64,000 nt of DNA, taken from the NCBI RefSeq assembly GCF_020991065.1, contig NZ_CP087710.1, positions 1,054,001 to 1,118,000 on the forward strand, written 5' to 3'. Source of the stretch: Nocardioides okcheonensis (GTDB lineage: Bacteria; Actinomycetota; Actinomycetes; Propionibacteriales; Nocardioidaceae). Every line of letters begins with the position of its first letter. Position 1 is the first letter of the stretch. Positions 1 through 64,000 of the stretch are shown here, piece by piece. The translations under genes were made by a program, and so were the position numbers. The notes below the pieces were generated by a model, which did no database searches, was not told the DNA's origin, and saw nothing but the letters and a program-made list of their open reading frames with translations.

Positions 1-1
1 C

Positions 2-1195
2 ACCGGTGTGCAGCTCGACTACGACGAGCAGGCGATGAACGCCGCCGTCTCCGGCGCCGGCTCGGTCCAGGGCTTCTACTCCGACGTCCCGCCGACCCTC
101 AACAACGAGATCCGGCGCCTGGCCGCGACCGTCACCGCAGACGCCCCGACGCGCTTCCAGAAGGCGCAGGCCCTGCAGCAGTGGTTCCGCGAGGACGGCG
201 GCTTCCGCTACGACAAGGCGCAGGTCGAGTCGGCGGGAGGCGGCGACGCCGACCTGCTGGCGTTCCTCGACGACCGGGTGGGCTACTGCGAGCAGTTCGC
301 CGCGTCCATGGCGATCATGGCCCGCGTCCTGGGCATCCCGAGCCGGGTGGCGGTCGGCTTCCTGAACCCCGAGCGCGCCACCAACGGCTCGTGGGAGTTC
401 TCCGCCCACGACCTGCACGCCTGGCCCGAGCTGTACTTCCCGGGCTCCGGCTGGGTGCGCTTCGAGCCGACGCCCCAGGACCGCGCCGGCTCGGTCCCCG
501 ACTACACCACGGCCGAGTTCGCCCCGGTCACGGAGTCGCCGACCCCCAGCGCGTCGCGGTCGACCGAGCTGCTGCCCGAGCGCGGCGAGACGCCCACCGC
601 CGACGCCGGCACCGCCGACGAGGAGGGCTCGAGCATCCCGTGGGTGCCGGTCCTCGCCGGCCTCCTCGGCCTGGTCGTGCTCGGCGCGCTCCTGATGAGC
701 CCGCGGCTGGTGCGGACCGCCCGCCGCCGCCAGCGCCTCGGCGGGGACATCGAGGACCTGTGGCGCGAGCTGCAGGACGTCACCCGCGACCTCGGCCACG
801 CCTGGCCCAACGGTCGCAGCCCTCGTCGTACGGGCGAGTGGCTCGGCCGCCTGCTCGCCCGACCGGAGCCCGGCAAGGACCGGCCCGACCGTCCGCGCCG
901 CGGCCGTGACCAGGCACCGGAGGCGGCGCAGGCCCTCGACCGGCTGGTGGCGGCGCTCGAGCGCAGCCGCTACGCCCGCGACCCCGAGTCCTACACCGCC
1001 GACCGGTTCCGGGCGGATGCCGAGCTCGTCGAGGAGTCGCTCGCTGCCGGCGTCACCCCGCGCGAGGCCCGCCGGGCCACCTGGTGGCCCGCCTCGGTCG
1101 TCGGCCTGCGCACGTCGCGGCGCGCGCGGTCGCGCGCGGCTGCCGCCTCCGCGGACCCCCAGTCGGCGCAGACGGTCGACGAGCTGGTCGGCTGA
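2..1195 (+). CDS. TgpA-type transglutaminase-like membrane protein, C-terminal part
   Basis: The gene starts before the window; the frame is open from base 2, so only the last ~397 codons are present. The extracytoplasmic transglutaminase core is intact: the catalytic Cys is in GYCEQFAAS (from about base 281) and the catalytic His in HDLHAWPELYF. The position of the usual acidic third residue falls in WVRFEPTP. A Ser/Thr/Glu/Pro-rich linker, one membrane helix (about bases 635-710) and an Arg-rich cytosolic tail follow. In actinobacteria this family usually follows MoxR and DUF58 genes near mraZ; those partners would lie left of the window (inference). Confidence 0.85.
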   Translation, partial: TGVQLDYDEQAMNAAVSGAGSVQGFYSDVPPTLNNEIRRLAATVTADAPTRFQKAQALQQWFREDGGFRYDKAQVESAGGGDADLLAFLDDRVGYCEQFAASMAIMARVLGIPSRVAVGFLNPERATNGSWEFSAHDLHAWPELYFPGSGWVRFEPTPQDRAGSVPDYTTAEFAPVTESPTPSASRSTELLPERGETPTADAGTADEEGSSIPWVPVLAGLLGLVVLGALLMSPRLVRTARRRQRLGGDIEDLWRELQDVTRDLGHAWPNGRSPRRTGEWLGRLLARPEPGKDRPDRPRRGRDQAPEAAQALDRLVAALERSRYARDPESYTADRFRADAELVEESLAAGVTPREARRATWWPASVVGLRTSRRARSRAAAASADPQSAQTVDELVG

Positions 1196-1210
1196 GCGAC
1201 GCGGGGCTCT

Positions 1211-1292
1211 GGCTCCGGGCTGGGCTCGGGCTGGGCTCGGGCTGGGCCCTGATCTTGGCTCGGGCTGGGCTGGGGCTGGGCTCGGGCTGGGT
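1211..1292 (+). repeat. GGGCTGGGCTC low-complexity tandem repeat (G-quadruplex prone)
   Basis: Imperfect tandem copies of GGGCTGGGCTC lie between the convergent 3' ends of the transglutaminase and DUF3040 genes. The plus strand carries many GGG runs separated by 2-4 bases, the pattern expected of a G-quadruplex. No reading frame here looks coding. Confidence 0.85.
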
Positions 1293-1294
1293 TG

Positions 1295-1320
1295 CGCCCG
1301 GTCGTCCGCCCGACCGGGCG
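1295..1320. terminator. Perfect stem-loop, candidate terminator
   Basis: CGCCCGGTCG (1295-1304) pairs perfectly with CGACCGGGCG (1311-1320) across a 6-base loop. It sits between two converging genes. No T run follows, so it is only a weak candidate as an intrinsic terminator. Confidence 0.45.
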
Positions 1321-1450
1321 GCGACGTCCGCGGCAGGGACGCCTCACCGGAGTCCGCGGCCGGGGTCACCCGGCAGCGCGTCCCTCGTGATCATGGAGGG
1401 CCCGCGTCACCCGGCGGCACGACGACTCCACGATCCTCCGCGCCAGCGCC

Positions 1451-1495
1451 GCACGACCGGGCGCCGCACGACCGGGCGCCGAACGACCGGGCACG
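1451..1495. repeat. 15-bp tandem repeat, three copies
   Basis: GCACGACCGGGCGCC occurs twice exactly (1451-1465, 1466-1480) and a third, degenerate copy follows (1481-1495). The rest of the 1196-1563 gap shows no gene. Confidence 0.8.
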
Positions 1496-1563
1496 AGGCA
1501 CGGAACGGCTCAGCGGTCAGACGCCGATCGGCACCTGTCGGCGCCGGGGTTGCAGTTCGAGGC

Positions 1564-2007
1564 TCAGAGGCCGCGCTCGCGGCGGCGGCGCCACCGCTCC
1601 TCGACCCGCTCCATGAACGGGCTGCCGTTGCGCTGGCGACCGGGGCGGTGCGGACGGTGCATGCGGCCGCCGTCGACGACGCCCAGCCCGGAACGGCCCG
1701 AGGAGCGCACCTTGGCGGGCGCGGAGGGCGAGCGGGCCGCGGTGAGGGCGAGGACCGCACCGCCGAGCATGACCACGAAGCCGGCCACGCCGAGGACCGT
1801 CTGGAGGACGGCGGAGAGGTCGAGCAGCACGGCGAGCACGAGGAGGCCGATGCCGACGGCGAGGATCACGCCGCCGAGGATCATCCGTCGTCGCGCGGTG
1901 CGCTGGAACGAGGTGCCGCGCAGGGTGGAGGCGAACTTCGGGTCCTCCTCGACGAGGGCGCGCTCCATCTGCTCGAGCAGTCGCAGTTCTTCCTCGGAGA
2001 GCTCCAC
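1564..2007 (-). CDS. DUF3040 domain membrane protein
   Basis: 147 aa. The N-terminal MELSEEELRLLEQMERAL helix and the pair of hydrophobic segments (about residues 43-63 and 67-89) are typical of actinobacterial DUF3040 proteins, which have no known function. The C-terminal third is basic and Arg-rich. The GTG start is preceded by a strong GAGGAGG ribosome site 4-5 bases upstream, and a TAGACT -10-like box lies at 2033-2038. Family members commonly sit next to mraZ and dinB, as expected here. Confidence 0.85.
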   Translation of the reverse strand: MELSEEELRLLEQMERALVEEDPKFASTLRGTSFQRTARRRMILGGVILAVGIGLLVLAVLLDLSAVLQTVLGVAGFVVMLGGAVLALTAARSPSAPAKVRSSGRSGLGVVDGGRMHRPHRPGRQRNGSPFMERVEERWRRRRERGL

Positions 2008-2105
2008 GGTTCCTCCTCACCTTCTGCCTGCAAGTCTAGGCACGGTCCTGCCACTACGGTAGGCGTCCCCGAAAAATCTGGCACCGGTTTGGTCACCCCC
2101 GCCGC

Positions 2106-3275
2106 TCAGACCAGGCTCGCGGGCCGCACGGCGCTCGACCCGAAGCGGCGGGTGGCGCGGTCGACGGCGCGGTCGGCGTCCTCCCAGCCGTGCTCGGGCT
2201 CGCCGAGGACGAGCTGGCGCTGGACACTCGCACGCGGCACCAGGCCCTCCACCCGGACGCCCACCAGCCGCACCCGGGTGCGCGGCAGGTCGAGCGCGTC
2301 GTAGAGCCCGGTGACCACGCGGTGCACCTCGACCGTCACGTCGGTGACCTCCGGCAGGGTGCGCGAGCGGGTGATCGTGGTGAAGTCGGAGAAGCGCACC
2401 TTGAGGGCGACGGTGCGACCGACGACGCCGGCCGCCCGCATCCGGCCGGCCACCCGCCCGGAGAGCCGCAGCAGCTCACGGACGACCACCTCCCGGTCGG
2501 CGGTGTCGCGCGCGAAGGTCTCGTCGGCCCCCATCGACCGGTCGGGCTCCTGGTGCACCGGCCGCGGCACCAGCTCGGCGCGGTCGGTGCCCCACGCGAG
2601 GTGGTGGAGGTGCTGGCCGAGGTGTCGGCCGACGGCCCGCTGGAGCTCCGGCACCGGCAGGCGGGCGATGTCGGCCACGGTGACCAGCCCGGCCCGGTGG
2701 AGCACCTCGCGGGTCTTCTCCCCGACTCCGTAGAGCTCACCCACGTCGAGCGGGTGGAGGAAGGAGGTGACCTCGGCGGGCCGGACCACCAGGACGCCGT
2801 CGGGCTTGGCCCGCCGGCTGGCGACCTTGGCGACCGACACCGAGCCGGCCACGCCGACGGAGCAGGTGATGCCCTGCTCGTCGTGGATCGTCGCGCGCAG
2901 CTGCTCGGCGATTGCCTCCGGCGGGCCGAGCCGACGCGTCGAGCCGCGGACGTCGAGGAACGCCTCGTCCAGCGAGTACGCCTCCACGAGGGGCGTCACC
3001 TCCCGGAAGGTCTCCATCACCGAGGCCGAGACGCTCATGAAGCTGGTGTAGTCGGGCGGGAGGACCGTGACGTGCGGGCACAGCCGGCGCACGCGGGCCA
3101 TCGGCAGCGCCGAGTGGATGCCGTAGCGGCGGGCGACGTAGTTGGCGGCCAGCACGACGCCGCGACCGCTGCCGCCGACGACCACCGGCTCGTCGACCAG
3201 GTCGGGCCTCTCACGCAGCGCGACGGAGGCGTAGAAGGCGTCCATGTCGACGTGCAGGAGCGGGGTGTCGGTCAC
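2106..3275 (-). CDS. dinB: DNA polymerase IV (Y-family translesion polymerase)
   Basis: 389 aa, full length. The palm motif HVDMDAFYAS carries the first catalytic Asp (D10), and YSLDEAFLDV supplies D103 and E104. The fingers/thumb motif SVGVAGSVSVAKVAS is present, and the C-terminal little-finger domain ends near a QLVLG segment that could be a weak beta-clamp contact. The family performs error-prone bypass synthesis. It is the last gene of a minus-strand group with a methyltransferase, a HEPN-like protein and DUF6504, a neighbourhood common in actinobacteria. No LexA-type box was identified upstream. Confidence 0.95.
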   Translation of the reverse strand: MTDTPLLHVDMDAFYASVALRERPDLVDEPVVVGGSGRGVVLAANYVARRYGIHSALPMARVRRLCPHVTVLPPDYTSFMSVSASVMETFREVTPLVEAYSLDEAFLDVRGSTRRLGPPEAIAEQLRATIHDEQGITCSVGVAGSVSVAKVASRRAKPDGVLVVRPAEVTSFLHPLDVGELYGVGEKTREVLHRAGLVTVADIARLPVPELQRAVGRHLGQHLHHLAWGTDRAELVPRPVHQEPDRSMGADETFARDTADREVVVRELLRLSGRVAGRMRAAGVVGRTVALKVRFSDFTTITRSRTLPEVTDVTVEVHRVVTGLYDALDLPRTRVRLVGVRVEGLVPRASVQRQLVLGEPEHGWEDADRAVDRATRRFGSSAVRPASLV

Positions 3276-3314
3276 CGTCCGCCCCCGCAGTAGGGCGCGG
3301 ACGGCGCGGACGGC

Positions 3315-4052
3315 TCAGCACCGGGCGAGCACGTGGAGCTGCGTCGCCAGCGGGAGGTACTCGGGGCGGGTCGCCACGGCCCGCTCCAGCTCGACGAGGG
3401 CCGCCGTGGCGCCGGGCTCGAGGTCGAGGAGGCTGCCGGGGACCAGGTCGGCGAAGACCCGCACACCGTGGACCGACGTCGGGGCCAGGCCCGCCGCGCC
3501 GAGGAGGTCGACCACCTCGTCGCGGGTGAAGCGACGGCCACCGCGCCCGGCCGCGGACCCGCCGTCGAGCAGCTCGCGGGCGGTCTGGAAGTGCCCGGCC
3601 ATGGCGCGGGCGACGACGGCCGCGTGCTGCTGCGCGACGACCAGGCTGAGGTGTCCGCCGGTGCGCAGCACGCCGGCGATGGCGGCGAGGGACGCGGCGG
3701 GGTCGTCGACCATCTCGAGCACACCGTGGCACAGCACCAGGTCGGCGTCGTCGACCAGCGCGGCGAGGTCGGACAGGTCGCCCTGCTGGCCGGCGACCCG
3801 GTCGGCGACGCCCCGCTCGCGGGCCCGGCGGTCGAGCGAGGCGAGGGCGTCGGGGCTCGGGTCGATGACCTGCACCCGGTGGCCCAGCTCGGCCAGCGGG
3901 ACGGCGAACCCGCCGGTCCCTCCCCCGACGTCGACGATCCGGGCCTGCTGCTCGCGCAGGGTCGCGTCGGTCTCCAGCAGGGTGCGCACGCCGTCCCAGA
4001 CCACGCCGGTGCGGACGGACTGACGACGCTCGCTCGCGGAGGGCTGCTGCAT
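3315..4052 (-). CDS. SAM-dependent class I methyltransferase
   Basis: 245 aa. The SAM-binding motif I is VDVGGGTGGFAVPLA (about residues 40-54), followed by the acidic strand end VIDPSPDAL and the post-motif DLVLCHGVLEMV. Substrate is unknown. It is encoded next to dinB in many actinobacteria. The ATG is preceded by TAGGGT with a 7-base gap and no ribosome site, so translation is probably leaderless. Confidence 0.85.
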   Translation of the reverse strand: MQQPSASERRQSVRTGVVWDGVRTLLETDATLREQQARIVDVGGGTGGFAVPLAELGHRVQVIDPSPDALASLDRRARERGVADRVAGQQGDLSDLAALVDDADLVLCHGVLEMVDDPAASLAAIAGVLRTGGHLSLVVAQQHAAVVARAMAGHFQTARELLDGGSAAGRGGRRFTRDEVVDLLGAAGLAPTSVHGVRVFADLVPGSLLDLEPGATAALVELERAVATRPEYLPLATQLHVLARC

Positions 4053-4059
4053 GCGGGCA

Positions 4060-4065
4060 ACCCTA
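4060..4065 (-). promoter_or_regulatory. -10 box TAGGGT, leaderless-type promoter of the methyltransferase gene
   Basis: TAGGGT ends 7 bases before the ATG at 4052; transcription would start at or next to the start codon. Confidence 0.6.
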
Positions 4066-4112
4066 GTGCGTGCGGCGCGACGCCCCGGGTGGGCTTCATC
4101 CCCGGCCCCGTC

Positions 4113-4538
4113 TCAGGCGACGCTGGCGTGCGGGACCAGGCCCAGCGACTGCTCGACGACCGCGAGGAACCGGTCGGAGTCGCGCACCAGGTCGTCGGCC
4201 TCGCGCTCGGTCACCGCGCGGGTCGACCCGGCCTCGGCGGCCGCCCGCTTGGCGGCGCCGGCCGCGAAGAACGTCGCCCACTCGGTCAGCTCGGGAGCGA
4301 CCTCGCACAGCAGCACCCAGGCGTTCTTCTGCCGGCGCCCCCGCGGCGCCGGACGGGCGCGCGCCGCGAGCAGCGCGGCCGCCGCGCACAGGGCGGCGAC
4401 GTGGGCGCAGGCGTACCGGGTGGGGACGTCGCGGGCCGTGATCGCGTCGCTGAGCGAGGCCGCGGAGCGGGCGAGGTACGTGTGGGCGCTGGCCGGCAGC
4501 GTCGCCGCCGACGTCGGGCCGAACGGTGCGGTCGTCAT
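4113..4538 (-). CDS. SAV_6107-type HEPN domain protein
   Basis: 141 aa, mostly helical and Ala/Arg-rich, matching the SAV_6107 HEPN-like family encoded beside dinB in actinobacteria. Function is unknown; HEPN folds are often RNA-binding or ribonucleases, but I see no clear catalytic RxxxxH motif. Two adjacent ATG codons (4541 and 4538) follow GAGGGGG; the second is chosen for better spacing. The frame stays open upstream to 4634, but that part overlaps the DUF6504 gene and looks non-coding. The DUF6504 gene stops 10 bases upstream, so the two are probably co-transcribed. Confidence 0.75.
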   Translation of the reverse strand: MTTAPFGPTSAATLPASAHTYLARSAASLSDAITARDVPTRYACAHVAALCAAAALLAARARPAPRGRRQKNAWVLLCEVAPELTEWATFFAAGAAKRAAAEAGSTRAVTEREADDLVRDSDRFLAVVEQSLGLVPHASVA

Positions 4539-4548
4539 CATCGCCCCC

Positions 4549-4884
4549 TCAGTCCCGGCAGCCGACGAGCTGCCAGCGCCCGACGGCCCGGTCGAAGGAC
4601 AGGTCGAACACGCCGTGGCCCGGCGGCTCGGCACCGTCGACGACCCTGACCCCGGACGCGATCCCCCGGCCGGCCTCCACCCGCCACAGCTCGCGCGCGG
4701 CGACCGGGTCTGCGGTCAGCGCCCCGCCCGCGTCGCCCGCCGCCGCCGGCTGCCGCCACGGTCCGGCCTCCACCCAGTGCGCCACCACCACGCGCACCTT
4801 CCACAGGCGGCCCCGCCACAGGAACTGCTCGGGATCCTCCGCCTCGCCCCGTCGCACCTCGACAGGGTCGTCGTACTGCCTCAT
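4549..4884 (-). CDS. DUF6504 family protein
   Basis: 111 aa. It begins MRQYDDPVEV and contains the family-like stretch FLWRGRLWKVRVV. Aromatic, strand-rich and soluble; no function is known. The start is fixed by GGAGGCGCG directly before the ATG; an in-frame start at 5007 would add unlikely Arg/Gly-rich sequence. This family is regularly linked to dinB, and here it is the first gene of the dinB-side group. Confidence 0.8.
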   Translation of the reverse strand: MRQYDDPVEVRRGEAEDPEQFLWRGRLWKVRVVVAHWVEAGPWRQPAAAGDAGGALTADPVAARELWRVEAGRGIASGVRVVDGAEPPGHGVFDLSFDRAVGRWQLVGCRD

Positions 4885-5043
4885 CGCGCCTCCTCGACAC
4901 CTCGGTCGACCCCGGGGTCGACCCGGGCGGCGGTGGGGGTCGAGGTCACCGCCACCCGAGTCGCGTCGAACAACTGTTCGAACAACGAGAACGGTACTCC
5001 CCACCACCGACAGCGCGTCAAGGGCCGGTCGGGAGGCGCGACC

Positions 5044-5511
5044 TCAGTGGCCGCGGAGGTACGCGGTGGTGTCGCGGCGCCACAGCAGGACCGCGAGGAC
5101 CAGGCCCTCGACGATGACCAGCGCGGCGAGGACCACGAAGATCGCCGGCAGGTGGGAGTCGAGCGCGACGGCGCCGACCAGGACGCCGACGCCGACCGTC
5201 GCGGTCAGCACGAACCGCGCCCAGCCGTGCCCGCCCATGAAGAAGGACCCGAGCACGAGCGACAGGAGGGCGAACCCGACGAAGGCGACCACGGAGAGGG
5301 CGACGAACCCGGGGACGATCGGGCTCTCGCGCAGCTGCTCGATGCCACCCTGGGCGAGGATGTCCTGGGCCGACGGGTTGCCCTCGGCCCACCCCAGGAT
5401 GACGTCGTCGCGCATCAGCCAGGTGAGCAGCGTGATCACGCCCGCCGTGGCCACGATCAGCCCCAGCACGCGCACGCTGTTGACCACGGACCCGGGCACC
5501 TCGCGCGCCAT
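5044..5511 (-). CDS. Four-helix integral membrane protein, unknown function
   Basis: 155 aa with four predicted membrane helices: about residues 11-29 (VRVLGLIVATAGVITLLTW), 67-90, 101-116 and 122-141. A soluble loop (residues 32-63) lies between helices 1 and 2. No recognised domain. The start ATG follows AGGGGAG at 6 bases. The frame stays open far upstream, but that sequence is antisense to the next genes. Divergent from the YbaK-like gene. Confidence 0.75.
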   Translation of the reverse strand: MAREVPGSVVNSVRVLGLIVATAGVITLLTWLMRDDVILGWAEGNPSAQDILAQGGIEQLRESPIVPGFVALSVVAFVGFALLSLVLGSFFMGGHGWARFVLTATVGVGVLVGAVALDSHLPAIFVVLAALVIVEGLVLAVLLWRRDTTAYLRGH

Positions 5512-5556
5512 CCACACTCCCCTGAAATCGTCGTCCGACTCGTCGTCGCTCGTCGC

Positions 5557-5562
5557 TAGGCT
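5557..5562 (+). promoter_or_regulatory. -10 box TAGGCT, leaderless-type promoter
   Basis: Six bases before the ATG at 5569 of the YbaK-like gene. Confidence 0.6.
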
Positions 5563-5568
5563 CGCACC

Positions 5569-6060
5569 ATGTCGAGCGAGCACGCATCCATCACCTCGTT
5601 CCGAGGCGAGCACACCCGGCGCGGCGGCACGGGTGACGTGGTCATCCTGCCCGACAGCGCCCACACCGCGGCACTCGCCGCGGCGGCGCTGGGGTGTGAG
5701 GTCGGCGCCATCGCCAACAGCCTGCTGTTCGACGCCGGAGGCGAGCCGGTGCTGATCCTCACCTCGGGGGCGCACCGGGTCGACACCGCCGCCGTCGCGC
5801 AGCGCATCGGCGTGGAGCGGCTGCGCCGTGCGTCGCCCGAGTTCGTCCGCGAGCACACCGGGCAGGTGATCGGCGGGGTCTCCCCGATCGACCACCCGGC
5901 GCCCGTCCGCACCTGGATCGACCCGTGGCTGCGGCGCCACCCCGTCGTCTGGGCGGCGGCGGGACACCCGGCGGCGGTCTTCTCGACGACCTACGACGAG
6001 CTGGTCGCGATGACCGGCGCGACCGAGGTCGACGTCGAGTCCGCGGCGGGCGGGGACTGA
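5569..6060 (+). CDS. YbaK/aminoacyl-tRNA deacylase family protein
   Basis: 163 aa, full-length single-domain YbaK/ProX fold. Family members hydrolyse mischarged aminoacyl-tRNA. Typical features are LTSGAHRVD, GQVIGGVSPIDH and the C-terminal TTYDELVAMTG. The position that normally carries the catalytic Lys (K46 of E. coli YbaK, within a KTL/KSL motif) reads GAIANSLLF, with Asn at residue 50, so activity or specificity may differ. The start is set by a TAGGCT box six bases upstream. The DUF4126 gene follows after 3 bases. Confidence 0.85.
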   Translation: MSSEHASITSFRGEHTRRGGTGDVVILPDSAHTAALAAAALGCEVGAIANSLLFDAGGEPVLILTSGAHRVDTAAVAQRIGVERLRRASPEFVREHTGQVIGGVSPIDHPAPVRTWIDPWLRRHPVVWAAAGHPAAVFSTTYDELVAMTGATEVDVESAAGGD

Positions 6061-6063
6061 GAC

Positions 6064-6654
6064 GTGGACGCCCTCGCGCTCACCTTCTCCAGCGGCTGGG
6101 CGAGCGGCGTCAACGCCTACCTCGTCGTGCTGGTCCTCGGCCTGGCCGACCGCTTCGGCGGCTCCGAGGCGATCCCCGACGTGCTGGGGCGGTGGGACGT
6201 GCTGGCGCTCGCGACCTTCCTCTACGCGATGGAGTTCGTCGCCGACAAGATCCCCTACGTCGACTCCACCTGGGACGCCGTGTCCACCGCGATCCGGCCG
6301 ACGGCCGGCGCCGTGATCGGGGTCCTGCTCGCCGGGGAGGCGGACTCCCTCGAGCAGGCGGTCGGCGGCGTCGTGGGCGGCGGCACCGCACTGCTGAGCC
6401 ACCTCGCCAAGGCGGGCGGGCGACTGGCGCTCAACTCCTCCCCCGAGCCGGTGACCAACGTCGCCGCGAGCCTCGCCGAGGACGCCGCGGTGCTCGCGGT
6501 CGTGTGGTTCTCCCTGGAGCACCCCCGCGCCGCTGCGGCGGTCGCCGGGGTGCTGCTGCTGGTCGGCCTGGTGATGCTGGTGGTCCTCGGCCGGCTGGTC
6601 CGCCGCGGCTGGCGGCGGTGGAAGCGGCGCGAGCCGGTGCGGCCGGTCGGCTGA
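6064..6654 (+). CDS. DUF4126 family membrane protein
   Basis: 196 aa. Begins with the family hallmark SSGWASGVNAYLVVLVLGLADR and has about five hydrophobic segments, ending VLLLVGLVMLVVLGRLV before a basic tail. Function is unknown. The GTG start lies 3 bases after the YbaK-like stop codon, which implies one transcript. Confidence 0.85.
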   Translation: MDALALTFSSGWASGVNAYLVVLVLGLADRFGGSEAIPDVLGRWDVLALATFLYAMEFVADKIPYVDSTWDAVSTAIRPTAGAVIGVLLAGEADSLEQAVGGVVGGGTALLSHLAKAGGRLALNSSPEPVTNVAASLAEDAAVLAVVWFSLEHPRAAAAVAGVLLLVGLVMLVVLGRLVRRGWRRWKRREPVRPVG

Positions 6655-6671
6655 CCGTGCCGGCCAGGACC

Positions 6672-6677
6672 TAGGGT
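6672..6677 (+). promoter_or_regulatory. -10 box TAGGGT, leaderless-type promoter
   Basis: Six bases before the GTG at 6684 of the oxidoreductase gene. Confidence 0.6.
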
Positions 6678-6683
6678 TCCCCC

Positions 6684-7997
6684 GTGGCGCGTGTCGTGGT
6701 GGTCGGAGGCGGCTTCGGCGCGATGGCCGCCGCCGCACGCCTCGCCAAGCTCGGCCACGAGGTGACCCTGCTCGAGCGCTCCGACCGCCTCGGTGGCGCC
6801 CTGGGCACCGTCGAGGCCGACGGGTACGCCTGGGACGCAGGCCCCACCTCCACCCTGCTCCCCGCCGTGGTGCGCGACCTGTTCCGCAAGTCCGGGCGAC
6901 CGCTCGAGCGCGAGGTCGACCTGCACCCGCTGGACCTCGTGCGCGAGCACCGCTTCGAGGACGGCCCCGCGCTCCGCCTCCCCGGCGGGTCCCGCGCCGC
7001 CCAGCTCGACGCGTTCGAGGCGCTCGGGACCGGCCTGGGCCGGCAGTGGGTCGACCACGTGGCGTCCTACGGAGACGTCTGGGAGCTGCTGCGCAGGGAG
7101 TGGTACGAGCGGCCCTTCGACCCCGACGTAGCGCCCCGGGAGCTCACCGACCTGCTGAACCGGCGCACGTCGCTGCACCGGCGGCTGCGCCGCACCTTCG
7201 ACGACGAGCGGCTGCGGCTGGTCGCCGGCCACCGGCTGGTGATGGACGGCCACGCGCTGCGCGACGTACCGGACTTCGCCGGCCTCGACGTCTACCTCGA
7301 GCAGCGCTTCGGCGCGTGGACGGTCCCCGGCGGCCTGGCGGCGCTCGGCACGGCGATGGCCGAGCGGCTGGCGCTGCGGCGCGTCGACGTCCGCACCGGC
7401 ACCGAGGCCGGCGACCTCGTCGTCCGCGACGGACGGGTCGTCGCCGTCGCGACCCGCGGGGCCGACGGCACCGGCACCCTGGACGCCGACGTCGTGGTCG
7501 TCGGGGTGGACCCGCGCCGGCTGCCGACGCTGGCCCCCCACGTCCGGCGCACCGAGCCGGCGTACCCGCCGGTCGTGTGCCACGTCGGGCTCGACGGCGA
7601 CCTCCCGGACCTGCCGCACGAGGTGGTGCTGCACGGAGACCCGCTGCTCGTGGTGCGGACGGGTGGCCGGGCACCGACGGGCGGCGCGGCCTGGACGGTG
7701 CTGGCGCGGGGGCGCCTCGTCGAGGACCCGCTGGTGGCGCTGGCGCGCCGGGGCGTCGACGTGCGCCGCCAGGTGGTCACCCGCGTCGACCGCACCCCGC
7801 GCGACCTCGTCGAGCTCTGGGGCGGCTCCCCCCACGGGGTCCGCTGGGCGGGACCGCGGACGGCCCGGCAGCGGCTGGGCCCGCGCACGCCGGTCGCGGG
7901 CGTGCTGGCGGTCGGCGCGCACGCCACCACCGGCTCCGGGCTGCCCTTCGCCGGGCTCAGCGCCGCCCTCGCCGCCGAGCTCGTCGGTCGCGCCTGA
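6684..7997 (+). CDS. FAD-dependent oxidoreductase, phytoene desaturase (CrtI)-like
   Basis: 437 aa. The N-terminal Rossmann fingerprint VVVVGGGFGAMAAAARLAKLGHEVTLLERSDRLGG binds FAD (quoted only to mark residues 4-38; key residues GGGFGA and the acidic E32). AWDAGPTSTLLP is typical of the CrtI family, and the C-terminal GAHATTGSGLPFAGLSA is the second FAD contact. The likely role is desaturation or isomerisation of a carotenoid or prenyl substrate. No other carotenoid gene is adjacent, though a polyprenyl synthase gene lies 1.6 kb away. Its stop codon adjoins that of the convergent SIMPL gene. Confidence 0.8.
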   Translation: MARVVVVGGGFGAMAAAARLAKLGHEVTLLERSDRLGGALGTVEADGYAWDAGPTSTLLPAVVRDLFRKSGRPLEREVDLHPLDLVREHRFEDGPALRLPGGSRAAQLDAFEALGTGLGRQWVDHVASYGDVWELLRREWYERPFDPDVAPRELTDLLNRRTSLHRRLRRTFDDERLRLVAGHRLVMDGHALRDVPDFAGLDVYLEQRFGAWTVPGGLAALGTAMAERLALRRVDVRTGTEAGDLVVRDGRVVAVATRGADGTGTLDADVVVVGVDPRRLPTLAPHVRRTEPAYPPVVCHVGLDGDLPDLPHEVVLHGDPLLVVRTGGRAPTGGAAWTVLARGRLVEDPLVALARRGVDVRRQVVTRVDRTPRDLVELWGGSPHGVRWAGPRTARQRLGPRTPVAGVLAVGAHATTGSGLPFAGLSAALAAELVGRA

Positions 7998-8003
7998 TCA
8001 GGC
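7992..8003. terminator. 12-bp palindrome over two convergent stop codons
   Basis: GCCTGATCAGGC contains the TGA of the oxidoreductase gene and the complementary TCA of the SIMPL gene. It could act as a short bidirectional terminator. Confidence 0.35.
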
Positions 8004-8597
8004 CAGCTCCCACACGACGGTGACCGTCGAGGTCACCGTCGCCTCGCCGGGCTCGAGCCCGCCCGCGGACGCCAGCGCGACCTTCGCCACCGGCACCGGG
8101 CCCGCGCCCTGGTCCCCCTCGACGACCGTCTGGACGGCACCGAGCCCGGCCCCGGACATCCGGGCCAGGGCGGCGGCCCGCTCCCGCGCGTCGTGGAACG
8201 CGGCCTCGCGTGCCTTGCCGCCCGCCACCGTGTCGTCGGTGACCTCCAGTGCGACGCCGTCGACCGCGAGGCCGTCGCCGACCTCCCGCGCCAGCGCGGC
8301 GAGCATCGTCCCGGCCGCGGCCAGGTCGCCGCACGCGATGGCGTAGCCGTGGCGCGCCTCGTAGCCCTCGCGCCTGCCCTCGTGGTCGTGGAACGGCCAC
8401 ACGGTGATGCCCGTCGAGGCCACGCGACGCTCGTCGGTGTGCCGCGCGGCGACCTCGACCACGGTCGCGGCCGCCGCCGCCATCGCCTCGTAGGCCTCGG
8501 ACACGCCGGCGCCGCGGGCGAGGGCGGACAGTCGGACCACGGCGGTGTCCGGGCTGACCCTCGCGGTGCCGGTCCCGGTGACGGTGACGGTGCGCAT
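7998..8597 (-). CDS. SIMPL domain (DUF541) protein
   Basis: 199 aa, SIMPL/DUF541 fold throughout: VTVTGTGTARVSPDTAVVRLSA at the N-terminus, the central VASTGITVWP and the C-terminal repeats of polar strands. Most family members are secreted, but no signal peptide is visible here, so it is probably cytoplasmic. The ATG is preceded by TAGGTT at 6 bases. Confidence 0.8.
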   Translation of the reverse strand: MRTVTVTGTGTARVSPDTAVVRLSALARGAGVSEAYEAMAAAAATVVEVAARHTDERRVASTGITVWPFHDHEGRREGYEARHGYAIACGDLAAAGTMLAALAREVGDGLAVDGVALEVTDDTVAGGKAREAAFHDARERAAALARMSGAGLGAVQTVVEGDQGAGPVPVAKVALASAGGLEPGEATVTSTVTVVWELA

Positions 8598-8603
8598 GCG
8601 CCC

Positions 8604-8609
8604 AACCTA
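8604..8609 (-). promoter_or_regulatory. -10 box TAGGTT, leaderless-type promoter
   Basis: Six bases before the ATG at 8597 of the SIMPL gene. Confidence 0.6.
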
Positions 8610-8629
8610 GACCGGGGGGCGCGACGGGG

Positions 8630-9520
8630 TCAGACCGTGATGCGGAGGTTGGCGAAGATCTCGCGGGTCGCCCGGGACCGGTTGAGCGTGTAGAAGTGCA
8701 GGCCCGGCGCACCGGCGTCGAGCAGCGCCTCGCAGAGCTCCGTGGCGATCGCGATGCCCTCCTCGCGCAGCCCGGCCGGGTCCTCGGCGTGGGGCGCGAG
8801 CCGGGCGACGACCTCGTCCGGCAGCTGGCGCCCGGAGAACTCGACCATCCGCTCCATCGAGCGCAGGTTCAGGATCGGCATGATGCCCGGGATGATCGGC
8901 AGGTCGGCGCCGACGCGCTCGGCCCGCTCGACGAGACCCACGTAGTCGGACGCGCGCAGCACCATGTCGGTCACGGCGAACTCCGCGCCCGCGTCGTACT
9001 TGGCGCGCAGCACGCGGGCGTCCTGCTCGAGGTCGACCGCGTCGACGTGGCCCTCCGGGAACGCCGCGACGCCGATGCGCATGTCCGGGCGACGGTGCAC
9101 GAGGGCGACGAGCTCGCTGGCGTAGGTGAGGCCGCCGTCCGTGGGGGTCCACGGCGAGCCGGGACCGCCGGGCGGGTCGCCGCGCAGCGCCATCACGTGG
9201 TGGACGCCGGCGGAGGCGAGGTCGTCCAGGATCGCCGAGAGCTCCTGCGTGGTGTGCCCCACGCAGGTGAGGTGCGCGACCGGCAGCATGCTGGTCTCCC
9301 GGGCGATCCGCGCGGTGATCGCGACGGTCCGGTCGCGGGTCGAGCCGCCCGCGCCGTAGGTCACCGACACGAACGTCGGGCCGTAGGGCTCGAGCTCGGT
9401 GATCGCCTGCCAGAGCTGCTCCTCGCCGGCGGCGTCCTTGGGCGGGAAGAACTCGAAGGAGAACGAGCGCTCGCCGCGCGCGAGGAGCTCGCCCATGCTC
9501 AGGCCGTGACCGGTCGACAT
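8630..9520 (-). CDS. metF: 5,10-methylenetetrahydrofolate reductase
   Basis: 296 aa, standard length for a bacterial single-domain MetF. FAD-dependent reduction of methylene-THF to methyl-THF for methionine synthesis. The motif FEFFPPKDA carries the catalytic Glu; VSVTYGAGGSTRDRT, LTCVGHT and MALRGDPP shape the folate/FAD site. The ATG has TAGGCT 6 bases upstream. Divergent from the polyprenyl synthase gene, whose own -10 box is about 45 bases away. The same order (metF-like, idsA) occurs in mycobacteria. Confidence 0.95.
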   Translation of the reverse strand: MSTGHGLSMGELLARGERSFSFEFFPPKDAAGEEQLWQAITELEPYGPTFVSVTYGAGGSTRDRTVAITARIARETSMLPVAHLTCVGHTTQELSAILDDLASAGVHHVMALRGDPPGGPGSPWTPTDGGLTYASELVALVHRRPDMRIGVAAFPEGHVDAVDLEQDARVLRAKYDAGAEFAVTDMVLRASDYVGLVERAERVGADLPIIPGIMPILNLRSMERMVEFSGRQLPDEVVARLAPHAEDPAGLREEGIAIATELCEALLDAGAPGLHFYTLNRSRATREIFANLRITV

Positions 9521-9526
9521 GGCACC

Positions 9527-9532
9527 AGCCTA
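9527..9532 (-). promoter_or_regulatory. -10 box TAGGCT, leaderless-type promoter of metF
   Basis: Six bases before the ATG at 9520. Confidence 0.65.
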
Positions 9533-9570
9533 CGGAGAACGGCGATGCGTCCCGGCCCGCGTCCACTGGT

Positions 9571-9576
9571 TAGGCT
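9571..9576 (+). promoter_or_regulatory. -10 box TAGGCT, leaderless-type promoter of the polyprenyl synthase gene
   Basis: Seven bases before the GTG at 9584; forms a divergent pair with the metF box. Confidence 0.65.
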
Positions 9577-9583
9577 CGCCCGC

Positions 9584-10648
9584 GTGACGACGTGGGACCC
9601 CGCAGACTTCCGCGACCAGGTCCAGCAGGTCCTCGACGCGTTCCTCGACGAGCGGGCGGACGAGCTCGCTCCGCTCGGACCCGACGCCGGGCGCCTGGTG
9701 GCGGAGGCGCGCACCGCCGTGACCGGCGGCAAGCGGTTCCGCGCGGCGTTCTGCCACTGGGGCCACCGGGCGGTGCGACCGGACGTCACCGACGAGCGGG
9801 CCCTCGCCCGCGCGTGCGCGTCGCTGGAGGTGCTGCACGCGAGCGCGCTGGTCCACGACGACTTCATGGACGCCTCCGACACCCGCCGCGGGCGCCCCGC
9901 CACGCACCGCGCGTTCGAGGCCGAGCACCGCGCCGCGGGGTGGCGCGGCGACGCGCAGCAGTACGGCGCCGCCGCCGCGATCCTGCTCGGTGACCTCCTC
10001 CTCGGCTGGGCGGAGGACCTGCTCCGGCACAGCGGCTTCGCGCCGGACGAGGTCGCGCCCGGCCTCACGCTCTTCGAGCAGTGCCGCAACGAGGTGATCG
10101 CCGGCCAGTTCCTCGACGTGTCGGTGCAGGCCCGGGGACGGGCCGACGTGGACACCGCGATGACCGTGCTGCGCTACAAGTCCGCGAAGTACTCCATCGA
10201 GCGCCCGCTCCACGTCGGCGCCGGGCTGGCCGGCGCGACGCCCGCCCAGCTCGAGCAGCTCACCCGCTTCGGGCTGCCCCTGGGCGAGGCGTTCCAGCTC
10301 CGCGACGACCTCCTCGGGGTCTTCGGCGACCCGGCGCAGACCGGCAAGCCCGCCGGCGACGACCTCGTCGAGGGCAAGCGCACGGTGCTCGTCGCGCTGG
10401 CGCTCGACGCCGCCCCGCCGGCCGCGGCCGCGCGGCTCGACGCGGCGCTCGGCACCCCGCTCTCGGCCGCCGACGTCGACGAGCTCAGGGGGATCATCGA
10501 CGACTCCGGGGCGCGGGCGCAGGTGGAGGAGGTCATCGGGCACCTCGCCGACCGCGCCGTCGCCTCCCTCGAGGCCGCCGACGTCGACGCGACCGCGCGC
10601 GCCGTGCTCACCGACCTCGCCGCCGCAGCGACGCAGCGGACCGTCTGA
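9584..10648 (+). CDS. idsA: Polyprenyl diphosphate synthase (IdsA-like)
   Basis: 354 aa trans-isoprenyl diphosphate synthase. Mg-binding first Asp-rich motif is DDFMD (with ASALVHDDFMD), the second is FQLRDDLLGVFGD; GGKRFRAAF binds the diphosphate. The product is probably GGPP or a similar short chain. The start GTG was chosen because TAGGCT lies 7 bases upstream; the frame is open to 8696 but that stretch is antisense to metF. In M. tuberculosis idsA2 occupies the equivalent position next to Rv2175c. Confidence 0.9.
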   Translation: MTTWDPADFRDQVQQVLDAFLDERADELAPLGPDAGRLVAEARTAVTGGKRFRAAFCHWGHRAVRPDVTDERALARACASLEVLHASALVHDDFMDASDTRRGRPATHRAFEAEHRAAGWRGDAQQYGAAAAILLGDLLLGWAEDLLRHSGFAPDEVAPGLTLFEQCRNEVIAGQFLDVSVQARGRADVDTAMTVLRYKSAKYSIERPLHVGAGLAGATPAQLEQLTRFGLPLGEAFQLRDDLLGVFGDPAQTGKPAGDDLVEGKRTVLVALALDAAPPAAAARLDAALGTPLSAADVDELRGIIDDSGARAQVEEVIGHLADRAVASLEAADVDATARAVLTDLAAAATQRTV

Positions 10649-10659
10649 CCGAGGGGCTC

Positions 10660-11094
10660 TCAGTCCAGGCTGGTGATGCCCGGCACGACCGGGCCGTCGC
10701 CGCGCAGCAGGACGGCGAACGGGACGCCGCGGTCGGCGGCGACCCGCGACCCGAGGACGCTGAGCGCGATGCTGAACGCGCGCTCGTCCGACCGGGCCAG
10801 CGTCGCCCAGCCGTCCCACAGCAGCAGCACGCCCGCCGTGCCGGCGCCGACGTCGTGCAGGCAGTCGGCGAGGGCGTCGAAGTTCCGGCCGTAGTGGTCG
10901 GGGAACCCGAGGGTCTCCCCCACCGCCTCGAGGAAGCCCGCCTTGGTGTCGGCCCGGGTCCAGCCGTCGAGGTGACCGAACCCCCAGCCCGCGTGCTCGA
11001 CCGCGTGGCGCACGTCCGGCACCGCGAGCGCCGAGTGCCAGTGCTCGATGCCGGGCGCGCGGCGCCCGGACAGCACGGCCGCGAGCCCGCTCAC
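10660..11094 (-). CDS. Barstar-family RNase inhibitor
   Basis: 144 aa. The second half contains the barstar signature FPDHYGRNFDALADCLHDV (residues about 64-82), the helix and loop that plug the active site of guanyl-specific RNases. N-terminal ~25 residues are an extension. The GTG start overlaps the stop of the RNase gene (GTGA at 11091-11094), so the inhibitor is translationally coupled to its presumed target. Expected to be cytoplasmic and protective. Confidence 0.85.
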   Translation of the reverse strand: MSGLAAVLSGRRAPGIEHWHSALAVPDVRHAVEHAGWGFGHLDGWTRADTKAGFLEAVGETLGFPDHYGRNFDALADCLHDVGAGTAGVLLLWDGWATLARSDERAFSIALSVLGSRVAADRGVPFAVLLRGDGPVVPGITSLD

Positions 11095-11561
11095 GACGGC
11101 CTCACGACGCGGGAGAACGACTGGTAGTGGTCGTCGGTCCAGTACAGCTCGCCGGCCTCGCCCGCGACGATGCGCCGCGCGCCACGGGTGTCGGCCCCGG
11201 GCGTCGGCACCGTGTACTCGCGGTAGTAGCCGTACGGCTGGTCGGGCAGCAGGTCCGCGCGGTTGCCGAAGACACCGTCGTCCTCGTCCTCCGGGAAGGG
11301 CCCGCCGCGGTCGATCAGCTCGACAGTCTTCGCCGCCTCGGGCGGCAGGTCGGCGAGGCGGACGAGCGGCAGCCCGCTGTCGGGATCGGTCGAGGGGTCG
11401 GTCGAGGGGGACGTCGACGTGCTGTCGCGGGCCACGGTCGGGGCGCCCGCGTCCCCGGCACCTCCGGACAGCCCACCCGTGACCGCCCACGCCAGGAGCA
11501 GGGCGGCGGCGACGAGCAGCAGCAACCACCGGAACCGCTGGCGGCCGGCGCCGGCGGCCAT
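11091..11561 (-). CDS. Secreted guanyl-specific ribonuclease, RNase Sa/barnase family
   Basis: 156 aa. Residues 12-26 form a hydrophobic signal or anchor segment with a possible AWA cleavage site, followed by an S/T/D/P-rich linker (to ~62) and the RNase domain. The domain closely resembles RNase Sa: LPPEAAKTVELI, GPFP, FGNR, YGYYREYTV (Glu115), TRGARRIV (Arg129/130) and DDHYQSFS (His145). These correspond to the Glu/Arg/His catalytic set. The Cys pair of RNase Sa is absent. The ATG overlaps the stop of the upstream gene by one base (TGATG). Exported nuclease with immunity gene downstream: toxin, defence or nutritional role cannot be separated. Confidence 0.88.
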   Translation of the reverse strand: MAAGAGRQRFRWLLLLVAAALLLAWAVTGGLSGGAGDAGAPTVARDSTSTSPSTDPSTDPDSGLPLVRLADLPPEAAKTVELIDRGGPFPEDEDDGVFGNRADLLPDQPYGYYREYTVPTPGADTRGARRIVAGEAGELYWTDDHYQSFSRVVRPS

Positions 11562-11932
11562 CAGTACTCCAGCACCTGCGCGCGCCGCTTGACCTCGCTG
11601 CCGCGGTTCTCCCGCAGCGCGTCGATCGGCCGGCCCGGGAGGTCGTCGTCGGTGAAGAGCCAGGCGATGCACTCGCGGTCGTCGAAGCGGTGGTCGTGGA
11701 GCAGGGTCAGCAGGCCGGGCAGCCCCTTGACGACCAGTCCGTCCTGGATGAAGTCGGCGGGGACCTTGGGGCCGGCGCCCGGGACGGGCACCGCCGCGGC
11801 GAGCTCGTGCTCGCGGATCATCGTGCGCACCTTCGAGGGCGTCACGCCGAGGAGCTGCGCGACCTGGGCCCAGTCCAGCCACTCGGGGACGAGGGCGGCG
11901 AGGTCACGGTCGGCGAGGGGGGCGTCACTCAT
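11561..11932 (-). CDS. Rv2175c family DNA-binding protein
   Basis: 123 aa. N-terminal winged/helix-turn-helix segment WLDWAQVAQLLGVTPSKVRTMIREHEL and a C-terminal LLTLLHDHRFDDRECIAWLFTDDD region as in Rv2175c. In M. tuberculosis this protein is a PknL substrate encoded beside pknL; here it is likewise divergent from a Ser/Thr kinase gene. First gene of a three-gene coupled set with the RNase and barstar. Start chosen at ATG 11932; a CAGACT box lies 7 bases upstream, a weaker variant of the leaderless signal seen elsewhere. Confidence 0.85.
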   Translation of the reverse strand: MSDAPLADRDLAALVPEWLDWAQVAQLLGVTPSKVRTMIREHELAAAVPVPGAGPKVPADFIQDGLVVKGLPGLLTLLHDHRFDDRECIAWLFTDDDLPGRPIDALRENRGSEVKRRAQVLEY

Positions 11933-12033
11933 GGCGCGAAGTCTGTCACGCGCGAGGGGTGCCACCCACCCGGCGGCCGGTCCGCGCCACGCCGGTCGGC
12001 CGCGCCTGGGCACCGCCCCAGGCGCCGCTTCCG

Positions 12034-12039
12034 TACGAT
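12034..12039 (+). promoter_or_regulatory. Candidate -10 box TACGAT of the kinase gene
   Basis: TACGAT lies 42 bases before the GTG at 12082, leaving a short leader that contains the GGAGGT ribosome site. No convincing -35 was seen. Confidence 0.4.
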
Positions 12040-12081
12040 GTGGGGGCCGGATCCTTCCCCGTCCGGCGTTGGAGGTCGACA

Positions 12082-14268
12082 GTGGAGCCACCCGAGCACG
12101 CCCGCGCAGCCGCGCCCGGCGCTGCTGGCGACCCCATGGTCGGCCGGCTGCTGGACCGGCGCTACCGGATCACCGCGCGGGTGGCGCGGGGCGGCATGGC
12201 CAGTGTCTACGAGGCCACCGACACCCGGCTCGACCGGACCGTCGCGGTCAAGGTGATGCACCCGGGGCTCGGCGACGACCAGGAGTTCGCGCAGCGGTTC
12301 GTCCGCGAGGCGCGCGCCGCGGCCCGGCTCAACCACCCCCACGTCGTGGGCGTCTACGACCAGGGCGACGACACCTCCGACGGCACCGACACGGTCTTCC
12401 TCGTCATGGAGTACGTCCCCGGGCACACGCTCCGCGACGTGGTCCGCAAGGAGGCGCCGATGCCTCCGACCCGCGCCCTCGCCCTGCTGGAGCCGGTCGT
12501 CTCCGCGCTCGCCGCGGCCCACCGCGCGGGCCTCGTCCACCGCGACGTGAAGCCGGAGAACGTGCTGATCGCCGACGAGGCGCACGGCGGTCGGGTCAAG
12601 GTGGCGGACTTCGGGCTGGCGAAGGCGGTCAGCGCGGACACCCAGCACACCGCGACCGGCGGCGTGCTGATCGGCACCGTCTCCTACCTCGCGCCGGAGC
12701 TGGTCGTCGACGGCCGCTCCGACGCGCGCGCCGACGTCTACGCCGCCGGCGTGGTGCTCTACGAGCTGCTCACCGGCGCGAAGCCGCACGAGGGCGAGTC
12801 GCCCATCCAGGTGGCGTACCGCCACGTCCACCACGACGTGCCGATGCCGTCGCTGCGCCAGCCCGGCACCCCCGACTACGTCGACGCGCTGGTCGCCCGC
12901 GCCACGTCGCGCGACCGCGGCCAGCGCCCGGCCGACGCGACCGTCCTGCTGCACCACCTGCACCGCGTCGAGCAGGCCCTGCGCGAGGGCCTCGACTCCG
13001 ACCCCGAGCTCGCGGCCGACCTGATGCCGCGCCGCCCGGTCGGCACCGACGAGGCGCCGGACCCCGCGAACGACACCATGCCGGAGCCGTTCGACGCGGG
13101 GGCGCTGGCCCTGCTCAGCGAGGTCGACCCCCGCGAGTCGGGTCTCGTCGACGACGGCAGCCCGGACCGCACCACCGCGCTCGAGCGGCACCCCGCACCC
13201 GCACCGGTCGCGACCGCACCGGCCGCCGCCGCGGTCGTCGAGCCGGAGCCCGCGACCACCGCGATGCCGGTGCGCCCCGACGGGACCGACCGGACCGTCG
13301 CCGGCCGGCCCGCCGCCGACCGGTCGTCCGGCCCGCGCCCGCCCAGCCGCGCCACCCCGGTGGCCACCACCGCGCGCCGACGCTCCCTGAAGGGCCCGCT
13401 CGTCCTGCTGCTCTCCCTGCTCCTCGTCGCGGGGATCGGGATCGGTGCGTGGTGGTTCGGCTGGGCCCGCTACACCACGACGCCCGGAGTGCTCGGCCTC
13501 GACGAGGCGGCGGCGTCGGCCAGGCTGGAGTCCGCCGGCCTCGACGCGGAGGCCGGCGACCCGGCGTACTCCGAGAACGTCGCCGCCGGGATGGTCATCG
13601 CCACCGACCCGAAGCCCGGCGGCAAGGTGCTCGACGGCGGCACCGTGACCCTCGTGCTGTCGCTCGGCCCCGAGCGCTACGACGTCCCGGCGCTCGCCGG
13701 GCAGACCGAGGACCAGGCGCAGGACGCGCTCGCCGCCACCAACCTCGCCTTCGGGGAGAGCAGGGGGCGGTGGAGCGAGACGGTGCCCGAGGGGCAGGTG
13801 ATCCGCACCTCCCCCAAGGCCGGCACCACCCTGAAGCCCGGCGCGACGGTCGACCTGGTCCTGAGCCGCGGCCGCAAGCCGATCGAGGTCAAGGACTGGA
13901 CCGGCGAGGACCTCGACGACGCGCGTGCGTCGCTGGAGAAGCGTGGGCTGCAGGTCGAGGTCGCCTCCGAAGAGTTCAGCGACACCGTTCCCGAGGGCGT
14001 CGTCATCTCCCAGGACCCGAGCACCGGGACGCTCTTCCGCGGCGACACGGTGACCTTCGTGGTCTCCCGGGGACCCGAGCTGGTCGAGGTGCCGCGCGTG
14101 CGCGCGATGGGCGTCGACGCCGCCACCGAGCTGCTCGAGGGCCTCGGGTTCCAGGTGACCACCGAGGAGTCGGACAGCTACCTCGGGCTCGGCTACGTCT
14201 TCAGCTCCGACCCCGGGGCGGGCGAGGACGTCCCGAAGGGATCCACGATCACGCTGTTCCTCATCTGA
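12082..14268 (+). CDS. pknL: Ser/Thr protein kinase with four PASTA domains
   Basis: 728 aa. Kinase domain residues ~28-290: Gly loop ARGGMASVYEA, Lys57 in VAVKVM, HRDVKPEN (153-160), DFG (176-178) and APE. A Pro/Ala-rich juxtamembrane stretch (~310-435), one membrane helix (~439-459) and four PASTA repeats (~465-728) that should sense cell-wall precursors outside. GTG at 12082 is preceded by TTGGAGGTCGACA, a good ribosome site. The symbol reflects its position beside the Rv2175c-type gene; by architecture it is equally PknB/Stk1-like. Confidence 0.88.
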   Translation: MEPPEHARAAAPGAAGDPMVGRLLDRRYRITARVARGGMASVYEATDTRLDRTVAVKVMHPGLGDDQEFAQRFVREARAAARLNHPHVVGVYDQGDDTSDGTDTVFLVMEYVPGHTLRDVVRKEAPMPPTRALALLEPVVSALAAAHRAGLVHRDVKPENVLIADEAHGGRVKVADFGLAKAVSADTQHTATGGVLIGTVSYLAPELVVDGRSDARADVYAAGVVLYELLTGAKPHEGESPIQVAYRHVHHDVPMPSLRQPGTPDYVDALVARATSRDRGQRPADATVLLHHLHRVEQALREGLDSDPELAADLMPRRPVGTDEAPDPANDTMPEPFDAGALALLSEVDPRESGLVDDGSPDRTTALERHPAPAPVATAPAAAAVVEPEPATTAMPVRPDGTDRTVAGRPAADRSSGPRPPSRATPVATTARRRSLKGPLVLLLSLLLVAGIGIGAWWFGWARYTTTPGVLGLDEAAASARLESAGLDAEAGDPAYSENVAAGMVIATDPKPGGKVLDGGTVTLVLSLGPERYDVPALAGQTEDQAQDALAATNLAFGESRGRWSETVPEGQVIRTSPKAGTTLKPGATVDLVLSRGRKPIEVKDWTGEDLDDARASLEKRGLQVEVASEEFSDTVPEGVVISQDPSTGTLFRGDTVTFVVSRGPELVEVPRVRAMGVDAATELLEGLGFQVTTEESDSYLGLGYVFSSDPGAGEDVPKGSTITLFLI

Positions 14269-14273
14269 GGTCC

Positions 14274-14279
14274 TAGCCT
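14274..14279 (+). promoter_or_regulatory. -10 box TAGCCT, leaderless-type promoter
   Basis: Six bases before the GTG at 14286 of the EamA transporter gene. Confidence 0.6.
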
Positions 14280-14285
14280 TCCCCC

Positions 14286-15185
14286 GTGACCCCCGAGCAC
14301 GACCGCCGTACGACCCTGCTCGCGGCGCTCGCGCTCCTCGCACTGGCAGCGTGCTGGGGCTCGACGTTCTTCCTCATCAAGGACCTGCTCGACCGGGTCC
14401 CGACGCTGGACTTCCTCGCCCTGAGGTTCGCGGTGGCGTCGCTCGCGCTGCTGGTGGTGGCGCCCCGCGCGATCGCCCGCATGTCCCCGGTGGTGCGGCG
14501 CCACGCCGTCGTGCTCGGGCTGCTCTACGGCGTCGCGCAGATCCTCCAGACCGCCGGGCTGGCGCACACCCCGGCGAGCATCAGCGGCTTCGTCACCGGG
14601 CTGTACGTCGTCTGCACGCCGCTCCTCGCGGCCGCCATCCTCCGCACCCGGATCCCCCGGATCACGTGGCTCGCGGTCGCGCTCGCGACGGTGGGGCTCG
14701 GCGTGCTCGCGCTCAACGGGCTCAGCGTCGGCTACGGCGAGCTCGTCACGCTCGCCTCCGCCGTGCTCTACGCCCTCCACATCGTCGGGCTCGGGGCGTG
14801 GTCGTCGGCGCGCGACGCGATCGGCATGACGATCCTCCAGGTCATGGTGATCGCCGCGGTCTGCACGCTCGCCACGGCCCCCGACGGGATCGTCCTCCCG
14901 GAACGGACGTCGGACTGGGTGTCGGTGCTCTACATGGCCGTCGTCGTCGGCGCCCTCGGGCTGCTCGGCCAGACCTGGGCCCAGGCCCACCTGCCGCCGA
15001 CGCGCAGCGCGATCATCATGAGCATGGAGCCCGTCTTCGCGTCCCTCTTCGCCGTGTGGCTCGGCGGCGAGGACGTCACCGCGCGGCTGCTGGTGGGCGG
15101 GACGATGGTGCTGGTGGCGATGCTGACCGTCGAGCTCGCCCCGCGCCGCTCGCTCGAGGGCGAGGTCCCGCACATCGCGGTCTGA
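14286..15185 (+). CDS. EamA/DMT family transporter
   Basis: 299 aa with about ten hydrophobic segments arranged as two EamA repeats. Typical landmarks are ACWGSTFFLIKDLL in helix 1, ALRFAVASL-like sequence in helix 2 (LALRFAVASLALLV) and the C-terminal repeat ending SMEPVFASLFAVWLGGE. Family members export amino acids or other metabolites; substrate unknown. Starts 17 bases after the kinase stop but has its own -10 box. Confidence 0.85.
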   Translation: MTPEHDRRTTLLAALALLALAACWGSTFFLIKDLLDRVPTLDFLALRFAVASLALLVVAPRAIARMSPVVRRHAVVLGLLYGVAQILQTAGLAHTPASISGFVTGLYVVCTPLLAAAILRTRIPRITWLAVALATVGLGVLALNGLSVGYGELVTLASAVLYALHIVGLGAWSSARDAIGMTILQVMVIAAVCTLATAPDGIVLPERTSDWVSVLYMAVVVGALGLLGQTWAQAHLPPTRSAIIMSMEPVFASLFAVWLGGEDVTARLLVGGTMVLVAMLTVELAPRRSLEGEVPHIAV

Positions 15186-15220
15186 GCCGCGACCGGAGCC
15201 CCGCCGTGGGTTCCTCCCCC

Positions 15221-15226
15221 TATCGT
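15221..15226 (+). promoter_or_regulatory. -10 box TATCGT, leaderless-type promoter
   Basis: Seven bases before the GTG at 15234 that opens the zinc-ribbon segment. Confidence 0.5.
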
Positions 15227-15233
15227 GGGCTCC

Positions 15234-15434
15234 GTGGACACGTGCGTGAGGTGCGGCGCCGAGCTCGGGGTGGGCCGGTTCTGCCTCAACTGCGGGCACC
15301 GGATCGGCGACCCGCCACCCGCGGGCGCCCGGCCACCGGCACCGCGAGCACCGGCGCCGTCCGAACCCGCGCCCCCGGCACCCGCGCCGGCGGCGGCACG
15401 CGCGAGCGCCGAGGTCGCGGAGGCGCCACCGGCG
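15234..15434 (+). pseudogene. 5' segment (zinc ribbon) of a frame-broken surface protein gene
   Basis: From GTG 15234 the frame encodes CVRCGAELGVGRFCLNCGH, a four-Cys zinc ribbon, then a Pro/Ala-rich linker. Downstream of ~15430 this frame becomes Arg-rich and implausible, while a Pro-rich linker (AADPTPVPPTRDPVRPAP) continues in the -1 frame up to ~15550 and the membrane/discoidin part follows in a further -1 frame from ~15560. The zinc ribbon and the 15586-16344 gene therefore probably belong to one protein separated by one or two single-base deletions or sequencing errors. End coordinate is approximate. Confidence 0.55.
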
Positions 15435-15585
15435 GTCCTGCCGTGCAGGCGGCCGACCCGACGCCGGTCCCGCCGACCCGCGACCCGGTCCGGCCCGCAC
15501 CCCGAGGCGCATCCCCCGGCGCACCCGTACCCCCGATCACGCTCCCGATCGCGCCCCGGACGGCGGCTCGCCGGGCGGCCCGGCC

Positions 15586-16344
15586 GTGTGGGACCCCGAG
15601 CGGGACCTGCTGCCATACCACGACGCCGACGAGCTCGGGCCCGACGAGCCGTTGTCGGCCCGCGGCTGGATCCCCTGGGTCCTCGGTGCCGCCGCGCTGG
15701 TGGCCGTGGTGCTGGTGCTGCTCCGCGTGCTCGACACCGGCGACGGGGACGCGCCCGACCAGGCCGCCGAGCCCTCGTCGGCGGTGGGGTCGTCGAGCCC
15801 CGGCGCAGACGACGCGGCGACCGAGGCGACCGAGGGGACCGAGGCGGTCCCCCAGGGCGTGGGCGAGCGTCTCGACGCCGCGAGCGGGGCCGCCTTCGCG
15901 GTCCCCGCGACCGCGCCCCCGACGACGGACCTCGACGGCGACCTCGTCGCCTACGAAGCCGCGCAGATGGGCGACGGCAACCCCGCCACCGCCTGGCGCA
16001 CGGCCGGCTCGGCCGCCGGCCAGTCGATCACGATCACCCTGGCCGGGCCGACCGTCGTCGACCGGGTCGGGCTCGTCAACGGCTACGCCAAGCAGGTCGC
16101 GGGCGTGGACTGGTACCCGAACAACCGCCGCATCCTCTCGGTGACCTGGACGTTCGACGACGGCTCCACCGTCGAGCAGGCGCTGGCGGAGCGCCCGGAC
16201 GTGCAGCAGGTCGAGGTGCCGCCGGTGACGACCTCGACGGTGACCCTCACCCTCGGCGAGGTCACCCCTCCCGGCGCCGGCCCGCTGGGGCGCGACTACA
16301 CCGCGATCAGCGAGATCTCGGTCCTCGGCCGCCGGGCCGGCTGA
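15586..16344 (+). CDS. Membrane-anchored discoidin-like (NADase-type glycan-binding) protein
   Basis: 252 aa from GTG 15586. One membrane helix (residues ~29-46, WIPWVLGAAALVAVVLVL), an Asp/Glu/Ala-rich linker, then a domain from ~110: YEAAQMGDGNPATAWRT, ITITLAGPTVVDRVGLVNGY, DWYPNNRRILSVTWTFDDG and REYTAISEI-like ending (RDYTAISEISVLG). This matches the discoidin-like domain seen in NADase-type glycan-binding proteins. Related actinobacterial proteins carry an N-terminal zinc ribbon, which here lies upstream in another frame (15234). No RBS precedes 15586, consistent with the true start being the zinc ribbon. Confidence 0.7.
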   Translation: MWDPERDLLPYHDADELGPDEPLSARGWIPWVLGAAALVAVVLVLLRVLDTGDGDAPDQAAEPSSAVGSSSPGADDAATEATEGTEAVPQGVGERLDAASGAAFAVPATAPPTTDLDGDLVAYEAAQMGDGNPATAWRTAGSAAGQSITITLAGPTVVDRVGLVNGYAKQVAGVDWYPNNRRILSVTWTFDDGSTVEQALAERPDVQQVEVPPVTTSTVTLTLGEVTPPGAGPLGRDYTAISEISVLGRRAG

Positions 16345-16351
16345 GCAGCCG

Positions 16352-16849
16352 ATGCCCCGCACGCTCATCGCGCCGATCCTCGACGAGGAGTCCCGGCGAC
16401 GGGCCGTGGAGGTGTGGCGGGCGGCGCGGACCGCGACCGACCGCCCGCCCACGCCGGAGCGCCTCGAGCGGGTCGCCGCGAAGGTCGCGGACCGCGTGGA
16501 CGCCGGGCACCTCGCGCTGCTCGCGCACTACGGCGAGCGACCGGCGGGGATGCTGGTCGCCGAGCCCTACCGCGGCGACGACGGGAGCGACCCCGCGGCC
16601 GGCCACCTCTCGATGGTCTTCGTCGACCCCGCGCTCTGGGGCTGCGGCGTGGCCGGCGCCCTCGTGCGGTCCGTGCAGCGGGGCGACCACGGCCCCGGCT
16701 GGACCCGCCTGTCGGTCTGGACCCGGGAGGCGAACCGCCGCGCGCTCCGGCTCTACCGTGCCCGCGGCTTCACCGACACCGGCGAGACGACCACCCTCCA
16801 CGAGGGCGAGGTGATCCGCCGGCTCGAGTGGCGCGCCGACGCGCCCTGA
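16352..16849 (+). CDS. GNAT family N-acetyltransferase
   Basis: 165 aa. Acetyl-CoA-binding motif A is MVFVDPALWGCGVAGALVRSV and motif B region is TREANRRALRLYRARGF followed by TDTGETTTL. Acceptor unknown. It begins 7 bases after the discoidin-like gene, so they are probably co-transcribed. Confidence 0.85.
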   Translation: MPRTLIAPILDEESRRRAVEVWRAARTATDRPPTPERLERVAAKVADRVDAGHLALLAHYGERPAGMLVAEPYRGDDGSDPAAGHLSMVFVDPALWGCGVAGALVRSVQRGDHGPGWTRLSVWTREANRRALRLYRARGFTDTGETTTLHEGEVIRRLEWRADAP

Positions 16850-16865
16850 CCGCCCTGACCGCGCG

Positions 16866-17858
<993 letters not shown>

Positions 17859-17895
17859 CCGACCATCCAACCAGCCGGCCGGGCGTACGCCCCCG

Positions 17896-17945
17896 GCGGT
17901 GCGTGAGGAGGATCTCCGGGGTGCGGAATCCCCCTCACCCACCGC
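17896..17945 (-). terminator. Imperfect 18-bp stem-loop, candidate terminator of aroG
   Basis: Bases 17896-17913 pair with 17928-17945 at 16 of 18 positions across a 14-base loop, between the stop of the DAHP synthase gene and the threonine aldolase start. Confidence 0.5.
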
Positions 17946-17963
17946 TCGGGGAGGTGGCGGCGC

Positions 17964-19340
17964 TCAGGCCTTGCGCAGCATCTCGGCGACGAGGAACGCC
18001 AGCTCGAGCGACTGGACGCGGTTCAGCCGGGGGTCGCAGACCGACTCGTAGCGGTGTGCGAGGCCGACCTCGTCGATCTCCTCGCCGCCGCCGACGCACT
18101 CGGTCACGTCGTCGCCGGTGAGCTCGACGTGGATGCCGCCGGGCCAGGTGCCGAGGCTGCGGTGCACGTCGAAGAAGCCCTGGACCTCCTCGATCACGTC
18201 GTCGAAGCGGCGGGTCTTGTAGCCCGAGGACGCCTCGAAGGTGTTGCCGTGCATCGGGTCGCAGACCCACGCGACCTGCACGCCCTCGGCGGTGACCTTC
18301 TCGACCAGCGGCGGCAGGCCGTCGCGGATCTTGTCGGCGCCGAAGCGGGTGACGAAGGTCAGCCGGCCCGGGGTGTTGTCCGGGTTGAGCCGTGCGGCGT
18401 AGGCCAGCGCGTCGTCGGGGGTCGTGGTGGGCCCGAGCTTGATCCCGATCGGGTTCTGGATCCTCGACAGCAGCTCGACGTGCGGCCCGTCGAGCTGGCG
18501 GGTGCGCTCGCCGATCCACACGAAGTGCGCCGAGACGTTGTAGGGCAGGTCGGTGCGCGAGTCGATGCGCGTGAGCGCCTGCTCGTACTCCAGCAGCAGC
18601 GCCTCGTGGCTGGAGTGGAAGTCGACGCGGTGGAACTCGTCGGGGTCGGCGCCGATCGCCTTCATGAAGGTGAGCGCGCGCTCGATCTCGTCGGCGACGG
18701 CCTCGTAGCGCTGGCCGAACGGCGAGGACTGCACGAAGTCGGTGTTCCAGGTGTGCACCTGGCGGAGGTCGGCGTAGCCGCCGGTGACGAAGGCGCGGAC
18801 CAGGTTCAGGGTCGCGGCGGAGTTGTTGTAGACCTCGACGAGCCGCTGCGGGTCGGGGACGCGCGCCTCCGCGGTGAAGTCGTAGCCGTTGACCGCGTCG
18901 CCGCGGTAGGCCGGCAGGGTCACGCCGTCGCGGGTCTCGTCGTCGGAGCTGCGCGGCTTGGCGTACTGCCCGGCCAGCCGGCCGAGTTTCACGACCGGCA
19001 CGGAGGCGGCGTAGGTCAGCACCACGGCCATCTGCAGCAGGACGCGGAGCTTGTTGCGGACGTTGTCGGCGGTGACGCCCGCGAAGGTCTCGGCGCAGTC
19101 GCCGCCCTGCAGGAGGAAGGCCTCGCCGCGGGTGACGGCCGCGATCTTCCCGGTCAGGTCGTCGCACTCGCCGGCGAACACGAGCGGCGGTGCGGTGCGC
19201 AGCCGGTCGACGGCCGCGGCCACGGCCGTGGCGTCGGGATAGCGCGGCTGCTGGCGCGGGCCCATCGCGTGCAGCTGCTCGAGCGTGGGGATCGCGCCGA
19301 GCCCGGTGGTGCGGGGGGACGGGGCGTCGGGAGGAGTCAC
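17964..19340 (-). CDS. aroG: Class II 3-deoxy-7-phosphoheptulonate (DAHP) synthase
   Basis: 458 aa, plant/mycobacterial type. First step of the shikimate pathway (PEP + erythrose-4-phosphate). Metal ligands appear in LQGGDCAE, MHGNTF, HVELTGDDVTE and DPRLN; KPRSSDDE binds PEP. The GTG start is supported by TACCCT 6 bases upstream. Class II enzymes of this kind are Trp/Phe-inhibited in mycobacteria; whether that holds here is unknown. Position matches aroG (Rv2178c) of M. tuberculosis. Confidence 0.95.
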   Translation of the reverse strand: MTPPDAPSPRTTGLGAIPTLEQLHAMGPRQQPRYPDATAVAAAVDRLRTAPPLVFAGECDDLTGKIAAVTRGEAFLLQGGDCAETFAGVTADNVRNKLRVLLQMAVVLTYAASVPVVKLGRLAGQYAKPRSSDDETRDGVTLPAYRGDAVNGYDFTAEARVPDPQRLVEVYNNSAATLNLVRAFVTGGYADLRQVHTWNTDFVQSSPFGQRYEAVADEIERALTFMKAIGADPDEFHRVDFHSSHEALLLEYEQALTRIDSRTDLPYNVSAHFVWIGERTRQLDGPHVELLSRIQNPIGIKLGPTTTPDDALAYAARLNPDNTPGRLTFVTRFGADKIRDGLPPLVEKVTAEGVQVAWVCDPMHGNTFEASSGYKTRRFDDVIEEVQGFFDVHRSLGTWPGGIHVELTGDDVTECVGGGEEIDEVGLAHRYESVCDPRLNRVQSLELAFLVAEMLRKA

Positions 19341-19346
19341 CTGTCA

Positions 19347-19352
19347 AGGGTA
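19347..19352 (-). promoter_or_regulatory. -10 box TACCCT, leaderless-type promoter of aroG
   Basis: Six bases before the GTG at 19340. Confidence 0.65.
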
Positions 19353-19413
19353 CGGCGGGGGCGGCCGCGCACCCGAACCGTGACCGGAGCGTGGGCTGCC
19401 GGCGAGACCCGGG

Positions 19414-20769
19414 TCACTCCTGCGGCGTGAGCACGCCCGCCGCGTCGTCGACCCGCAGGCCGCCCGCGCGGGTGCGGCGGGCGACGAGGGTGCCGGTCAC
19501 CACCGAGCTCCCGGGATAGCTGACGTGCCCCGGCGCTCCCTGCCGCGAGGTGGTCCAGAGCCGGTCCTCGAACCCGATCGTCCCGCGGAACTGGTGGTTC
19601 TCCAGGACCAGCCGGTCGGCCGTCGCCTGGCCCAGGACGTACGACGCCTCGCCGCGGTAGAACAGCGAGCCGTGCGACACCTCGAGGATCCCGTCGCGCT
19701 CGTGCACGGTCTGGTCGTGGACCTCGCCGCTGAGGTAGACGTCGACGCCGCCGCGCACCATCGTGCGCCACAGGTCCGAGCGGGTGCCGCGCTCGTAGAC
19801 GAGGTGGCTGGAGTTGCGGGTGCGGACGTCGCCGGTCATCGGGACGTGCCCCTGCACCATCACCCACGGCACGTCGTCGCGACGCGCCTGCCGCAGCACG
19901 CCTCGCAGCCAGGCCAGCTGGGCAGGGTCGACCGAGAGGTGGACGTCGCCGCCGCGGCGCTCGAAGACGTCGAGGGTGACCAGGAGGACGTTGCGGTCCA
20001 GGCGCACGGCGTAGGCGGTGTCCTTGGCGGGGCCGCGGCGGGGACGGTCGGTGAAGCGCGGCCGGCCGTCGGTGCCGGTGAGCATCTGCTCGGCGAAGAC
20101 CTGCTTGAACAGCGGGACGTGGCGACGCTTGAAGTCGATCCACGGGTCGCGGCGCGGCCGCCGCCACGGGTCGTCGCCGATCTCGTGGTCGCCGACCGCG
20201 GGGTAGGTGGTGAGCCCGTGGTCCGTGAACCGGTCCCGGTAGGCCGGGTAGTAGACGTCGGCCGCCCGCCGCCAGGCACGCACCCGCTGCTGCTCGGTGC
20301 GGGTCGGGCCGAAGACACCGGTGCGGGCGTCGTCGCGCCCCCAGCGGCCCTCGACGAGGTCGCCGGCGACCAGGACGTCGTCGGTGCCGTGGGAGGCCAT
20401 CTCGGAGATGACGTGGTCGAGCGCACGGTCGTACTCGGCGTTGGTGGAGTTGGCGACCTGGCCGGTCGCCTCCACGACGTGCTGCTCGCGACCGTCCGCG
20501 GTGAGGTCGGCGACGTCCTGGTTGAGGAAGTCGGGCGCGGACACGAAGCGGTACGCCTCGTCCAGCGCCGGGGCGGGCGGGACGGGTGGACGCTCGCGCG
20601 GGCCCCGGGCCACGACCGGTCCGGGCTCGCGCGCCGTGGGCGCGGTCGTCGCGGGCGGGTAGTCGCCCGGGGTGGCGCTCGCCGACGGGCTGGCGGGGGT
20701 GACCGAGGAGCAGCCGAGGGCAGAGGCCACGAGCACGGCGGCACAGAGCCCGAGAGGTCGTCGTGTCAC
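19414..20769 (-). CDS. Exported calcineurin-like metallophosphoesterase
   Basis: 451 aa. N-terminal VTRRPLGLCAAVLVASALGCSS is a signal with a lipobox-like ALGC, so it may be a lipoprotein. A T/P-rich linker follows. Metal-binding motifs of calcineurin-like phosphatases are visible: VLVAGDLVEGRWG, YPAVGDHEIGDD (H replacing N in the usual GNHD), VMVQGHVP and YLSGEVHD. The substrate is unknown. GTG 20769 is selected over 20796 because TACGGT sits 6 bases upstream. Confidence 0.8.
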   Translation of the reverse strand: MTRRPLGLCAAVLVASALGCSSVTPASPSASATPGDYPPATTAPTAREPGPVVARGPRERPPVPPAPALDEAYRFVSAPDFLNQDVADLTADGREQHVVEATGQVANSTNAEYDRALDHVISEMASHGTDDVLVAGDLVEGRWGRDDARTGVFGPTRTEQQRVRAWRRAADVYYPAYRDRFTDHGLTTYPAVGDHEIGDDPWRRPRRDPWIDFKRRHVPLFKQVFAEQMLTGTDGRPRFTDRPRRGPAKDTAYAVRLDRNVLLVTLDVFERRGGDVHLSVDPAQLAWLRGVLRQARRDDVPWVMVQGHVPMTGDVRTRNSSHLVYERGTRSDLWRTMVRGGVDVYLSGEVHDQTVHERDGILEVSHGSLFYRGEASYVLGQATADRLVLENHQFRGTIGFEDRLWTTSRQGAPGHVSYPGSSVVTGTLVARRTRAGGLRVDDAAGVLTPQE

Positions 20770-20775
20770 CCGGCA

Positions 20776-20781
20776 ACCGTA
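20776..20781 (-). promoter_or_regulatory. -10 box TACGGT, leaderless-type promoter
   Basis: Six bases before the GTG at 20769 of the metallophosphoesterase gene. Confidence 0.55.
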
Positions 20782-20836
20782 GACGGCGACGCCCACCGGG
20801 TCCGGCGAACCCGGACGTGTGTCGCCGTCGCGGCGG

Positions 20837-22282
20837 TCACTCCTCGAGGTGGTCGATGTCGCGGAAGCCGGTCTTCTTGGCGCGCACGCCGCGGTTGGTG
20901 GCCCAGGTGAGCGCCCACAGCACGACGCCCACGGCGAGCAGGCCGCCCGCGATCCTGTACTGGATCATGTCGGCCTCGGTCCGCGCCCACGGCCCGAGCA
21001 GGTAGAGGCAGCAGACCGCGCCGACGACCGGGAGGAACGACGGCGCACGGAAGGCCTCGTCGGGGGTGGGGTCGCGGCGCAGGATCATGCACGCGACGTT
21101 GACGATCGTGAAGACGGCCAGCAGCAGTGTCGCGGTCGTGCCGGACAGGGCGCTGACGACCGAGTTGTCCGACTGGGTCGAGACCACCGTGATCAGCGCC
21201 AGCGCGAGCAGGGTGGTGAACCCGATCGCGGTCCACGGCGACCGGCGGCCGGGCAGCACCTTGCCGAGGCTGCGGGGCAGCACGTCCTGCTGCGCCATGC
21301 CGTAGATCAGCCGGCTCGCCATCAGCATGTTGATGAGCGCGGTGTTGGCGACCGCGAAGACCGTGAGGAAGGGGAAGAGCTTGTCGATCGGGAGGTCGGG
21401 CGCGCCGATCTTCACCACGTCGAGCAGGATCCCGGCCTCCGCGTTGGTCGGCTCGGCGATCTGGCCGGCGGGGATCACCGCGACCACGGAGACCGCCACC
21501 AGCATGTAGATCACCACCGCGATGCCCAGGCCGGTGAGCATGGTGCGTGGGAAGATCCGCATCGGGTCCTTGGTCTCCTCGACCATGTTGACCGAGTCCT
21601 CGAAGCCGACCATCGAGAAGAACGCGATCGCGGTCGCGACGGTGACGGCCATGAAGAGGCCCTTGTCGTCGGGGTTCTCGAAGACGGTGATCCGGCCGAG
21701 GTCGGCGTCGCCGCGGGCCACCACGACGAACCCGATCACGATGACGATGGCCAGCGCCGTCATCTCCACGAGGGTGAGCACGACGTTGAACTTCACGCTC
21801 TCCCCCACGCCGCGCAGGTTGATCGCGGCGAGGACGAGCATGAAGCCGAGCGCGACGGCGAGCGTGGCGCCGGTGGACGGGCTGTCGTTGCCGAACCCGA
21901 TCAGCAGGTTGGCGGCCAGCAGGTTCGACGACGTCGAGGCACTCGTGATGCCCGAGCACACGACCGTGAAGGCGACGAGGAACGTCACGAAGTGGATGCC
22001 GAACGCCTTGTGCGTGTAGAGCGCGGCACCCGCGGCCTGGGGGTACTTGGTGACCAGCTCGAGGTAGGAGAACGCGGTCACCGTCGCGACGGCGAACGCG
22101 ACGAGGAACGGCAGCCACGCGATGCCGCCGACCTGGCCGGCGAGCTTGCCGGTGACGGCGTAGACGCCGGCGCCGAGGATGTCGCCGACGATGAAGAGCA
22201 GCAGGAGCCTCGGCCCCATCACCCGCTTGAGGTCGGGCTCGGCGCCGTTGACGTCCTGCTGCGTGGCTTCGGTCGCGCTCAT
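20837..22282 (-). CDS. APC superfamily amino acid permease
   Basis: 481 aa, about 12 membrane helices. The APC signature GDILGAGVYAVTGKLAGQVGG-type unwound helix 1 is present near residues 38-58 (key GAGVYAVTG), and FFSMVGFEDSVNMVEETKDP marks helix 6 with the conserved Glu pair. Likely proton-coupled cationic or neutral amino acid uptake. The ATG at 22282 follows GAGGGGAG at 6 bases; the upstream in-frame start at 22468 adds non-membrane Arg/Pro-rich sequence. Confidence 0.88.
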   Translation of the reverse strand: MSATEATQQDVNGAEPDLKRVMGPRLLLLFIVGDILGAGVYAVTGKLAGQVGGIAWLPFLVAFAVATVTAFSYLELVTKYPQAAGAALYTHKAFGIHFVTFLVAFTVVCSGITSASTSSNLLAANLLIGFGNDSPSTGATLAVALGFMLVLAAINLRGVGESVKFNVVLTLVEMTALAIVIVIGFVVVARGDADLGRITVFENPDDKGLFMAVTVATAIAFFSMVGFEDSVNMVEETKDPMRIFPRTMLTGLGIAVVIYMLVAVSVVAVIPAGQIAEPTNAEAGILLDVVKIGAPDLPIDKLFPFLTVFAVANTALINMLMASRLIYGMAQQDVLPRSLGKVLPGRRSPWTAIGFTTLLALALITVVSTQSDNSVVSALSGTTATLLLAVFTIVNVACMILRRDPTPDEAFRAPSFLPVVGAVCCLYLLGPWARTEADMIQYRIAGGLLAVGVVLWALTWATNRGVRAKKTGFRDIDHLEE

Positions 22283-22453
22283 CGGGACTCCCCTCTCGGT
22301 CCGCACCGGGCACGGTGGCGCCCGGGGGGTCGTGCTCACCTTGTCCTGCGGGGACCGCGCAGGGCAACCACCGTCCCCCTCGCGGGGGTGCGTGTCGCGT
22401 CCGCCGACCGGTCTGCGCACTGGACCGGCCTTCCCGACTTGGAACGTTCCACA

Positions 22454-22459
22454 TACCCT
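22454..22459 (+). promoter_or_regulatory. -10 box TACCCT, leaderless-type promoter of pfp
   Basis: Seven bases before the ATG at 22467. Confidence 0.6.
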
Positions 22460-22466
22460 GCTCCCC

Positions 22467-23663
22467 ATGCCGAAGCGTGTCGCGCTCCTGACGGCGGGTG
22501 GCTACGCCCCGTGCCTGTCCTCCGCCGTGGGTGCCCTCATCGAGACCTACGACGCGACCGACCCCGACATCGAGCTGATCGCCTACCGGCACGGCTACCA
22601 CGGCCTGCTCACCGGCAACAGCCTCGTCATCGGTCCCGAGGAGCGGGCGGGCGCCGCGGTGCTGCACCGCTACGGCGGAAGCCCGATCGGCAACAGCCGG
22701 GTCAAGCTGACCAACGACGAGGACTGCCGTCGCCGCGGGCTGATCGGCCCCGACGAGACCGCGCTGCAGGTCGCGGCGGCGCGGCTGCAGGCCGACGGCG
22801 TCGACGTCCTGCACACCATCGGCGGCGACGACACCAACACCGCGGCGGCCGACCTGGCGGCGTACCTCCACACGCTCGGCTCCGAGCTGACGGTGGTCGG
22901 CCTGCCCAAGACGATCGACAACGACATCGTGCCGGTGCGCCAGAGCCTCGGTGCGCTGACCGCGGCCCACGAGGCCTCGGTCTTCGCCCAGCACGTGCTG
23001 GCCGAGCACGGCTCCAACCCGCGGATGCTCATCGTCCACGAGGTGATGGGGCGCGCCAGCGGCTGGCTGACCGCCGCCGCGGCGCGCGACTACATGGCCT
23101 GGCACGCCGAGCAGGAGTGGCTCCCGGGCCTCGGGCTCGACCCCCGCCGCTGGGCGCTGCACGCGGTCTACGTCCCCGAGCGCGGCATCGACCTCGCCGC
23201 GGAGGCCGCGCGGCTGCGCGCGGTGATGGACGAGATCGGCTGCGTCAACATCTTCCTGGCCGAGGGCGCGGGCGTGTCCGACATCGTGGCCGAGCTCGAG
23301 TCGCGCGGCGAGACCGTCGGGCGCGACCCGTTCGGGCACATCAAGATCGACACGATCAACCCGGGCCGCTACTTCGCCGACCGGTTCTCCCACGAGATCG
23401 GCGCGGAGAAGCAGATGGTGCAGAAGTCGGGCTACTTCTCCCGGTCCGCCCCGGCCGGCGAGACCGACCTGGCCCTGATCCGCGAGATGGCGGAGAAGGC
23501 CGTGGCGTGCGCGCTGGCCGGCGAGCCCGGCCTCGTCGGGCACGACGAGGAGCGCGGCGACGAGCTGCGCGCGATCGAGTTCGACCGGGTCGCCGGCCAC
23601 AAGCCCTTCGACGCCTCGCAGGCGTGGTTCACCGACCTGCTCGCCGGGATCGGGCAGCCCTGA
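22467..23663 (+). CDS. pfp: Pyrophosphate-dependent 6-phosphofructokinase
   Basis: 398 aa. The nucleotide/PPi loop reads GGDDTN (119-124) rather than the GGDGS of ATP enzymes, and PKTIDND (147-153) carries Lys148; both are diagnostic of PPi as phosphoryl donor. The reaction is reversible: fructose-6-P + PPi to fructose-1,6-P2 + Pi. MGRASGWL and the sugar-binding ESRGETVGRDPFGH region are present. PPi-PFK is common in actinobacteria. Confidence 0.93.
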   Translation: MPKRVALLTAGGYAPCLSSAVGALIETYDATDPDIELIAYRHGYHGLLTGNSLVIGPEERAGAAVLHRYGGSPIGNSRVKLTNDEDCRRRGLIGPDETALQVAAARLQADGVDVLHTIGGDDTNTAAADLAAYLHTLGSELTVVGLPKTIDNDIVPVRQSLGALTAAHEASVFAQHVLAEHGSNPRMLIVHEVMGRASGWLTAAAARDYMAWHAEQEWLPGLGLDPRRWALHAVYVPERGIDLAAEAARLRAVMDEIGCVNIFLAEGAGVSDIVAELESRGETVGRDPFGHIKIDTINPGRYFADRFSHEIGAEKQMVQKSGYFSRSAPAGETDLALIREMAEKAVACALAGEPGLVGHDEERGDELRAIEFDRVAGHKPFDASQAWFTDLLAGIGQP

Positions 23664-23684
23664 GGCGTGCCCGTCGGCCTCAGG
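23659..23684. terminator. 8-bp stem-loop over two convergent stop codons
   Basis: CCTGAGGC (23659-23666) pairs with GCCTCAGG (23677-23684). It includes the pfp TGA and the complement of the MFS stop, so it could terminate both genes. Confidence 0.5.
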
Positions 23685-24930
23685 CCGTCTCGGGCTCCTC
23701 GGCCCGGCCGGCCCGGTCGGTGACCCGCAGCCCCGACGCGGGCAGGGTCCGCGGCAGTCGCTGGAGGTACGCGGCGCTGGCCAGGGCGAGCGCGCCCAGC
23801 ACCCACCACAGCGTGGTGGCGCCGTGGGCGAGCAGGTAGGTGAACGCCACCGGCGTCACCGCGCCGCCGATCGCCCAGCTGAGCTGGAAGAGCCCGAGGT
23901 AGCGACCGCGCAGGTGGTCGGGGGCCGCCTCGGCCGCCGTGGCGCTGAAGACCGGGCCGCCGGCGAGCTCGCCGAGCGTGTAGACGCCCGCGCCGACGAG
24001 CATGACCACCACGGCCAGCCACACCGGCAGCCACCCGGCGGCGACGAACAGCGCGTAGCTCGCCACGAACACCAGCTGGGCGAGCGCCATCATCCGGGCG
24101 CGCACCTGACCGTTCATCCGGCGCACCACCAGTCCCTGGCCCAGGCCCACCATGGCGGTGTTGAGGGTGAAGATCGCGCCGACGACCCAGCCGGGGAGGT
24201 CGATGGTCTCGGCGACGTAGACCGGGATCGCGAAGTTGAGCACCATCATCCCGGCGACGAAGCCGAACTGGCCGAGCACCAGGCGCAGGTACGGGCCGTC
24301 GCGCAGGACCGTGCCCCACCCCTCGAGCGGCGCGTCGTCGTCGTGCGGTGCCCGGTGGTCGGGCACGTCGAGGAGCAGGGCGTAGGCGATCACGAACGTC
24401 ACCGCGTTGACCACGACCACGGTCTCGTAGGCCAGGTCGGTGCCGATCTGCAGCGCGATGCCGGCGAGCACCCCGCCGACCGAGTAGCCGAGGTTGCGCA
24501 CCGCCTGCAGGAAGCCGAACCACAGCTCGCGCTCCCCCGGCGCGGAGATCGCGGTGACCACGTTGCCGAAGGACCCCCAGAACGACTGCCGGCCGATGTT
24601 GAGCAGCGTCGTCCAGAGCGCCACGGCGAGCAGCGAGTCGGCCCAGAGGTAGGCGATCATCCCGACCGCCTGCACCAGGTTGCCGGCGAGCATCATCCGG
24701 CGCGGACCGAAACGGTCGACCAGGCTCCCGATCACGAACGCGCCCGGCATGGTGAGCAGCGCGGACAGCGACAGCGCCGAGCCGATCTGCACGAGCGACA
24801 GGTCGGTCATCGCGAGGAAGTAGAGCAGCGTGATCGGCATGAACAGGCCGCTGCCGACGGTGTCGCACACGATGGCCGACACGAAGCGTCGGTGCTCTCC
24901 GACGTGAGGGAACCCGAGACGATCCAGCAC
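23680..24930 (-). CDS. MFS transporter
   Basis: 416 aa with about 12 membrane helices. The MFS loop 2-3 motif is GSLVDRFGPRRMM. Half-sites are split by the hydrophilic LLLDVPDHRAPHDDD loop. Resembles drug-efflux type MFS proteins; substrate unknown. Start uncertain: GTG 24930 follows GAGGA at 7 bases, while ATG 24948 and a codon at 24975 are alternatives that only lengthen the cytosolic N-terminus. Confidence 0.85.
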   Translation of the reverse strand: MLDRLGFPHVGEHRRFVSAIVCDTVGSGLFMPITLLYFLAMTDLSLVQIGSALSLSALLTMPGAFVIGSLVDRFGPRRMMLAGNLVQAVGMIAYLWADSLLAVALWTTLLNIGRQSFWGSFGNVVTAISAPGERELWFGFLQAVRNLGYSVGGVLAGIALQIGTDLAYETVVVVNAVTFVIAYALLLDVPDHRAPHDDDAPLEGWGTVLRDGPYLRLVLGQFGFVAGMMVLNFAIPVYVAETIDLPGWVVGAIFTLNTAMVGLGQGLVVRRMNGQVRARMMALAQLVFVASYALFVAAGWLPVWLAVVVMLVGAGVYTLGELAGGPVFSATAAEAAPDHLRGRYLGLFQLSWAIGGAVTPVAFTYLLAHGATTLWWVLGALALASAAYLQRLPRTLPASGLRVTDRAGRAEEPETA

Positions 24931-25009
24931 GGGCCCATCCTCACCCATCGGGGCCGCCAGCGGGAGGGACACCACGCAATCCGCACCGCCCGGCCGCCCG
25001 GCCGCCCGC

Positions 25010-25015
25010 TAGATT
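25010..25015 (+). promoter_or_regulatory. -10 box TAGATT, leaderless-type promoter
   Basis: Six bases before the ATG at 25022 of the DUF1028 gene. Confidence 0.65.
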
Positions 25016-25021
25016 TCCGGC

Positions 25022-25873
25022 ATGACGTTCTCCATCGTGGCGCGCTCCGACGACGGCGAGTCGTGGGGCGTGGCCGTCGCCTCCAAGTTCCTCGCCGTCG
25101 GTTCCGCGGTCCCGGCCGCGGCTGCCGGCATCGGTGCGGTCGCGACGCAGGCCGACGCCAACCTGGCGTTCAAGTACCTCGCCCTCGCGCACCTCGACGA
25201 CGGGGCGACCGCGCAGGTCGCGCTCGACCGGCTGGTCGAGGAGGACGAGGGCCGCGAGGACCGGCAGGTCGGGATCGTGGACTCCGACGGCAACGCCGCG
25301 ACCTACACCGGCAGCGGCTGCCTCGCGTGGGCTGGCGGCACCACGGGGCGCAGCGGCGAGAGGGGCGGCTACGCCGTCCAGGGCAACATCCTCACGGGCC
25401 CGGAGGTCGTCGAGGCCATGGAGAGCGCCTGGCTGGGCTCGACCGGGCAGCCGGTCGAGCGGCGGCTGCTGGCGGCGCTCGCCGCCGGCGACGAGGCCGG
25501 TGGCGACAGCCGGGGCAGGCAGTCGGCCGCCCTGCTCGTGGTCCGCGACGGTGCCGGCTACGGCGGCCACGACGACGTCGCGGTCGACCTGCGCGTCGAC
25601 GACCACGCCGCGCCGGTGACCGAGCTGGCCCGGCTGCTGGACCTCAACGACCTCTACCTGACCGCCTCCACGCCCGACGAGCAGGTGCCGGTCGACGACG
25701 CCCTGATGGCCGAGCTCGAGGACCTCGCGCGCGCGGCCGGCCGGGAGAGCTTCGTGGCGTGGGTGGGCGCGGCCAACCACGAGATGCGGGTCGACCGCGG
25801 ACCGCGCCCGGCCTGGATCGACCGCCGGGTGCTGGAGATCATCCGGGAGGGACGACCCGGCGACGGCGCGTGA
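25022..25873 (+). CDS. DUF1028 family protein (Ntn-hydrolase-like)
   Basis: 283 aa. Starts MTFSIVARSDDGESWGVAVASKF, a hallmark DUF1028 N-terminus, with GIGAVATQADAN and GNILTGPEVVEAM further in. The fold resembles Ntn hydrolases, but the substrate is unknown. The C-terminal ~70 residues form an extra helical domain ending near EIIREGR. Its stop overlaps the start of the next gene (GTGA). Confidence 0.85.
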   Translation: MTFSIVARSDDGESWGVAVASKFLAVGSAVPAAAAGIGAVATQADANLAFKYLALAHLDDGATAQVALDRLVEEDEGREDRQVGIVDSDGNAATYTGSGCLAWAGGTTGRSGERGGYAVQGNILTGPEVVEAMESAWLGSTGQPVERRLLAALAAGDEAGGDSRGRQSAALLVVRDGAGYGGHDDVAVDLRVDDHAAPVTELARLLDLNDLYLTASTPDEQVPVDDALMAELEDLARAAGRESFVAWVGAANHEMRVDRGPRPAWIDRRVLEIIREGRPGDGA

Positions 25874-26550
25874 GCACCCTCGTCCTCGACGCCGGTCCGG
25901 ACGGCGTCACCGCGGCGGTCCTGCGCCACGACCTCTCGGTCGTGGCGTCGACGCACGTGGACGTCGCGCCCGCGGAGCACGACGGCCGGCTCGAGCTGGC
26001 CCCCGACGACCTGTGGCGCGCCACCCTCACCGCCGCGCGCCGGGTCGTGGACGGCGCCGGGACGGAGCGGCCCGACCGGGTGGCGGTGACCACCGACCCC
26101 GTCGCGACCGTGCTGTGGGACCGCGAGACCCTGGGCTCCCCGCGCCGCGCGGTGCTGGCCCGGACCGTCGACGTGCTGGCGAGCGTGGCGGCGCAGGAGC
26201 CGCACACCTGGGCGCTGGTGGTGGAGGGCCGGTACGCCGTGGGGGGCCTGGAGTCCTACCTCGTCGCGCGGATGACGCTCGGCACCTGGCACGCCACCGA
26301 CGCGACCCACGCGGCCGCGACCGGCCTGTTGGCCGACGGGCGGTACACCTGGTCGCTCGACGCGTGCCGGTCGGCCGGTGTCCCCGTCGACGCCCTCCCC
26401 GAGCTGGTGCCCACGTCGGGCCGGGTCGCCACGACCGAGGAGCGCGCGTTCGTCGGCCTGGCCGTCCCGGTCACCGCGCTCGTCGCGCGGGACCCGGCCG
26501 CCACCCCGGCCGACCGGTTGCTCGCCGCAGCCGCGCTCGCCGCCTCGTAG
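25870..26550 (+). CDS. Truncated, degenerate FGGY carbohydrate kinase-like protein
   Basis: 226 aa, roughly the N-terminal half of a glycerol kinase-type protein (~500 aa). Recognisable parts: LVLDAGPDGVTAAVLRHD replacing the phosphate-binding DxGTTS, AVTTDPVATVLWDRETLGSPRRAVLARTVD in place of the LWDxxTGxPxxxAIxWQDRRT motif, and YLVARMTLGTWHATDATHAA. The FGGY signature and ATP domain are missing. Activity as a kinase is unlikely. Coupled to DUF1028 by a GTGA overlap. The similarity call is from pattern recognition only. Confidence 0.6.
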   Translation: MSTLVLDAGPDGVTAAVLRHDLSVVASTHVDVAPAEHDGRLELAPDDLWRATLTAARRVVDGAGTERPDRVAVTTDPVATVLWDRETLGSPRRAVLARTVDVLASVAAQEPHTWALVVEGRYAVGGLESYLVARMTLGTWHATDATHAAATGLLADGRYTWSLDACRSAGVPVDALPELVPTSGRVATTEERAFVGLAVPVTALVARDPAATPADRLLAAAALAAS

Positions 26551-26558
26551 GCGCCTAC
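26547..26558. terminator. 12-bp palindrome over two convergent stop codons
   Basis: GTAGGCGCCTAC contains the TAG of the FGGY-like gene and the complement of the TAG of the coiled-coil gene. Confidence 0.35.
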
Positions 26559-27472
26559 AGCCGGTCGCGCGCGGCGCGGGCGGCGTCGACCTCGGACCTC
26601 GCCTCCTCGACCGTCTCCCCCGCCTCCTCGTGCAGCGCCTCGGCCTCCGACAGCTCGTCGTCGACCTCCTCCAGGCTCGCGTCCAGCGTCGCGATCCGGC
26701 TGCGCAGCTCGTCGATCTCCGCCCGCAGCTGCAGGGTGCGCGCCTGGAGCTTCTCCACGCCGCGGCGGGTCGCCCGGTGCTCCTTCTCGGCCGCCGCGAG
26801 CGTGGCCCGCGCGTCGGCCAGGCGCTCGTCGGCCGCGGCCCGGGCCTTGGCGTCGGCGTCGGGATCCGGCACGACGTGCAGCTGGGGCCGACCACCGGCG
26901 GGGTCCGGCGTCGCCCCGGGCGCCGGGCGCGCCGTCGCGCTGAACCCCAACGCGTCGGGGACGGCCACCGAGCCGCTGAGGTCGAGGTCGCCGAGGCCGG
27001 TGGCGGAGAGCGCGGTGACGAGCAGGCCGCTGCGGACCGCTCGCGCCGCGTCCGCCTCGAGCATGGCGGCGGTCAGCGTCGCCTCGACCTGGTCGGCGAC
27101 GGCCTGGGTGACGGTGACGCCCTCGGCCCGCGCCAGCCGACGGGCGGCGGTGGTCACCGACGCCGTGAGCTGGCGGCGCTGCTTGGTCAGCTCGCGCAGC
27201 TGGGCGGCGTCGAGGTCGGCCTGCGCGTCGCGCAGCGCGGCGCCGACGGCCAGCACCTGATCGACCTGGTCGGGGTCACGGCGCACGAGCAGGTTGACCA
27301 CCCACGCCGCGACCGACGCCTTGCGCAGTCCCTTGAGGCCGGCCGCGAGGTCCTTGTCGCCCGACCGGTGCTCCTTGACCAGCGCGTCGCGGGCCGGCGT
27401 GAAGTCGGGCAGCGGCAGCGCGTAGAGGTCGTCGGCGAGCTGCAGCAGCTGGTCGGTCCGCTCGTCGGGCAT
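26555..27472 (-). CDS. Coiled-coil protein, unknown function
   Basis: 305 aa, soluble. Residues ~1-60 contain LYALPLPDFTPARDALVKEHR and LKGLRKASVAAWVVNLL, a conserved-looking domain. A Pro-rich spacer (~180-205) precedes a long C-terminal coiled coil (~205-300) rich in Ala, Glu and Arg. Resembles actinobacterial proteins of unknown function. ATG has TAGGAT 6 bases upstream. Confidence 0.75.
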   Translation of the reverse strand: MPDERTDQLLQLADDLYALPLPDFTPARDALVKEHRSGDKDLAAGLKGLRKASVAAWVVNLLVRRDPDQVDQVLAVGAALRDAQADLDAAQLRELTKQRRQLTASVTTAARRLARAEGVTVTQAVADQVEATLTAAMLEADAARAVRSGLLVTALSATGLGDLDLSGSVAVPDALGFSATARPAPGATPDPAGGRPQLHVVPDPDADAKARAAADERLADARATLAAAEKEHRATRRGVEKLQARTLQLRAEIDELRSRIATLDASLEEVDDELSEAEALHEEAGETVEEARSEVDAARAARDRL

Positions 27473-27478
27473 GACCCG

Positions 27479-27484
27479 ATCCTA
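27479..27484 (-). promoter_or_regulatory. -10 box TAGGAT, leaderless-type promoter
   Basis: Six bases before the ATG at 27472. Confidence 0.6.
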
Positions 27485-27925
27485 GGGAGCGACGTACTCG
27501 ACCTCGGTCGGGTAGGGCGGCCAGGGGCACTCCTGGGTCGTCCCGCTGGGGTGCCACCCCCAGGCCGCGTAGCGCGTGCGGGCCCGGTCGTTGTCCGCGA
27601 GGACCCACAGCCGGCGGGCACCCGCGGCCCTGGCCCGCTCGAACCCCTCCCGTCCCAGCCCGCCGCCCCAGCGGTCGGGACGGACCGCGAGGTGCCGCAG
27701 CGTCGCGCCGTCGTGCGCGGTGAGCGCGACCAGTCCCCCGTCGTCCTCGACCACCTCGATGGTGACGCCCGGGTCGTCGAGCAGCAGCACCCACCGCGCC
27801 AGCACGTCGTCGTCGGGGTAGGGCAGGTCGCCGAACACGTGGGCCAGCCCGGCGCGGCTGGCGGCGCGCTCGAGGTCGCGCAGCGCCACGGCCTCGTCGG
27901 CGGTCGCGGGGCGCCAGGCGGTCAC
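27482..27925 (-). CDS. GNAT family N-acetyltransferase
   Basis: 147 aa. Motif A is LRHLAVRPDRWGGGLGREGFERA; motif B is DNDRARTRYAAWGWHPSGTTQE. The GTG start overlaps the stop of the arylamine N-acetyltransferase gene (GTGA, 27922-27925), so both are made from one transcript. Acceptor unknown. Confidence 0.82.
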   Translation of the reverse strand: MTAWRPATADEAVALRDLERAASRAGLAHVFGDLPYPDDDVLARWVLLLDDPGVTIEVVEDDGGLVALTAHDGATLRHLAVRPDRWGGGLGREGFERARAAGARRLWVLADNDRARTRYAAWGWHPSGTTQECPWPPYPTEVEYVAP

Positions 27926-28815
27926 GGCCGCCCCGCCTCCTCCCACGCCCGGTGCGCCGCGAGGGTGCGGTCCCACAGCCACTCCCACTCCTCGGGGGTG
28001 ACGTCGCCGACCGCCAGCAGCAGGTCGTCGACCAGGGCGGCGCGCCACTCGTCGTACGACGCCAGGTCCTGCTGGTCGCGGGTGTCCGGGGTGAGGACCT
28101 GGTGGACGAGCCCGCGGACGGTGAGCAGCCGGGGGCCGTCGATGCGCTGGGCGACGAGCACCCGCCGGAATGGCGAGTCGTCGCTGCCGCTCAGGGTCGC
28201 GTGGGCGGACTCGACGGCCGGAGCACCGTGGTCGCGCGAGGTGACGACGACGCCGCCGAGCACCCCGCCCGGCAGGTGCCGGTAGGTCCAGGCGGCCGGA
28301 CCCGTGGGGCGGCCCGAGGCCTGGGCGCCGAAGCCGGCACCGATGCCGAAGGACCAGCCGTCGACGAGGTGGTCGCCGCGGACCAGCGGGAGCGGCTCGG
28401 CGAAGCCCTCCCCCAGACCCGCGTCCGCCCACCAGTGGCCTCCGGGGTTGTCCTCGTCGGGGAGGCCCGACACCACCAGGACCAGGTGGTTGAGCGTCGT
28501 GCCCAGCTCGTCCTCGGGGCGGAACCACACGTGTCCGTGGCGCCTGCTGACCGAGAACCCGAGGCGGGTGAGGAGCCACTCCAGCGCGCCGTTCTGCTGG
28601 AAGCAGTAGCCGACCCTGCCGCCCGCGGCCGCGCGGTCGACGGCGGCCACGGGGTCGGCGGGGTCCGGCCGGCGCAGCATCGTGGAGAGGTTGTCGTAGG
28701 GGATCCGCGCGACCTGCGCGCGGTGCAGACGGCGCAGTCCGGCGAGGTCGGGCGCGGGGGCGTCGCCGAGCCCGAGGCGGGCGAGGTAGCCCTGCACGCG
28801 TCGTGTGTCGTCCAC
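27922..28815 (-). CDS. nat: Arylamine N-acetyltransferase
   Basis: 297 aa. The NAT catalytic triad is visible: Cys71 in GRVGYCFQQNG, His110 in LNHLVLVV and Asp131 in WWADAGLG. RIPYDNLS near residue 38 is conserved. Transfers acetyl groups from acetyl-CoA to arylamines and hydrazines; in mycobacteria nat sits in a cholesterol-catabolism operon, which is not the context here. GTG 28815 is preceded by GGAGGAGG. Confidence 0.9.
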   Translation of the reverse strand: MDDTRRVQGYLARLGLGDAPAPDLAGLRRLHRAQVARIPYDNLSTMLRRPDPADPVAAVDRAAAGGRVGYCFQQNGALEWLLTRLGFSVSRRHGHVWFRPEDELGTTLNHLVLVVSGLPDEDNPGGHWWADAGLGEGFAEPLPLVRGDHLVDGWSFGIGAGFGAQASGRPTGPAAWTYRHLPGGVLGGVVVTSRDHGAPAVESAHATLSGSDDSPFRRVLVAQRIDGPRLLTVRGLVHQVLTPDTRDQQDLASYDEWRAALVDDLLLAVGDVTPEEWEWLWDRTLAAHRAWEEAGRP

Positions 28816-28974
28816 GTCGTCCTCCTCCGTGCCAGCCCGGGTCGCACGCAACCTACCCCCAGGGGTGCGGAGCCGGATCCGACGTACCCGATATCGGGGT
28901 TGAGCGGGGCCCGGGGCGGTGTTGTGGTGAGGGAGGTCCCCGCTCGGGGGCTGCTCACGGGGGGGACGTACGAC

Positions 28975-29817
28975 ATGCACAGGATCGTTCCGGCCACGCT
29001 TGCCGCCACCTTGGTGCTGCTGCCGCTCGCGGCGCCGGCGACCGCGGCTCCGACGCCCGCGCTCGTCACCGTCATCCAGGCCGTGCCCGGCACGACCGTC
29101 GCCGTCGCCGTCGACGGACGGCAGGTCGCGCGCAACGCCGCGGTCGGCGACGTCCTCGGCCCGCTCGGCCTGACGCCCGGGCGTCACGACATCTCCTTCA
29201 CCGGCGCCGACTTCACCGTCGACTCCACGCTCGAGGTCGGCGGCGGGGAGGCGAGCGACGTCGTCCTGCACCTGCCGGCGGAGGTCGACGGCGACCCGGT
29301 CGTCCACTCCTACGACGCGCCCACGGGGGCGATCGGGCCCGGCAAGGCGCGGGTGCTGCTCGCGCACACCGCGACAGTGCCGCCCGCCGACGTCCAGGTG
29401 GACGGGGAGACCGTCTTCACCAACATCGCCAACGGGGAGTTCGCCGACGCCGACGTCCCGGAGGGCTCGATCGAGGTGGCCCTGCTGCCCTCCGGCGCCG
29501 GCGGCGACCCGATCCTGGGCCCCCTGGACCTGTCGCTCGCCGCCGGGACGCTGTCGATGGTCTACGCCTACGGCAACCCGCGCGACGGGTCGATGGCCGT
29601 CATCGCCCACACCGAGGAGCTCGCACCCGACGGGAGCGTCGTGCCCACCCGGATCGACACCGGGTCGGCGGGGATGGTGGACGACGCGGTCACCACGTTC
29701 GCGAGCCCGGCGACGCACGACCCGTCGCGGTCGCCGGTCGCGGTGGCGCTGCTGCTCGTCCTGGCGGCCTCCGTCGCCGCGGGTGGGGCCCGGTGGTCCC
29801 GGTCACGGGCCGGGTGA
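28975..29817 (+). CDS. Exported DUF4397 protein with C-terminal membrane anchor
   Basis: 280 aa. Signal peptide residues 1-28 (cleavage near PATAA), then two DUF4397 beta-rich repeats: [20 protein letters not shown] and [21 protein letters not shown]. The C-terminus has a hydrophobic helix ([16 protein letters not shown]) and RWSRSRAG tail, like a sortase substrate but without a clear LPXTG. Start ATG follows GGGGGGGAC. Stop overlaps the sortase start, which suggests a functional link. Confidence 0.85.
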
Positions 29818-30527
29818 CCCGCGGGCTGCTGACGGTGCTCGCCAGCGCCGTGGTCGCGCCGGTCGCAGGGTGCGCGGACGACGTCCCGGCTCCCGCGCGC
29901 TCCGCGGCGTCGGCACCGCCCGCCTCCCCGACCTCCCCGACCTCCCCGACCTCCCCGACCTCCCCGACCTCCCCGACCTCCCCGACCTCCCCGTCGGCCA
30001 GCGGCTCGCCGACCGACGGCGCGGCCCCGGTGCCGCCCGCGCGGCGTGCACCGTCCGTCGTCGTGGCCCGCCCTCCCGACCGCGCCGTGCTGCCCAGCGG
30101 GCGCACGGTCGAGGTGCGGGCGGTGGGCACGGCGTCCGACGGGCTGCTCGCGGTCCCCCGCGACATCGAGGTCGCGGGGTGGTGGCGCGGGGGCTCCCGC
30201 GTCGGCGACCCGTTCGGCGTGACGCTCGTCGCCGCCCACGTGGACTCGCGCACCCAGGGGCTCGGGCCGTTCGCGGAGCTGCTCACCGTCGGTCGCGGGG
30301 CGCGCGTCGAGCTCGGCGCCGGGGCGTTGCGCCAGGTCTTCGAGGTGCGGACACGCACGCTCGTCCCGCAGGGTCCGCTGACCGACCGCCCCGAGCTCTT
30401 CGAGGCCTCGGGCGGACGACGGCTGGTGCTGGTCACCTGCGCCCCGCCCTACGACGCCTCGCGGGGCGGCTACCAGAACCTCGCCGTCCTGACCGCCACG
30501 CCGCTCGGCCCACCGGAGGCACCGTGA
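29814..30527 (+). CDS. Class F sortase, lipoprotein-like
   Basis: 237 aa. Lipobox PVAGC (Cys20) suggests membrane tethering by lipidation. Seven SPT repeats (residues 38-58) form a spacer. The sortase domain has His142 in AAHVDS, Cys209 in LVTCAPP and Arg217 in SRGGYQNL, the catalytic triad. Class F sortases cleave LPXTG-like signals; their roles in actinobacteria are poorly known. GTGA overlaps couple it to genes on both sides. Confidence 0.88.
29923..29994 (+). repeat. 9-bp tandem repeat CCTCCCCGA, eight copies, in the sortase gene
   Basis: Seven exact copies and a final CCTCCCCGT encode the SPT spacer of the sortase. Unit length is a multiple of three, so copy-number changes would alter spacer length without breaking the frame. 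Confidence 0.9.
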
Positions 30528-31567
30528 CCCGCAGGAAGCAGTACAAGAACCGGCTGCCCACGGTGCTGCCGCCCGCCCCTCGCCCCGCGCCCGCGGTGGA
30601 GTCCGTCCCGCCCGAGCCGGCGCCCGAGCCCGAGCCGGCGCCCGAGACCGAGCCGGCACCCGAGCCGGAGCCGGCACCCGAGCCGCCGGAGCCGGCGCCG
30701 ACGCCGGAGCCCGAGCCCGAGCCGGACCCCGCGCCGCAGTCCGAGCGCCGGCCCGAGCCCGACACCGAACCGGAGGCCCAGCCGGTCCTCGCGCCGGGCC
30801 CCGCGCCCCGCGCCACGCTGCTCTGGGAGGAGGACTCCGGGGCTCCGTCGCGCACCCGCACCGCGGCCGTGCTGCTGGTCCTGGTCGCCGTGGTCGTGGC
30901 GGGCGGCGTGCTCGCGGTCCGCCTGCTCGACGGGAGCGGTGGACGCGACGCGGCCGCTCCCCGACTCGACGGCGAGCCGACGCCGAGCGCGGTGCCCGTG
31001 CCTCCCGGCGGCTCCCGCGTGGAGGCGACGGTGCGTCCCGGCGGCGACATCGTCGTGACCCAGCGGATCACCTCGCGCACCCCGCTGCGCACCCTCTCGC
31101 TCGCCGTGCCCGACGTCGGGACCGACGCCGGGGCCGACGCCGGGGCAGGCGGCCCGGTCCGCGCGACCGACCTCAGCGTGGTGGCCGACGGCGAGACCGT
31201 CCCCGCGCCCGACCGGGTGACAGACCGGCCCGCGGAGGTCAGCCTCGACGGCGCCACCTCCCTGCTCATCCGCTACCGCCTCGTGGGCGCCGTGCGGGGC
31301 AGCGACTCCGCCCCCGGGCGCGCGCTCGCCCTCGCGACCGCGCTCGACGTGCGCTGGACGCCCGCGCCCGAGCGGGAGACCCGGGTCGTCCGGGCACCCG
31401 GGGTGCTGGCCCTGGCCTGCGCCCCGTCACCGGACCAGCCGCCGGTCCCGTGCGGGATCGCGCGGGGCGACGACACGTGGCACGTCGACCTCGAGGGCGA
31501 CGGCGTCGGCTCGCGGGTCCTGGCCCAGCTCACCGTGCCCGGACTCGGCGGCGGCGCCGCGGGCTGA
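30524..31567 (+). CDS. Pro/Glu-rich single-pass membrane protein, unknown function
   Basis: 347 aa. A short basic start (TRRKQYKNR), then ~75 residues of [12 protein letters not shown] sequence on the cytoplasmic side, one membrane helix (~110-128, [20 protein letters not shown]) and a ~210-residue extracytoplasmic domain with strand-rich sequence and two Cys (ALACAPSP and PVPCGIA) that could form a disulfide. GTGA overlap with the sortase gene. No family recognised. Confidence 0.75.
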
Positions 31568-31585
31568 GGCCGGCTTCGGCCCGGG

Positions 31586-32236
31586 TCAGTCCTCGGGGCC
31601 CTCGTCGAGCCCGTGCTCGATCGCCCACCGCGTGAGCTGGACCCGGTTGTTCATCTGGAGCTTGCGCAGGGTGTTCTGGACGTGGTTCTGCACGGTGCGG
31701 TGGGAGAGCACCAGGCGGGCCGCGATCTGCTTGTAGCTCATCCCGGTGGCGACCATCCGGAGGATCTCGGTCTCCCGCTCCGTGAGCTGGTCGCGCGGGT
31801 CGTCGGCCGGCCCGTCAGCGATCCGCCGGAACTCCCCCAGCACGAGGCCGGCCAGGCCCGGGGTGAAGACGGTGTCGCCCTCGGACACCCGGACCACGGC
31901 GTCGATCAGCTCGGCGCTCGAGGCCGACTTCACGAGGTAGCCGGTGGCGCCGGCCTTGATCGCGTCGAGGACGTCTCCCTGCTCGCCGCTCGCCGACAGG
32001 ATCAGCACCCGCGCGCTCGGGTCGTGCTCCAGCATCATGCTGGTCACCTGCACGCCGCTGTGGTCGGGGAGCTGGAGGTCGAGGACGACCACGCGCGGGG
32101 CCGCCGCCGGGAACCTCGCCATCGCCTCGCGGCCGTTGGACGCCACGGCGACCACCTCGTGGCCGGCCGCCTGCAGGTCGCGCTCGACCGCGTCGCGCCA
32201 CATCGGGTGGTCGTCCACCACCATCACGCTGACCAT
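31586..32236 (-). CDS. LuxR/NarL-family response regulator (MacR-like)
   Basis: 216 aa. Receiver domain with acidic pocket VVDDHP and phospho-acceptor Asp53 in VLDLQLPD, then the LuxR HTH LTERETEILRMVATGMSYKQIAARLVLSHRTVQNHVQNTLRKL. Probably partners the MacS-like kinase encoded 3 kb away. ATG 32236 follows GAGGACGGGG. A TAGGAT -10-like box lies ~32 bases upstream. Confidence 0.88.
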   Translation of the reverse strand: MVSVMVVDDHPMWRDAVERDLQAAGHEVVAVASNGREAMARFPAAAPRVVVLDLQLPDHSGVQVTSMMLEHDPSARVLILSASGEQGDVLDAIKAGATGYLVKSASSAELIDAVVRVSEGDTVFTPGLAGLVLGEFRRIADGPADDPRDQLTERETEILRMVATGMSYKQIAARLVLSHRTVQNHVQNTLRKLQMNNRVQLTRWAIEHGLDEGPED

Positions 32237-32266
32237 GTGACCCCCGTCCTCGACGTCGCGACGATC

Positions 32267-32791
32267 CTAGACCGCGTCGCGGGCCGGTGGGACGAACCGG
32301 CCGCGACGGTGCACGAGCGGGTCGCCGTCGTCGCCGACGACGACCTCGTCGATCCGGCAGGTCACCAGGCTCGACCAGCCCACCTCGGCCACCGACTCCA
32401 CCGAGAGGAGCGCCCAGGTGTGGGCGTGCTCGAGCCGTGGCCCGTGGTCGGTCCCGACCCACCCCGCCAGACGCCACGGGCCGCCGGGGGCCGGCGCGGT
32501 GCCGGCGAACGCCTCGGCCAGCCCGCGGTCCGCCCAGTCGAGGAGCTGCAGGACGCCGCGGCCGGAGGCCACCAGCTCCTCGGTCAGGTCGGCGTCGGGG
32601 TCGAGCAGCCCGAGCACGCGGCCGGGCTCGCCGCCGGCGACCATCCACGACGACACCGTGAGCCCCTCCCGGCCGGCGCCCGTGCCGGTGGTCCAGAGCG
32701 AGACCGTGCCGGCCAGCCGACCCCGCAGCCGGCGTACGGGATCGCGCTGGCCCTCGGGCTCGAGGAACGGGTGGCTGGTGTGGATCGTCAC
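32267..32791 (-). CDS. Flavin reductase-like FMN-binding protein
   Basis: 174 aa, split-barrel flavin reductase fold: RLAGTVSLWTTGTGAGREGLTVSSWMVAGGEPGRVLGLL resembles the FMN-binding part (key TVSSW). The C-terminus HRRGRFVPP is also family-like. Partner monooxygenase not evident. TAGCGT lies 6 bases before the GTG. Confidence 0.7.
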   Translation of the reverse strand: MTIHTSHPFLEPEGQRDPVRRLRGRLAGTVSLWTTGTGAGREGLTVSSWMVAGGEPGRVLGLLDPDADLTEELVASGRGVLQLLDWADRGLAEAFAGTAPAPGGPWRLAGWVGTDHGPRLEHAHTWALLSVESVAEVGWSSLVTCRIDEVVVGDDGDPLVHRRGRFVPPARDAV

Positions 32792-32797
32792 GTCGCC

Positions 32798-32803
32798 ACG
32801 CTA
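32798..32803 (-). promoter_or_regulatory. -10 box TAGCGT, leaderless-type promoter
   Basis: Six bases before the GTG at 32791. Confidence 0.55.
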
Positions 32804-32892
32804 GCGAGGCGCACGCAGGAGGACGAGTTGCGCCGTTGCGGGGTCACGGCACCCCGCGCACCCCTACGCTCTGGGGGACGAGGGGGCCGAGC

Positions 32893-35118
32893 GTGACAGA
32901 GACGACGACCGACCGGGTCGCCGACCGGCGGACCGGCAGCCGCACGACCGACGTCGGCCCCGGCCGCCGCGGACCGGCCGTGGCGGTGCTGTTCGCGTCG
33001 ACGTCCTTCCTCGGGGCCGGGCTGCTGTTCATGGTCCAGCCGCTCGCCGCGAAGCTGGTGCTGCCGTCCTTCGGCGGATCGGCGACGGTGTGGAGCACGA
33101 GCTCGCTGCTCTTCCAGGTCCTCCTCCTGCTCGGCTACGTCTACGCCCACGTGTCGACGCGCCGCCTCGGCGCCCGCTGGCAGCCGCGGGCCCACCTGCT
33201 GCTGCTGGCGCTGCCGCTGCTGGCGCTGCCGATCGCGCTGCCGGCGCAGGCCGCGCCCCCGGCCGACGGCAGCCCCGTCCTGTGGCTGCTGCGCACGCTG
33301 GTGCTGCTGGTGGGGCTCCCGTTCGCGGTCCTCTCGGCCACCGGCCCGCTCGTGCAGCGGTGGTACGCCTGGTCGGACGGTCCGCGAGCCGACGACCCGT
33401 ACTTCCTGTTCGCGGGCAGCAACCTGGGCAGCTTCGCGGGGCTGCTCGCCTACCCGTTCCTCGTCGAGCCGCACCTCACGCTGACCCAGCAGCGCGTCGG
33501 CTGGTCGGTCGCGTTCGGCGGCTTCCTGGTGCTGATGGCGGCGTGCGCGCTGACCGTCCGCCGCCCGCGACGCGGCGTCCCCGGAGCCGCGGCCACGCCG
33601 CGCCCGGCCCCTCCGTCGAGGGGCCAGCTGGCCCGCTGGTGCCTGTGGGCCTTCCTGCCCTCGAGCCTGATGCTCTCCGTGACCGCCCACCTGTCGACCG
33701 ACATCGCGGCGGTCCCGCTGCTGTGGGTGCTGCCGCTCGCCGCCTACCTCGCGTCGTTCGTCGCCGCCTTCGCCCGGACCGCGCGCAGCGTCCCGGCCCG
33801 CCTGGTCGTGCCGTGCGTGACGGTCGCGGTGACCACGGGGGTCACGTCAGCCCTCGGCAGCTCCCGGCTCGCGCCGGTGGTCGTGCTGGTCGTGGTGGCC
33901 AACGTGCTGTCGGTGGCGCTCGCAGGCTTCGCCGCCCACGCCCGGCTCGCCGCGAGCCGCCCGGAGCCCGAGCACCTCACGCTGTTCTACCTCGTGGTCT
34001 CGGTGGGCGGGGCGCTCGGCGGGCTGCTCAACGGGGTGGTGGCGCCGCTGCTGTTCGACGGCACCTGGGAGCACCTCCTGACCGTCGCCCTGCTCCCGGT
34101 GCTCGCGGTGGGCGTGCTGCCGCCGACCTGGACCCGACGACGCGTGCTCGCCGTCGCCGCGACGCCGGTCGCCGGCGTGGCGGTCGTCGCAGCGGCGCGC
34201 CTGGTCGTGCCGGGCACGGTCGACCTCGCGACCGGCGCGATCCTCGTCGGCGCGGTGGTCCTCGCCGTCGTCGTCGGCTGGCTCACCCTCCGTGCACCGG
34301 CGGCGCTGACCGTGACGCTCCTGCTCGCCTCGCTCGCGGTCGTCGTGGTGGAGGAACGGGCGTCGCTGCTCACGGAGCGCACCTTCTACGGCAGCTACCG
34401 CGTGCAGGAGGTGGACGGCACCCACCGCCTGCTGCACGGCACGACCGTCCACGGCAGCCAGTTCCTCGACCCCCGGCTCGCCGGGACCCCCACGACCTAC
34501 TACGCCAGCGACGGGCCGTTCGGCGACGCGGTGGCCGCGAGCGACGCGCGGGACCTTGGCGTCGTCGGGCTCGGCGCAGGGGCGATCGCGGCCTACGACG
34601 TCGACCGCGTCACCTTCTTCGAGATCGACCCCGTGGTCGCCGACATCGCGCGCGACCAGCGCTGGTTCGGCTACCTCGAGGACTCCGCCGCCGACGTCGA
34701 CGTCGTGGTCGGTGACGGCCGGCTCGCCGCCGCGTCGGTGCCGGAGGGGTCGTACGACCTGCTGGCGCTGGACGCCTTCAGCTCCGACTCGATCCCCGTC
34801 CACGTGCTGACCCGCGAGGGGGTGCAGGTGTTCCTCGACCGGGTCCGGCCCGACGGCGCGCTCGCGGTCCACATCAGCAACCGCGTCTTCGACCTGCGTC
34901 CCGTCCTCGCCGCGCACGCCCGCGACCTCGGCCTGCGCGCCGTCATGGGCACCGGCGGCGAGGGCCCCGGCGCGGTGCGGAGCGAGTGGGTGGTCCTGAC
35001 CCGGTCGGACGCGGTGGCCGACGACCTGCTCGCACGCGACCGTTGGCGGCCCCTGCCGACCACCCCCACGGTGACGTGGACCGACGACTACTCCTCGGTC
35101 CTCTCCGTGCTCCGCTGA
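32893..35118 (+). CDS. Membrane protein fused to a spermidine synthase-like domain
   Basis: 741 aa. About 12-14 membrane helices (residues ~30-510) followed by a soluble Rossmann methyltransferase-like domain resembling spermidine synthases: DLGVVGLGAGAIAAYD, FFEIDPVV and YDLLALDAFSSDSIPVHVLT. Such fusions are common in bacteria; polyamine synthesis is not proven. The start GTG at 32893 follows GAGGGGG; TACGCT at ~32865 may be its -10. Confidence 0.8.
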   Translation: MTETTTDRVADRRTGSRTTDVGPGRRGPAVAVLFASTSFLGAGLLFMVQPLAAKLVLPSFGGSATVWSTSSLLFQVLLLLGYVYAHVSTRRLGARWQPRAHLLLLALPLLALPIALPAQAAPPADGSPVLWLLRTLVLLVGLPFAVLSATGPLVQRWYAWSDGPRADDPYFLFAGSNLGSFAGLLAYPFLVEPHLTLTQQRVGWSVAFGGFLVLMAACALTVRRPRRGVPGAAATPRPAPPSRGQLARWCLWAFLPSSLMLSVTAHLSTDIAAVPLLWVLPLAAYLASFVAAFARTARSVPARLVVPCVTVAVTTGVTSALGSSRLAPVVVLVVVANVLSVALAGFAAHARLAASRPEPEHLTLFYLVVSVGGALGGLLNGVVAPLLFDGTWEHLLTVALLPVLAVGVLPPTWTRRRVLAVAATPVAGVAVVAAARLVVPGTVDLATGAILVGAVVLAVVVGWLTLRAPAALTVTLLLASLAVVVVEERASLLTERTFYGSYRVQEVDGTHRLLHGTTVHGSQFLDPRLAGTPTTYYASDGPFGDAVAASDARDLGVVGLGAGAIAAYDVDRVTFFEIDPVVADIARDQRWFGYLEDSAADVDVVVGDGRLAAASVPEGSYDLLALDAFSSDSIPVHVLTREGVQVFLDRVRPDGALAVHISNRVFDLRPVLAAHARDLGLRAVMGTGGEGPGAVRSEWVVLTRSDAVADDLLARDRWRPLPTTPTVTWTDDYSSVLSVLR

Positions 35119-35122
35119 CGCC

Positions 35123-36196
35123 TCAGGCCGGTCCGCCGACCGGGACGGTCAGCTCCCACTCGGTCCCCCACGACCCGCTGTCGACGCGCGCGCTCCCGCC
35201 GATCTCCTCGACCCGGCCGCGGATCGAGGAGGCGACCCCGAGGCGCCCGTCCGCCGCCGCACGCTCGAGCCGCCCGGGCGCGATGCCGGGACCGTCGTCG
35301 CGCACGGAGACCGTCACCTCGTCGGGGCCGGCCTGGGCCAGCACCCACGCCGACGCGTCGGGGCCGGCGTGCGCCAGGACGTTGTCGAGGCACGCGCGCA
35401 CGGCGGCCACCGTCTCGCCGGCCACCCGGGCGTCGACGAGCACCGCCGTGCCGGGCGTGGCGACGTCGACCCGCACCGGGTGCGCGGTGGCCATCGCCTC
35501 CAGCGCACCGGCGAGGTCGACCCGACCGCCGGGCGCGTCCGGAACGGTGTCCTGCTGGCGGATGAGGGAGCGCAGCCCGCGCTCCTGCTCGCCGGCCAGC
35601 CGGGCGAGCTCGGCCCACTCGCCACCGGCCGCGGCGCCGCGGCGCTGGGTCATCGCGAGCACCTGCAGGACCCCGTCGTGCACGGCGCGCGCCAGCCGGG
35701 TGCGCTCCTCGGCGGCCGCCGCCGCCCGCTCGGCGGCGTCCCGCTCGCGCGCCATCCGCTGCAGCGACTCGCACATGAAGCCGACGATCGGACCGCCGAT
35801 GAGGATGAGGAACGTGTTGCCGTAGTTGCCCTGGTCGACGTCCGAGCGCGGCAGCAGGTCGAACGCCGCGATGAGGGCCGACGCCACCAACCCGCCGCGC
35901 CAGTGCCAGTGGATCGCCCACGCGAAGAGGGCCCCCATCACGTAGAACCCGGGGACGGTGGCGTTGAAGTCCGGCGACTTCACCCACGGGGTGACGGCGA
36001 GCGCGGCCAGCACCACGGCCAGGTCGGCCACGAGCAGCGCCGGCGTCCGGCGCGGCCGGTCGCGGTAGAGCCAGATCGCCGCGCCCGTCCACGCGGCGAG
36101 CAGCACCACCACGAGCAGGCCGACCGTCGGGTGGTCGAAGTTGTCGCGGCGGTAGGCGTTGAGGCCCACCATGTTGACCGTCACCACCACCCGCAC
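35123..36196 (-). CDS. macS: MacS family sensor histidine kinase
   Basis: 357 aa from GTG 36196. Several N-terminal membrane helices, HisKA_3-type dimerisation with phospho-His in ARAVHDGVLQVLAM, and an HATPase with CLDNVLAHAG (N box) and VRDDGPGIAPG. The true start is probably upstream: the in-frame sequence continues to a CTG at 36286 that overlaps the stop of plsC (CTGA) and completes helix 1. Likely partner is the LuxR regulator at 31586-32236. Ends 4 bases from the convergent spermidine synthase-like gene. Confidence 0.85.
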   Translation of the reverse strand: MRVVVTVNMVGLNAYRRDNFDHPTVGLLVVVLLAAWTGAAIWLYRDRPRRTPALLVADLAVVLAALAVTPWVKSPDFNATVPGFYVMGALFAWAIHWHWRGGLVASALIAAFDLLPRSDVDQGNYGNTFLILIGGPIVGFMCESLQRMARERDAAERAAAAAEERTRLARAVHDGVLQVLAMTQRRGAAAGGEWAELARLAGEQERGLRSLIRQQDTVPDAPGGRVDLAGALEAMATAHPVRVDVATPGTAVLVDARVAGETVAAVRACLDNVLAHAGPDASAWVLAQAGPDEVTVSVRDDGPGIAPGRLERAAADGRLGVASSIRGRVEEIGGSARVDSGSWGTEWELTVPVGGPA

Positions 36197-36282
36197 GATC
36201 GCGAGGGCCGCGTGCAGCCGGTCCTCGACGGCGAGCGCCGAGTCGGCGCGCGGAGCCGCGGCCGACGGCGTCGTCGGGGCGC

Positions 36283-37035
36283 TCAGGACGCCTTCTGCTC
36301 CGGCCCGGCGGCGGCCTTCTCCCGCTCGGCCTGCTCGGCGGCGGCCTGCTTGGCCTGCTCCTTGGCGAGCTCCTTGGCCTTGGCGGCGTAGAGGTCGACG
36401 TACTCCTGCCCCGACAGCCGCATGATCTCGTACATGATCTCGTCGGTGATCGAGCGCAGGATGTAGCGGTCGTTCTCCATCCCGGCGTAGCGGGAGAAGT
36501 CGAGCGGCTTGCCGAACCGGACCACCGGACGCGTCCAGGTGCCGTAGACCTTGCCGGTGGGGGCGACCACGTCGGTGCCGACGACCGCGCAGGGGATCAC
36601 CGGAGCGCCGGACTCGAGCGCGAGACGGGCCACGCCGGTCTTCCCGCGGTAGAGCCGGCCGTCGTGCGACCGGGTGCCCTCGGGGTAGATCCCGAACAGG
36701 TCACCCTCGGCCAGGATCTTCATCGCCGACTTCATCGCCCCCTCGGCGGCGTTGGCGCCCGACCGGTCGATCGGGACCTGCCCGGCTCCGGTGAAGAACT
36801 TCTTCTGGAACCAGCCCTTGATGCCGGGGGTGGTGAAGTACTCCGCCTTGGCCACGAACGTGACCCGCCGGTTGAGCGTCAGCGGCATGAAGAGCCAGTC
36901 GGCGTAGGACAGGTGGTTGCTGGCCAGGATGGCCGGACCGTCGGCCGGGACGTGCTCGACGCCGAAGGCCTTGGGCCGGAAGACGAGTCGCAGCACCGGC
37001 CCGAGGGCGATCCACTTCAGGAACCAATAGAGCAC
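36283..37035 (-). CDS. plsC: 1-acyl-sn-glycerol-3-phosphate acyltransferase
   Basis: 250 aa. Acyltransferase motif I is NHLSYAD (His41, Asp46), motif II GAGQVPIDRSG, motif III FGIYPEGTRS and motif IV AVVGTDVV. Makes phosphatidic acid from lysophosphatidate. The C-terminal tail is a Lys/Ala/Glu helix. TAGAGT lies 6 bases before the GTG. M. tuberculosis Rv2182c is the positional counterpart. Confidence 0.93.
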   Translation of the reverse strand: MLYWFLKWIALGPVLRLVFRPKAFGVEHVPADGPAILASNHLSYADWLFMPLTLNRRVTFVAKAEYFTTPGIKGWFQKKFFTGAGQVPIDRSGANAAEGAMKSAMKILAEGDLFGIYPEGTRSHDGRLYRGKTGVARLALESGAPVIPCAVVGTDVVAPTGKVYGTWTRPVVRFGKPLDFSRYAGMENDRYILRSITDEIMYEIMRLSGQEYVDLYAAKAKELAKEQAKQAAAEQAEREKAAAGPEQKAS

Positions 37036-37041
37036 GGGTCG

Positions 37042-37047
37042 ACTCTA
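37042..37047 (-). promoter_or_regulatory. -10 box TAGAGT, leaderless-type promoter of plsC
   Basis: Six bases before the GTG at 37035. Confidence 0.6.
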
Positions 37048-37854
37048 GCTCCGCTCGGCGGTGACGCGCGCGATGAAGTCCGCCGACTCCGAGAAGATCC
37101 GCGGCGCGTCGTTGTCGAGGGTCGCGACGTGGTAGCTGTCCTCGAGCACCCGCTCCTCGAAGTCCTTCGAGGACAGGCCCGCGTTGAGCGCCCGGGAGGT
37201 CGAGATGTCGACGACGTGGTCCTCCGCGGAGCGGAAGTAGAGCACCGGGACGGTGATCCGCGGGAGGTCGCGGCGCAGCTCGGCGTAGCCGGCGAACATC
37301 GACGCGGCCGCCTTCAGCGGGGTCATCGGGTAGCCGTGCTCGTCGGCGCCGGGCTTCTTGATGTCGTTGGCGATCCCGGGCATGGCCGGGACGACGTGCT
37401 TGAGCACGGGGAGCGCCTTGACGTCCTTGCGGAGCGTGTCGACGGCCGGGTTGACCAGGCAGATGCCGGCGAGCCCGTCGCCCTTGTCGGCGGCGAGCCG
37501 GAGGCACAGCGCACCTCCCATGGAGAGGCCGACCGCGACCACCGCGTCGTTCTCCGCGGCGAGCTTGTCGTAGGCGCCCTCCACGGTGGCCACCCAGTCG
37601 GCCCACGTCACCCGGTTGAGGTCCTGCCAGCGCGTGCCGTGCCCGGGGAGCAGCGGCATCTCGACGGCGTAGCCCCGCGCGGCGAGGTCCTCGGCCCAGG
37701 GCCGCATCGAGAACGGGTTGCCGGTGAAGCCGTGCTGGACCAGCACGCCGACCCGGCGGCCACCGGTCAGCTCGGGGCGGGCCGACACCGACATCGGGGC
37801 GACCAGGGCGGGGTCGAGGGGCGCGTCGGGTGCGCCGCGGAAGGGGATCCTCAC
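37045..37854 (-). CDS. Alpha/beta hydrolase, carboxylesterase or monoacylglycerol lipase-like
   Basis: 269 aa. Oxyanion region VLVQHGFTGNP, nucleophile Ser111 in VGLSMGGALC, acidic residue in FRSAEDHVVD and the catalytic His in DSYHVATLDND. Matches Est30/MGL-type cytosolic esterases. GTG 37854 gives a compact N-terminus; a CAGACT box lies 7 bases upstream. Ends 10 bases before plsC, so a joint transcript is possible. Confidence 0.88.
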   Translation of the reverse strand: MRIPFRGAPDAPLDPALVAPMSVSARPELTGGRRVGVLVQHGFTGNPFSMRPWAEDLAARGYAVEMPLLPGHGTRWQDLNRVTWADWVATVEGAYDKLAAENDAVVAVGLSMGGALCLRLAADKGDGLAGICLVNPAVDTLRKDVKALPVLKHVVPAMPGIANDIKKPGADEHGYPMTPLKAAASMFAGYAELRRDLPRITVPVLYFRSAEDHVVDISTSRALNAGLSSKDFEERVLEDSYHVATLDNDAPRIFSESADFIARVTAERS

Positions 37855-37888
37855 GCCGAGGAGTCTGCCGCATCCGGGGTGCCACGGG

Positions 37889-37894
37889 TACCGT
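37889..37894 (+). promoter_or_regulatory. -10 box TACCGT, leaderless-type promoter
   Basis: Seven bases before the GTG at 37902. Confidence 0.6.
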
Positions 37895-37901
37895 GAACCG
37901 C

Positions 37902-38360
37902 GTGACGACCCCGGGCGACGACAGCCGCACCGAGCAGGCGTGGCGCGACATCGTCGAGAACTACGGCGAGCGGGCGGTGCTGCCCGACGAGGACGCGCGG
38001 CGGCCTGCACCGGACCGCGACGACGCAGGACGCGACGACCCGGACGCCGTGGCGGACGACGTGGCGCACGACGAGGTGCCCGACCGGGCGGACGAGGCCG
38101 CGCGGGTGGCCGAGGTCGACCGGTTCCGCCCGCCCCCGGCGCCGCCGCTCCCCCGTCCCCGCACCTGGCAGCGCGGCGTGGCGTGGTCCGGCGTCTTCGT
38201 TGCCCCGCTCCTGGCGCTCGTGATCGGGCTGTTCTCGATCTACGTCACCCCGTTGGTCGGGTGGGCGCTGCTGGCGTGGTTCGTGGGCGGCTTCGGCTAC
38301 CTCGTGCGGGAGATGCCCCGCTCGCCGCGCGACCCCTGGGACGACGGCTCACGGGTCTGA
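37902..38360 (+). CDS. Conserved actinobacterial two-helix membrane protein
   Basis: 152 aa. Begins with an acidic, Asp/Arg-rich cytosolic half (TEQAWRDIVENYGERAVLPD), followed by two membrane helices (~98-140) and a DPWDDGSRV C-terminus. No function known. The last 64 bases overlap the end of the convergent GT-like gene. Confidence 0.75.
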   Translation: MTTPGDDSRTEQAWRDIVENYGERAVLPDEDARRPAPDRDDAGRDDPDAVADDVAHDEVPDRADEAARVAEVDRFRPPPAPPLPRPRTWQRGVAWSGVFVAPLLALVIGLFSIYVTPLVGWALLAWFVGGFGYLVREMPRSPRDPWDDGSRV

Positions 38361-39730
38361 GCGTCGTCGTCGCGCGCACCCGCGCGCACCGGGTCGTCGG
38401 TGGTCCAGGTGACGGCCGCCAGCACGAAGGCGGCGCTGATGAACGCGTAGTAGTTCATGAAGCCGAACTTGGACGTCAGCACCGTCACGAGCAGGCTGAG
38501 CGCGATCCCGAGCGAGACCGCGGTCGCGCCGGGACGGGTGCGCCAGGCGACCAGGGCCGACGTCAGCAGCCCCAGCACCGGTGACAGGGAGAGCACCCAC
38601 CCGGGCAGCTCGCCGACGGCCGCCTTGAGCCCGGGCAGGAGCGACACCGCGTCGTCGCGGAAGGGCTGGCGGAACTGGAACTCGACCGCCGACCGCACGA
38701 AGGCGCCGAGGTCCCACACCACGAACGGCACGAGCACCACGGAGCCGACCGCCGCGGCCACCACGACCGTGCGCCACCCGACCGACCGGGCGACGCTGAG
38801 CAGCGCCGGGACGTAGGACACGGCGTACTGCTTCGACGCGAACAGCAGGCCGAGCGGCACCGCCGCCCACGACCGCCCGGACCGCATGCCGACCACGGTC
38901 AGGGCCAGCAGCCCGACCATGACCGGCTCGACCCAGTAGCCGATCACCACCGTCGAGGAGGTGCTGCCGCAGACCACGACCAGGGCGGTGACGCGGCCGA
39001 GCGCGTCGGTGGCGAGGTGCCACGCCACGGCCGTGGCGACCAGCAGGCACGCGAGGTGCATCCACCGCGCGTCCCCGAGGAGGTAGGCCGGGACGTCGAG
39101 CAGCAGGGGCGCCGGCAGGTAGGGGAACCCGCACTGGACGACGCCGTCCACCACCACCCCGGGCCCGTAGAACAGTCCGGTCTCGACCGGCCCGTAGGGG
39201 TTGTCGATGGTGATCGCGTAGGGCGACGTGCCGTGCAGCAACGCGTCCAGGCCGCCGCGCAGGAACGCCGACACGTCGATCTCGACCTCGGCCAGCAGGA
39301 TGCGGGCACCCGCGAGCACCGCGAACGACGCCAGCAGCACCCACAGCCCGAGCCGGCGCCGCGACGGGCCACCCCACACCGCGACCGCCGCCCCGGCCGC
39401 CATCAGCGCACCGAGGACGACGCCGAGCCAGGCCGGGACGCCGGAGTCGCCGGCGAGGTAGGCGTTCCCAGCGACGCCGAGCGCGCACACAGCGGCCACG
39501 ACGGCGACGACCAGGCCCGGCCGGACCGGCTCGGCGGTGCGCCGCGCGACCAGCGACCACAGGCAGGTCAGGGCGAGCACCAGCAGGACCAGCGGCATCA
39601 CGATCGTGGGCCGCACCGACGAGTACTGCAGGGTGCACGTCGCCGCCAGGACGGCGGCAGCGGCACGCGGCAGCGGGACGCCCGACGGCGCATGAGGCGC
39701 GGCAGCGCGGGGCGCGGCATGGTCGGGCAT
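38297..39730 (-). CDS. Polytopic membrane protein, GT87/GT-C glycosyltransferase-like
   Basis: 477 aa, 10-12 membrane helices. The extracytoplasmic loop after helix 4-5 (LHGTSPYAITIDNPYGPVETGLFYGPGV) and CGFPYLPAPLLLDVPAYLLGD resembles polyprenyl-phosphate-dependent GT87/DUF2029 proteins. Donor and acceptor unknown. The final ~20 residues lie antisense to the neighbouring gene. In mycobacteria a GT87 gene (Rv2181) occupies a comparable position. Confidence 0.75.
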   Translation of the reverse strand: MPDHAAPRAAAPHAPSGVPLPRAAAAVLAATCTLQYSSVRPTIVMPLVLLVLALTCLWSLVARRTAEPVRPGLVVAVVAAVCALGVAGNAYLAGDSGVPAWLGVVLGALMAAGAAVAVWGGPSRRRLGLWVLLASFAVLAGARILLAEVEIDVSAFLRGGLDALLHGTSPYAITIDNPYGPVETGLFYGPGVVVDGVVQCGFPYLPAPLLLDVPAYLLGDARWMHLACLLVATAVAWHLATDALGRVTALVVVCGSTSSTVVIGYWVEPVMVGLLALTVVGMRSGRSWAAVPLGLLFASKQYAVSYVPALLSVARSVGWRTVVVAAAVGSVVLVPFVVWDLGAFVRSAVEFQFRQPFRDDAVSLLPGLKAAVGELPGWVLSLSPVLGLLTSALVAWRTRPGATAVSLGIALSLLVTVLTSKFGFMNYYAFISAAFVLAAVTWTTDDPVRAGARDDDAQTREPSSQGSRGERGISRTR

Positions 39731-39784
39731 GGCGAGGAGTCAACCATCCTTCGCGTCCCGCGTACGCGAGTTCGGTCGACGCAC

Positions 39785-39790
39785 TAGGGT
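39785..39790 (+). promoter_or_regulatory. -10 box TAGGGT, leaderless-type promoter
   Basis: Seven bases before the GTG at 39798. Confidence 0.65.
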
Positions 39791-39797
39791 CTCGCCG

Positions 39798-41033
39798 GTG
39801 GGGACGAGCGAGACCGTCGAGGTCACCGGACACCTGATGGACAGCGGGATCCTGTCCCGGATCCTCGACGACATCCGCGACTACGGCGGCGACTACGTCA
39901 TCGACCACTTCGACGTGGGCCACGAGGCCGACGACCCCAGCCGCGCCCGGATCACCGTCCAGGCCGAGGACGACTCGTCCCTCCAGCGGCTGCTGATGCG
40001 CCTGCAGACCCGCGGGGTGAACCCGCTCGCCCCCGGCGAGGCGGCGACGGCGCCCGTGGAGCGCGACGGCGTGCTGCCCGAGGGCTTCTACTCCACCACC
40101 AACCTCGACACCCGCGTACGCCTCGACGGCGCGTGGCACACCGTCGAGAACCCCGAGATGGACTGCGGCCTCGCGGTGCTCGAGGCGCCTGACGGCACCC
40201 GGCGGGTGCGCACCGTGCCGATGGCCGACGTCCGGACGGGCATGCAGGTCGTGGTGGGCGCCTCCGGCATCCGGGTGGTGACGCCCGAGCCCGGCCACGA
40301 GCCGGCCGGCGGTGCCGACGACGACGGTGCGACCGACAAGCCCCAGGCGGTGCTCGTGCGGCAGGTGGCCGACGGCATGCGCCGCACCCGCGCCGACGGC
40401 AAGCGGCTGCTGTGGGTGGCCGGACCCGGCGTGGTGCACACCGGGGCCGTGCCGGCGCTGGTCGCGCTGATCGGGGCCGGGTTCGTCGACACGCTGTTCG
40501 CTGGCAACGCGCTCGCCACCCACGACATCGAGTCCGCGATCTACGGCACCAGCCTGGGCGTCGGCCTGACCATGTCGCAGGGCATCGAGCACGGGCACGA
40601 GCACCACGTCCGCGCGCTCAACACGGTCCGCAGGGCGGGCTCGATCGCCGCGGCCGTCGCCGACGGCACCGTGACGAGCGGGATCATGCACGCGCTGGTG
40701 GTCCACGGGAAGGACTTCGTCCTCGTCGGCTCGGTCCGCGACGACGGACCGCTGCCGGACGTCCACACCGACGTGCTCGAGGGCCAGCGCGCCATGCGCG
40801 CACACATCCAGGACGTCGGCCTCTGCCTGATGATGGCCACCCAGCTGCACTCCGTCGCGACCGGCAACATCCTGCCGGCGAGCGTCCCGCTCGTCTGCGT
40901 CGACATCAACCCCGCCACGGTCACCAAGCTCACCGACCGCGGGGCCAGCCACGGGCGCGGCATCGTCACCGACGTCGGCCTGTTCCTCGAGCAGCTCGCG
41001 CTCGAGCTCGTGCCGGACTACCGCAGGGCCTGA
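39798..41033 (+). CDS. Archaeal-type ornithine cyclodeaminase (TIGR00300, LOR/SDH domain)
   Basis: 411 aa. N-terminal LOR/SDH domain begins GHLMDSGILSRILDDI and includes YVIDHFDVGHEADDPSRARITV; the C-terminal nucleotide-binding part has VAGPGVVHTGAVPALVALI and TLFAGNALATHDIESAIYGTSLGV. Length and motifs match the TIGR00300 family, in which the Methanococcus MMP1218 protein converts ornithine to proline and ammonia. Not related to classical mu-crystallin-type OCD. GTG start set by the TAGGGT box. Overlaps the convergent glk gene by 16 bases. Confidence 0.85.
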   Translation: MGTSETVEVTGHLMDSGILSRILDDIRDYGGDYVIDHFDVGHEADDPSRARITVQAEDDSSLQRLLMRLQTRGVNPLAPGEAATAPVERDGVLPEGFYSTTNLDTRVRLDGAWHTVENPEMDCGLAVLEAPDGTRRVRTVPMADVRTGMQVVVGASGIRVVTPEPGHEPAGGADDDGATDKPQAVLVRQVADGMRRTRADGKRLLWVAGPGVVHTGAVPALVALIGAGFVDTLFAGNALATHDIESAIYGTSLGVGLTMSQGIEHGHEHHVRALNTVRRAGSIAAAVADGTVTSGIMHALVVHGKDFVLVGSVRDDGPLPDVHTDVLEGQRAMRAHIQDVGLCLMMATQLHSVATGNILPASVPLVCVDINPATVTKLTDRGASHGRGIVTDVGLFLEQLALELVPDYRRA

Positions 41034-41977
41034 GCGGCGAGCAGCGCCGCTCCCACCATCCCCGACTCCGGCCCCAGGCTCCCGGCCACCAGGTCGGGCA
41101 CGCGACGGTGCGCCCCGCCGACCAGCGAGCGCCGCAGCGCCGCACGGGCGGGCTCGAGCAGCCGGTCGCCGGCCGCGGACACCCCGCCGCCGATCACGAC
41201 GAGCTGGGGGTCGAGGGCAGCGACCAGGTTGGCGGCGCCGACGCCCAGCCAGTCGCCGACGGACGCGAAGGCCCGACGCGCGACGAGGTCGCCCTGCTCG
41301 GCCGCGGCGCTCACCATCGGGCCGGTGACACCGTCGGGGCCGCCGGCCATCTCGGCGAGGACCGACGGCTGCTCGGCCATGAGGGCCCGCGCGTCGCGCA
41401 CGAGGGCGTTGCCCGACGAGTACTGCTCCCAGCAGCCCTGCCGACCGCACTCGCACGCCCGTCCGTCCGGGACGACCTGCATGTGCCCGAACTCCCCCGC
41501 CATGCCGTTCGCACCGCGCAGCACCCGGCCGTCGAGCAGCAGCGCCCCGCCGATGCCGGTGCCCATCGTGACCATCAGGGCCGACGACGCGCCGCGGGCC
41601 ACGCCGTGGTGCGCCTCGGCCCGGGCCGCGCAGTTGGCGTCGTTGTCGAGCGCCACGGGGCACCCGAGCCGCTCCTCCAGCAGCGCGCGCAGCGGCTCGC
41701 CCTGCCACGGCAGGTGCGGCGCGAACATGACCCGCTCCCCCGCGGAGTCGACGAAGCCGGCCGCAGCCACCCCGACCGCCGCGAGCGGCCGGTCGGCGGA
41801 CGCCTCGAGGACGGCCGCGACGAGCGCGTCCTCGACCTGCCGGGTCAGCACCCGCCGTCCCGGGGTGGTGCGCCGCGCGGTGGCGCCGACCCGGCCGTCG
41901 GGCCCGACCACGCCGGCCAGGACCTTGGTGCCCCCGATGTCGACGCCGACGACGACGCCGTGACCCGCGGCGCTCAC
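41018..41977 (-). CDS. glk: ROK family glucokinase
   Basis: 319 aa. ATP motif VGVDIGGTKVLAGVV, sugar site LDNDANCAARAE and MVTMGTGIGGALLL, and the ROK zinc motif CECGRQGCWE. Phosphorylates glucose; in Streptomyces GlkA also mediates catabolite repression. The GTG overlaps the stop of the upstream gene (GTGA, 41974-41977). Confidence 0.92.
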   Translation of the reverse strand: MSAAGHGVVVGVDIGGTKVLAGVVGPDGRVGATARRTTPGRRVLTRQVEDALVAAVLEASADRPLAAVGVAAAGFVDSAGERVMFAPHLPWQGEPLRALLEERLGCPVALDNDANCAARAEAHHGVARGASSALMVTMGTGIGGALLLDGRVLRGANGMAGEFGHMQVVPDGRACECGRQGCWEQYSSGNALVRDARALMAEQPSVLAEMAGGPDGVTGPMVSAAAEQGDLVARRAFASVGDWLGVGAANLVAALDPQLVVIGGGVSAAGDRLLEPARAALRRSLVGGAHRRVPDLVAGSLGPESGMVGAALLAAQALR

Positions 41978-42396
41978 TCGTCCCCGGGCCAGTCGTCGGA
42001 GAGGTCCGGGTCGTCGAGGTCGACGTGCTCGACGTCGCCGCGCCCGTCGGGCTGCCGCCGCGCCGCACCGCGACCGGCGTCGTGGGTGGCCAGCAGGGCG
42101 TTCGCGGCGTGGGCCAGGGAGGTGACGGCCGCGGCGAGGTGCCCGGTGACCTCGGGCCCGAGCTGGCGCACCGCGTGGACCGTCCGGCAGATCGGGCACA
42201 CCGTGCACTCGGCCGCCCCGGTCGCGAGGTGGTCGTCGAGGTCGCGCGCCGACGCGGCCGCCTGGGCGGCGAGCCCGGCGAGGCCGTCGCCCGCGTCGTC
42301 GGCGTGGTCGCGCGCCCAGCCGGACAGCGCGCCGAGCAGCCTGACCGCCTCCTCGCCGAGGGAGCCCACCTCGGGGGCGTCGCCCGCCTCGCTCAC
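41974..42396 (-). CDS. Conserved actinobacterial protein with CPxC motif
   Basis: 140 aa, helical, with one CTVCPICRTVHAVRQLGPEV segment and an acidic Asp-rich C-terminus (VDLDDPDLSDDWPGDE). It lies between glk and the ArsA-like gene, as in Streptomyces. Function unknown. Coupled on both sides by GTGA overlaps. Confidence 0.75.
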   Translation of the reverse strand: MSEAGDAPEVGSLGEEAVRLLGALSGWARDHADDAGDGLAGLAAQAAASARDLDDHLATGAAECTVCPICRTVHAVRQLGPEVTGHLAAAVTSLAHAANALLATHDAGRGAARRQPDGRGDVEHVDLDDPDLSDDWPGDE

Positions 42397-43598
42397 GTGG
42401 TCTCCTGCCGGTCGGATGGGTGGTCGGGTCGGTGGTCCGGGCCGGTGAACCTGACCTGCAGCTCCCCGTCACGCACCCGCGCCCCCGCGACGCGGTGCCG
42501 CGCCAGTCCCGGGGGGAGGGTCAGGAGCCGACGATACGACGCGACCGACACGACGAGCTCGTCCCCCCTGCGCGCGAGACGGACGTCGTCGCGCGTCGCG
42601 AGCGGGACCGGGAGCGCCAGGACCCGACCCCCCGCTCCCTCGCGCACGGACATCACGGGCGCCCCACCGGCGCCGGCCAGCGGGTCCGCGTCTCCGTAGA
42701 CGTCGTGCGCCAGCGCCAGCAGCTCGTCGCGACCGACCGGCTCGACGGCGCGGTAGGGCGAGGTGCGCAGGTCGAGCCCGGCGAAGGAGTCCGCGGCGTC
42801 GGCGAGGACCCGCCGCTGGGCCGCCACCCACGTCGTGCGCCACTCGTCCGCGCCGTCGGCGGGGAAGACCCGGTTGACCACCGCGGAGTCGACGGCGTAG
42901 CCGAACAGCGACAGGTGCGTGTAGGCCCGGCGCGCCTCGGCGAGCACCACCGTCTCGGGCGTGAGGACGAGGCGCACAGAGGCCCCGGGACCGGTCAGCA
43001 CCGTGCGGGCGTCGTCGAGCTCGGCGTGCAGCCGCTCGAGCGCGTCGAACACGGGAGAGCCGGGCATCGGCACGCCCGCGGCCCGGCTGAGCACCGGCTT
43101 GAGGGCCCGCACGACCCGCCGCTCGACGGGCAGCACCCGGTCGACGTACCACCCCAGCGCCTCGGGCAGGGCGAGCAGCCGCAGCGTCTCCGCGGTCGGC
43201 GCGCAGTCGACGACGATCACGTCCCACTCGCCCGAGCGGGCCCGTGCCCGCACCTCGAGCAGCGCGAGCACCTCCTCCGCGCCGGGGAGCACCGTGAGCT
43301 CCTCCGCCGCCACCGGGTCGACGCCGGCGACGTCCATCACGTCCAGCAGGTAGCGCTGGACATCGCCCCACGACTGCTCGAAGCGCCGCTGCGCGTCGAC
43401 GTGCTGGAGCCACAGCCCCGGCGCCACCTCGACGGGCTCGCCGCCGGCCGGGACGTCGAGCGCGTCGGCCAGCGAGTGGGCCGCGTCGGTGGACATCACC
43501 AGCGTCCGGTGGCCGGCGTCGGCGCTCGCGCACGCGACGGCCGCGGCCAGGGTCGACTTGCCGACGCCGCCCTTGCCGGTGAACAGCAGGATCCGCAA
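42393..43598 (-). CDS. ArsA/Get3-related P-loop ATPase
   Basis: 401 aa from TTG 43598. The deviant Walker A is FTGKGGVGKSTLAAA, switch regions include MSTDAAHSLADALD and VIVVDCAPTAETLRLL, and a C-terminal beta-rich ArsA-type domain (~315-400) ends VRDGELQVRFTGPD. Mycobacterial counterpart is Rv2184c. Not obviously an arsenic pump: no ArsB or Cys-rich metal site. The TTG gives a start just before the P-loop strand (MRILLFTGKGG). Confidence 0.85.
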   Translation of the reverse strand: MRILLFTGKGGVGKSTLAAAVACASADAGHRTLVMSTDAAHSLADALDVPAGGEPVEVAPGLWLQHVDAQRRFEQSWGDVQRYLLDVMDVAGVDPVAAEELTVLPGAEEVLALLEVRARARSGEWDVIVVDCAPTAETLRLLALPEALGWYVDRVLPVERRVVRALKPVLSRAAGVPMPGSPVFDALERLHAELDDARTVLTGPGASVRLVLTPETVVLAEARRAYTHLSLFGYAVDSAVVNRVFPADGADEWRTTWVAAQRRVLADAADSFAGLDLRTSPYRAVEPVGRDELLALAHDVYGDADPLAGAGGAPVMSVREGAGGRVLALPVPLATRDDVRLARRGDELVVSVASYRRLLTLPPGLARHRVAGARVRDGELQVRFTGPDHRPDHPSDRQETT

Positions 43599-43615
43599 CC
43601 CCGGGACCCCGCCGG

Positions 43616-44053
43616 TCAGAGCGACTCGACGCGCTTCTTGAGCCCCTTCAGCGCGGTGTCGATGAGGATCTTCTCGCCCTTGCGCTTCAGCATCCCGATC
43701 AGCGGGATGCTGACGTCGAGGGCCAGGCGGTAGGTCACCTCGGTCGACCCGTTGCCGAGGTCCTCGAGCGTGTACGCGCCGTCGAGCATCTTCAGCATGT
43801 TGCCCTCGACGAGGGACCAGGTGACCTCGCGGTCGCCGTGCCAGTCGTAGGCGAGGGTGTACTCGTCCTTGATCGGCGAGACGTCGAGGGCGAAGTGGAC
43901 CTGGTCGGCGCGACCCGCCGCACCGGGGGCGGTGACCTCCGCGACCTGCACGCCCTTGGCCCACTCGGGGTAGGACTCGAAGTCGGCGATGACGGCCATG
44001 ACGTCGGCCGGAGGAGCGTCGATCGTGATCGACGAGGAGGTCTGTTCGGCCAT
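43616..44053 (-). CDS. SRPBCC (polyketide cyclase/START-like) family protein
   Basis: 145 aa. Starts MAEQTSSSITIDAPPADVMAVIADFESYPEWAKGV, typical of SRPBCC lipid-binding proteins, and ends with the amphipathic LKRKGEKILIDTALKGLKKRV helix. Positional match to Rv2185c. TAGGCT lies 6 bases before the ATG. Followed 17 bases later by the ArsA-like gene. Confidence 0.88.
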   Translation of the reverse strand: MAEQTSSSITIDAPPADVMAVIADFESYPEWAKGVQVAEVTAPGAAGRADQVHFALDVSPIKDEYTLAYDWHGDREVTWSLVEGNMLKMLDGAYTLEDLGNGSTEVTYRLALDVSIPLIGMLKRKGEKILIDTALKGLKKRVESL

Positions 44054-44059
44054 GGCCGG

Positions 44060-44065
44060 AGCCTA
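44060..44065 (-). promoter_or_regulatory. -10 box TAGGCT, leaderless-type promoter
   Basis: Six bases before the ATG at 44053; probably drives the SRPBCC-ArsA-glk gene string. Confidence 0.65.
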
Positions 44066-44160
44066 GCCCACGGCCCCGGGACCTCCCGGCGCGCAGGCTC
44101 ACGGACGGGCGAGGATAGCCTGCGCTACGCACATCGTCACCGATCCCGGGAGGTTCCCCC

Positions 44161-45957
44161 GTGCGTGAGTTCGCAGCGGCGCTCTCCATCTCCGTCCCGA
44201 CCACCGGGAACCTCACCGACGACGTCGTCACCAACGCCGCCGAGGCTCCCGACGCCGTGGTCTTCAGCCGCCGCGTGGGCGAGGAGTGGACCGACGTCAC
44301 GGCGGCCGAGTTCCACGACGAGGTGCGCGCGGTCGCCAAGGGCCTGGTGGCCGCCGGCGTCGAGGTGGGCGACCGGGTCGCGCTGCTGTCGAAGACCCGC
44401 TACGAGTGGACCCTGCTCGACTACGCGACCTGGTTCGCCGGCGCCGTGGGCGTGCCGATCTACGAGACCTCCTCCGCGGAGCAGATCGGCTGGATCCTCT
44501 CCGACTCCGGCGCGCGCGCCGTCGTCGCCGAGGGCGCCGACCACCTCGCCCGGGTGCGGGAGGCCCGCGAGGCCGCCGACCTGCCCGAGCTGCAGCACGT
44601 GTGGTCGATCCAGGACAACGCGGTCGACGTGCTCCGACGCCTCGGCTCCGACATCACCGACGAGGCCCTCGAGGAGCGCCGCACCGCCGCCACCCCGCAG
44701 GACCTGGCCACGCTGATCTACACCAGCGGCACGACCGGGCGCCCCAAGGGCTGCATGCTCACCCACGGCAACTTCATGTTCGAGCTGGGCGTCGCCGTCG
44801 ACGAGCTGTCCGACCTCTTCGACACCGAGGAGTCCTCCACCCTCCTGTTCCTGCCCCTGGCGCACGTCTTCGCCCGGATCATCCAGATCGGTGCGGTCAA
44901 GAGCCGCACCCGCCTGGGCCACAGCGCGGACATCAAGAACCTCGTCACCGACCTCGGCGAGTTCCGGCCCACCTTCATCCTCGCAGTGCCGCGGGTCTTC
45001 GAGAAGGTCTTCAACAGCGCCTCGCAGCGCGCGACCGCCGACGGGCGCGGCGCGATCTTCGACCGTGCGGCCGACGTCGCGATCGCCTGGTCGCGGGCGC
45101 TCGACGGCCCGCGGGTCCCGCTGCGGCTGCGGGCGCAGCACGCGCTGTTCGACCGCCTCGTCTACGGCAAGCTGCGCCAGGCCCTCGGCGGTCGGTGCGC
45201 CCACGCCGTGTCGGGCGGCGCCCCGCTGGGTGACCGCCTCGGCCACTTCTACCGCGGCATCGGCCTCAGCGTGCTCGAGGGCTACGGCCTCACGGAGACG
45301 ACCGCCGCGCTCGCGGTCAACCTGCCCGGCGCGCAGAAGATCGGCACGGTGGGGCGCCCGATCCCCGGCACCGCCGTGCGCGTCGGTGACGACGGCGAGC
45401 TGCTCTTCCGCGGCGGCCAGGTCTTCACCGGCTACTGGGGCAACGACGCGGCCACCCACGAGGCGATCGACCGCGACGGCTGGTTCCACACCGGCGACGT
45501 CGGGGAGGTCGACGACGAGGGCTTCGTCCGGATCACCGGCCGCAAGAAGGAGATCCTCGTGACCGCGGGCGGCAAGAACGTCGCGCCCGCCGTGCTCGAG
45601 GACCGGCTGCGCGCGCACGCCCTCGTCGACCAGTGCCTCGTGGTCGGCGACGGCCAGCCCTTCATCGGCGCCCTCGTCACCCTCGACCGCGAGACGTTCC
45701 CCGCGTGGGCCGAGCAGCACGGCAAGACCGGCGCGATCGCCGACCTGCTCGACGACCCCGACCTGGTCGCGGCCGTGCAGGACGCCGTCGACGAGGCCAA
45801 CAAGGCGGTCTCGAAGGCCGAGTCGATCCGCAAGTTCACGATCCTCCCGGGCGAGTGGACCGAGGAGGGCGGCCAGCTCACCCCGAGCCTCAAGCTCAAG
45901 CGCAACGTCGTGGTCCGCGAGGCCCGTGCCGACATCGAGGCGCTCTACCTCTCCTGA
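44161..45957 (+). CDS. fadD15: Long-chain fatty acid-CoA ligase (FadD15-like)
   Basis: 598 aa AMP-forming synthetase. AMP-binding P-loop TLIYTSGTTGRPKGCMLTH, GYGLTETTAALAVN, the hinge GWFHTGDVGEVDDEGFVRITGRKKE and the terminal catalytic Lys region (QLTPSLKLKRN). Activates fatty acids with ATP and CoA. GTG follows GGGAGG. Divergent from the SRPBCC gene, matching Rv2187/Rv2185c in mycobacteria. Confidence 0.93.
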   Translation: MREFAAALSISVPTTGNLTDDVVTNAAEAPDAVVFSRRVGEEWTDVTAAEFHDEVRAVAKGLVAAGVEVGDRVALLSKTRYEWTLLDYATWFAGAVGVPIYETSSAEQIGWILSDSGARAVVAEGADHLARVREAREAADLPELQHVWSIQDNAVDVLRRLGSDITDEALEERRTAATPQDLATLIYTSGTTGRPKGCMLTHGNFMFELGVAVDELSDLFDTEESSTLLFLPLAHVFARIIQIGAVKSRTRLGHSADIKNLVTDLGEFRPTFILAVPRVFEKVFNSASQRATADGRGAIFDRAADVAIAWSRALDGPRVPLRLRAQHALFDRLVYGKLRQALGGRCAHAVSGGAPLGDRLGHFYRGIGLSVLEGYGLTETTAALAVNLPGAQKIGTVGRPIPGTAVRVGDDGELLFRGGQVFTGYWGNDAATHEAIDRDGWFHTGDVGEVDDEGFVRITGRKKEILVTAGGKNVAPAVLEDRLRAHALVDQCLVVGDGQPFIGALVTLDRETFPAWAEQHGKTGAIADLLDDPDLVAAVQDAVDEANKAVSKAESIRKFTILPGEWTEEGGQLTPSLKLKRNVVVREARADIEALYLS

Positions 45958-45975
45958 GCCCGCGCGGCGACGGGC

Positions 45976-46002
45976 TAGACCATGACTAGGCGGGACTAGT
46001 CC
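45976..46002. promoter_or_regulatory. Cluster of GGACTA/TAGTCC half-sites upstream of the Tad operon
   Basis: TAGACC (45976), GACTAG (~45984) and the palindrome GGACTAGTCC (45993-46002) lie about 220 bases before cpaB. The same TAGTCC/GGACTA pair recurs before flp. Candidate operator for the Tad-locus LuxR regulator. Confidence 0.4.
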
Positions 46003-46020
46003 TTTCGGGCCATGTCGGGG

Positions 46021-46037
46021 CCACCATCGGGTGGTTT
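46021..46037 (+). terminator. Short stem-loop with T run, candidate fadD15 terminator
   Basis: CCACC (46021-46025) pairs with GGTGG (46030-46034) around ATCG, followed by TTTG. Confidence 0.35.
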
Positions 46038-46072
46038 GTGCGGCTTAGCCCTCCCCGCCCCGCGGCCGGTCC

Positions 46073-46078
46073 TATGGT
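46073..46078 (+). promoter_or_regulatory. Candidate -10 box TATGGT of the Tad operon
   Basis: The only TANNNT in the 260-base fadD15-cpaB gap that is placed to produce a leader starting near 46085. No clear -35. Confidence 0.35.
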
Positions 46079-46082
46079 CGGC

Positions 46083-46133
46083 GGTGCACGAAGGGACGTC
46101 GGGGCCCTTCGGAACCCCGACGGTGACGGCACC
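46083..46133 (+). ncRNA. Structured 5' leader of cpaB with potential H-type pseudoknot
   Basis: Outer stem GGTGC (46083-46087) with GCACC (46129-46133) encloses GAAGGG (46090-46095) pairing CCCTTC (46105-46110) and CGTCGGGG (46097-46104) pairing CCCCGACG (46115-46122). The two inner stems interleave in H-type pseudoknot order, or are alternatives. Not a known riboswitch to my recognition; high G+C makes chance stems possible. Confidence 0.3.
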
Positions 46134-46217
46134 TCCCCACCTTCGACGGTCGGCATCCCACCCGGCACACATCTGAGCGTTTCCACCCCCGTGGAACTGA
46201 CCTCGAAGGAATGCCTG

Positions 46218-46961
46218 ATGGCGCGTCGTTCCGTAATCCTCACCCTGGCCATCATCACGGCCCTCGTGGGCACGATGCTGATCGTCCTCTACGTCCAGGG
46301 CATCGACAGCCGGGCCACCAAGGGCCAGGAGCTCGTCGAGGTCCTGGTCGCCAAGGACGTCGTCAGCGCCGGCGAGAGCGTCGCCGCTGCCGAGGAGGCC
46401 GGCAAGTTCGAGAAGAAGCAGGTGCGCCGCGAGGACCTCGTCCCGGGCTTCCTGTCCTCCTCCACGAGCGTCACCGGCCTCGTCGCGACCGGCAACATCT
46501 ACCCGGGTGAGCAGCTGATCGCCGACAAGTTCGGCAGCGTCGGCGACACCCAGAGCCTGGTCATCCCCGACGACAAGCTCGCCATGTCGGTCGAGCTCAC
46601 CGACCCCGAGCGCGTCGCCGGGTTCGTGAACCCCGGCTCCGAGGTCGCGGTGTTCGTGACCGTGAGCGACCCGAAGTCCTACACCCGGGTGCTGCTCACC
46701 CGCGTGACGGTGATCGGTGTCGGCCAGACCACGACGACGTCGCGGACCGTGACCGACCAGTCCGGCGCCCAGACGATCGAGGAGGTGCCCAAGACGATCC
46801 TCACCCTGGCGCTCAGCCAGAAGGAGACCGAGAAGCTCATCTGGGCCGACCGCTTCGGCGACCTGAACTTCGCGCTCCTGAGCGACAAGACCACCGTCAA
46901 CGACGAGAAGGGCGTCGACGCCCCGATCGTCGTCCCCGGTCTCCCGGCGATCGTCGGCTGA
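46218..46961 (+). CDS. cpaB: CpaB/RcpC family Tad pilus assembly protein
   Basis: 247 aa. N-terminal membrane anchor (residues 5-27, VILTLAIITALVGTMLIVLYVQG), an SAF domain (~40-100) and the RcpC/CpaB region (PDDKLAMSVELTDPERVAGFVNPGSEVAVFVTV). CpaB proteins form the periplasmic or extracytoplasmic part of the Tad machinery. The ATG at 46218 follows GAAGGA; the frame is open to 46038 but that part is non-coding leader. First gene of the Tad operon; tadZ follows after 5 bases. Confidence 0.9.
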   Translation: MARRSVILTLAIITALVGTMLIVLYVQGIDSRATKGQELVEVLVAKDVVSAGESVAAAEEAGKFEKKQVRREDLVPGFLSSSTSVTGLVATGNIYPGEQLIADKFGSVGDTQSLVIPDDKLAMSVELTDPERVAGFVNPGSEVAVFVTVSDPKSYTRVLLTRVTVIGVGQTTTTSRTVTDQSGAQTIEEVPKTILTLALSQKETEKLIWADRFGDLNFALLSDKTTVNDEKGVDAPIVVPGLPAIVG

Positions 46962-46966
46962 CCACC

Positions 46967-48208
46967 ATGACCACCATCCTGGAGACCGACTCCGGACAAC
47001 GGTCCATCCTGCAGGCCATGCTGCACGGCTCGACCGCCGTCGCCAGCGTCGCCGACCTCCACTCCCACGTCCAGGGCGCCGCCCACGAGTTCGCGGTCGT
47101 GATCGGCCCCGGCATCACCACGGGCGAGGCCACCGAGTTCGCCGAGTGGGCGCGGATCAACCGGCCCGACCTCGGCGTGATCCTGCTGCGCGACACCGTC
47201 GACGCCAACGCCCTCGCGATGGCCCTGCGCAGCGGGATGCGCGAGGTCGTCCAGAGCAAGGACCTCGCGGGCATCACCACCGCGGTGCAGCGCGCACGGA
47301 CCGTGGCCAGCGCCATCGGGCAGACCATGCTCGGCGAGGTGCAGGCCGCGGCCGAGGAGGCCAAGGCGCGCCTCGTCGCGGAGGCGGAGGCCGAGCGGGC
47401 CGCCGCCGAGGCGCCGACCGGCCGGCTGTTCACCGTCTTCTCCACCAAGGGTGGGGTCGGCAAGAGCCTGGTCGCGGTCAACACCGCGGTCGCGCTGTCG
47501 CAGAAGGGCCACCGCGTCTGCCTGGTGGACCTCGACGTCAACAGCGGCGACGTCGCGATCATGCTGCAGCTCTCCCCCAGCCGGAACGTCAACGACCTCG
47601 TCGCGTTCCGCGGCGGGATCGACCAGGGCGCGATCGAGTCGCTCCTGACGGAGCACTCCGAGCGGCTGTCCGTGGTGGCGGCGCCGGTGACCCTCGACTC
47701 CCCCGACCAGGCGTCCGGCGAGGAGATCGGCCAGATGCTCGACGGGCTCAAGGGACTGTTCGAGTACGTGGTCGTCGACACGTCCGGCGTCTTCGACGAC
47801 CAGGCGCTCGCCGCGCTCGACCGCTCGGACTCGATCATCCTGGTCGGCACCCTCGACATCCCCGCCCTCAAGGGGCTCAAGCTCGCCGCCAGCACGCTCG
47901 ACCTGCTCAACTTCTCCCGCAGCTCGTGGTCGTTCGTGCTCAACCGTGCCGACGCGAAGGTCGGCCTGACGCAGGCCGAGTACGAGTCGACGCTCGGCGT
48001 GAAGGCCGACGCCACGATGGTGTCCAGCCGCGAGGTGCTGGCCGCGGTCAACCGCGGGGAGGCACTGGTCACCGCCTTCCCGGGCAACGTCAACAGCAAG
48101 GCGCTCACGGCGTTCGCCGGCACCCTCGCGCAGGCACACGCCACCACCGACTCCCCCGCCCCCGCCACGGAACGCAAGGGTGGCCGTCTCCGCAAGAGGA
48201 AGGGCTGA
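46967..48208 (+). CDS. tadZ: TadZ/CpaE-like localisation ATPase
   Basis: 413 aa. Residues 1-110 form an atypical receiver-like domain (no clear phospho-Asp), an Ala/Glu-rich helix links (~122-150), then a MinD/ParA ATPase with deviant Walker A STKGGVGKS (159-167) and switch DLDVNSGDVAIML. Places the Tad secretion platform in the cell. C-terminus is basic (KGGRLRKRKG). Followed by tadA after one base. Confidence 0.92.
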   Translation: MTTILETDSGQRSILQAMLHGSTAVASVADLHSHVQGAAHEFAVVIGPGITTGEATEFAEWARINRPDLGVILLRDTVDANALAMALRSGMREVVQSKDLAGITTAVQRARTVASAIGQTMLGEVQAAAEEAKARLVAEAEAERAAAEAPTGRLFTVFSTKGGVGKSLVAVNTAVALSQKGHRVCLVDLDVNSGDVAIMLQLSPSRNVNDLVAFRGGIDQGAIESLLTEHSERLSVVAAPVTLDSPDQASGEEIGQMLDGLKGLFEYVVVDTSGVFDDQALAALDRSDSIILVGTLDIPALKGLKLAASTLDLLNFSRSSWSFVLNRADAKVGLTQAEYESTLGVKADATMVSSREVLAAVNRGEALVTAFPGNVNSKALTAFAGTLAQAHATTDSPAPATERKGGRLRKRKG

Positions 48209-48209
48209 C

Positions 48210-49646
48210 ATGAGCCTCACCGACCGACTCGCCGCGGCGTCGCGCACCCGCACGGCGCCCAGCACCCCGGGGAGCGAGGCTCCGGCCGCTCCCGCACCCG
48301 GCACCTCGCCGGCCAAGGTCCAGGAGTCCAGCGAGGCCAGCCGCCGTCGGGCCGCCGCACGCACCGGCAGCGACCCGCACAAGGACCTCAAGCGGATCGT
48401 GCACGGGCGGCTCGTCAGCAGCCTCGGCCCGACGCTGTACGACGCCCACCTGACCCAGTCGGACCTCGAGCAGCAGGTGCGGCTCGCGCTGCAGACCACG
48501 CTGGCCGAGGTCGACATGCCGATGTCGTCGGCCGACAAGTCCCGCATCTCCCAGGAGATCGCCGACGACATCCTGGGCTACGGCCCGCTGGAGCCGCTCC
48601 TGCGCGACCCGGACCTGTCCGAGGTCATGGTCAACACGTTCGAGGACATCTACGTCGAGCGCGGCGGCAAGCTGGTCAAGGTCGAGGCGACCTTCGCCGA
48701 CGAGGCCCACCTGCGGCGCACCATCGACAAGATCGTCAGCAAGATCGGCCGTCGCGTCGACGAGACCAGCCCGATGGTCGACGCCCGCCTGCCCGACGGC
48801 AGCCGTGTCAACGCGATCATCCCGCCGCTGGCGCTGGACGGCTCCAAGCTGACCATCCGCAAGTTCTCCGAGGACCCCTACACCGTCGAGGACCTGATCG
48901 GCTTCGGCACGCTCAGCCGTGCCTCCGCCGACCTGCTCGAGGCCTGCGTGCGCGGCCGGCTGAACATCCTCGTGTCCGGCGGCACCGGCGCCGGCAAGAC
49001 GACCACCCTCAACGTGCTGTCGTCCTTCATCCCCACGGACGAGCGCATCGTCACCATCGAGGACGCCGCCGAGCTCCGGCTCGTGCAGGACCACGTCCTG
49101 CGCCTGGAGTCGCGTCCGCCGAACATCGAGGGCAAGGGCGCGGTCACGATCCGCGACCTGGTGAAGAACTCCCTGCGCATGCGCCCCGACCGCGTCGTCG
49201 TCGGTGAGATCCGTGACGCCGCGGCCCTCGACATGCTGCAGGCGATGAACACCGGCCACGACGGCTCGATCTCGACCCTCCACGCGAACACCCCGCGCGA
49301 CGCGCTCTCCCGCCTCGAGACGATGGTGCTGATGGCGGGCATGGACCTGCCGGTGCGTGCCATCCGCGAGCAGGTGGCCAGCGCGGTCGACCTGATCATC
49401 CAGCAGACCCGCCTCAAGGACGGCACCCGCCGGATCACCGCGATCACGGAGATCGTCGGCATGGAGGGCGACATCGTCACCACCCAGGACGTGTTCCTGT
49501 TCGACTACAGCGCGGGCATGAACGAGCAGGGCAAGTTCAAGGGCGGCCTGGAGTCGACCGGCCTGCGGCCCCGGTTCCTCGAGCGGCTGGCCGACCACGG
49601 CGTGCACCTCAACCCGGCCGTGTTCACCGTCGGCGGGACCCGATGA
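48210..49646 (+). CDS. tadA: TadA/CpaF secretion ATPase
   Basis: 478 aa. Walker A SGGTGAGKTTTLN at about residue 257, Asp box and Walker B (RVVVGEIRD), and the His box GHDGSISTLHANTPRDALSRLE. An N-terminal ~95-residue extension is Ser/Ala/Pro-rich. Hexameric motor for pilus extension. ATG at 48210 is one base after tadZ and follows GAGGAAGGG. Confidence 0.95.
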   Translation: MSLTDRLAAASRTRTAPSTPGSEAPAAPAPGTSPAKVQESSEASRRRAAARTGSDPHKDLKRIVHGRLVSSLGPTLYDAHLTQSDLEQQVRLALQTTLAEVDMPMSSADKSRISQEIADDILGYGPLEPLLRDPDLSEVMVNTFEDIYVERGGKLVKVEATFADEAHLRRTIDKIVSKIGRRVDETSPMVDARLPDGSRVNAIIPPLALDGSKLTIRKFSEDPYTVEDLIGFGTLSRASADLLEACVRGRLNILVSGGTGAGKTTTLNVLSSFIPTDERIVTIEDAAELRLVQDHVLRLESRPPNIEGKGAVTIRDLVKNSLRMRPDRVVVGEIRDAAALDMLQAMNTGHDGSISTLHANTPRDALSRLETMVLMAGMDLPVRAIREQVASAVDLIIQQTRLKDGTRRITAITEIVGMEGDIVTTQDVFLFDYSAGMNEQGKFKGGLESTGLRPRFLERLADHGVHLNPAVFTVGGTR

Positions 49647-51538
49647 GGTCGACGACCCGCGGCGTCGCCGGCGTGCTCGCCGCGGCGCTCCTCGCCCTGT
49701 CGGCGGCATCGCCGGCACTCGCCGACGACGAGGTCACGATCGACCACGTCGAGACCGACCGCGGCACCGTCAGCCTGCTGGTGTCCACCGACGGCGTGCC
49801 CGACGGCACCACGGTGGAGCCGAGCCAGGTCTACGTCGAGCTCAACGGCGGCGCCGTGGAGTCCACGGCCAAGCTCGTCGACGCCGGCGACATCGACCGC
49901 ACGACGGTCATCGTCCTCGACGCCAGCAAGAGCATGCGCGGCCAGGGGAAGTTCGAGGCCGCCACCACGGCGATCAACGCGTTCCTCGACAGCGCACCCG
50001 AGGACGTCGCCATCGGCCTGGTCGCCTTCGCCGGCAAGGTCACCACGACGGTCGCGCCGACCATCGACCACGGCGACGTCCGCACCGCCCTCGGCGACCT
50101 GACCCTCGCCGCCGGCACCGGCGTCTACGACGGCATCGAGGAGGGTGTCACGCTCCTCACCGACGAGGGCTCGCGCAACCTGCTCGTCCTCTCGGACGGT
50201 GCCGACACCGGCAGCGCCACCACCCTCGACGTCGCCATCAACGACGCCAAGACCGCCGGCGTGGTCGTCGACGTGGTCTCCCTCGCGCAGGGCGCCGACA
50301 GCGAGGCCCTGGCCACGGTCGCGACGGAGACGGGCGGCTCGGTCATCCCGGCCGACCCCGCCGCGCTCACGTCGGTCTTCAACGAGCGCGCCGCGGCCCT
50401 CGACCAGCAGCTGCTGGTGACCTTCACGGCGCCCTACGGCAGCGGCGAGGACGCCAACATCGACGTGGTCGTCGAGGCCGGCGGCACGCAGTACCACGAC
50501 ACCGCCTTCGCCACGCTCGGTCCCGGCTTCGAGGTGCCCGACGTCGTCACGTCCGGCAAGGCGCTCGTCGGCGACTCGGGGATGCTGCTCGGCGCGGGCG
50601 CGCTCGCGATCGGGCTGTTCGGCCTCCTCGCGATCGCCCTGCTCGGCGCCGGCGACAACCGGTCCCAGTCGGTGCGCCAGCTCGAGGCCTACTTCAACGG
50701 CACCAGCGGCGCCGACCCGAAGAAGCGGCGCAAGTCGACCTCGAGCGACCTGAAGGGGTCGGCGGTGTCGGTGGCGAACCGCGTCGTCTCCCAGGACATG
50801 GAGACCCGCATCTCCCAGCGCCTGTCGGGCGCCGGGTCGGCCCTCACCGCCTCCGAGTGGGTGCTGGTGCACGTGGGCTGCGCGTTCGGCGCGGGGCTGG
50901 TGGGCTTCGTCATGGGCGGCTTCGCGATGAGCCTGCTGTTCCTGCTCCTCGGCGTGGTGCTGCCCTGGCTCTACCTGAAGTTCAAGCACGGACGGCGGCT
51001 CAGCGCGTTCAACGCCCAGCTCGCCCAGACCCTCGGCCTGATGGCCGGCGGCCTGCAGGCCGGCCTGTCGCTCCCCCAGGCGGTGGACACCGTCGTCAAG
51101 GAGGGGCACGAGCCGATGGCCGGCGAGCTGCGCCGCGCACTGGTCGAGCAGCGCCTCGGCGTCGACATCACCGAGGCGCTCGAGGGCGTCGGCGAGCGGA
51201 TGGAGAGCGACGACTTCAGCTGGGTCGTCATGGCCATCCGGATCCAGCGCGAGGTCGGCGGCAACCTGGCCGAGATCCTGCACACCGTGGCCGACACGCT
51301 GCGCGAGCGGGAGTACCTGCGCCGCCAGGTCAAGGCGCTCAGCGCCGAGGGCCGGCTCTCGGGCTACATCCTGACGGGCCTGCCGCCGCTGATCTTCTTC
51401 TACATGACGTTCGCCAACCCGGACTACGTGCGCCTGCTGTACACGACGGTCCCGGGCTACATCATCCTGGGCATGGCACTCTTCCTCCTGGGACTCGGTT
51501 CGTTCGCGATGGCGAAGCTCGCCACGGTGGAGGTGTGA
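49643..51538 (+). CDS. tadB: Von Willebrand A domain fused to TadB platform protein
   Basis: 631 aa. Residues 1-27 signal peptide (ends SPALA|DD). Extracytoplasmic vWA domain ~80-270 with complete MIDAS: DASKSM (93-98), Thr159 in AGTGVYDG and Asp185 in LSDGAD. Helix ~313-336, cytosolic linker, then TadB: helices ~408-445, the T2SSF cytosolic domain (~455-565) with LMAGGLQAGLSLPQAV and IRIQREVGGNLAEIL, and two C-terminal helices. TadB alone is usually ~300 aa. Start overlaps tadA stop (ATGA). Confidence 0.9.
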   Translation: MRSTTRGVAGVLAAALLALSAASPALADDEVTIDHVETDRGTVSLLVSTDGVPDGTTVEPSQVYVELNGGAVESTAKLVDAGDIDRTTVIVLDASKSMRGQGKFEAATTAINAFLDSAPEDVAIGLVAFAGKVTTTVAPTIDHGDVRTALGDLTLAAGTGVYDGIEEGVTLLTDEGSRNLLVLSDGADTGSATTLDVAINDAKTAGVVVDVVSLAQGADSEALATVATETGGSVIPADPAALTSVFNERAAALDQQLLVTFTAPYGSGEDANIDVVVEAGGTQYHDTAFATLGPGFEVPDVVTSGKALVGDSGMLLGAGALAIGLFGLLAIALLGAGDNRSQSVRQLEAYFNGTSGADPKKRRKSTSSDLKGSAVSVANRVVSQDMETRISQRLSGAGSALTASEWVLVHVGCAFGAGLVGFVMGGFAMSLLFLLLGVVLPWLYLKFKHGRRLSAFNAQLAQTLGLMAGGLQAGLSLPQAVDTVVKEGHEPMAGELRRALVEQRLGVDITEALEGVGERMESDDFSWVVMAIRIQREVGGNLAEILHTVADTLREREYLRRQVKALSAEGRLSGYILTGLPPLIFFYMTFANPDYVRLLYTTVPGYIILGMALFLLGLGSFAMAKLATVEV

Positions 51539-51539
51539 C

Positions 51540-52463
51540 GTGATCCTGTGGATCGGAGCCGGGCTGATCTTCTCGGCACTCGTCCTGTCCATGGCGATGA
51601 TCGGCGTGGTCAGCAAGGAGCGGCGCGGCGTCGCCCGCTCGATCGCCGCCATCCAGGCGATGAGCCAGACCACCCCCGACATGCTGCGCACGGAGCTCGA
51701 GCGTCCCTTCGCGGAGCGGGTGCTCGGACCGCTGGGCGACCAGCTCGTCGGGACCGGCCGCAAGATGGTGCGTGCCGACACCGCCCACAAGCTCGAGTAC
51801 CGCCTCAACGTCGCCGGCAACCCGCCCGGCTGGGACGCCAACCGGCTGATCGGCCTCAAGGTGCTCGGCCTCGCCGTCTTCGGTGGCCTCGGTTTCCTCT
51901 ACATCGCCGGGATGGGGTGGCCGTTCCCGCGGGTCGTGATCGCCACCGTCCTCGTGGCGGCCTTCGGCTACGTCCTGCCCAACGTGCTGCTCTACAACGC
52001 GGGCCAGAAGCGCGAGAAGCTGATGCGCAACGCGTTGCCCGACGCCCTCGACCTCCTGACGGTCTCCGTCGAGGCCGGCCTCGGCTTCGACGCCGCGGTC
52101 GACCGGGTGGCGCGCAACACCGAGGGCCCGCTGGCCTCCGAGTTCGCCCGCCTGCTGCAGGAGATGAACATCGGTGTCGGCCGGACCGACGCGATGCGCG
52201 CGATGGCCGAGCGGACCTCGCTCGACGACCTCAAGTCCTTCTGCCTCGCGATGGTCCAGGCCGACAGCCTCGGCATCCCGATCGGCCGCGTGCTGCGGAT
52301 CCAGAGCGCCGAGATGCGCACCAAGCGCCGCCAGCGGGCGGAGGAGAAGGCCCAGCAGGTGCCGGTGCGGATGATGATCCCGCTGGTGCTCTTCATCCTG
52401 CCGTGCCTGTTCCTCGTGATCATGGGCCCGGCGGCCATCCAGATCGCCGACACGTTCAAATAG
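51540..52463 (+). CDS. tadC: TadC type II secretion F-family protein
   Basis: 307 aa. N-terminal helix (1-23), two helices (~105-145), the T2SSF domain with LPDALDLLTVSVEAGLGFDAAV and a C-terminal helix (MIPLVLFILPCLFLVIMGPA). Second inner-membrane platform component. GTG one base after the vWA-TadB stop. Confidence 0.92.
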   Translation: MILWIGAGLIFSALVLSMAMIGVVSKERRGVARSIAAIQAMSQTTPDMLRTELERPFAERVLGPLGDQLVGTGRKMVRADTAHKLEYRLNVAGNPPGWDANRLIGLKVLGLAVFGGLGFLYIAGMGWPFPRVVIATVLVAAFGYVLPNVLLYNAGQKREKLMRNALPDALDLLTVSVEAGLGFDAAVDRVARNTEGPLASEFARLLQEMNIGVGRTDAMRAMAERTSLDDLKSFCLAMVQADSLGIPIGRVLRIQSAEMRTKRRQRAEEKAQQVPVRMMIPLVLFILPCLFLVIMGPAAIQIADTFK

Positions 52464-52469
52464 GGCCTG

Positions 52470-54035
52470 ATGTTCAGCTCCAGCGCCTCGGACGTGACCC
52501 CCTCCTACGGGGGGTCGCTCTACACGTGGCGGGTGACCACCGCGGTGCGCGTCTTCGGCCTGGCGCTGGCGTCGGGCATCGTGCTGTCGGACGAGCGGTC
52601 CGGGGTCACCGCGCCGCTGCTGGCGGCGCTCGTCGTGGTCGCCGTCGGCAGCGCCGTGCTCGACTGGTCACGCGCCACCACCCGCGCCGCGTGGGTGCCG
52701 CTGGCCGAGATGCTGCTGGCGGCGATCATGCTCGCCAGCGCAGGCGCCTCGCCCGGCCTCTACGCCTACCTCGCCGCGCCCCCGGTGGTGGCCGGGGTGC
52801 GCCACGGCGTCGTGACGGTCGTCAACACGGCGTTCGTGGGTGGGCTGGGCCTGCTCGCCGCCGTCGCCGGGTCGTCGACGCCCGATCCCCGACCCGAGCT
52901 CGTGGTCGCCGCCCCCTGGGTGCTGACCGGCCTCGGGGCGGGCCTGCTGGCGAGCTGGCAGTCGCGCTCGATCCGTGACGAGGACGCCCGCCGGGCGCCG
53001 TACCGGGCCGCCCACCAGCTCGTGGCCCAGCTGCACGGGCTGGCCCGGCGCCACCAGGTCGGCCTCGACACCGCCCAGCTGGCCGCGGACCTCGAGACCC
53101 GCCTGCGCCGCCAGACCGGGGCGACGGCGTCCGCGGTCTACACGGGATCGGTGGCCGAGGGGCTCGTGCAGGTGTCGTCCTACGGGGACGCCGGCTCGCT
53201 GGCCGAGCAGGTCGGGCGGCACGCCGACGCGAGGTCCCCGGGCGTACGGGTGCTGGCCATCCAGGGCACCGACGGCGGGCTCGGCTTCGTGGCGCTGTCC
53301 GGCGTGCTGCGCTGGAACGACGAGATCGCCGAGCAGGCCGCCGAGGTGACCGACAACTTCGCGCTGCGCATCGACACCGCCGTGCTCTTCGACGAGGTCC
53401 GCCGGATGGCGACGTCGGAGGAGCGCAACCGGCTGGCCCGCGAGATGCACGACGGCGTCGCGCAGGAGATCGTGGCCCTCGGCTACGTCGTCGACGAGAT
53501 CGAGTCGATCTCGGACGACCCCCAGACCCGCGAGCTCGCGGCCTCGCTGCGCCAGGAGATCACGCGGGTGGTGAGCGAGCTGCGCTACTCGATCTTCGAC
53601 CTCCGCCACCAGCTCAGCGACCACCGGCTGTCCGGCGCGCTCACCGAGCACGTGCGCGGTCTCAGCACCGGCACGGACCTGCAGGTGCACCTGAGCTTCG
53701 ACGAGTCCGGCAAGCCGCTGCCCCCGCACACCGAGACCGAGCTCCTGCGGATCGCGCAGGAGGCCATCAGCAACGTCCGTCGGCACGCCGGCGCCCAGAA
53801 CCTCTGGGTGGCCTTCTGCACCGACGGCGTCTCCCTCGACCTGCGGATCGAGGACGACGGCATCGGCAACGCCGCCCCGCGCGACCTCCACTGGGGCCTG
53901 CAGACGATGGCCGAGCGTGCCGCTGCCATCGGCGCCGCGCTCGAGGTCTGCGACCGCGACGGCGGCGGCACCCGCGTCCACCTGACCACCTCGCACTGCA
54001 CCACCTCCCCCCGTGAAGGAAGCCTGCGCCCATGA
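52470..54035 (+). CDS. NarL-type sensor histidine kinase of the Tad locus
   Basis: 521 aa. Five or six N-terminal membrane helices (~20-165), a GAF-like region (~180-300), HisKA_3 with NRLAREMHDGVAQEIVALGY, and HATPase with AISNVRRHAGAQ and RIEDDGIGN. Sits 6 bases after tadC and overlaps its regulator (ATGA), so it should be transcribed with the pilus genes. Signal unknown. Confidence 0.9.
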   Translation: MFSSSASDVTPSYGGSLYTWRVTTAVRVFGLALASGIVLSDERSGVTAPLLAALVVVAVGSAVLDWSRATTRAAWVPLAEMLLAAIMLASAGASPGLYAYLAAPPVVAGVRHGVVTVVNTAFVGGLGLLAAVAGSSTPDPRPELVVAAPWVLTGLGAGLLASWQSRSIRDEDARRAPYRAAHQLVAQLHGLARRHQVGLDTAQLAADLETRLRRQTGATASAVYTGSVAEGLVQVSSYGDAGSLAEQVGRHADARSPGVRVLAIQGTDGGLGFVALSGVLRWNDEIAEQAAEVTDNFALRIDTAVLFDEVRRMATSEERNRLAREMHDGVAQEIVALGYVVDEIESISDDPQTRELAASLRQEITRVVSELRYSIFDLRHQLSDHRLSGALTEHVRGLSTGTDLQVHLSFDESGKPLPPHTETELLRIAQEAISNVRRHAGAQNLWVAFCTDGVSLDLRIEDDGIGNAAPRDLHWGLQTMAERAAAIGAALEVCDRDGGGTRVHLTTSHCTTSPREGSLRP

Positions 54036-54685
54036 ACACCTCCGTCATGCTGGTCGACGACCACGAGCTGATCCGCCAGGGACTGGCGCGCGCGTTCGAG
54101 CGCGACGACGCGATGCACGTCGTCGGCCAGGCGGGCAGCGTCCACGAGGGGCTCGCGGTGTTCCGCGAGCTGCGCCCCGACGTCGTGGTCACCGACCTCC
54201 AGCTGCCGGACGGGCAGGGCCTCGAGATCGTGCGCGCGGTGCGGGCCGAGAGCGACACGGTGGGCCTGGTCGTGCTCACCATGCACGCGGGCGACGACCA
54301 GATCTTCGCGGCGATGGAGGCCGGCGCCTCGGCGTTCGTCGGCAAGGACAGCAAGTCCTCCGAGGTGGTGAGCGCCGCCAAGCACGCCGCCGTGGCACCG
54401 CGCACGTTCCTGTGCGCCGGCCTGAGCGCGGCGATGATGCGACGCGCCACCGCGCCCGCCGCGCCCCGCCTGTCCACCCGCGAGGAGGAAGTCCTCGCCC
54501 TCCTCGCGGAGGGTCTCGGGACCAGCGACATCGCCGGCCGGCTCTACCTCAGCGAGTCGACCGCGAAGACGCACATCACGCACATCTACCAGAAGCTGGG
54601 CGCCGCGAACCGGGCCCAGGCGCTGGTCACGGCCATGCGGATGGGCCTGCTCGACGGCGTCGCGTCGGGTCATCTGACGCGGTGA
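54032..54685 (+). CDS. LuxR/NarL-family response regulator of the Tad locus
   Basis: 217 aa. Receiver with VDDHE and phospho-Asp55 in VVTDLQLPD, LuxR HTH LSTREEEVLALLAEGLGTSDIAGRLYLSESTAKTHITHIYQKL. Overlaps the kinase gene (ATGA). Candidate regulator of the adjacent flp genes and the cpaB promoter, both of which carry TAGTCC/GGACTA repeats. Confidence 0.9.
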   Translation: MNTSVMLVDDHELIRQGLARAFERDDAMHVVGQAGSVHEGLAVFRELRPDVVVTDLQLPDGQGLEIVRAVRAESDTVGLVVLTMHAGDDQIFAAMEAGASAFVGKDSKSSEVVSAAKHAAVAPRTFLCAGLSAAMMRRATAPAAPRLSTREEEVLALLAEGLGTSDIAGRLYLSESTAKTHITHIYQKLGAANRAQALVTAMRMGLLDGVASGHLTR

Positions 54686-54728
54686 CCCCGAGGGGCCCGG
54701 GCGCGGCGCCGCGCGGGTGGTCCACGGA

Positions 54729-54744
54729 TAGTCCCAACGGACTA
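54729..54744. promoter_or_regulatory. 7-2-7 inverted repeat upstream of flp1
   Basis: TAGTCCC-AA-CGGACTA, arms matching at six of seven positions, a spacing like NarL-family sites. Located 115 bases before the flp1 start and shared with the Tad promoter region. Confidence 0.45.
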
Positions 54745-54746
54745 CG

Positions 54747-54766
54747 CAGGTGCGGCCGTTCACCTG
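54747..54766. promoter_or_regulatory. Inverted repeat CAGGTG-N8-CACCTG upstream of flp1
   Basis: Perfect 6-bp arms directly after the 7-2-7 site; operator or RNA stem, role unknown. Confidence 0.3.
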
Positions 54767-54858
54767 ATCCGGCGGGCCGCGAATCGGAGCAGAGTAATCC
54801 TCGACGGGTCCTGGAGGGCTCGGGACCCACCAACACGACTTACCTCAAGGGGAATCAC

Positions 54859-55050
54859 ATGATTGAGAAGCTGCAGTTCATGACGATCATGCTCGTCAAC
54901 GACATCAAGGCCAAGCGCGACGAGCGCGGCGCCACCGCCGTCGAGTACGGCCTGATGGTCGCCCTGATCGCCATCGTGATCATCGGCGCCGTCACCCTCC
55001 TGGGCGGCAACCTGAAGAGCCTCTTCAACAGCGCCGCGAGCAGCGTCTGA
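54859..55050 (+). CDS. flp1: Flp-type IVb pilin 1
   Basis: 63 aa. Short basic leader, then the Flp signature ERGATAVEYGLMVALIAIVI with cleavage after Gly (G|ATAVEYG) and the Glu/Tyr pair. Major pilin of the Tad pilus. ATG follows AAGGGGA. A separate start 173 bases after the regulator gene suggests its own promoter. Confidence 0.95.
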   Translation: MIEKLQFMTIMLVNDIKAKRDERGATAVEYGLMVALIAIVIIGAVTLLGGNLKSLFNSAASSV

Positions 55051-55073
55051 CGATCCGCACCCGTGCGGTTGTC

Positions 55074-55109
55074 GAGGGCCGGTGTCGTGTTCCCACGGCA
55101 CCGGCCCTC
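55074..55109 (+). terminator. Stem-loop after flp1
   Basis: GAGGGCCGGTG pairs with CACCGGCCCTC; the arms extend with small mismatches. May limit read-through so that flp1 is made in excess over flp2 and flp3. Confidence 0.6.
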
Positions 55110-55137
55110 CGTCATTCCACCCAGGAGGTGAACCCCC

Positions 55138-55350
55138 ATGTCCCTGCACCACCTCGCGGCCTTCCTGACCGCGACCCTGACCGCGGCCCTGACCCCGGCT
55201 GAGCGCTCCGACGACGAGCGCGGCGCCACCGCCGTCGAGTACGGCCTCATGGTCGCCCTCATCGCGGTCGTGATCGTCGGCGCGGTGTCGCTGTTCGGCC
55301 GCTCGGCCAGCTCGCTGTTCTCGGTGCCGGCCAGCGTCTTCAGCCGCTGA
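55138..55350 (+). CDS. flp2: Flp-type IVb pilin 2 (divergent)
   Basis: 70 aa. Longer hydrophobic leader (LAAFLTATLTAALTP), then DERGATAVEYGLMVALIAVVI and a diverged tail (LFGRSASSLFSVPASVFSR). Strong AGGAGGTGAA ribosome site. Possibly a minor pilin. Confidence 0.92.
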   Translation: MSLHHLAAFLTATLTAALTPAERSDDERGATAVEYGLMVALIAVVIVGAVSLFGRSASSLFSVPASVFSR

Positions 55351-55418
55351 CCCGCCGCGCCAGCCGCACCACCCGACCCGCGCCCACGTCGCGACCCTCC
55401 CTCGGAAGGATCCGTCCC

Positions 55419-55610
55419 ATGCTCGATGCCCTGCACCTCCAGATGATCAAGATCGCCCACGACGCGCGCACCAGGCGCGACGAGCGTGGCGCCACGGCCG
55501 TCGAGTACGGCCTGATGGTCGCCCTCATCGCCATCGTGATCATCGGCGCCGTCACCCTGCTCGGCGGCAACCTGAAGAGCCTCTTCAACAGCGCCGGCAG
55601 CAAGGTCTGA
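55419..55610 (+). CDS. flp3: Flp-type IVb pilin 3
   Basis: 63 aa, nearly identical to flp1 from residue 20 onward; the leader differs (MLDALHLQMIKIAHDARTR). Ribosome site GGAAGGA. Likely a recent duplication of flp1. Confidence 0.94.
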   Translation: MLDALHLQMIKIAHDARTRRDERGATAVEYGLMVALIAIVIIGAVTLLGGNLKSLFNSAGSKV

Positions 55611-55636
55611 CCAGCACGGTCCCATCGACCGTCCCG

Positions 55637-55670
55637 CGAGGGCCGGCACCGTCCACGGTGCCGGCCCTCG
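55637..55670 (+). terminator. Perfect 16-bp stem-loop after flp3
   Basis: Bases 55637-55652 pair fully with 55655-55670. Its sequence (GAGGGCCGG...CCGGCCCTC) repeats that of the flp1 stem-loop. Ends the pilin cluster. Confidence 0.75.
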
Positions 55671-55715
55671 TCGCTTCCGGGGCCGGCGTCCGGGCCCGCG
55701 TCCGGTGCCGGGTCG

Positions 55716-56672
55716 TCAGCCGGCGAGGGCGGCCAGCCCGGAGCGCCACCGTCGGGTGAGCTCGGCGACCGGGAGGCCCGCGCGCGCCAGGGCCGCGTCG
55801 ACCGGCTCACCCGCGGCGGCGGCCTCGTAGAGCCGGACCAGCCCCTGCTCCCCCAGCGCCTCGGCCACCACGCGGCAGCCCAGCCACGCCTGCTCGTAGC
55901 GCGCCTGGAGGTCGCCCGCGCGGGTGTCGAAGTCCGCCGCCTCCGGCAGGCGCCCCGGCACGCCGTCGGCGCGCGCCGCGGCGATCGCGCGACCGAGCGT
56001 GGTGCGGTCGGGCAGCCGGACGTCGCGCAGCGCGACGTAGTCGGCGAAGCCCTCGAGGAGCCAGGTGTCCATCGGCGTGCGGGTGGCGTCGGTGGCCAGG
56101 TGGACCAGCTCGTGGCTCATCACGACCTGCGCGCCGGCACGACGCAGGCCCGCCGTGACCTCCGGGTTGACGAAGACGTGGACCGGCGCCGCAGCGCCCG
56201 TCCCGTCGCCCGCGGCGGTCGTCACCGCCGCGATCGCGGCGTACGTCCCGGGCTCGGCGCCGAGGGTCTCGTCGAGGTCCGCGGCGCTCGCCGGCACCTC
56301 CACCACGACGGGTGCCGACCAGGCCGGCAGCACCCGGCGCACCACGCCGACACCCGCCACGGCCCGGCGCGCCACGTCGTCCGCCAGCCGCTGCGGGCCG
56401 TCGAGGAGGACCAGCACGCCCGGGGCGCGCGCCACGGACAGGCCGCCGCGCAGCCACAGCGGGAGCCGTACGCCAGCGGACCCGGTCGGCGTCCGGAAGC
56501 CGGTGACCGCGAGACGGTCGCCGTCGGGGACCAGCCCGACCAGCACCTCCGCCGACGACACCCCGGGGTCGTCGCGACCCAGCCGCCAGTCGAGCTCGGC
56601 CACCGCCGTCCAGGACCCGTCGCTCGCGACGGTGCCCGACTGGTCGACGTAGCGGAGGGCGACCCGGTCCAC
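55716..56672 (-). CDS. Zinc metalloprotease-like protein (HExxH, peptidase MA-like)
   Basis: 318 aa from the first usable codon. The metal motif HELVHLATDATRTPMDTWLLEGFADYV carries HExxH and the downstream Glu (E in LLEGFADY), as in peptidase MA-like proteins. The coding pattern continues upstream of 56672 without a start codon to a TGA at 56868-56870, while a signal peptide lies further upstream in another frame. So this is the 3' part of a gene that seems to be frameshifted. Confidence 0.7.
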   Translation of the reverse strand: MDRVALRYVDQSGTVASDGSWTAVAELDWRLGRDDPGVSSAEVLVGLVPDGDRLAVTGFRTPTGSAGVRLPLWLRGGLSVARAPGVLVLLDGPQRLADDVARRAVAGVGVVRRVLPAWSAPVVVEVPASAADLDETLGAEPGTYAAIAAVTTAAGDGTGAAAPVHVFVNPEVTAGLRRAGAQVVMSHELVHLATDATRTPMDTWLLEGFADYVALRDVRLPDRTTLGRAIAAARADGVPGRLPEAADFDTRAGDLQARYEQAWLGCRVVAEALGEQGLVRLYEAAAAGEPVDAALARAGLPVAELTRRWRSGLAALAG

Positions 56673-56935
56673 GGCCAGGGCACGGGCGTTGCGCCCGACG
56701 CCTGTGAGGACCGTGCGTGCCGTGTCGTCCCCGGAGGGGGCGAGGGCGGCGACCGCGCGGGGGTCGCGGGTCCCCAGCGCCCCCGACAGGGCCGCCAGCG
56801 CCTGCGTGGCGGCGGCCGGGCTGGCGCTCGGGGCTCCACGCGCGCGGGCGTCACGTCGTGGCGGTCGTCACCGAGGACCGCCACGCCTGCCGCGCCCAGG
56901 GCGAGCAGCAGCGCGCATGACGAAAGGCCGGCCAC
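56673..56935 (-). pseudogene. Frame-displaced 5' part of the metalloprotease gene
   Basis: From GTG 56935 the frame encodes a signal segment (VAGLSSCALLLALGAAGVAVLG) and ~16 polar residues, after which it turns Arg/Pro-rich. Between about 56840 and 56868 the coding signature moves to the frame of the HExxH protein (SASPAAATQALAALSGALG), equivalent to one missing base. Programmed shift, real mutation or sequencing error cannot be distinguished. Confidence 0.55.
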
Positions 56936-56962
56936 CCACGCGCGTGGGTGGCCGGCCTTCGA
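56921..56962. terminator. Perfect 42-bp palindrome, terminator of the NlpC/P60 gene
   Basis: Each 21-base arm (starting CGAAAGGCCGGCC) is the exact reverse complement of the other. It begins 10 bases after the NlpC/P60 stop and, on the minus strand, ends in TTTCG. The putative GTG of the next gene lies inside it. Confidence 0.75.
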
Positions 56963-56972
56963 GGTCTGCGGG

Positions 56973-57962
56973 TCAGCCAGGGCGGACCGCGCCGACGTAC
57001 GGCATCGAGTAGAGCCCCGAGACCGTGACGCCCGCACCGGGGTTGGCGGCGTGCACGATCATGCCGTTGCCGATGTACATGCCGACGTGGCTGATCGGGC
57101 TGTAGTAGAAGACCAGGTCGCCCGGCTGCAGGTCGCTCGCGGCGACGTGCGGGCCGGAGCCGTACTGGGCCGAGGACGAGTGCGGCAGCGAGACGCCGGC
57201 CTGGGCCCAGGCCCGCATCGTCAGGCCGCTGCAGTCGAAGGCGCTCTCGCCGGCGGCGCCGTAGACGTAGGCGTCACCGACCTGGGCCATCGCGTACTGG
57301 ATCGCCGCGGCCGCGCGGCCCGAGGCGGGCACCGCGCTCGGCATCCGGCTCACGCCGCTGCGCGAGGCGAGCAGGCGCTCGCGCTCCTCGGCCTCGAGGT
57401 CGGCGAGCAGCTCCTTGGCCTCGGCGAGCTTGTCGTCGACGGTCTCCTTCTCGGAGCTGAGCTCCTCGGTGAGGTCGGCGATCTCGTCGGCGCGGTCGTC
57501 GGTGGCCTCCTGGCGGATCTCCAAGGCCTGCAGCTCGGTGTCGTAGTCGGACAGCAGCGAGGACTGCAGGTCGTTGAACGACGACATGGTGGAGAGGGTG
57601 TCGAGGAACGAGCCCGGGTCCTCCGAGACGACGATCTGGCCGACGGTCGAGATGCCCTCGCCCTCGAGCTGTCGCACGACGGCGTCGGAGACCTGGTCCC
57701 GCACGGCGTCGAGGCGCTCGTCCTGGCGGGCCTGGTCGGCCTTCAGGCCGGCGAGGTCCTGGCGCAGGTCGGCGAGGTCGAGACGGGCGTCGTGGAGCCG
57801 CTCCTGCGCGGCCTCGGCCTCGTGGTAGAGGCGGTCGACGCGAGCCTTGACGGTCTTGATGTCGGGGTCGGCCTGGGCGGGCGTCGCAGGCACGAAGGCG
57901 ATGGCAGCGATCGCGGAGAGACCAAGTGCGGTCGCGCCAGCACGCTTGCGGGGGTGAGCCAC
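56973..57962 (-). CDS. NlpC/P60 peptidoglycan endopeptidase with coiled-coil N-terminus
   Basis: 329 aa. Signal peptide (1-31, PAQA|DP), a long coiled coil (~35-200) like RipA/RPF-type regulators, then NlpC/P60 (~215-329) with catalytic Cys244 in DCSGLT, His292 in SHVGMY and third residue His304 in VHAAN. Cleaves stem peptides during growth or division. Expression is controlled by the ydaO-type riboswitch upstream. GTG start follows GAGGAG at 11 bases. Counterpart of Rv2190c. Confidence 0.93.
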   Translation of the reverse strand: MAHPRKRAGATALGLSAIAAIAFVPATPAQADPDIKTVKARVDRLYHEAEAAQERLHDARLDLADLRQDLAGLKADQARQDERLDAVRDQVSDAVVRQLEGEGISTVGQIVVSEDPGSFLDTLSTMSSFNDLQSSLLSDYDTELQALEIRQEATDDRADEIADLTEELSSEKETVDDKLAEAKELLADLEAEERERLLASRSGVSRMPSAVPASGRAAAAIQYAMAQVGDAYVYGAAGESAFDCSGLTMRAWAQAGVSLPHSSSAQYGSGPHVAASDLQPGDLVFYYSPISHVGMYIGNGMIVHAANPGAGVTVSGLYSMPYVGAVRPG

Positions 57963-57984
57963 GAGCGGGTGAACTCCTCGGGGT

Positions 57985-58140
57985 GTCGTACGCCTACCGG
58001 GTGAGCTGACGGGTTCGGCACGACTGTCCTACCCCTGCTCCTCGTGCCGCTCGCGCGACACGCCTCGCAGGGGATTCACCCCAGGGGGAAGTGTGGTTCC
58101 CCGGCTCGTCGACCACAGTGGTGCGGGGGCGTGGTGCGAC
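57985..58140 (-). ncRNA. ydaO-yuaA type cyclic di-AMP riboswitch
   Basis: On the minus strand the leader contains the conserved blocks GAGCCGGGGAACCAC, GGGGTGAATCC and GCCGAACCCGTCAGCTCACC...GGTAGGCG in the family order, closed by GTCG/CGAC ends. This class (RF00379) binds c-di-AMP and in actinobacteria typically governs wall hydrolases. It ends 22 bases before the NlpC/P60 start, so ligand binding could affect transcription or the ribosome site. Confidence 0.88.
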
Positions 58141-58197
58141 GACTCGGCGCGACGCCCGCGCGAGCCGGGTGACCCACTGTCACGGACGTCGGGCGAC

Positions 58198-58227
58198 AGC
58201 CTAGACGGCTGCACCATGCCTCGCCAA
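58198..58227 (-). promoter_or_regulatory. Promoter of the riboswitch/NlpC transcript
   Basis: -35 TTGGCG (58222-58227), 18-base spacer, -10 TAGGCT (58198-58203). Predicted RNA start near 58191 precedes the riboswitch. Confidence 0.6.
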
Positions 58228-58256
58228 TCTTCTCCGCACTCCGGGACCTCCGTCCC

Positions 58257-58463
58257 TCACGCCGACTCGATGACCGGCCCGCTCACGGGCTCGACCAGGC
58301 GCAGCGGCGGCACCAGGCCGCCCGAGGCCAGCGCGGCGAGCGCGGCCATCTCGTCGTCGTCGACGGTCAGCTCGGGCGGTGGGCCGAGCAGCACGCTCAC
58401 CACGCAGTCGTGGCAGTGCAGTCCGCGCACCACGCAGGTGTCGCAATCGATCCGTGTCGTCAT
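58257..58463 (-). CDS. Small conserved four-Cys protein
   Basis: 68 aa. IDCDTCVVRGLHCHDCVVSVLLGPP has two CxxC pairs with a His, a probable zinc site; the rest is acidic then hydrophobic. Found next to wall genes in many actinobacteria; function unknown. CACCGT lies 7 bases before the ATG. Start at 58463; longer in-frame extension is not coding. Confidence 0.8.
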   Translation of the reverse strand: MTTRIDCDTCVVRGLHCHDCVVSVLLGPPPELTVDDDEMAALAALASGGLVPPLRLVEPVSGPVIESA

Positions 58464-58570
58464 GTCCGCAACGGTGGCAGGGCCCACCGACAACGGGTCC
58501 CGGCGTGTCGCGCGGCGGCGTGTCGCGCGCCCGGCTGCCCGATCCGGCAGCGCCGGCGGCCCGGCGTGCA

Positions 58571-58576
58571 TAGGGT
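58571..58576 (+). promoter_or_regulatory. -10 box TAGGGT, leaderless-type promoter
   Basis: Seven bases before the GTG at 58584. Confidence 0.6.
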
Positions 58577-58583
58577 GCGGCAG

Positions 58584-59588
58584 GTGACGACGTCGACGCC
58601 CCGCAGGCTGCTGCCGCTCGTCGTCGCGTGGGCCTGGGCGGTGGTGCTGACGTGGTTCGCCCTGCTGGTGATGGCCGACACCGGGCCCGGCTTCGACTCG
58701 CACGCCTACTGGCGCGCCGCGCAGGGTGCGCTGGACGGGTCCATCTACGGCGTCGCGCCCGGCGGGCGCGACGCGTTCAACTACTCCCCCGCGTTTGTGC
58801 AGGTGCTGTGGCCGCTCGCCCAGCTGCCCTGGCCGGTGTTCGCGACCGGGTGGGCGCTCGCCGCGCTCGCGGCCTTCACCTGGCTGCTCTGGCCGCTCGG
58901 ACCGCGCTACGTCGTGCCGCTCGTGCTCTGCTGCACGCCCGAGATCCTGAGCGGGAACATCTTCTGGCTGATGGCGCTCGTGGTCGTCGCGGCGGCCCGT
59001 CCCGGCGCGCGGCCGGGTGGCGCGGCCGCGTGGGCCCTCGTCGCCCTCACCAAGGTGACGCCGGCCCTCGGCCCGCTGTGGCACGCCCTGCGCCGGGAGT
59101 GGCGCAGCCTCGCCTGGTCCGTGGCCTCGACGCTCGTCGTCGTCGCGGTCTCGGTGGTCGCCTCGCCCGCCCTGTGGGCCGACTGGCTCGACTTCCTGAC
59201 CCGCCACGAGCGGAGCACCGGGATCGTCGGGGCGGCGGCCTTCGGCCCCCTGGTCGTCCGGTTGCCGCTCGCCCTCGCGGTGCTGGTCTGGGGCGCGCTC
59301 ACCGATCGCCGCTGGGCGCTGCCGGCGGCGATGGCCCTCGCCACGCCCGTCGCCGGGCCCGCCGCCTTCACGATGCTCGCCGCCGTGCCGCGCCTGCGCG
59401 AGCCGACGGCTCAGCCCGCGGCCGCCTCGGGGACCCAGCAGGACCAGCCCGGTGCGCAGTCCACCTCCCCGAGCCCGTCGGTGGACGCGGCGAGGTCGTC
59501 GGGTGCCGTGCCCTCGCGGGTCACCACCAGGTCGGACGACGCGATCGCGCGGCGTCCGCCGTCGCGGCCCTCCAGGAAGTCGAGGTAG
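58584..59588 (+). CDS. GT87 family polytopic glycosyltransferase-like protein
   Basis: 334 aa with about 8-9 membrane helices up to residue ~275. The loop after helix 1, GPGFDSHAYWRAAQGALDG and GGRDAFNYSPAFVQVLWPL, matches GT87 mannosyltransferases that use polyprenyl-phosphate donors. The last ~60 residues are polar and lie antisense to the convergent gene (178-base overlap), so the natural end may have been lost. Confidence 0.78.
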   Translation: MTTSTPRRLLPLVVAWAWAVVLTWFALLVMADTGPGFDSHAYWRAAQGALDGSIYGVAPGGRDAFNYSPAFVQVLWPLAQLPWPVFATGWALAALAAFTWLLWPLGPRYVVPLVLCCTPEILSGNIFWLMALVVVAAARPGARPGGAAAWALVALTKVTPALGPLWHALRREWRSLAWSVASTLVVVAVSVVASPALWADWLDFLTRHERSTGIVGAAAFGPLVVRLPLALAVLVWGALTDRRWALPAAMALATPVAGPAAFTMLAAVPRLREPTAQPAAASGTQQDQPGAQSTSPSPSVDAARSSGAVPSRVTTRSDDAIARRPPSRPSRKSR

Positions 59589-60802
59589 GCCGCCTGGTCG
59601 TCGTGGGAGAAGGCGTCGATCGGGTTGCTGACCCACAGCCGGACCCCGGCCACGGCGAGCGCCTCGGAGAGCGGGGCCGGTGCGAGCACCACGCGGTCAC
59701 CGGCGATCGCGGCCAGCGTGGCGACGTCGTCGGGGGACGCGCCGAGCACCGCGTCTCCGCGCACCGCGGCGACCGGCAGCGCGACCACCACCGCGGCGAG
59801 CGCGGCGACGACCGCGCCGGTGGCCTGCCCCTGCCGTGCAGGGGCGGGTCCACGCCCGGTCCGTGACCGGTCGGGCGCGACCAGGACCGTCAGCAGGAGC
59901 AGCAGCCACACGCCGTGCCGCGCGGCGTCCGCCGTCGCCAGGCACAGGCCGGCCACCGCGACGTACTCCCACGCCGGGCGCCGGGTGCGGAGCACGACGA
60001 CGAGGAGGGCCAGCGCGGCGACCAGCATCACCAGGTCGACGGGGTTGGTGGGCGAGGGACGGGCCCACAGCCCCTCACCGCGCTGGGCCGAGACGTTGTC
60101 GAAGACCTCGAGGTAGTACGCCGGCGTGAGCCGGCCCTGCGGGGTCGCGCAGAGGGCCAGCAGCGTGGCGGCACCCACGCACACCGTCTCCACGGGCCGC
60201 AGCCGGAGCCGGTCGACCAGCAGGTAGGCGCCCACGACGCACGTCCCGAGCAGCGCGGCGCCGTGCAGGTTGCCCCACACGGCGACCACGGGGACGACCC
60301 ACCAGATCCGGCGGTCGGGCGTGGCGTGCTGGCGCACGAGGATCGCGAGGACGACCGCGAAGGGGACGAAGGAGAACGTCTGCGCGCGCACCAGGCCGAG
60401 CGAGGTCAGGCTCCCGACCACGAGTGCGACCAGCGCCCACGCGACCGCCGCGTCCGAGGCGCCGCGGGACCGTGCGGCACCCGCCGCCACCACCAGCGCG
60501 ACGGTGACGAGGACGAGGTGGACGAGCACGGCCGTGGTCGCCCCGGCGTCGTGCCACCACGACGCGACCAGCTGGGCGAGCACCGGGACGTCGTGCCAGC
60601 CGGAGGAGTCGGCGGCGGCGAAGGGCACCGCGTCGGGGACGGCGCCGGAGCGTCGTACGTGGTCGCCCACGGCCACCAGCCAGTCCCAGTCCCCGCCGAC
60701 GCGGACGAGCGACGCGAGCAGGCCGAGCGCAGCCGCGAGGACGAGCGCGGTCCAGCGCCAGGACACCAGCGCCGCGGCCGTCCGGGACCGGGTGCCGCTC
60801 AC
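59411..60802 (-). CDS. Polytopic membrane protein, GT-C-like
   Basis: 463 aa, about 10-11 helices. Loop 1 (VGGDWDWLVAVGDHVRRSGAVPDAVPFA) and the C-terminal soluble part (VRLWVSNPIDAFSHDDQAAYLDFL) resemble actinobacterial GT-C/PMT-like proteins of unknown specificity. The C-terminus has two Cys (DCAPGWSCW). GTG start overlaps the NYN gene stop (GTGA). Confidence 0.75.
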   Translation of the reverse strand: MSGTRSRTAAALVSWRWTALVLAAALGLLASLVRVGGDWDWLVAVGDHVRRSGAVPDAVPFAAADSSGWHDVPVLAQLVASWWHDAGATTAVLVHLVLVTVALVVAAGAARSRGASDAAVAWALVALVVGSLTSLGLVRAQTFSFVPFAVVLAILVRQHATPDRRIWWVVPVVAVWGNLHGAALLGTCVVGAYLLVDRLRLRPVETVCVGAATLLALCATPQGRLTPAYYLEVFDNVSAQRGEGLWARPSPTNPVDLVMLVAALALLVVVLRTRRPAWEYVAVAGLCLATADAARHGVWLLLLLTVLVAPDRSRTGRGPAPARQGQATGAVVAALAAVVVALPVAAVRGDAVLGASPDDVATLAAIAGDRVVLAPAPLSEALAVAGVRLWVSNPIDAFSHDDQAAYLDFLEGRDGGRRAIASSDLVVTREGTAPDDLAASTDGLGEVDCAPGWSCWVPEAAAG

Positions 60803-62034
60803 CCCAGCAGTCCCACGAGCACCGGCGACGGGACGACCCGCGCCCCCTCGCGCGCCACGTCGGCGGCCAGCGCCCGGTCGCTGGTGACCACCACGACCAC
60901 CCGCCCCCGCGGCTCGGCGGCCACGAGCTGGCGGATCACGTCGTCGGCGATCACGCCCTCGGGGCTGAAGGCCACCTTCACACCGCGCGGCGCCGGCATG
61001 ACGGTGCGCGCCGTCGACGCCGCGGCGTCGAACACCACGGTGGTCTCGGCGCCGGTCCGCGCCACCAGCGGGCCGAGGGCGGTGACCAGCCGGCTGCGCT
61101 GCGCCTCCAGGGTGGCCGAGCCCCAGGTCTGCTTGCTGACGTTGTAGCCGTCGACGAGCAGCCGCGCCCGCGGCAGCGACAGGGTCTGCTCGAGGGTGTC
61201 GACGGTGGCCGGCGCGCTCGAGGCCGGAGCCGAGCCCCCGGAGAGCTCCGCTTCCACGGCGTCACCGGGAGCACCCTCGACCGCGGGCAGGCCGAGCTCG
61301 CGCCGGAGGCCCGTCGCCGCCTCGAGCACCGTGTCGAGCAGGTAGCGCGCGCGGACGGTCGCCTGGTCGCGCGACGTACGTCCGTCGCGGCGCGCCGCGG
61401 CCAGCGCGCGCTCGGCCTCCTCCGCCTGCTGCCGCGCCCGGCGGACGTCTGCCTCGGCCCGCGCGGTCGCGGCCGCAGCCTCGGCGACGGCCCGGTCGCG
61501 CTCGGCGACGGCGTGGTCGCGCTCCTCCTCGACCGCCCGCAGGTCGGCGCGCGCCCGGCCGGGGCGCTGGCGCAGCACCTTGTGCTCGGCGCGCGCCTCC
61601 TCGAGCGCCTCGGCGTGGCCCTCGCGCGTCGCGGCCAGCTCGGCCTGCAGCGCCGCGGCGCGGGCCTCCAGCCGCTCGAGCTCGGCGGCTCCCCCACCGG
61701 TGTCCACCTCGGCGCGGCCCAGGTCCTCCACCACCGCGGTCACGACCTCGTGCCAGCCGTCGTCGCGGACCAGCCAGGCCCGGGCGGCCGCGTCGAGGCG
61801 GTCGTCGTCGCGCGGCGGCACGGCCGCGACCTGCACGGCCGCGTGCTGCCGGAAGTCGTCGTCGCCGAGGGCGTCCCAGATCGGCTGGCCGCCCAGCCGC
61901 GCCCGGCGCGCGGGCGCGAAGCCGGCCACCTTGCGCAGCGTCGCGGGCAGGGGCGTGACCGACGGCAGCACGGCAGCCACCAGCGCCACGACCCGGACCC
62001 GGAGCCGCTCGGGCAGCTGGTCCACCTCGGTCAC
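60799..62034 (-). CDS. NYN domain RNA-associated protein with coiled coil
   Basis: 411 aa. N-terminal helical domain, a long Ala/Glu/Arg coiled coil (~115-235) and a C-terminal YacP-like NYN nuclease fold: RLLVDGYNVSKQTWG (acidic Asp), TTVVFDAA, GVIADDVIRQLVAA and VVTSDRAL. NYN domains are PIN-like RNases; activity likely but unproved. Follows the zinc-ribbon gene by 10 bases. Confidence 0.85.
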   Translation of the reverse strand: MTEVDQLPERLRVRVVALVAAVLPSVTPLPATLRKVAGFAPARRARLGGQPIWDALGDDDFRQHAAVQVAAVPPRDDDRLDAAARAWLVRDDGWHEVVTAVVEDLGRAEVDTGGGAAELERLEARAAALQAELAATREGHAEALEEARAEHKVLRQRPGRARADLRAVEEERDHAVAERDRAVAEAAAATARAEADVRRARQQAEEAERALAAARRDGRTSRDQATVRARYLLDTVLEAATGLRRELGLPAVEGAPGDAVEAELSGGSAPASSAPATVDTLEQTLSLPRARLLVDGYNVSKQTWGSATLEAQRSRLVTALGPLVARTGAETTVVFDAAASTARTVMPAPRGVKVAFSPEGVIADDVIRQLVAAEPRGRVVVVVTSDRALAADVAREGARVVPSPVLVGLLG

Positions 62035-62044
62035 GTGGGCACCG

Positions 62045-62320
62045 TCAGTCCGCGGCCGGGTCGTGCGCGGTGTCGGCGGAGGCGCGGTCGACGACCTCGA
62101 TGGCGTCGCTGCGACCGCACCAGCGGCAGGCGACCGACTCGACGACCTCGGACCGGACGTCCTCCTCCTCGACGCGGTGGTCGCCGGCGAGGTCGAAGTG
62201 CCAGTACTCGGTGGTGCGGCGGGTGCGGGTGACGTCGAAACGGGTCAGGTTGCCGCAGCCGGCGCAGCGCCACCGCTCACCCTCGGCGGGCACGCGCAGG
62301 TCGGCGGTCTGGTCGGTCAC
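62045..62320 (-). CDS. Small two-zinc-knuckle protein
   Basis: 91 aa. CAGCGNLTRFDV and CRWCGRSDAIEVV give two CxxC pairs, with TTEYWHFDLAG and acidic EEEDV between. Conserved in actinobacteria upstream of NYN genes; probably nucleic acid- or zinc-binding. GTG follows GGAG. TAGGCT (62357-62362) is its likely -10. Confidence 0.8.
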   Translation of the reverse strand: MTDQTADLRVPAEGERWRCAGCGNLTRFDVTRTRRTTEYWHFDLAGDHRVEEEDVRSEVVESVACRWCGRSDAIEVVDRASADTAHDPAAD

Positions 62321-62356
62321 GGTGTCTCCTGGTCGTCGTCTCGCTCGGGCGCCGCA

Positions 62357-62362
62357 AGCCTA
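62357..62362 (-). promoter_or_regulatory. -10 box TAGGCT of the zinc-knuckle/NYN/GT-C transcript
   Basis: Leaves a leader of about 30 bases containing the ribosome site of the 62320 gene. Confidence 0.5.
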
Positions 62363-62400
62363 GTGGGCGCGTCACCCCCGGCACTGTCGGATCCCACGTC

Positions 62401-62406
62401 TACCGT
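62401..62406 (+). promoter_or_regulatory. -10 box TACCGT, leaderless-type promoter
   Basis: Seven bases before the ATG at 62414. Confidence 0.6.
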
Positions 62407-62413
62407 CGGCGCC

Positions 62414-64000
62414 ATGAGCACGACCGGGACAGCGGCAGGACCGCGCTCGCGCTGGGAGGCGCAGCGCACGTTCGACGAGCTCGGCCGTCCGCTGCGCGAC
62501 GTCACGTTCTGCGTCGTCGACCTCGAGACCACCGGCGGCTCGGCCGCGGCGGGGTCGATGATCACCGAGATCGGCGCGGTCAAGGTCCGCGGCGGCGAGG
62601 TGGTCGGCGAGTTCCAGACGCTGGTCGACCCCCGCACCGAGATCCCCGCCTTCATCGCCGTGCTCACCGGCATCACGAACTCGATGGTCCGCGACGCGCC
62701 CCCCATCGAGTCGGCGCTGCCGGCGTTCCTCGAGTTCGCCGCCGGCTGCGTGCTCGTCGCCCACAACGCCCCCTTCGACGTCGGCTTCCTCCAGCACTTC
62801 GCCAAGGAGCAGGGACGCGCGTGGCCCCGCTTCGAGGTCCTCGACACGGCCAAGCTGGCCCGACGGGTCATCACCCGCGACGACGCCCCCAACTGCAAGC
62901 TCTCCTCGCTGGCGAAGGTGTTCAACGCGAGCACCACCCCCAACCACCGCGCGCTGTCCGACGCCCGCGCGACGGTCGACGTCCTCCACGGGCTGATGGA
63001 GCGCCTCGGCGGGCTGGGCGTCCACACGCTCGAGGAGCTGCAGACGTTCTCCTCGCGCGTCACCACCGCCCAGCGGCGCAAGCGCCACCTCGCCGAGGGC
63101 CTCCCGCACGCGCCCGGGGTCTACCTGTTCCGCGACGAGCGCTCCCGGGTGCTCTACATCGGCACCTCGCGCGACCTCCGCACCCGCGTCCGGACCTACT
63201 TCACCGCCTCCGAGACCCGGAGCCGGATGGGCGAGATGGTCGGCCTGGCGGCCTCGGTCACCGGCATCGAGTGCGCGACGCCGCTCGAGGCCGAGGTCCG
63301 CGAGCTGCGGCTGATCGCCGAGCACAAGCCGCGCTACAACCGCCGCTCCCGCTTCCCGGAGAAGGTGCACTTCGTCAAGCTCACCCGCGAGGCCTGGCCA
63401 CGGCTCTCGCTGGTGCGCCGCGTCCTCGACGACGACGCCGACTACCTCGGCCCGTTCTCGTCGCGCAAGACGGCCGAGAAGTGCCTGGCCGCGCTCCACG
63501 ACACGTTCCCGGTCCGCCAGTGCAGCGGCCGGATGCCCGCGGTGCCGTCGGGCTCGCCGTGCGTGCTCGCCGAGATGGGGAGGTGCCTGTCGCCCTGCGA
63601 CGGCAGCGCCGACTCCGCGACCTACGCCGTCCTGGTGCGCCAGCTGCGCGACACCCTCCTGCGCCGGCCCGACCGGGTCGTCGAGGTGATCAACGAGCGG
63701 ATGCAGGCGCTCGCCGACCACGAGCGCTTCGAGGAGGCGGGCGTCCACCGCGACCGGCTCGCCACCTTCGTCCGCGCCGCCGCGCGCACCCAGCGGCTCT
63801 CCGCCCTCACCCGCTGCCCGGAGGTGGTGGCCGCGCGCCGGGAGGACTCGGGGCACTGGGCGGTCCACGTGGTGCGGTTCGGGCGGCTGGCCGCGGCCGG
63901 GGTGATCCCGCGCGGCGCCGACGCCCACCAGTTCGTCCGCGAGCTCCGGGCCAGCGCCGAGACGGTCGCCTCCGCACCCGGCCCGGTCCCGGCCGCCAGC
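62414..64000 (+). CDS. DEDD 3'-5' exonuclease fused to GIY-YIG/UvrC-like domain, 3' truncated
   Basis: 529 codons are present and the frame is still open at the window edge. DnaQ-type exonuclease N-terminus: VVDLETTGG (Asp/Glu), HNAPFDVGFL and NHRALSDARATVD. Then GIY-YIG: HAPGVYLFRDERSRVLYIGTSRDLRTRV with the Arg and EAEVRELRLI Glu region, and UvrC-like sequence with CSGRMPAV and CLSPCDG. Likely a DNA repair or proofreading nuclease; counterpart of Rv2191. Confidence 0.92.
   Translation, partial: MSTTGTAAGPRSRWEAQRTFDELGRPLRDVTFCVVDLETTGGSAAAGSMITEIGAVKVRGGEVVGEFQTLVDPRTEIPAFIAVLTGITNSMVRDAPPIESALPAFLEFAAGCVLVAHNAPFDVGFLQHFAKEQGRAWPRFEVLDTAKLARRVITRDDAPNCKLSSLAKVFNASTTPNHRALSDARATVDVLHGLMERLGGLGVHTLEELQTFSSRVTTAQRRKRHLAEGLPHAPGVYLFRDERSRVLYIGTSRDLRTRVRTYFTASETRSRMGEMVGLAASVTGIECATPLEAEVRELRLIAEHKPRYNRRSRFPEKVHFVKLTREAWPRLSLVRRVLDDDADYLGPFSSRKTAEKCLAALHDTFPVRQCSGRMPAVPSGSPCVLAEMGRCLSPCDGSADSATYAVLVRQLRDTLLRRPDRVVEVINERMQALADHERFEEAGVHRDRLATFVRAAARTQRLSALTRCPEVVAARREDSGHWAVHVVRFGRLAAAGVIPRGADAHQFVRELRASAETVASAPGPVPAAS

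Follow-up and report, generated by a model that had tools for sequence, protein, structure and literature searches.

The window analyzed here, 64,000 nucleotides of Nocardioides okcheonensis DNA, contains a run of genes in the order CpaB-CpaE-TadA-[vWA-TadB]-TadC-histidine kinase-response regulator, followed by three Flp pilin genes (Table 1). All of the components by which Tad (Flp, type IVc) systems are recognized were identified: Flp pilin, TadA, a TadB and a TadC each with a single T2SSF domain, CpaB/RcpC, and CpaE/TadZ. Gene content thus predicts a Tad pilus locus, and the pili themselves. The ATG of the vWA-TadB gene overlaps the stop codon of TadA by four bases (49643-49646), and TadC starts one base after the fusion gene. 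Beyond the three Flp pilins of this locus, no others were found in the 4.47-Mb genome, which encodes four pairs of T2SSF genes and a single Peptidase_A24 match, corresponding to the prepilin peptidase TadV, at 960.6 kb and outside the Tad locus.

Table 1. Features of the Tad locus and of the vWA-TadB fusion, in window coordinates
Feature	Position	Strand	Evidence or remark
CpaB/RcpC	46218..46961	+	TIGR03177 above cut-off; start codon picked by eye
CpaE/TadZ-like ATPase	46967..48208	+	AAA_31 and MinD-type models, position; below every NCBIfam cut-off
TadA/CpaF ATPase	48180..49646	+	T2SSE 3.7e-67
vWA-TadB fusion gene	49643..51538	+	Single open frame; Pfam VWA_2, VWA and T2SSF together
Signal-peptide-like N-terminus, residues 1-28	49643..49726	+	Hydrophobic window 7-28; A-L-A site by eye
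Ectodomain, residues 30-291, with beta-strands either side of the vWA domain (86-256)	49730..50515	+	
MIDAS residues D93, S95, S97, T159, D185	49919..50197	+	D-S-S-T-D in 60/63 aligned fusions
Flexible linker, residues 292-310	50516..50572	+	pLDDT <50 at 297-307
TadB TM1, residues 311-334	50573..50644	+	Helix in structure model
T2SSF domain, residues 465-589	51035..51409	+	Pfam PF00482
TadC, second platform protein	51540..52463	+	T2SSF 1.1e-21
Sensor histidine kinase	52470..54035	+	HisKA_3; comes after TadC in Nocardioides-type loci
LuxR-type response regulator	54032..54685	+	Response_reg and GerE
Flp pilin 1	54859..55050	+	Flp_Fap
Flp pilin 2, divergent copy	55138..55350	+	Flp_Fap 3.8e-11
Flp pilin 3, close to pilin 1	55419..55610	+	Flp_Fap 2e-16

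The fusion gene translates as one frame with no internal stop, giving 631 amino acids plus the stop codon. Within this one protein, Pfam models were matched for VWA_2 (residues 88-186, 2e-14), VWA (residues 89-242, 2.4e-11), and T2SSF (residues 465-589, 7.2e-22). The first-pass annotation had described a signal peptide and a MIDAS-complete vWA domain joined to TadB, and this description was borne out: the DxSxS motif and the T and D of the MIDAS site were all present, from which metal-dependent ligand binding is predicted. The C-terminal part has the characteristics of a TadB, namely one T2SSF domain, flanking transmembrane helices, and an adjoining TadC; matches of unfused TadBs to the fusion begin at residues 311-318 (at 365 in one case). 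A missed stop between the vWA and T2SSF domains, which the same annotation had raised, and likewise a frameshift, was ruled out by the recurrence of the same single frame in many species. The vWA domain and TadB are therefore covalently one protein, and the fusion is real. In 63 aligned fusions, the linker between the two parts spans 11-35 residues (median 21). Lysine and arginine are biased across TM1, with 7 in residues 335-365 versus 1 in residues 292-310, such that the TadB N-terminus is predicted to face out and the vWA domain to lie on the outer side of the membrane; the extracellular placement proposed previously was thus upheld at the level of predicted topology. The structure model, a monomer with a pTM of 0.48, does not fix the placing of the vWA domain relative to TadB, and the matches listed in a fold search were all to the vWA part.

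Querying approximately 5.8 billion proteins for further vWA-T2SSF fusions, a search suggested by the first-pass annotation, returned 497 matches with the fusion protein and 692 with an alignment of deep members; in both cases, all 120 matches listed carried vWA and T2SSF together, which argues that the fusion is not a matter of chance. Nearly all of the listed fusions were 586-663 amino acids long (one was 895), and their database names were tight adherence protein B, type II secretion system F family protein, or VWA domain-containing protein. Among 396 sampled genomes of Actinomycetota, 217 had a match at 1e-10, and no fewer than 58, spread over 33 family codes, encoded full-length fusions, a lower bound because some TadBs scored as unfused by match range turn out to be fused (e.g., L166); fusions in this many genomes are not explained by sequencing error. 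Within the genus, 100 of 118 genomes had a match at 1e-60, full-length in 89 and to TadB only in 11. Of 76 vWA-bearing ORFs from 80 loci and the window, 75 had the vWA domain joined to TadB; in locus L128, the two are on separate ORFs. The database, Actinomycetota, and genus matches together rule out an arrangement peculiar to one genome, and the vWA-TadB architecture is widespread in Actinomycetota.

Conservation of the vWA domain was assessed in an alignment of 63 fusions, comprising 48 of 69 usable fused proteins from the sampled loci and 15 from the protein database search. Conservation at the MIDAS positions was 95-100%, compared with a median of 46%, and the site reads D-S-S-T-D in all but three members (DTTSD in L104 and L117, DSTAA in L146). 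Compared with three relatives, dN/dS was 0.23, 0.27, and 0.39 for the vWA core and 0.09, 0.20, and 0.20 for the TadB part: the vWA domain is under purifying selection, weaker than that on the motor part. For the whole ectodomain the values were 0.22, 0.30, and 0.51, and it is overall less constrained.

The order CpaB-CpaE-TadA-TadB-TadC was common to most fused and unfused loci that were not cut by contig ends. Thirteen loci of the genus (L178-L190) have the order CpaB-CpaE-TadA-TadB-TadC-histidine kinase-response regulator-Flp, with the upstream FACL gene present at 12 of them, and no vWA ORF was found in any of these 13 syntenic loci with a profile built from the fusions, by which vWA absence was judged throughout. 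Eleven belong to genomes with no fused copy among the matches listed, and two further genomes have both forms, L189 and L190 being second copies beside a fusion (the L190 genome has 7% contamination). The unfused TadBs of the genus share 43-54% identity with the TadB part of the fusion. A search of the same 13 loci for leader remnants revealed a signal-peptide-like leader before TM1, with no vWA between, in three (L179, L187, and L190), which we read as loss by deletion. A tree built from TadB alone, with 118 rows (78 fused and 40 unfused; 121 before identical rows were removed, with some loci entered twice, e.g., L125/L180) required a minimum of 15 changes of state, 10 of them forced by well-supported branches. 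For the 73 Nocardioides-type rows, from which those lacking a histidine kinase nearby or having <6.5 kb downstream were also left out, the best tree required 11. L128 was left out of the trees, which are quick trees that do not give the direction of change, loss being argued from the leader remnants only. The vWA domain is thus a separable module, present or absent in the same syntenic locus. Repeated in-place absence, together with the leader remnants, is also what would be expected if an old fusion were slowly being lost and the vWA domain were a neutral or relic domain of little function; however, the dN/dS of the vWA core (0.23-0.39) and the retention of the MIDAS site in 60 of 63 members across deep divergence make such a relic very improbable.

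Two or more Flp genes were found at 42 of 53 fused versus 7 of 20 unfused loci; these raw counts may hint at a pilin-specific role of the vWA domain. With ancestry removed, however, the trend was not significant and serves as a lead only: four independent pairs on well-supported branches gave a mean of 2.9 for, 0.1 against, and 0.9 equal (median p 0.25), and nine pairs from a different row set, scored for Flp number, gave 3.4 for, 0.1 against, and 5.4 equal (median p 0.25).

The first-pass annotation had also noted that TadG was not found and had taken the fusion as a possible minimal Tad design. The observation holds for the locus, at which a domain search of the genome found no TadG, but not for the genome: TadE and a TadG-like protein of 598 aa are encoded together at 3,487,717-3,490,199 on the same chromosome. 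This pair at 3.488 Mb is accompanied by other TadE/TadG-type minor pilins in three further loci, and the orphan TadG-like protein has PF13400 and no Pfam vWA. By analogy, minor pilins may be supplied in trans to the fusion locus; in Micrococcus luteus, both tad clusters are described as needed in the available text of PMC4322843, and actinobacterial Tads without identifiable minor pilins are noted in that of PMC6668835. A homologue of the orphan TadG was found in 13 of the 118 genus genomes, all 13 with a full-length fusion, while most fused genomes had no homologue (raw counts, uncorrected for ancestry); in two genomes (G429 and G455), the homologue and the fusion are roughly 10-13 kb apart.

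None of the four vWA_2 matches in the genome was inside a Tad-domain gene. The non-fusion vWA closest to a Tad domain lies approximately 6.7 kb beyond the orphan TadG (match at 3,496,940), in an open frame that by eye has no secretion signal; the DNA between the two is groEL-like. The product of this vWA gene looks like a cytosolic CoxE-type protein, and the gene was set aside.

A minimal Tad in which the adhesion or sensing vWA of TadG has shifted to the platform, replacing TadG, would account for a fusion locus without TadG. It would also agree with the Caulobacter vWA sitting in CpaL, the TadG orthologue, according to passages of PMC12607857, and with the lack of any Pfam vWA (E 0.01) in 36 TadG-like proteins, 35 from fused loci plus the orphan, all with PF13400. 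However, Pfam vWA was equally absent from all 18 TadG-like proteins of unfused loci (18 of 19 TadG-like ORFs, L128 being left out), each of which has PF13400. Nor was TadG rarer where the fusion is present: of the 78 fused TadBs, 26 had a TadG-like gene no more than 9 kb away, as did 14 of the 40 unfused TadBs, contig ends limiting both counts, and the Nocardioides-type loci run in the opposite direction (15 of 53 fused versus 0 of 20 unfused). Independent pairs with ancestry removed gave no significant trend in either set. In the wider set, fused loci frequently have TadE and a TadG-like gene directly upstream of CpaB, and the genome itself has the TadE/TadG-like pair elsewhere. The expected replacement pattern was thus not recovered, the idea of a minimal Tad lacking TadG was not supported, and we give replacement very little credence.

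We instead propose, with about even confidence, that the vWA domain is an accessory to the Tad motor, lying on its outer face and serving in docking or regulation through its MIDAS, by way of a partner that we infer. The module would be attached via the outward-facing N-terminus of the TadB platform subunit, whose T2SSF part would work with TadC, driven by TadA. CpaG and CpaH are predicted, in the text available of PMC12019362, to form three heterodimers turned by CpaF; several vWA heads would then encircle the pilus exit, immediately outside the membrane, three if the trimer prediction applies, each tethered by some 20 residues. Through its MIDAS metal, each head could bind an acidic group on a partner located in the inner zone of the wall; candidates for this role are a TadE/TadG minor pilin, CpaB, and wall material. 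Docking would tune pilus initiation, anchoring, or retraction rather than assembly as such, since related loci keep all else without the vWA domain and pilus assembly therefore seems independent of it. Repeated absence of the module could also mean that its contribution is small.

The short linker bears on two other readings. A true surface adhesin for outside ligands, for which TadB serves only as membrane anchor, is improbable: the linker, at 11-35 residues in all 63 members, holds the domain near the membrane, and the Gram-positive wall is generally too deep for such a length to span. Direct adhesion past the cell wall is thus unlikely, the surface adhesion suggested by the first-pass annotation is not favored, and the joining of vWA to TadB in all but one vWA-bearing ORF likewise speaks against a mere anchor. 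The same position and short linker, along with the wide spread in Actinomycetota, would suit a tether that holds the motor to CpaB or peptidoglycan and stands in, in monoderms, for the outer-membrane complex. Such a tether is nevertheless rather unlikely, given that syntenic loci of the same genus do without the vWA domain and that the platform turns in the rotary model of PMC12019362 (as given in its accessible passages), rotation that a fixed tether would oppose.

An extension of the docking proposal is more tentative: in many Actinomycetota, the MIDAS vWA heads might possibly be arranged as a ring on the platform and work as a clutch at the base of the pilus, gated by ligand or force, acting directly on the motor and switched off in some lineages by in-place deletion. 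Such a clutch would place a sensor at the pilus base, in contrast to the pilus-tip sensor proposed for CpaL. PMC12607857 and PMC12019362 describe as open questions how Tad pili report surface contact and how a single motor changes direction, and a vWA domain on the platform is a candidate site for binding or tension to influence the motor directly. Relatives with the same locus minus the domain are natural controls, making its role directly testable.

In the literature searched, most subscription papers being outside its scope, no published vWA-TadB fusion was found, and the architecture is undescribed there. The vWA domain and TadB are different proteins in the available parts of PMC7716237, PMC10757668, PMC9430717, and PMC12008871, and the sole von Willebrand passage in those of PMC6916266, on monoderm type IV pili, concerns S. 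sanguinis PilB. The terms vWA and von Willebrand are absent from the main texts of PMC4322843 and PMC6668835. Database entries named tight adherence protein B/VWA domain-containing protein have the same architecture, under names given by their sources. SpaC and Mfa5 are vWA adhesins of other pilus types and are not known to be platform proteins. The actinobacterial Flp pilus of M. luteus likewise has its parts across two loci, tad-1 and tad-2, but there TadB and TadC, rather than vWA and TadB, are fused in one ORF, as described in the accessible text of PMC4322843. With TadB/CpaG of Tad (type IVc) pili, the fusion shares T2SSF, the predicted transmembrane layout, and a place between TadA and TadC, yet it adds approximately 300 residues before TM1: the signal peptide, the flanking beta-strands, and the MIDAS vWA. 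It does not have the TadG/CpaL architecture of PF13400 followed by vWA, no Pfam match to PF13400 being found in the 631-aa protein. We regard the fusion as a variant of the Tad platform and not as a minimal Tad system. TadG/Caulobacter CpaL is the nearest known case, since it too belongs to the Tad system and bears a MIDAS vWA on the outer side of the membrane; the vWA of CpaL is on a pilin-like module at the predicted pilus tip (according to passages of PMC12607857), whereas that of the fusion is on the motor platform.

At least two Flp genes were present in 42 of the 53 vWA-bearing Nocardioides-type loci versus 7 of the 20 vWA-free ones; these are raw counts, and the association between vWA and Flp gene number among these loci was not significant once ancestry had been corrected for. 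In the window locus itself, copies 1 and 3 of the three Flp pilins were nearly identical in their mature parts, and copy 2 diverged from them toward the C-terminus.

Elsewhere in the N. okcheonensis genome, the three additional T2SSF-pair loci (L032, L033, and L034) had TadE-like genes, and a search for Flp_Fap and vWA_2 across the genome gave no matches to either domain in any of the three. Among the loci of other genomes, L128 carried vWA and TadB on two ORFs, reflecting either a natural split or a frameshift in this metagenome contig. Locus L161 comprised a tandem pair of Flp-TadE-TadG-CpaB-CpaE-TadA-TadB-TadC sets, with vWA absent from both.

The pilin genes of the window locus adjoin a gene for a putative metallopeptidase, a relative of which was found in 10 of the 13 Nocardioides loci with unfused TadB (L178 to L190). 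Relatives of the NlpC/P60 hydrolase, which possibly opens the wall to let the pilus through, were present in 12 of these 13.

Features of the window Tad locus and of loci elsewhere (window positions unless stated)
Feature	Position	Strand	Remarks
Flp pilins	54859-55610		three in tandem
Putative metallopeptidase	55716-56672	(-)	HELVH motif; weak Peptidase_MA_2 match (E 0.0098, below cut-off)
NlpC/P60 (RipC-like) peptidoglycan hydrolase	56973-57962	(-)	closes the window Tad locus
L032	690 kb of genome		T2SSF pair
L033	1591 kb of genome		T2SSF pair
L034	3110 kb of genome		T2SSF pair
L128 vWA ORF	5136-6533 of L128	(+)	separate from TadB ORF, which is next
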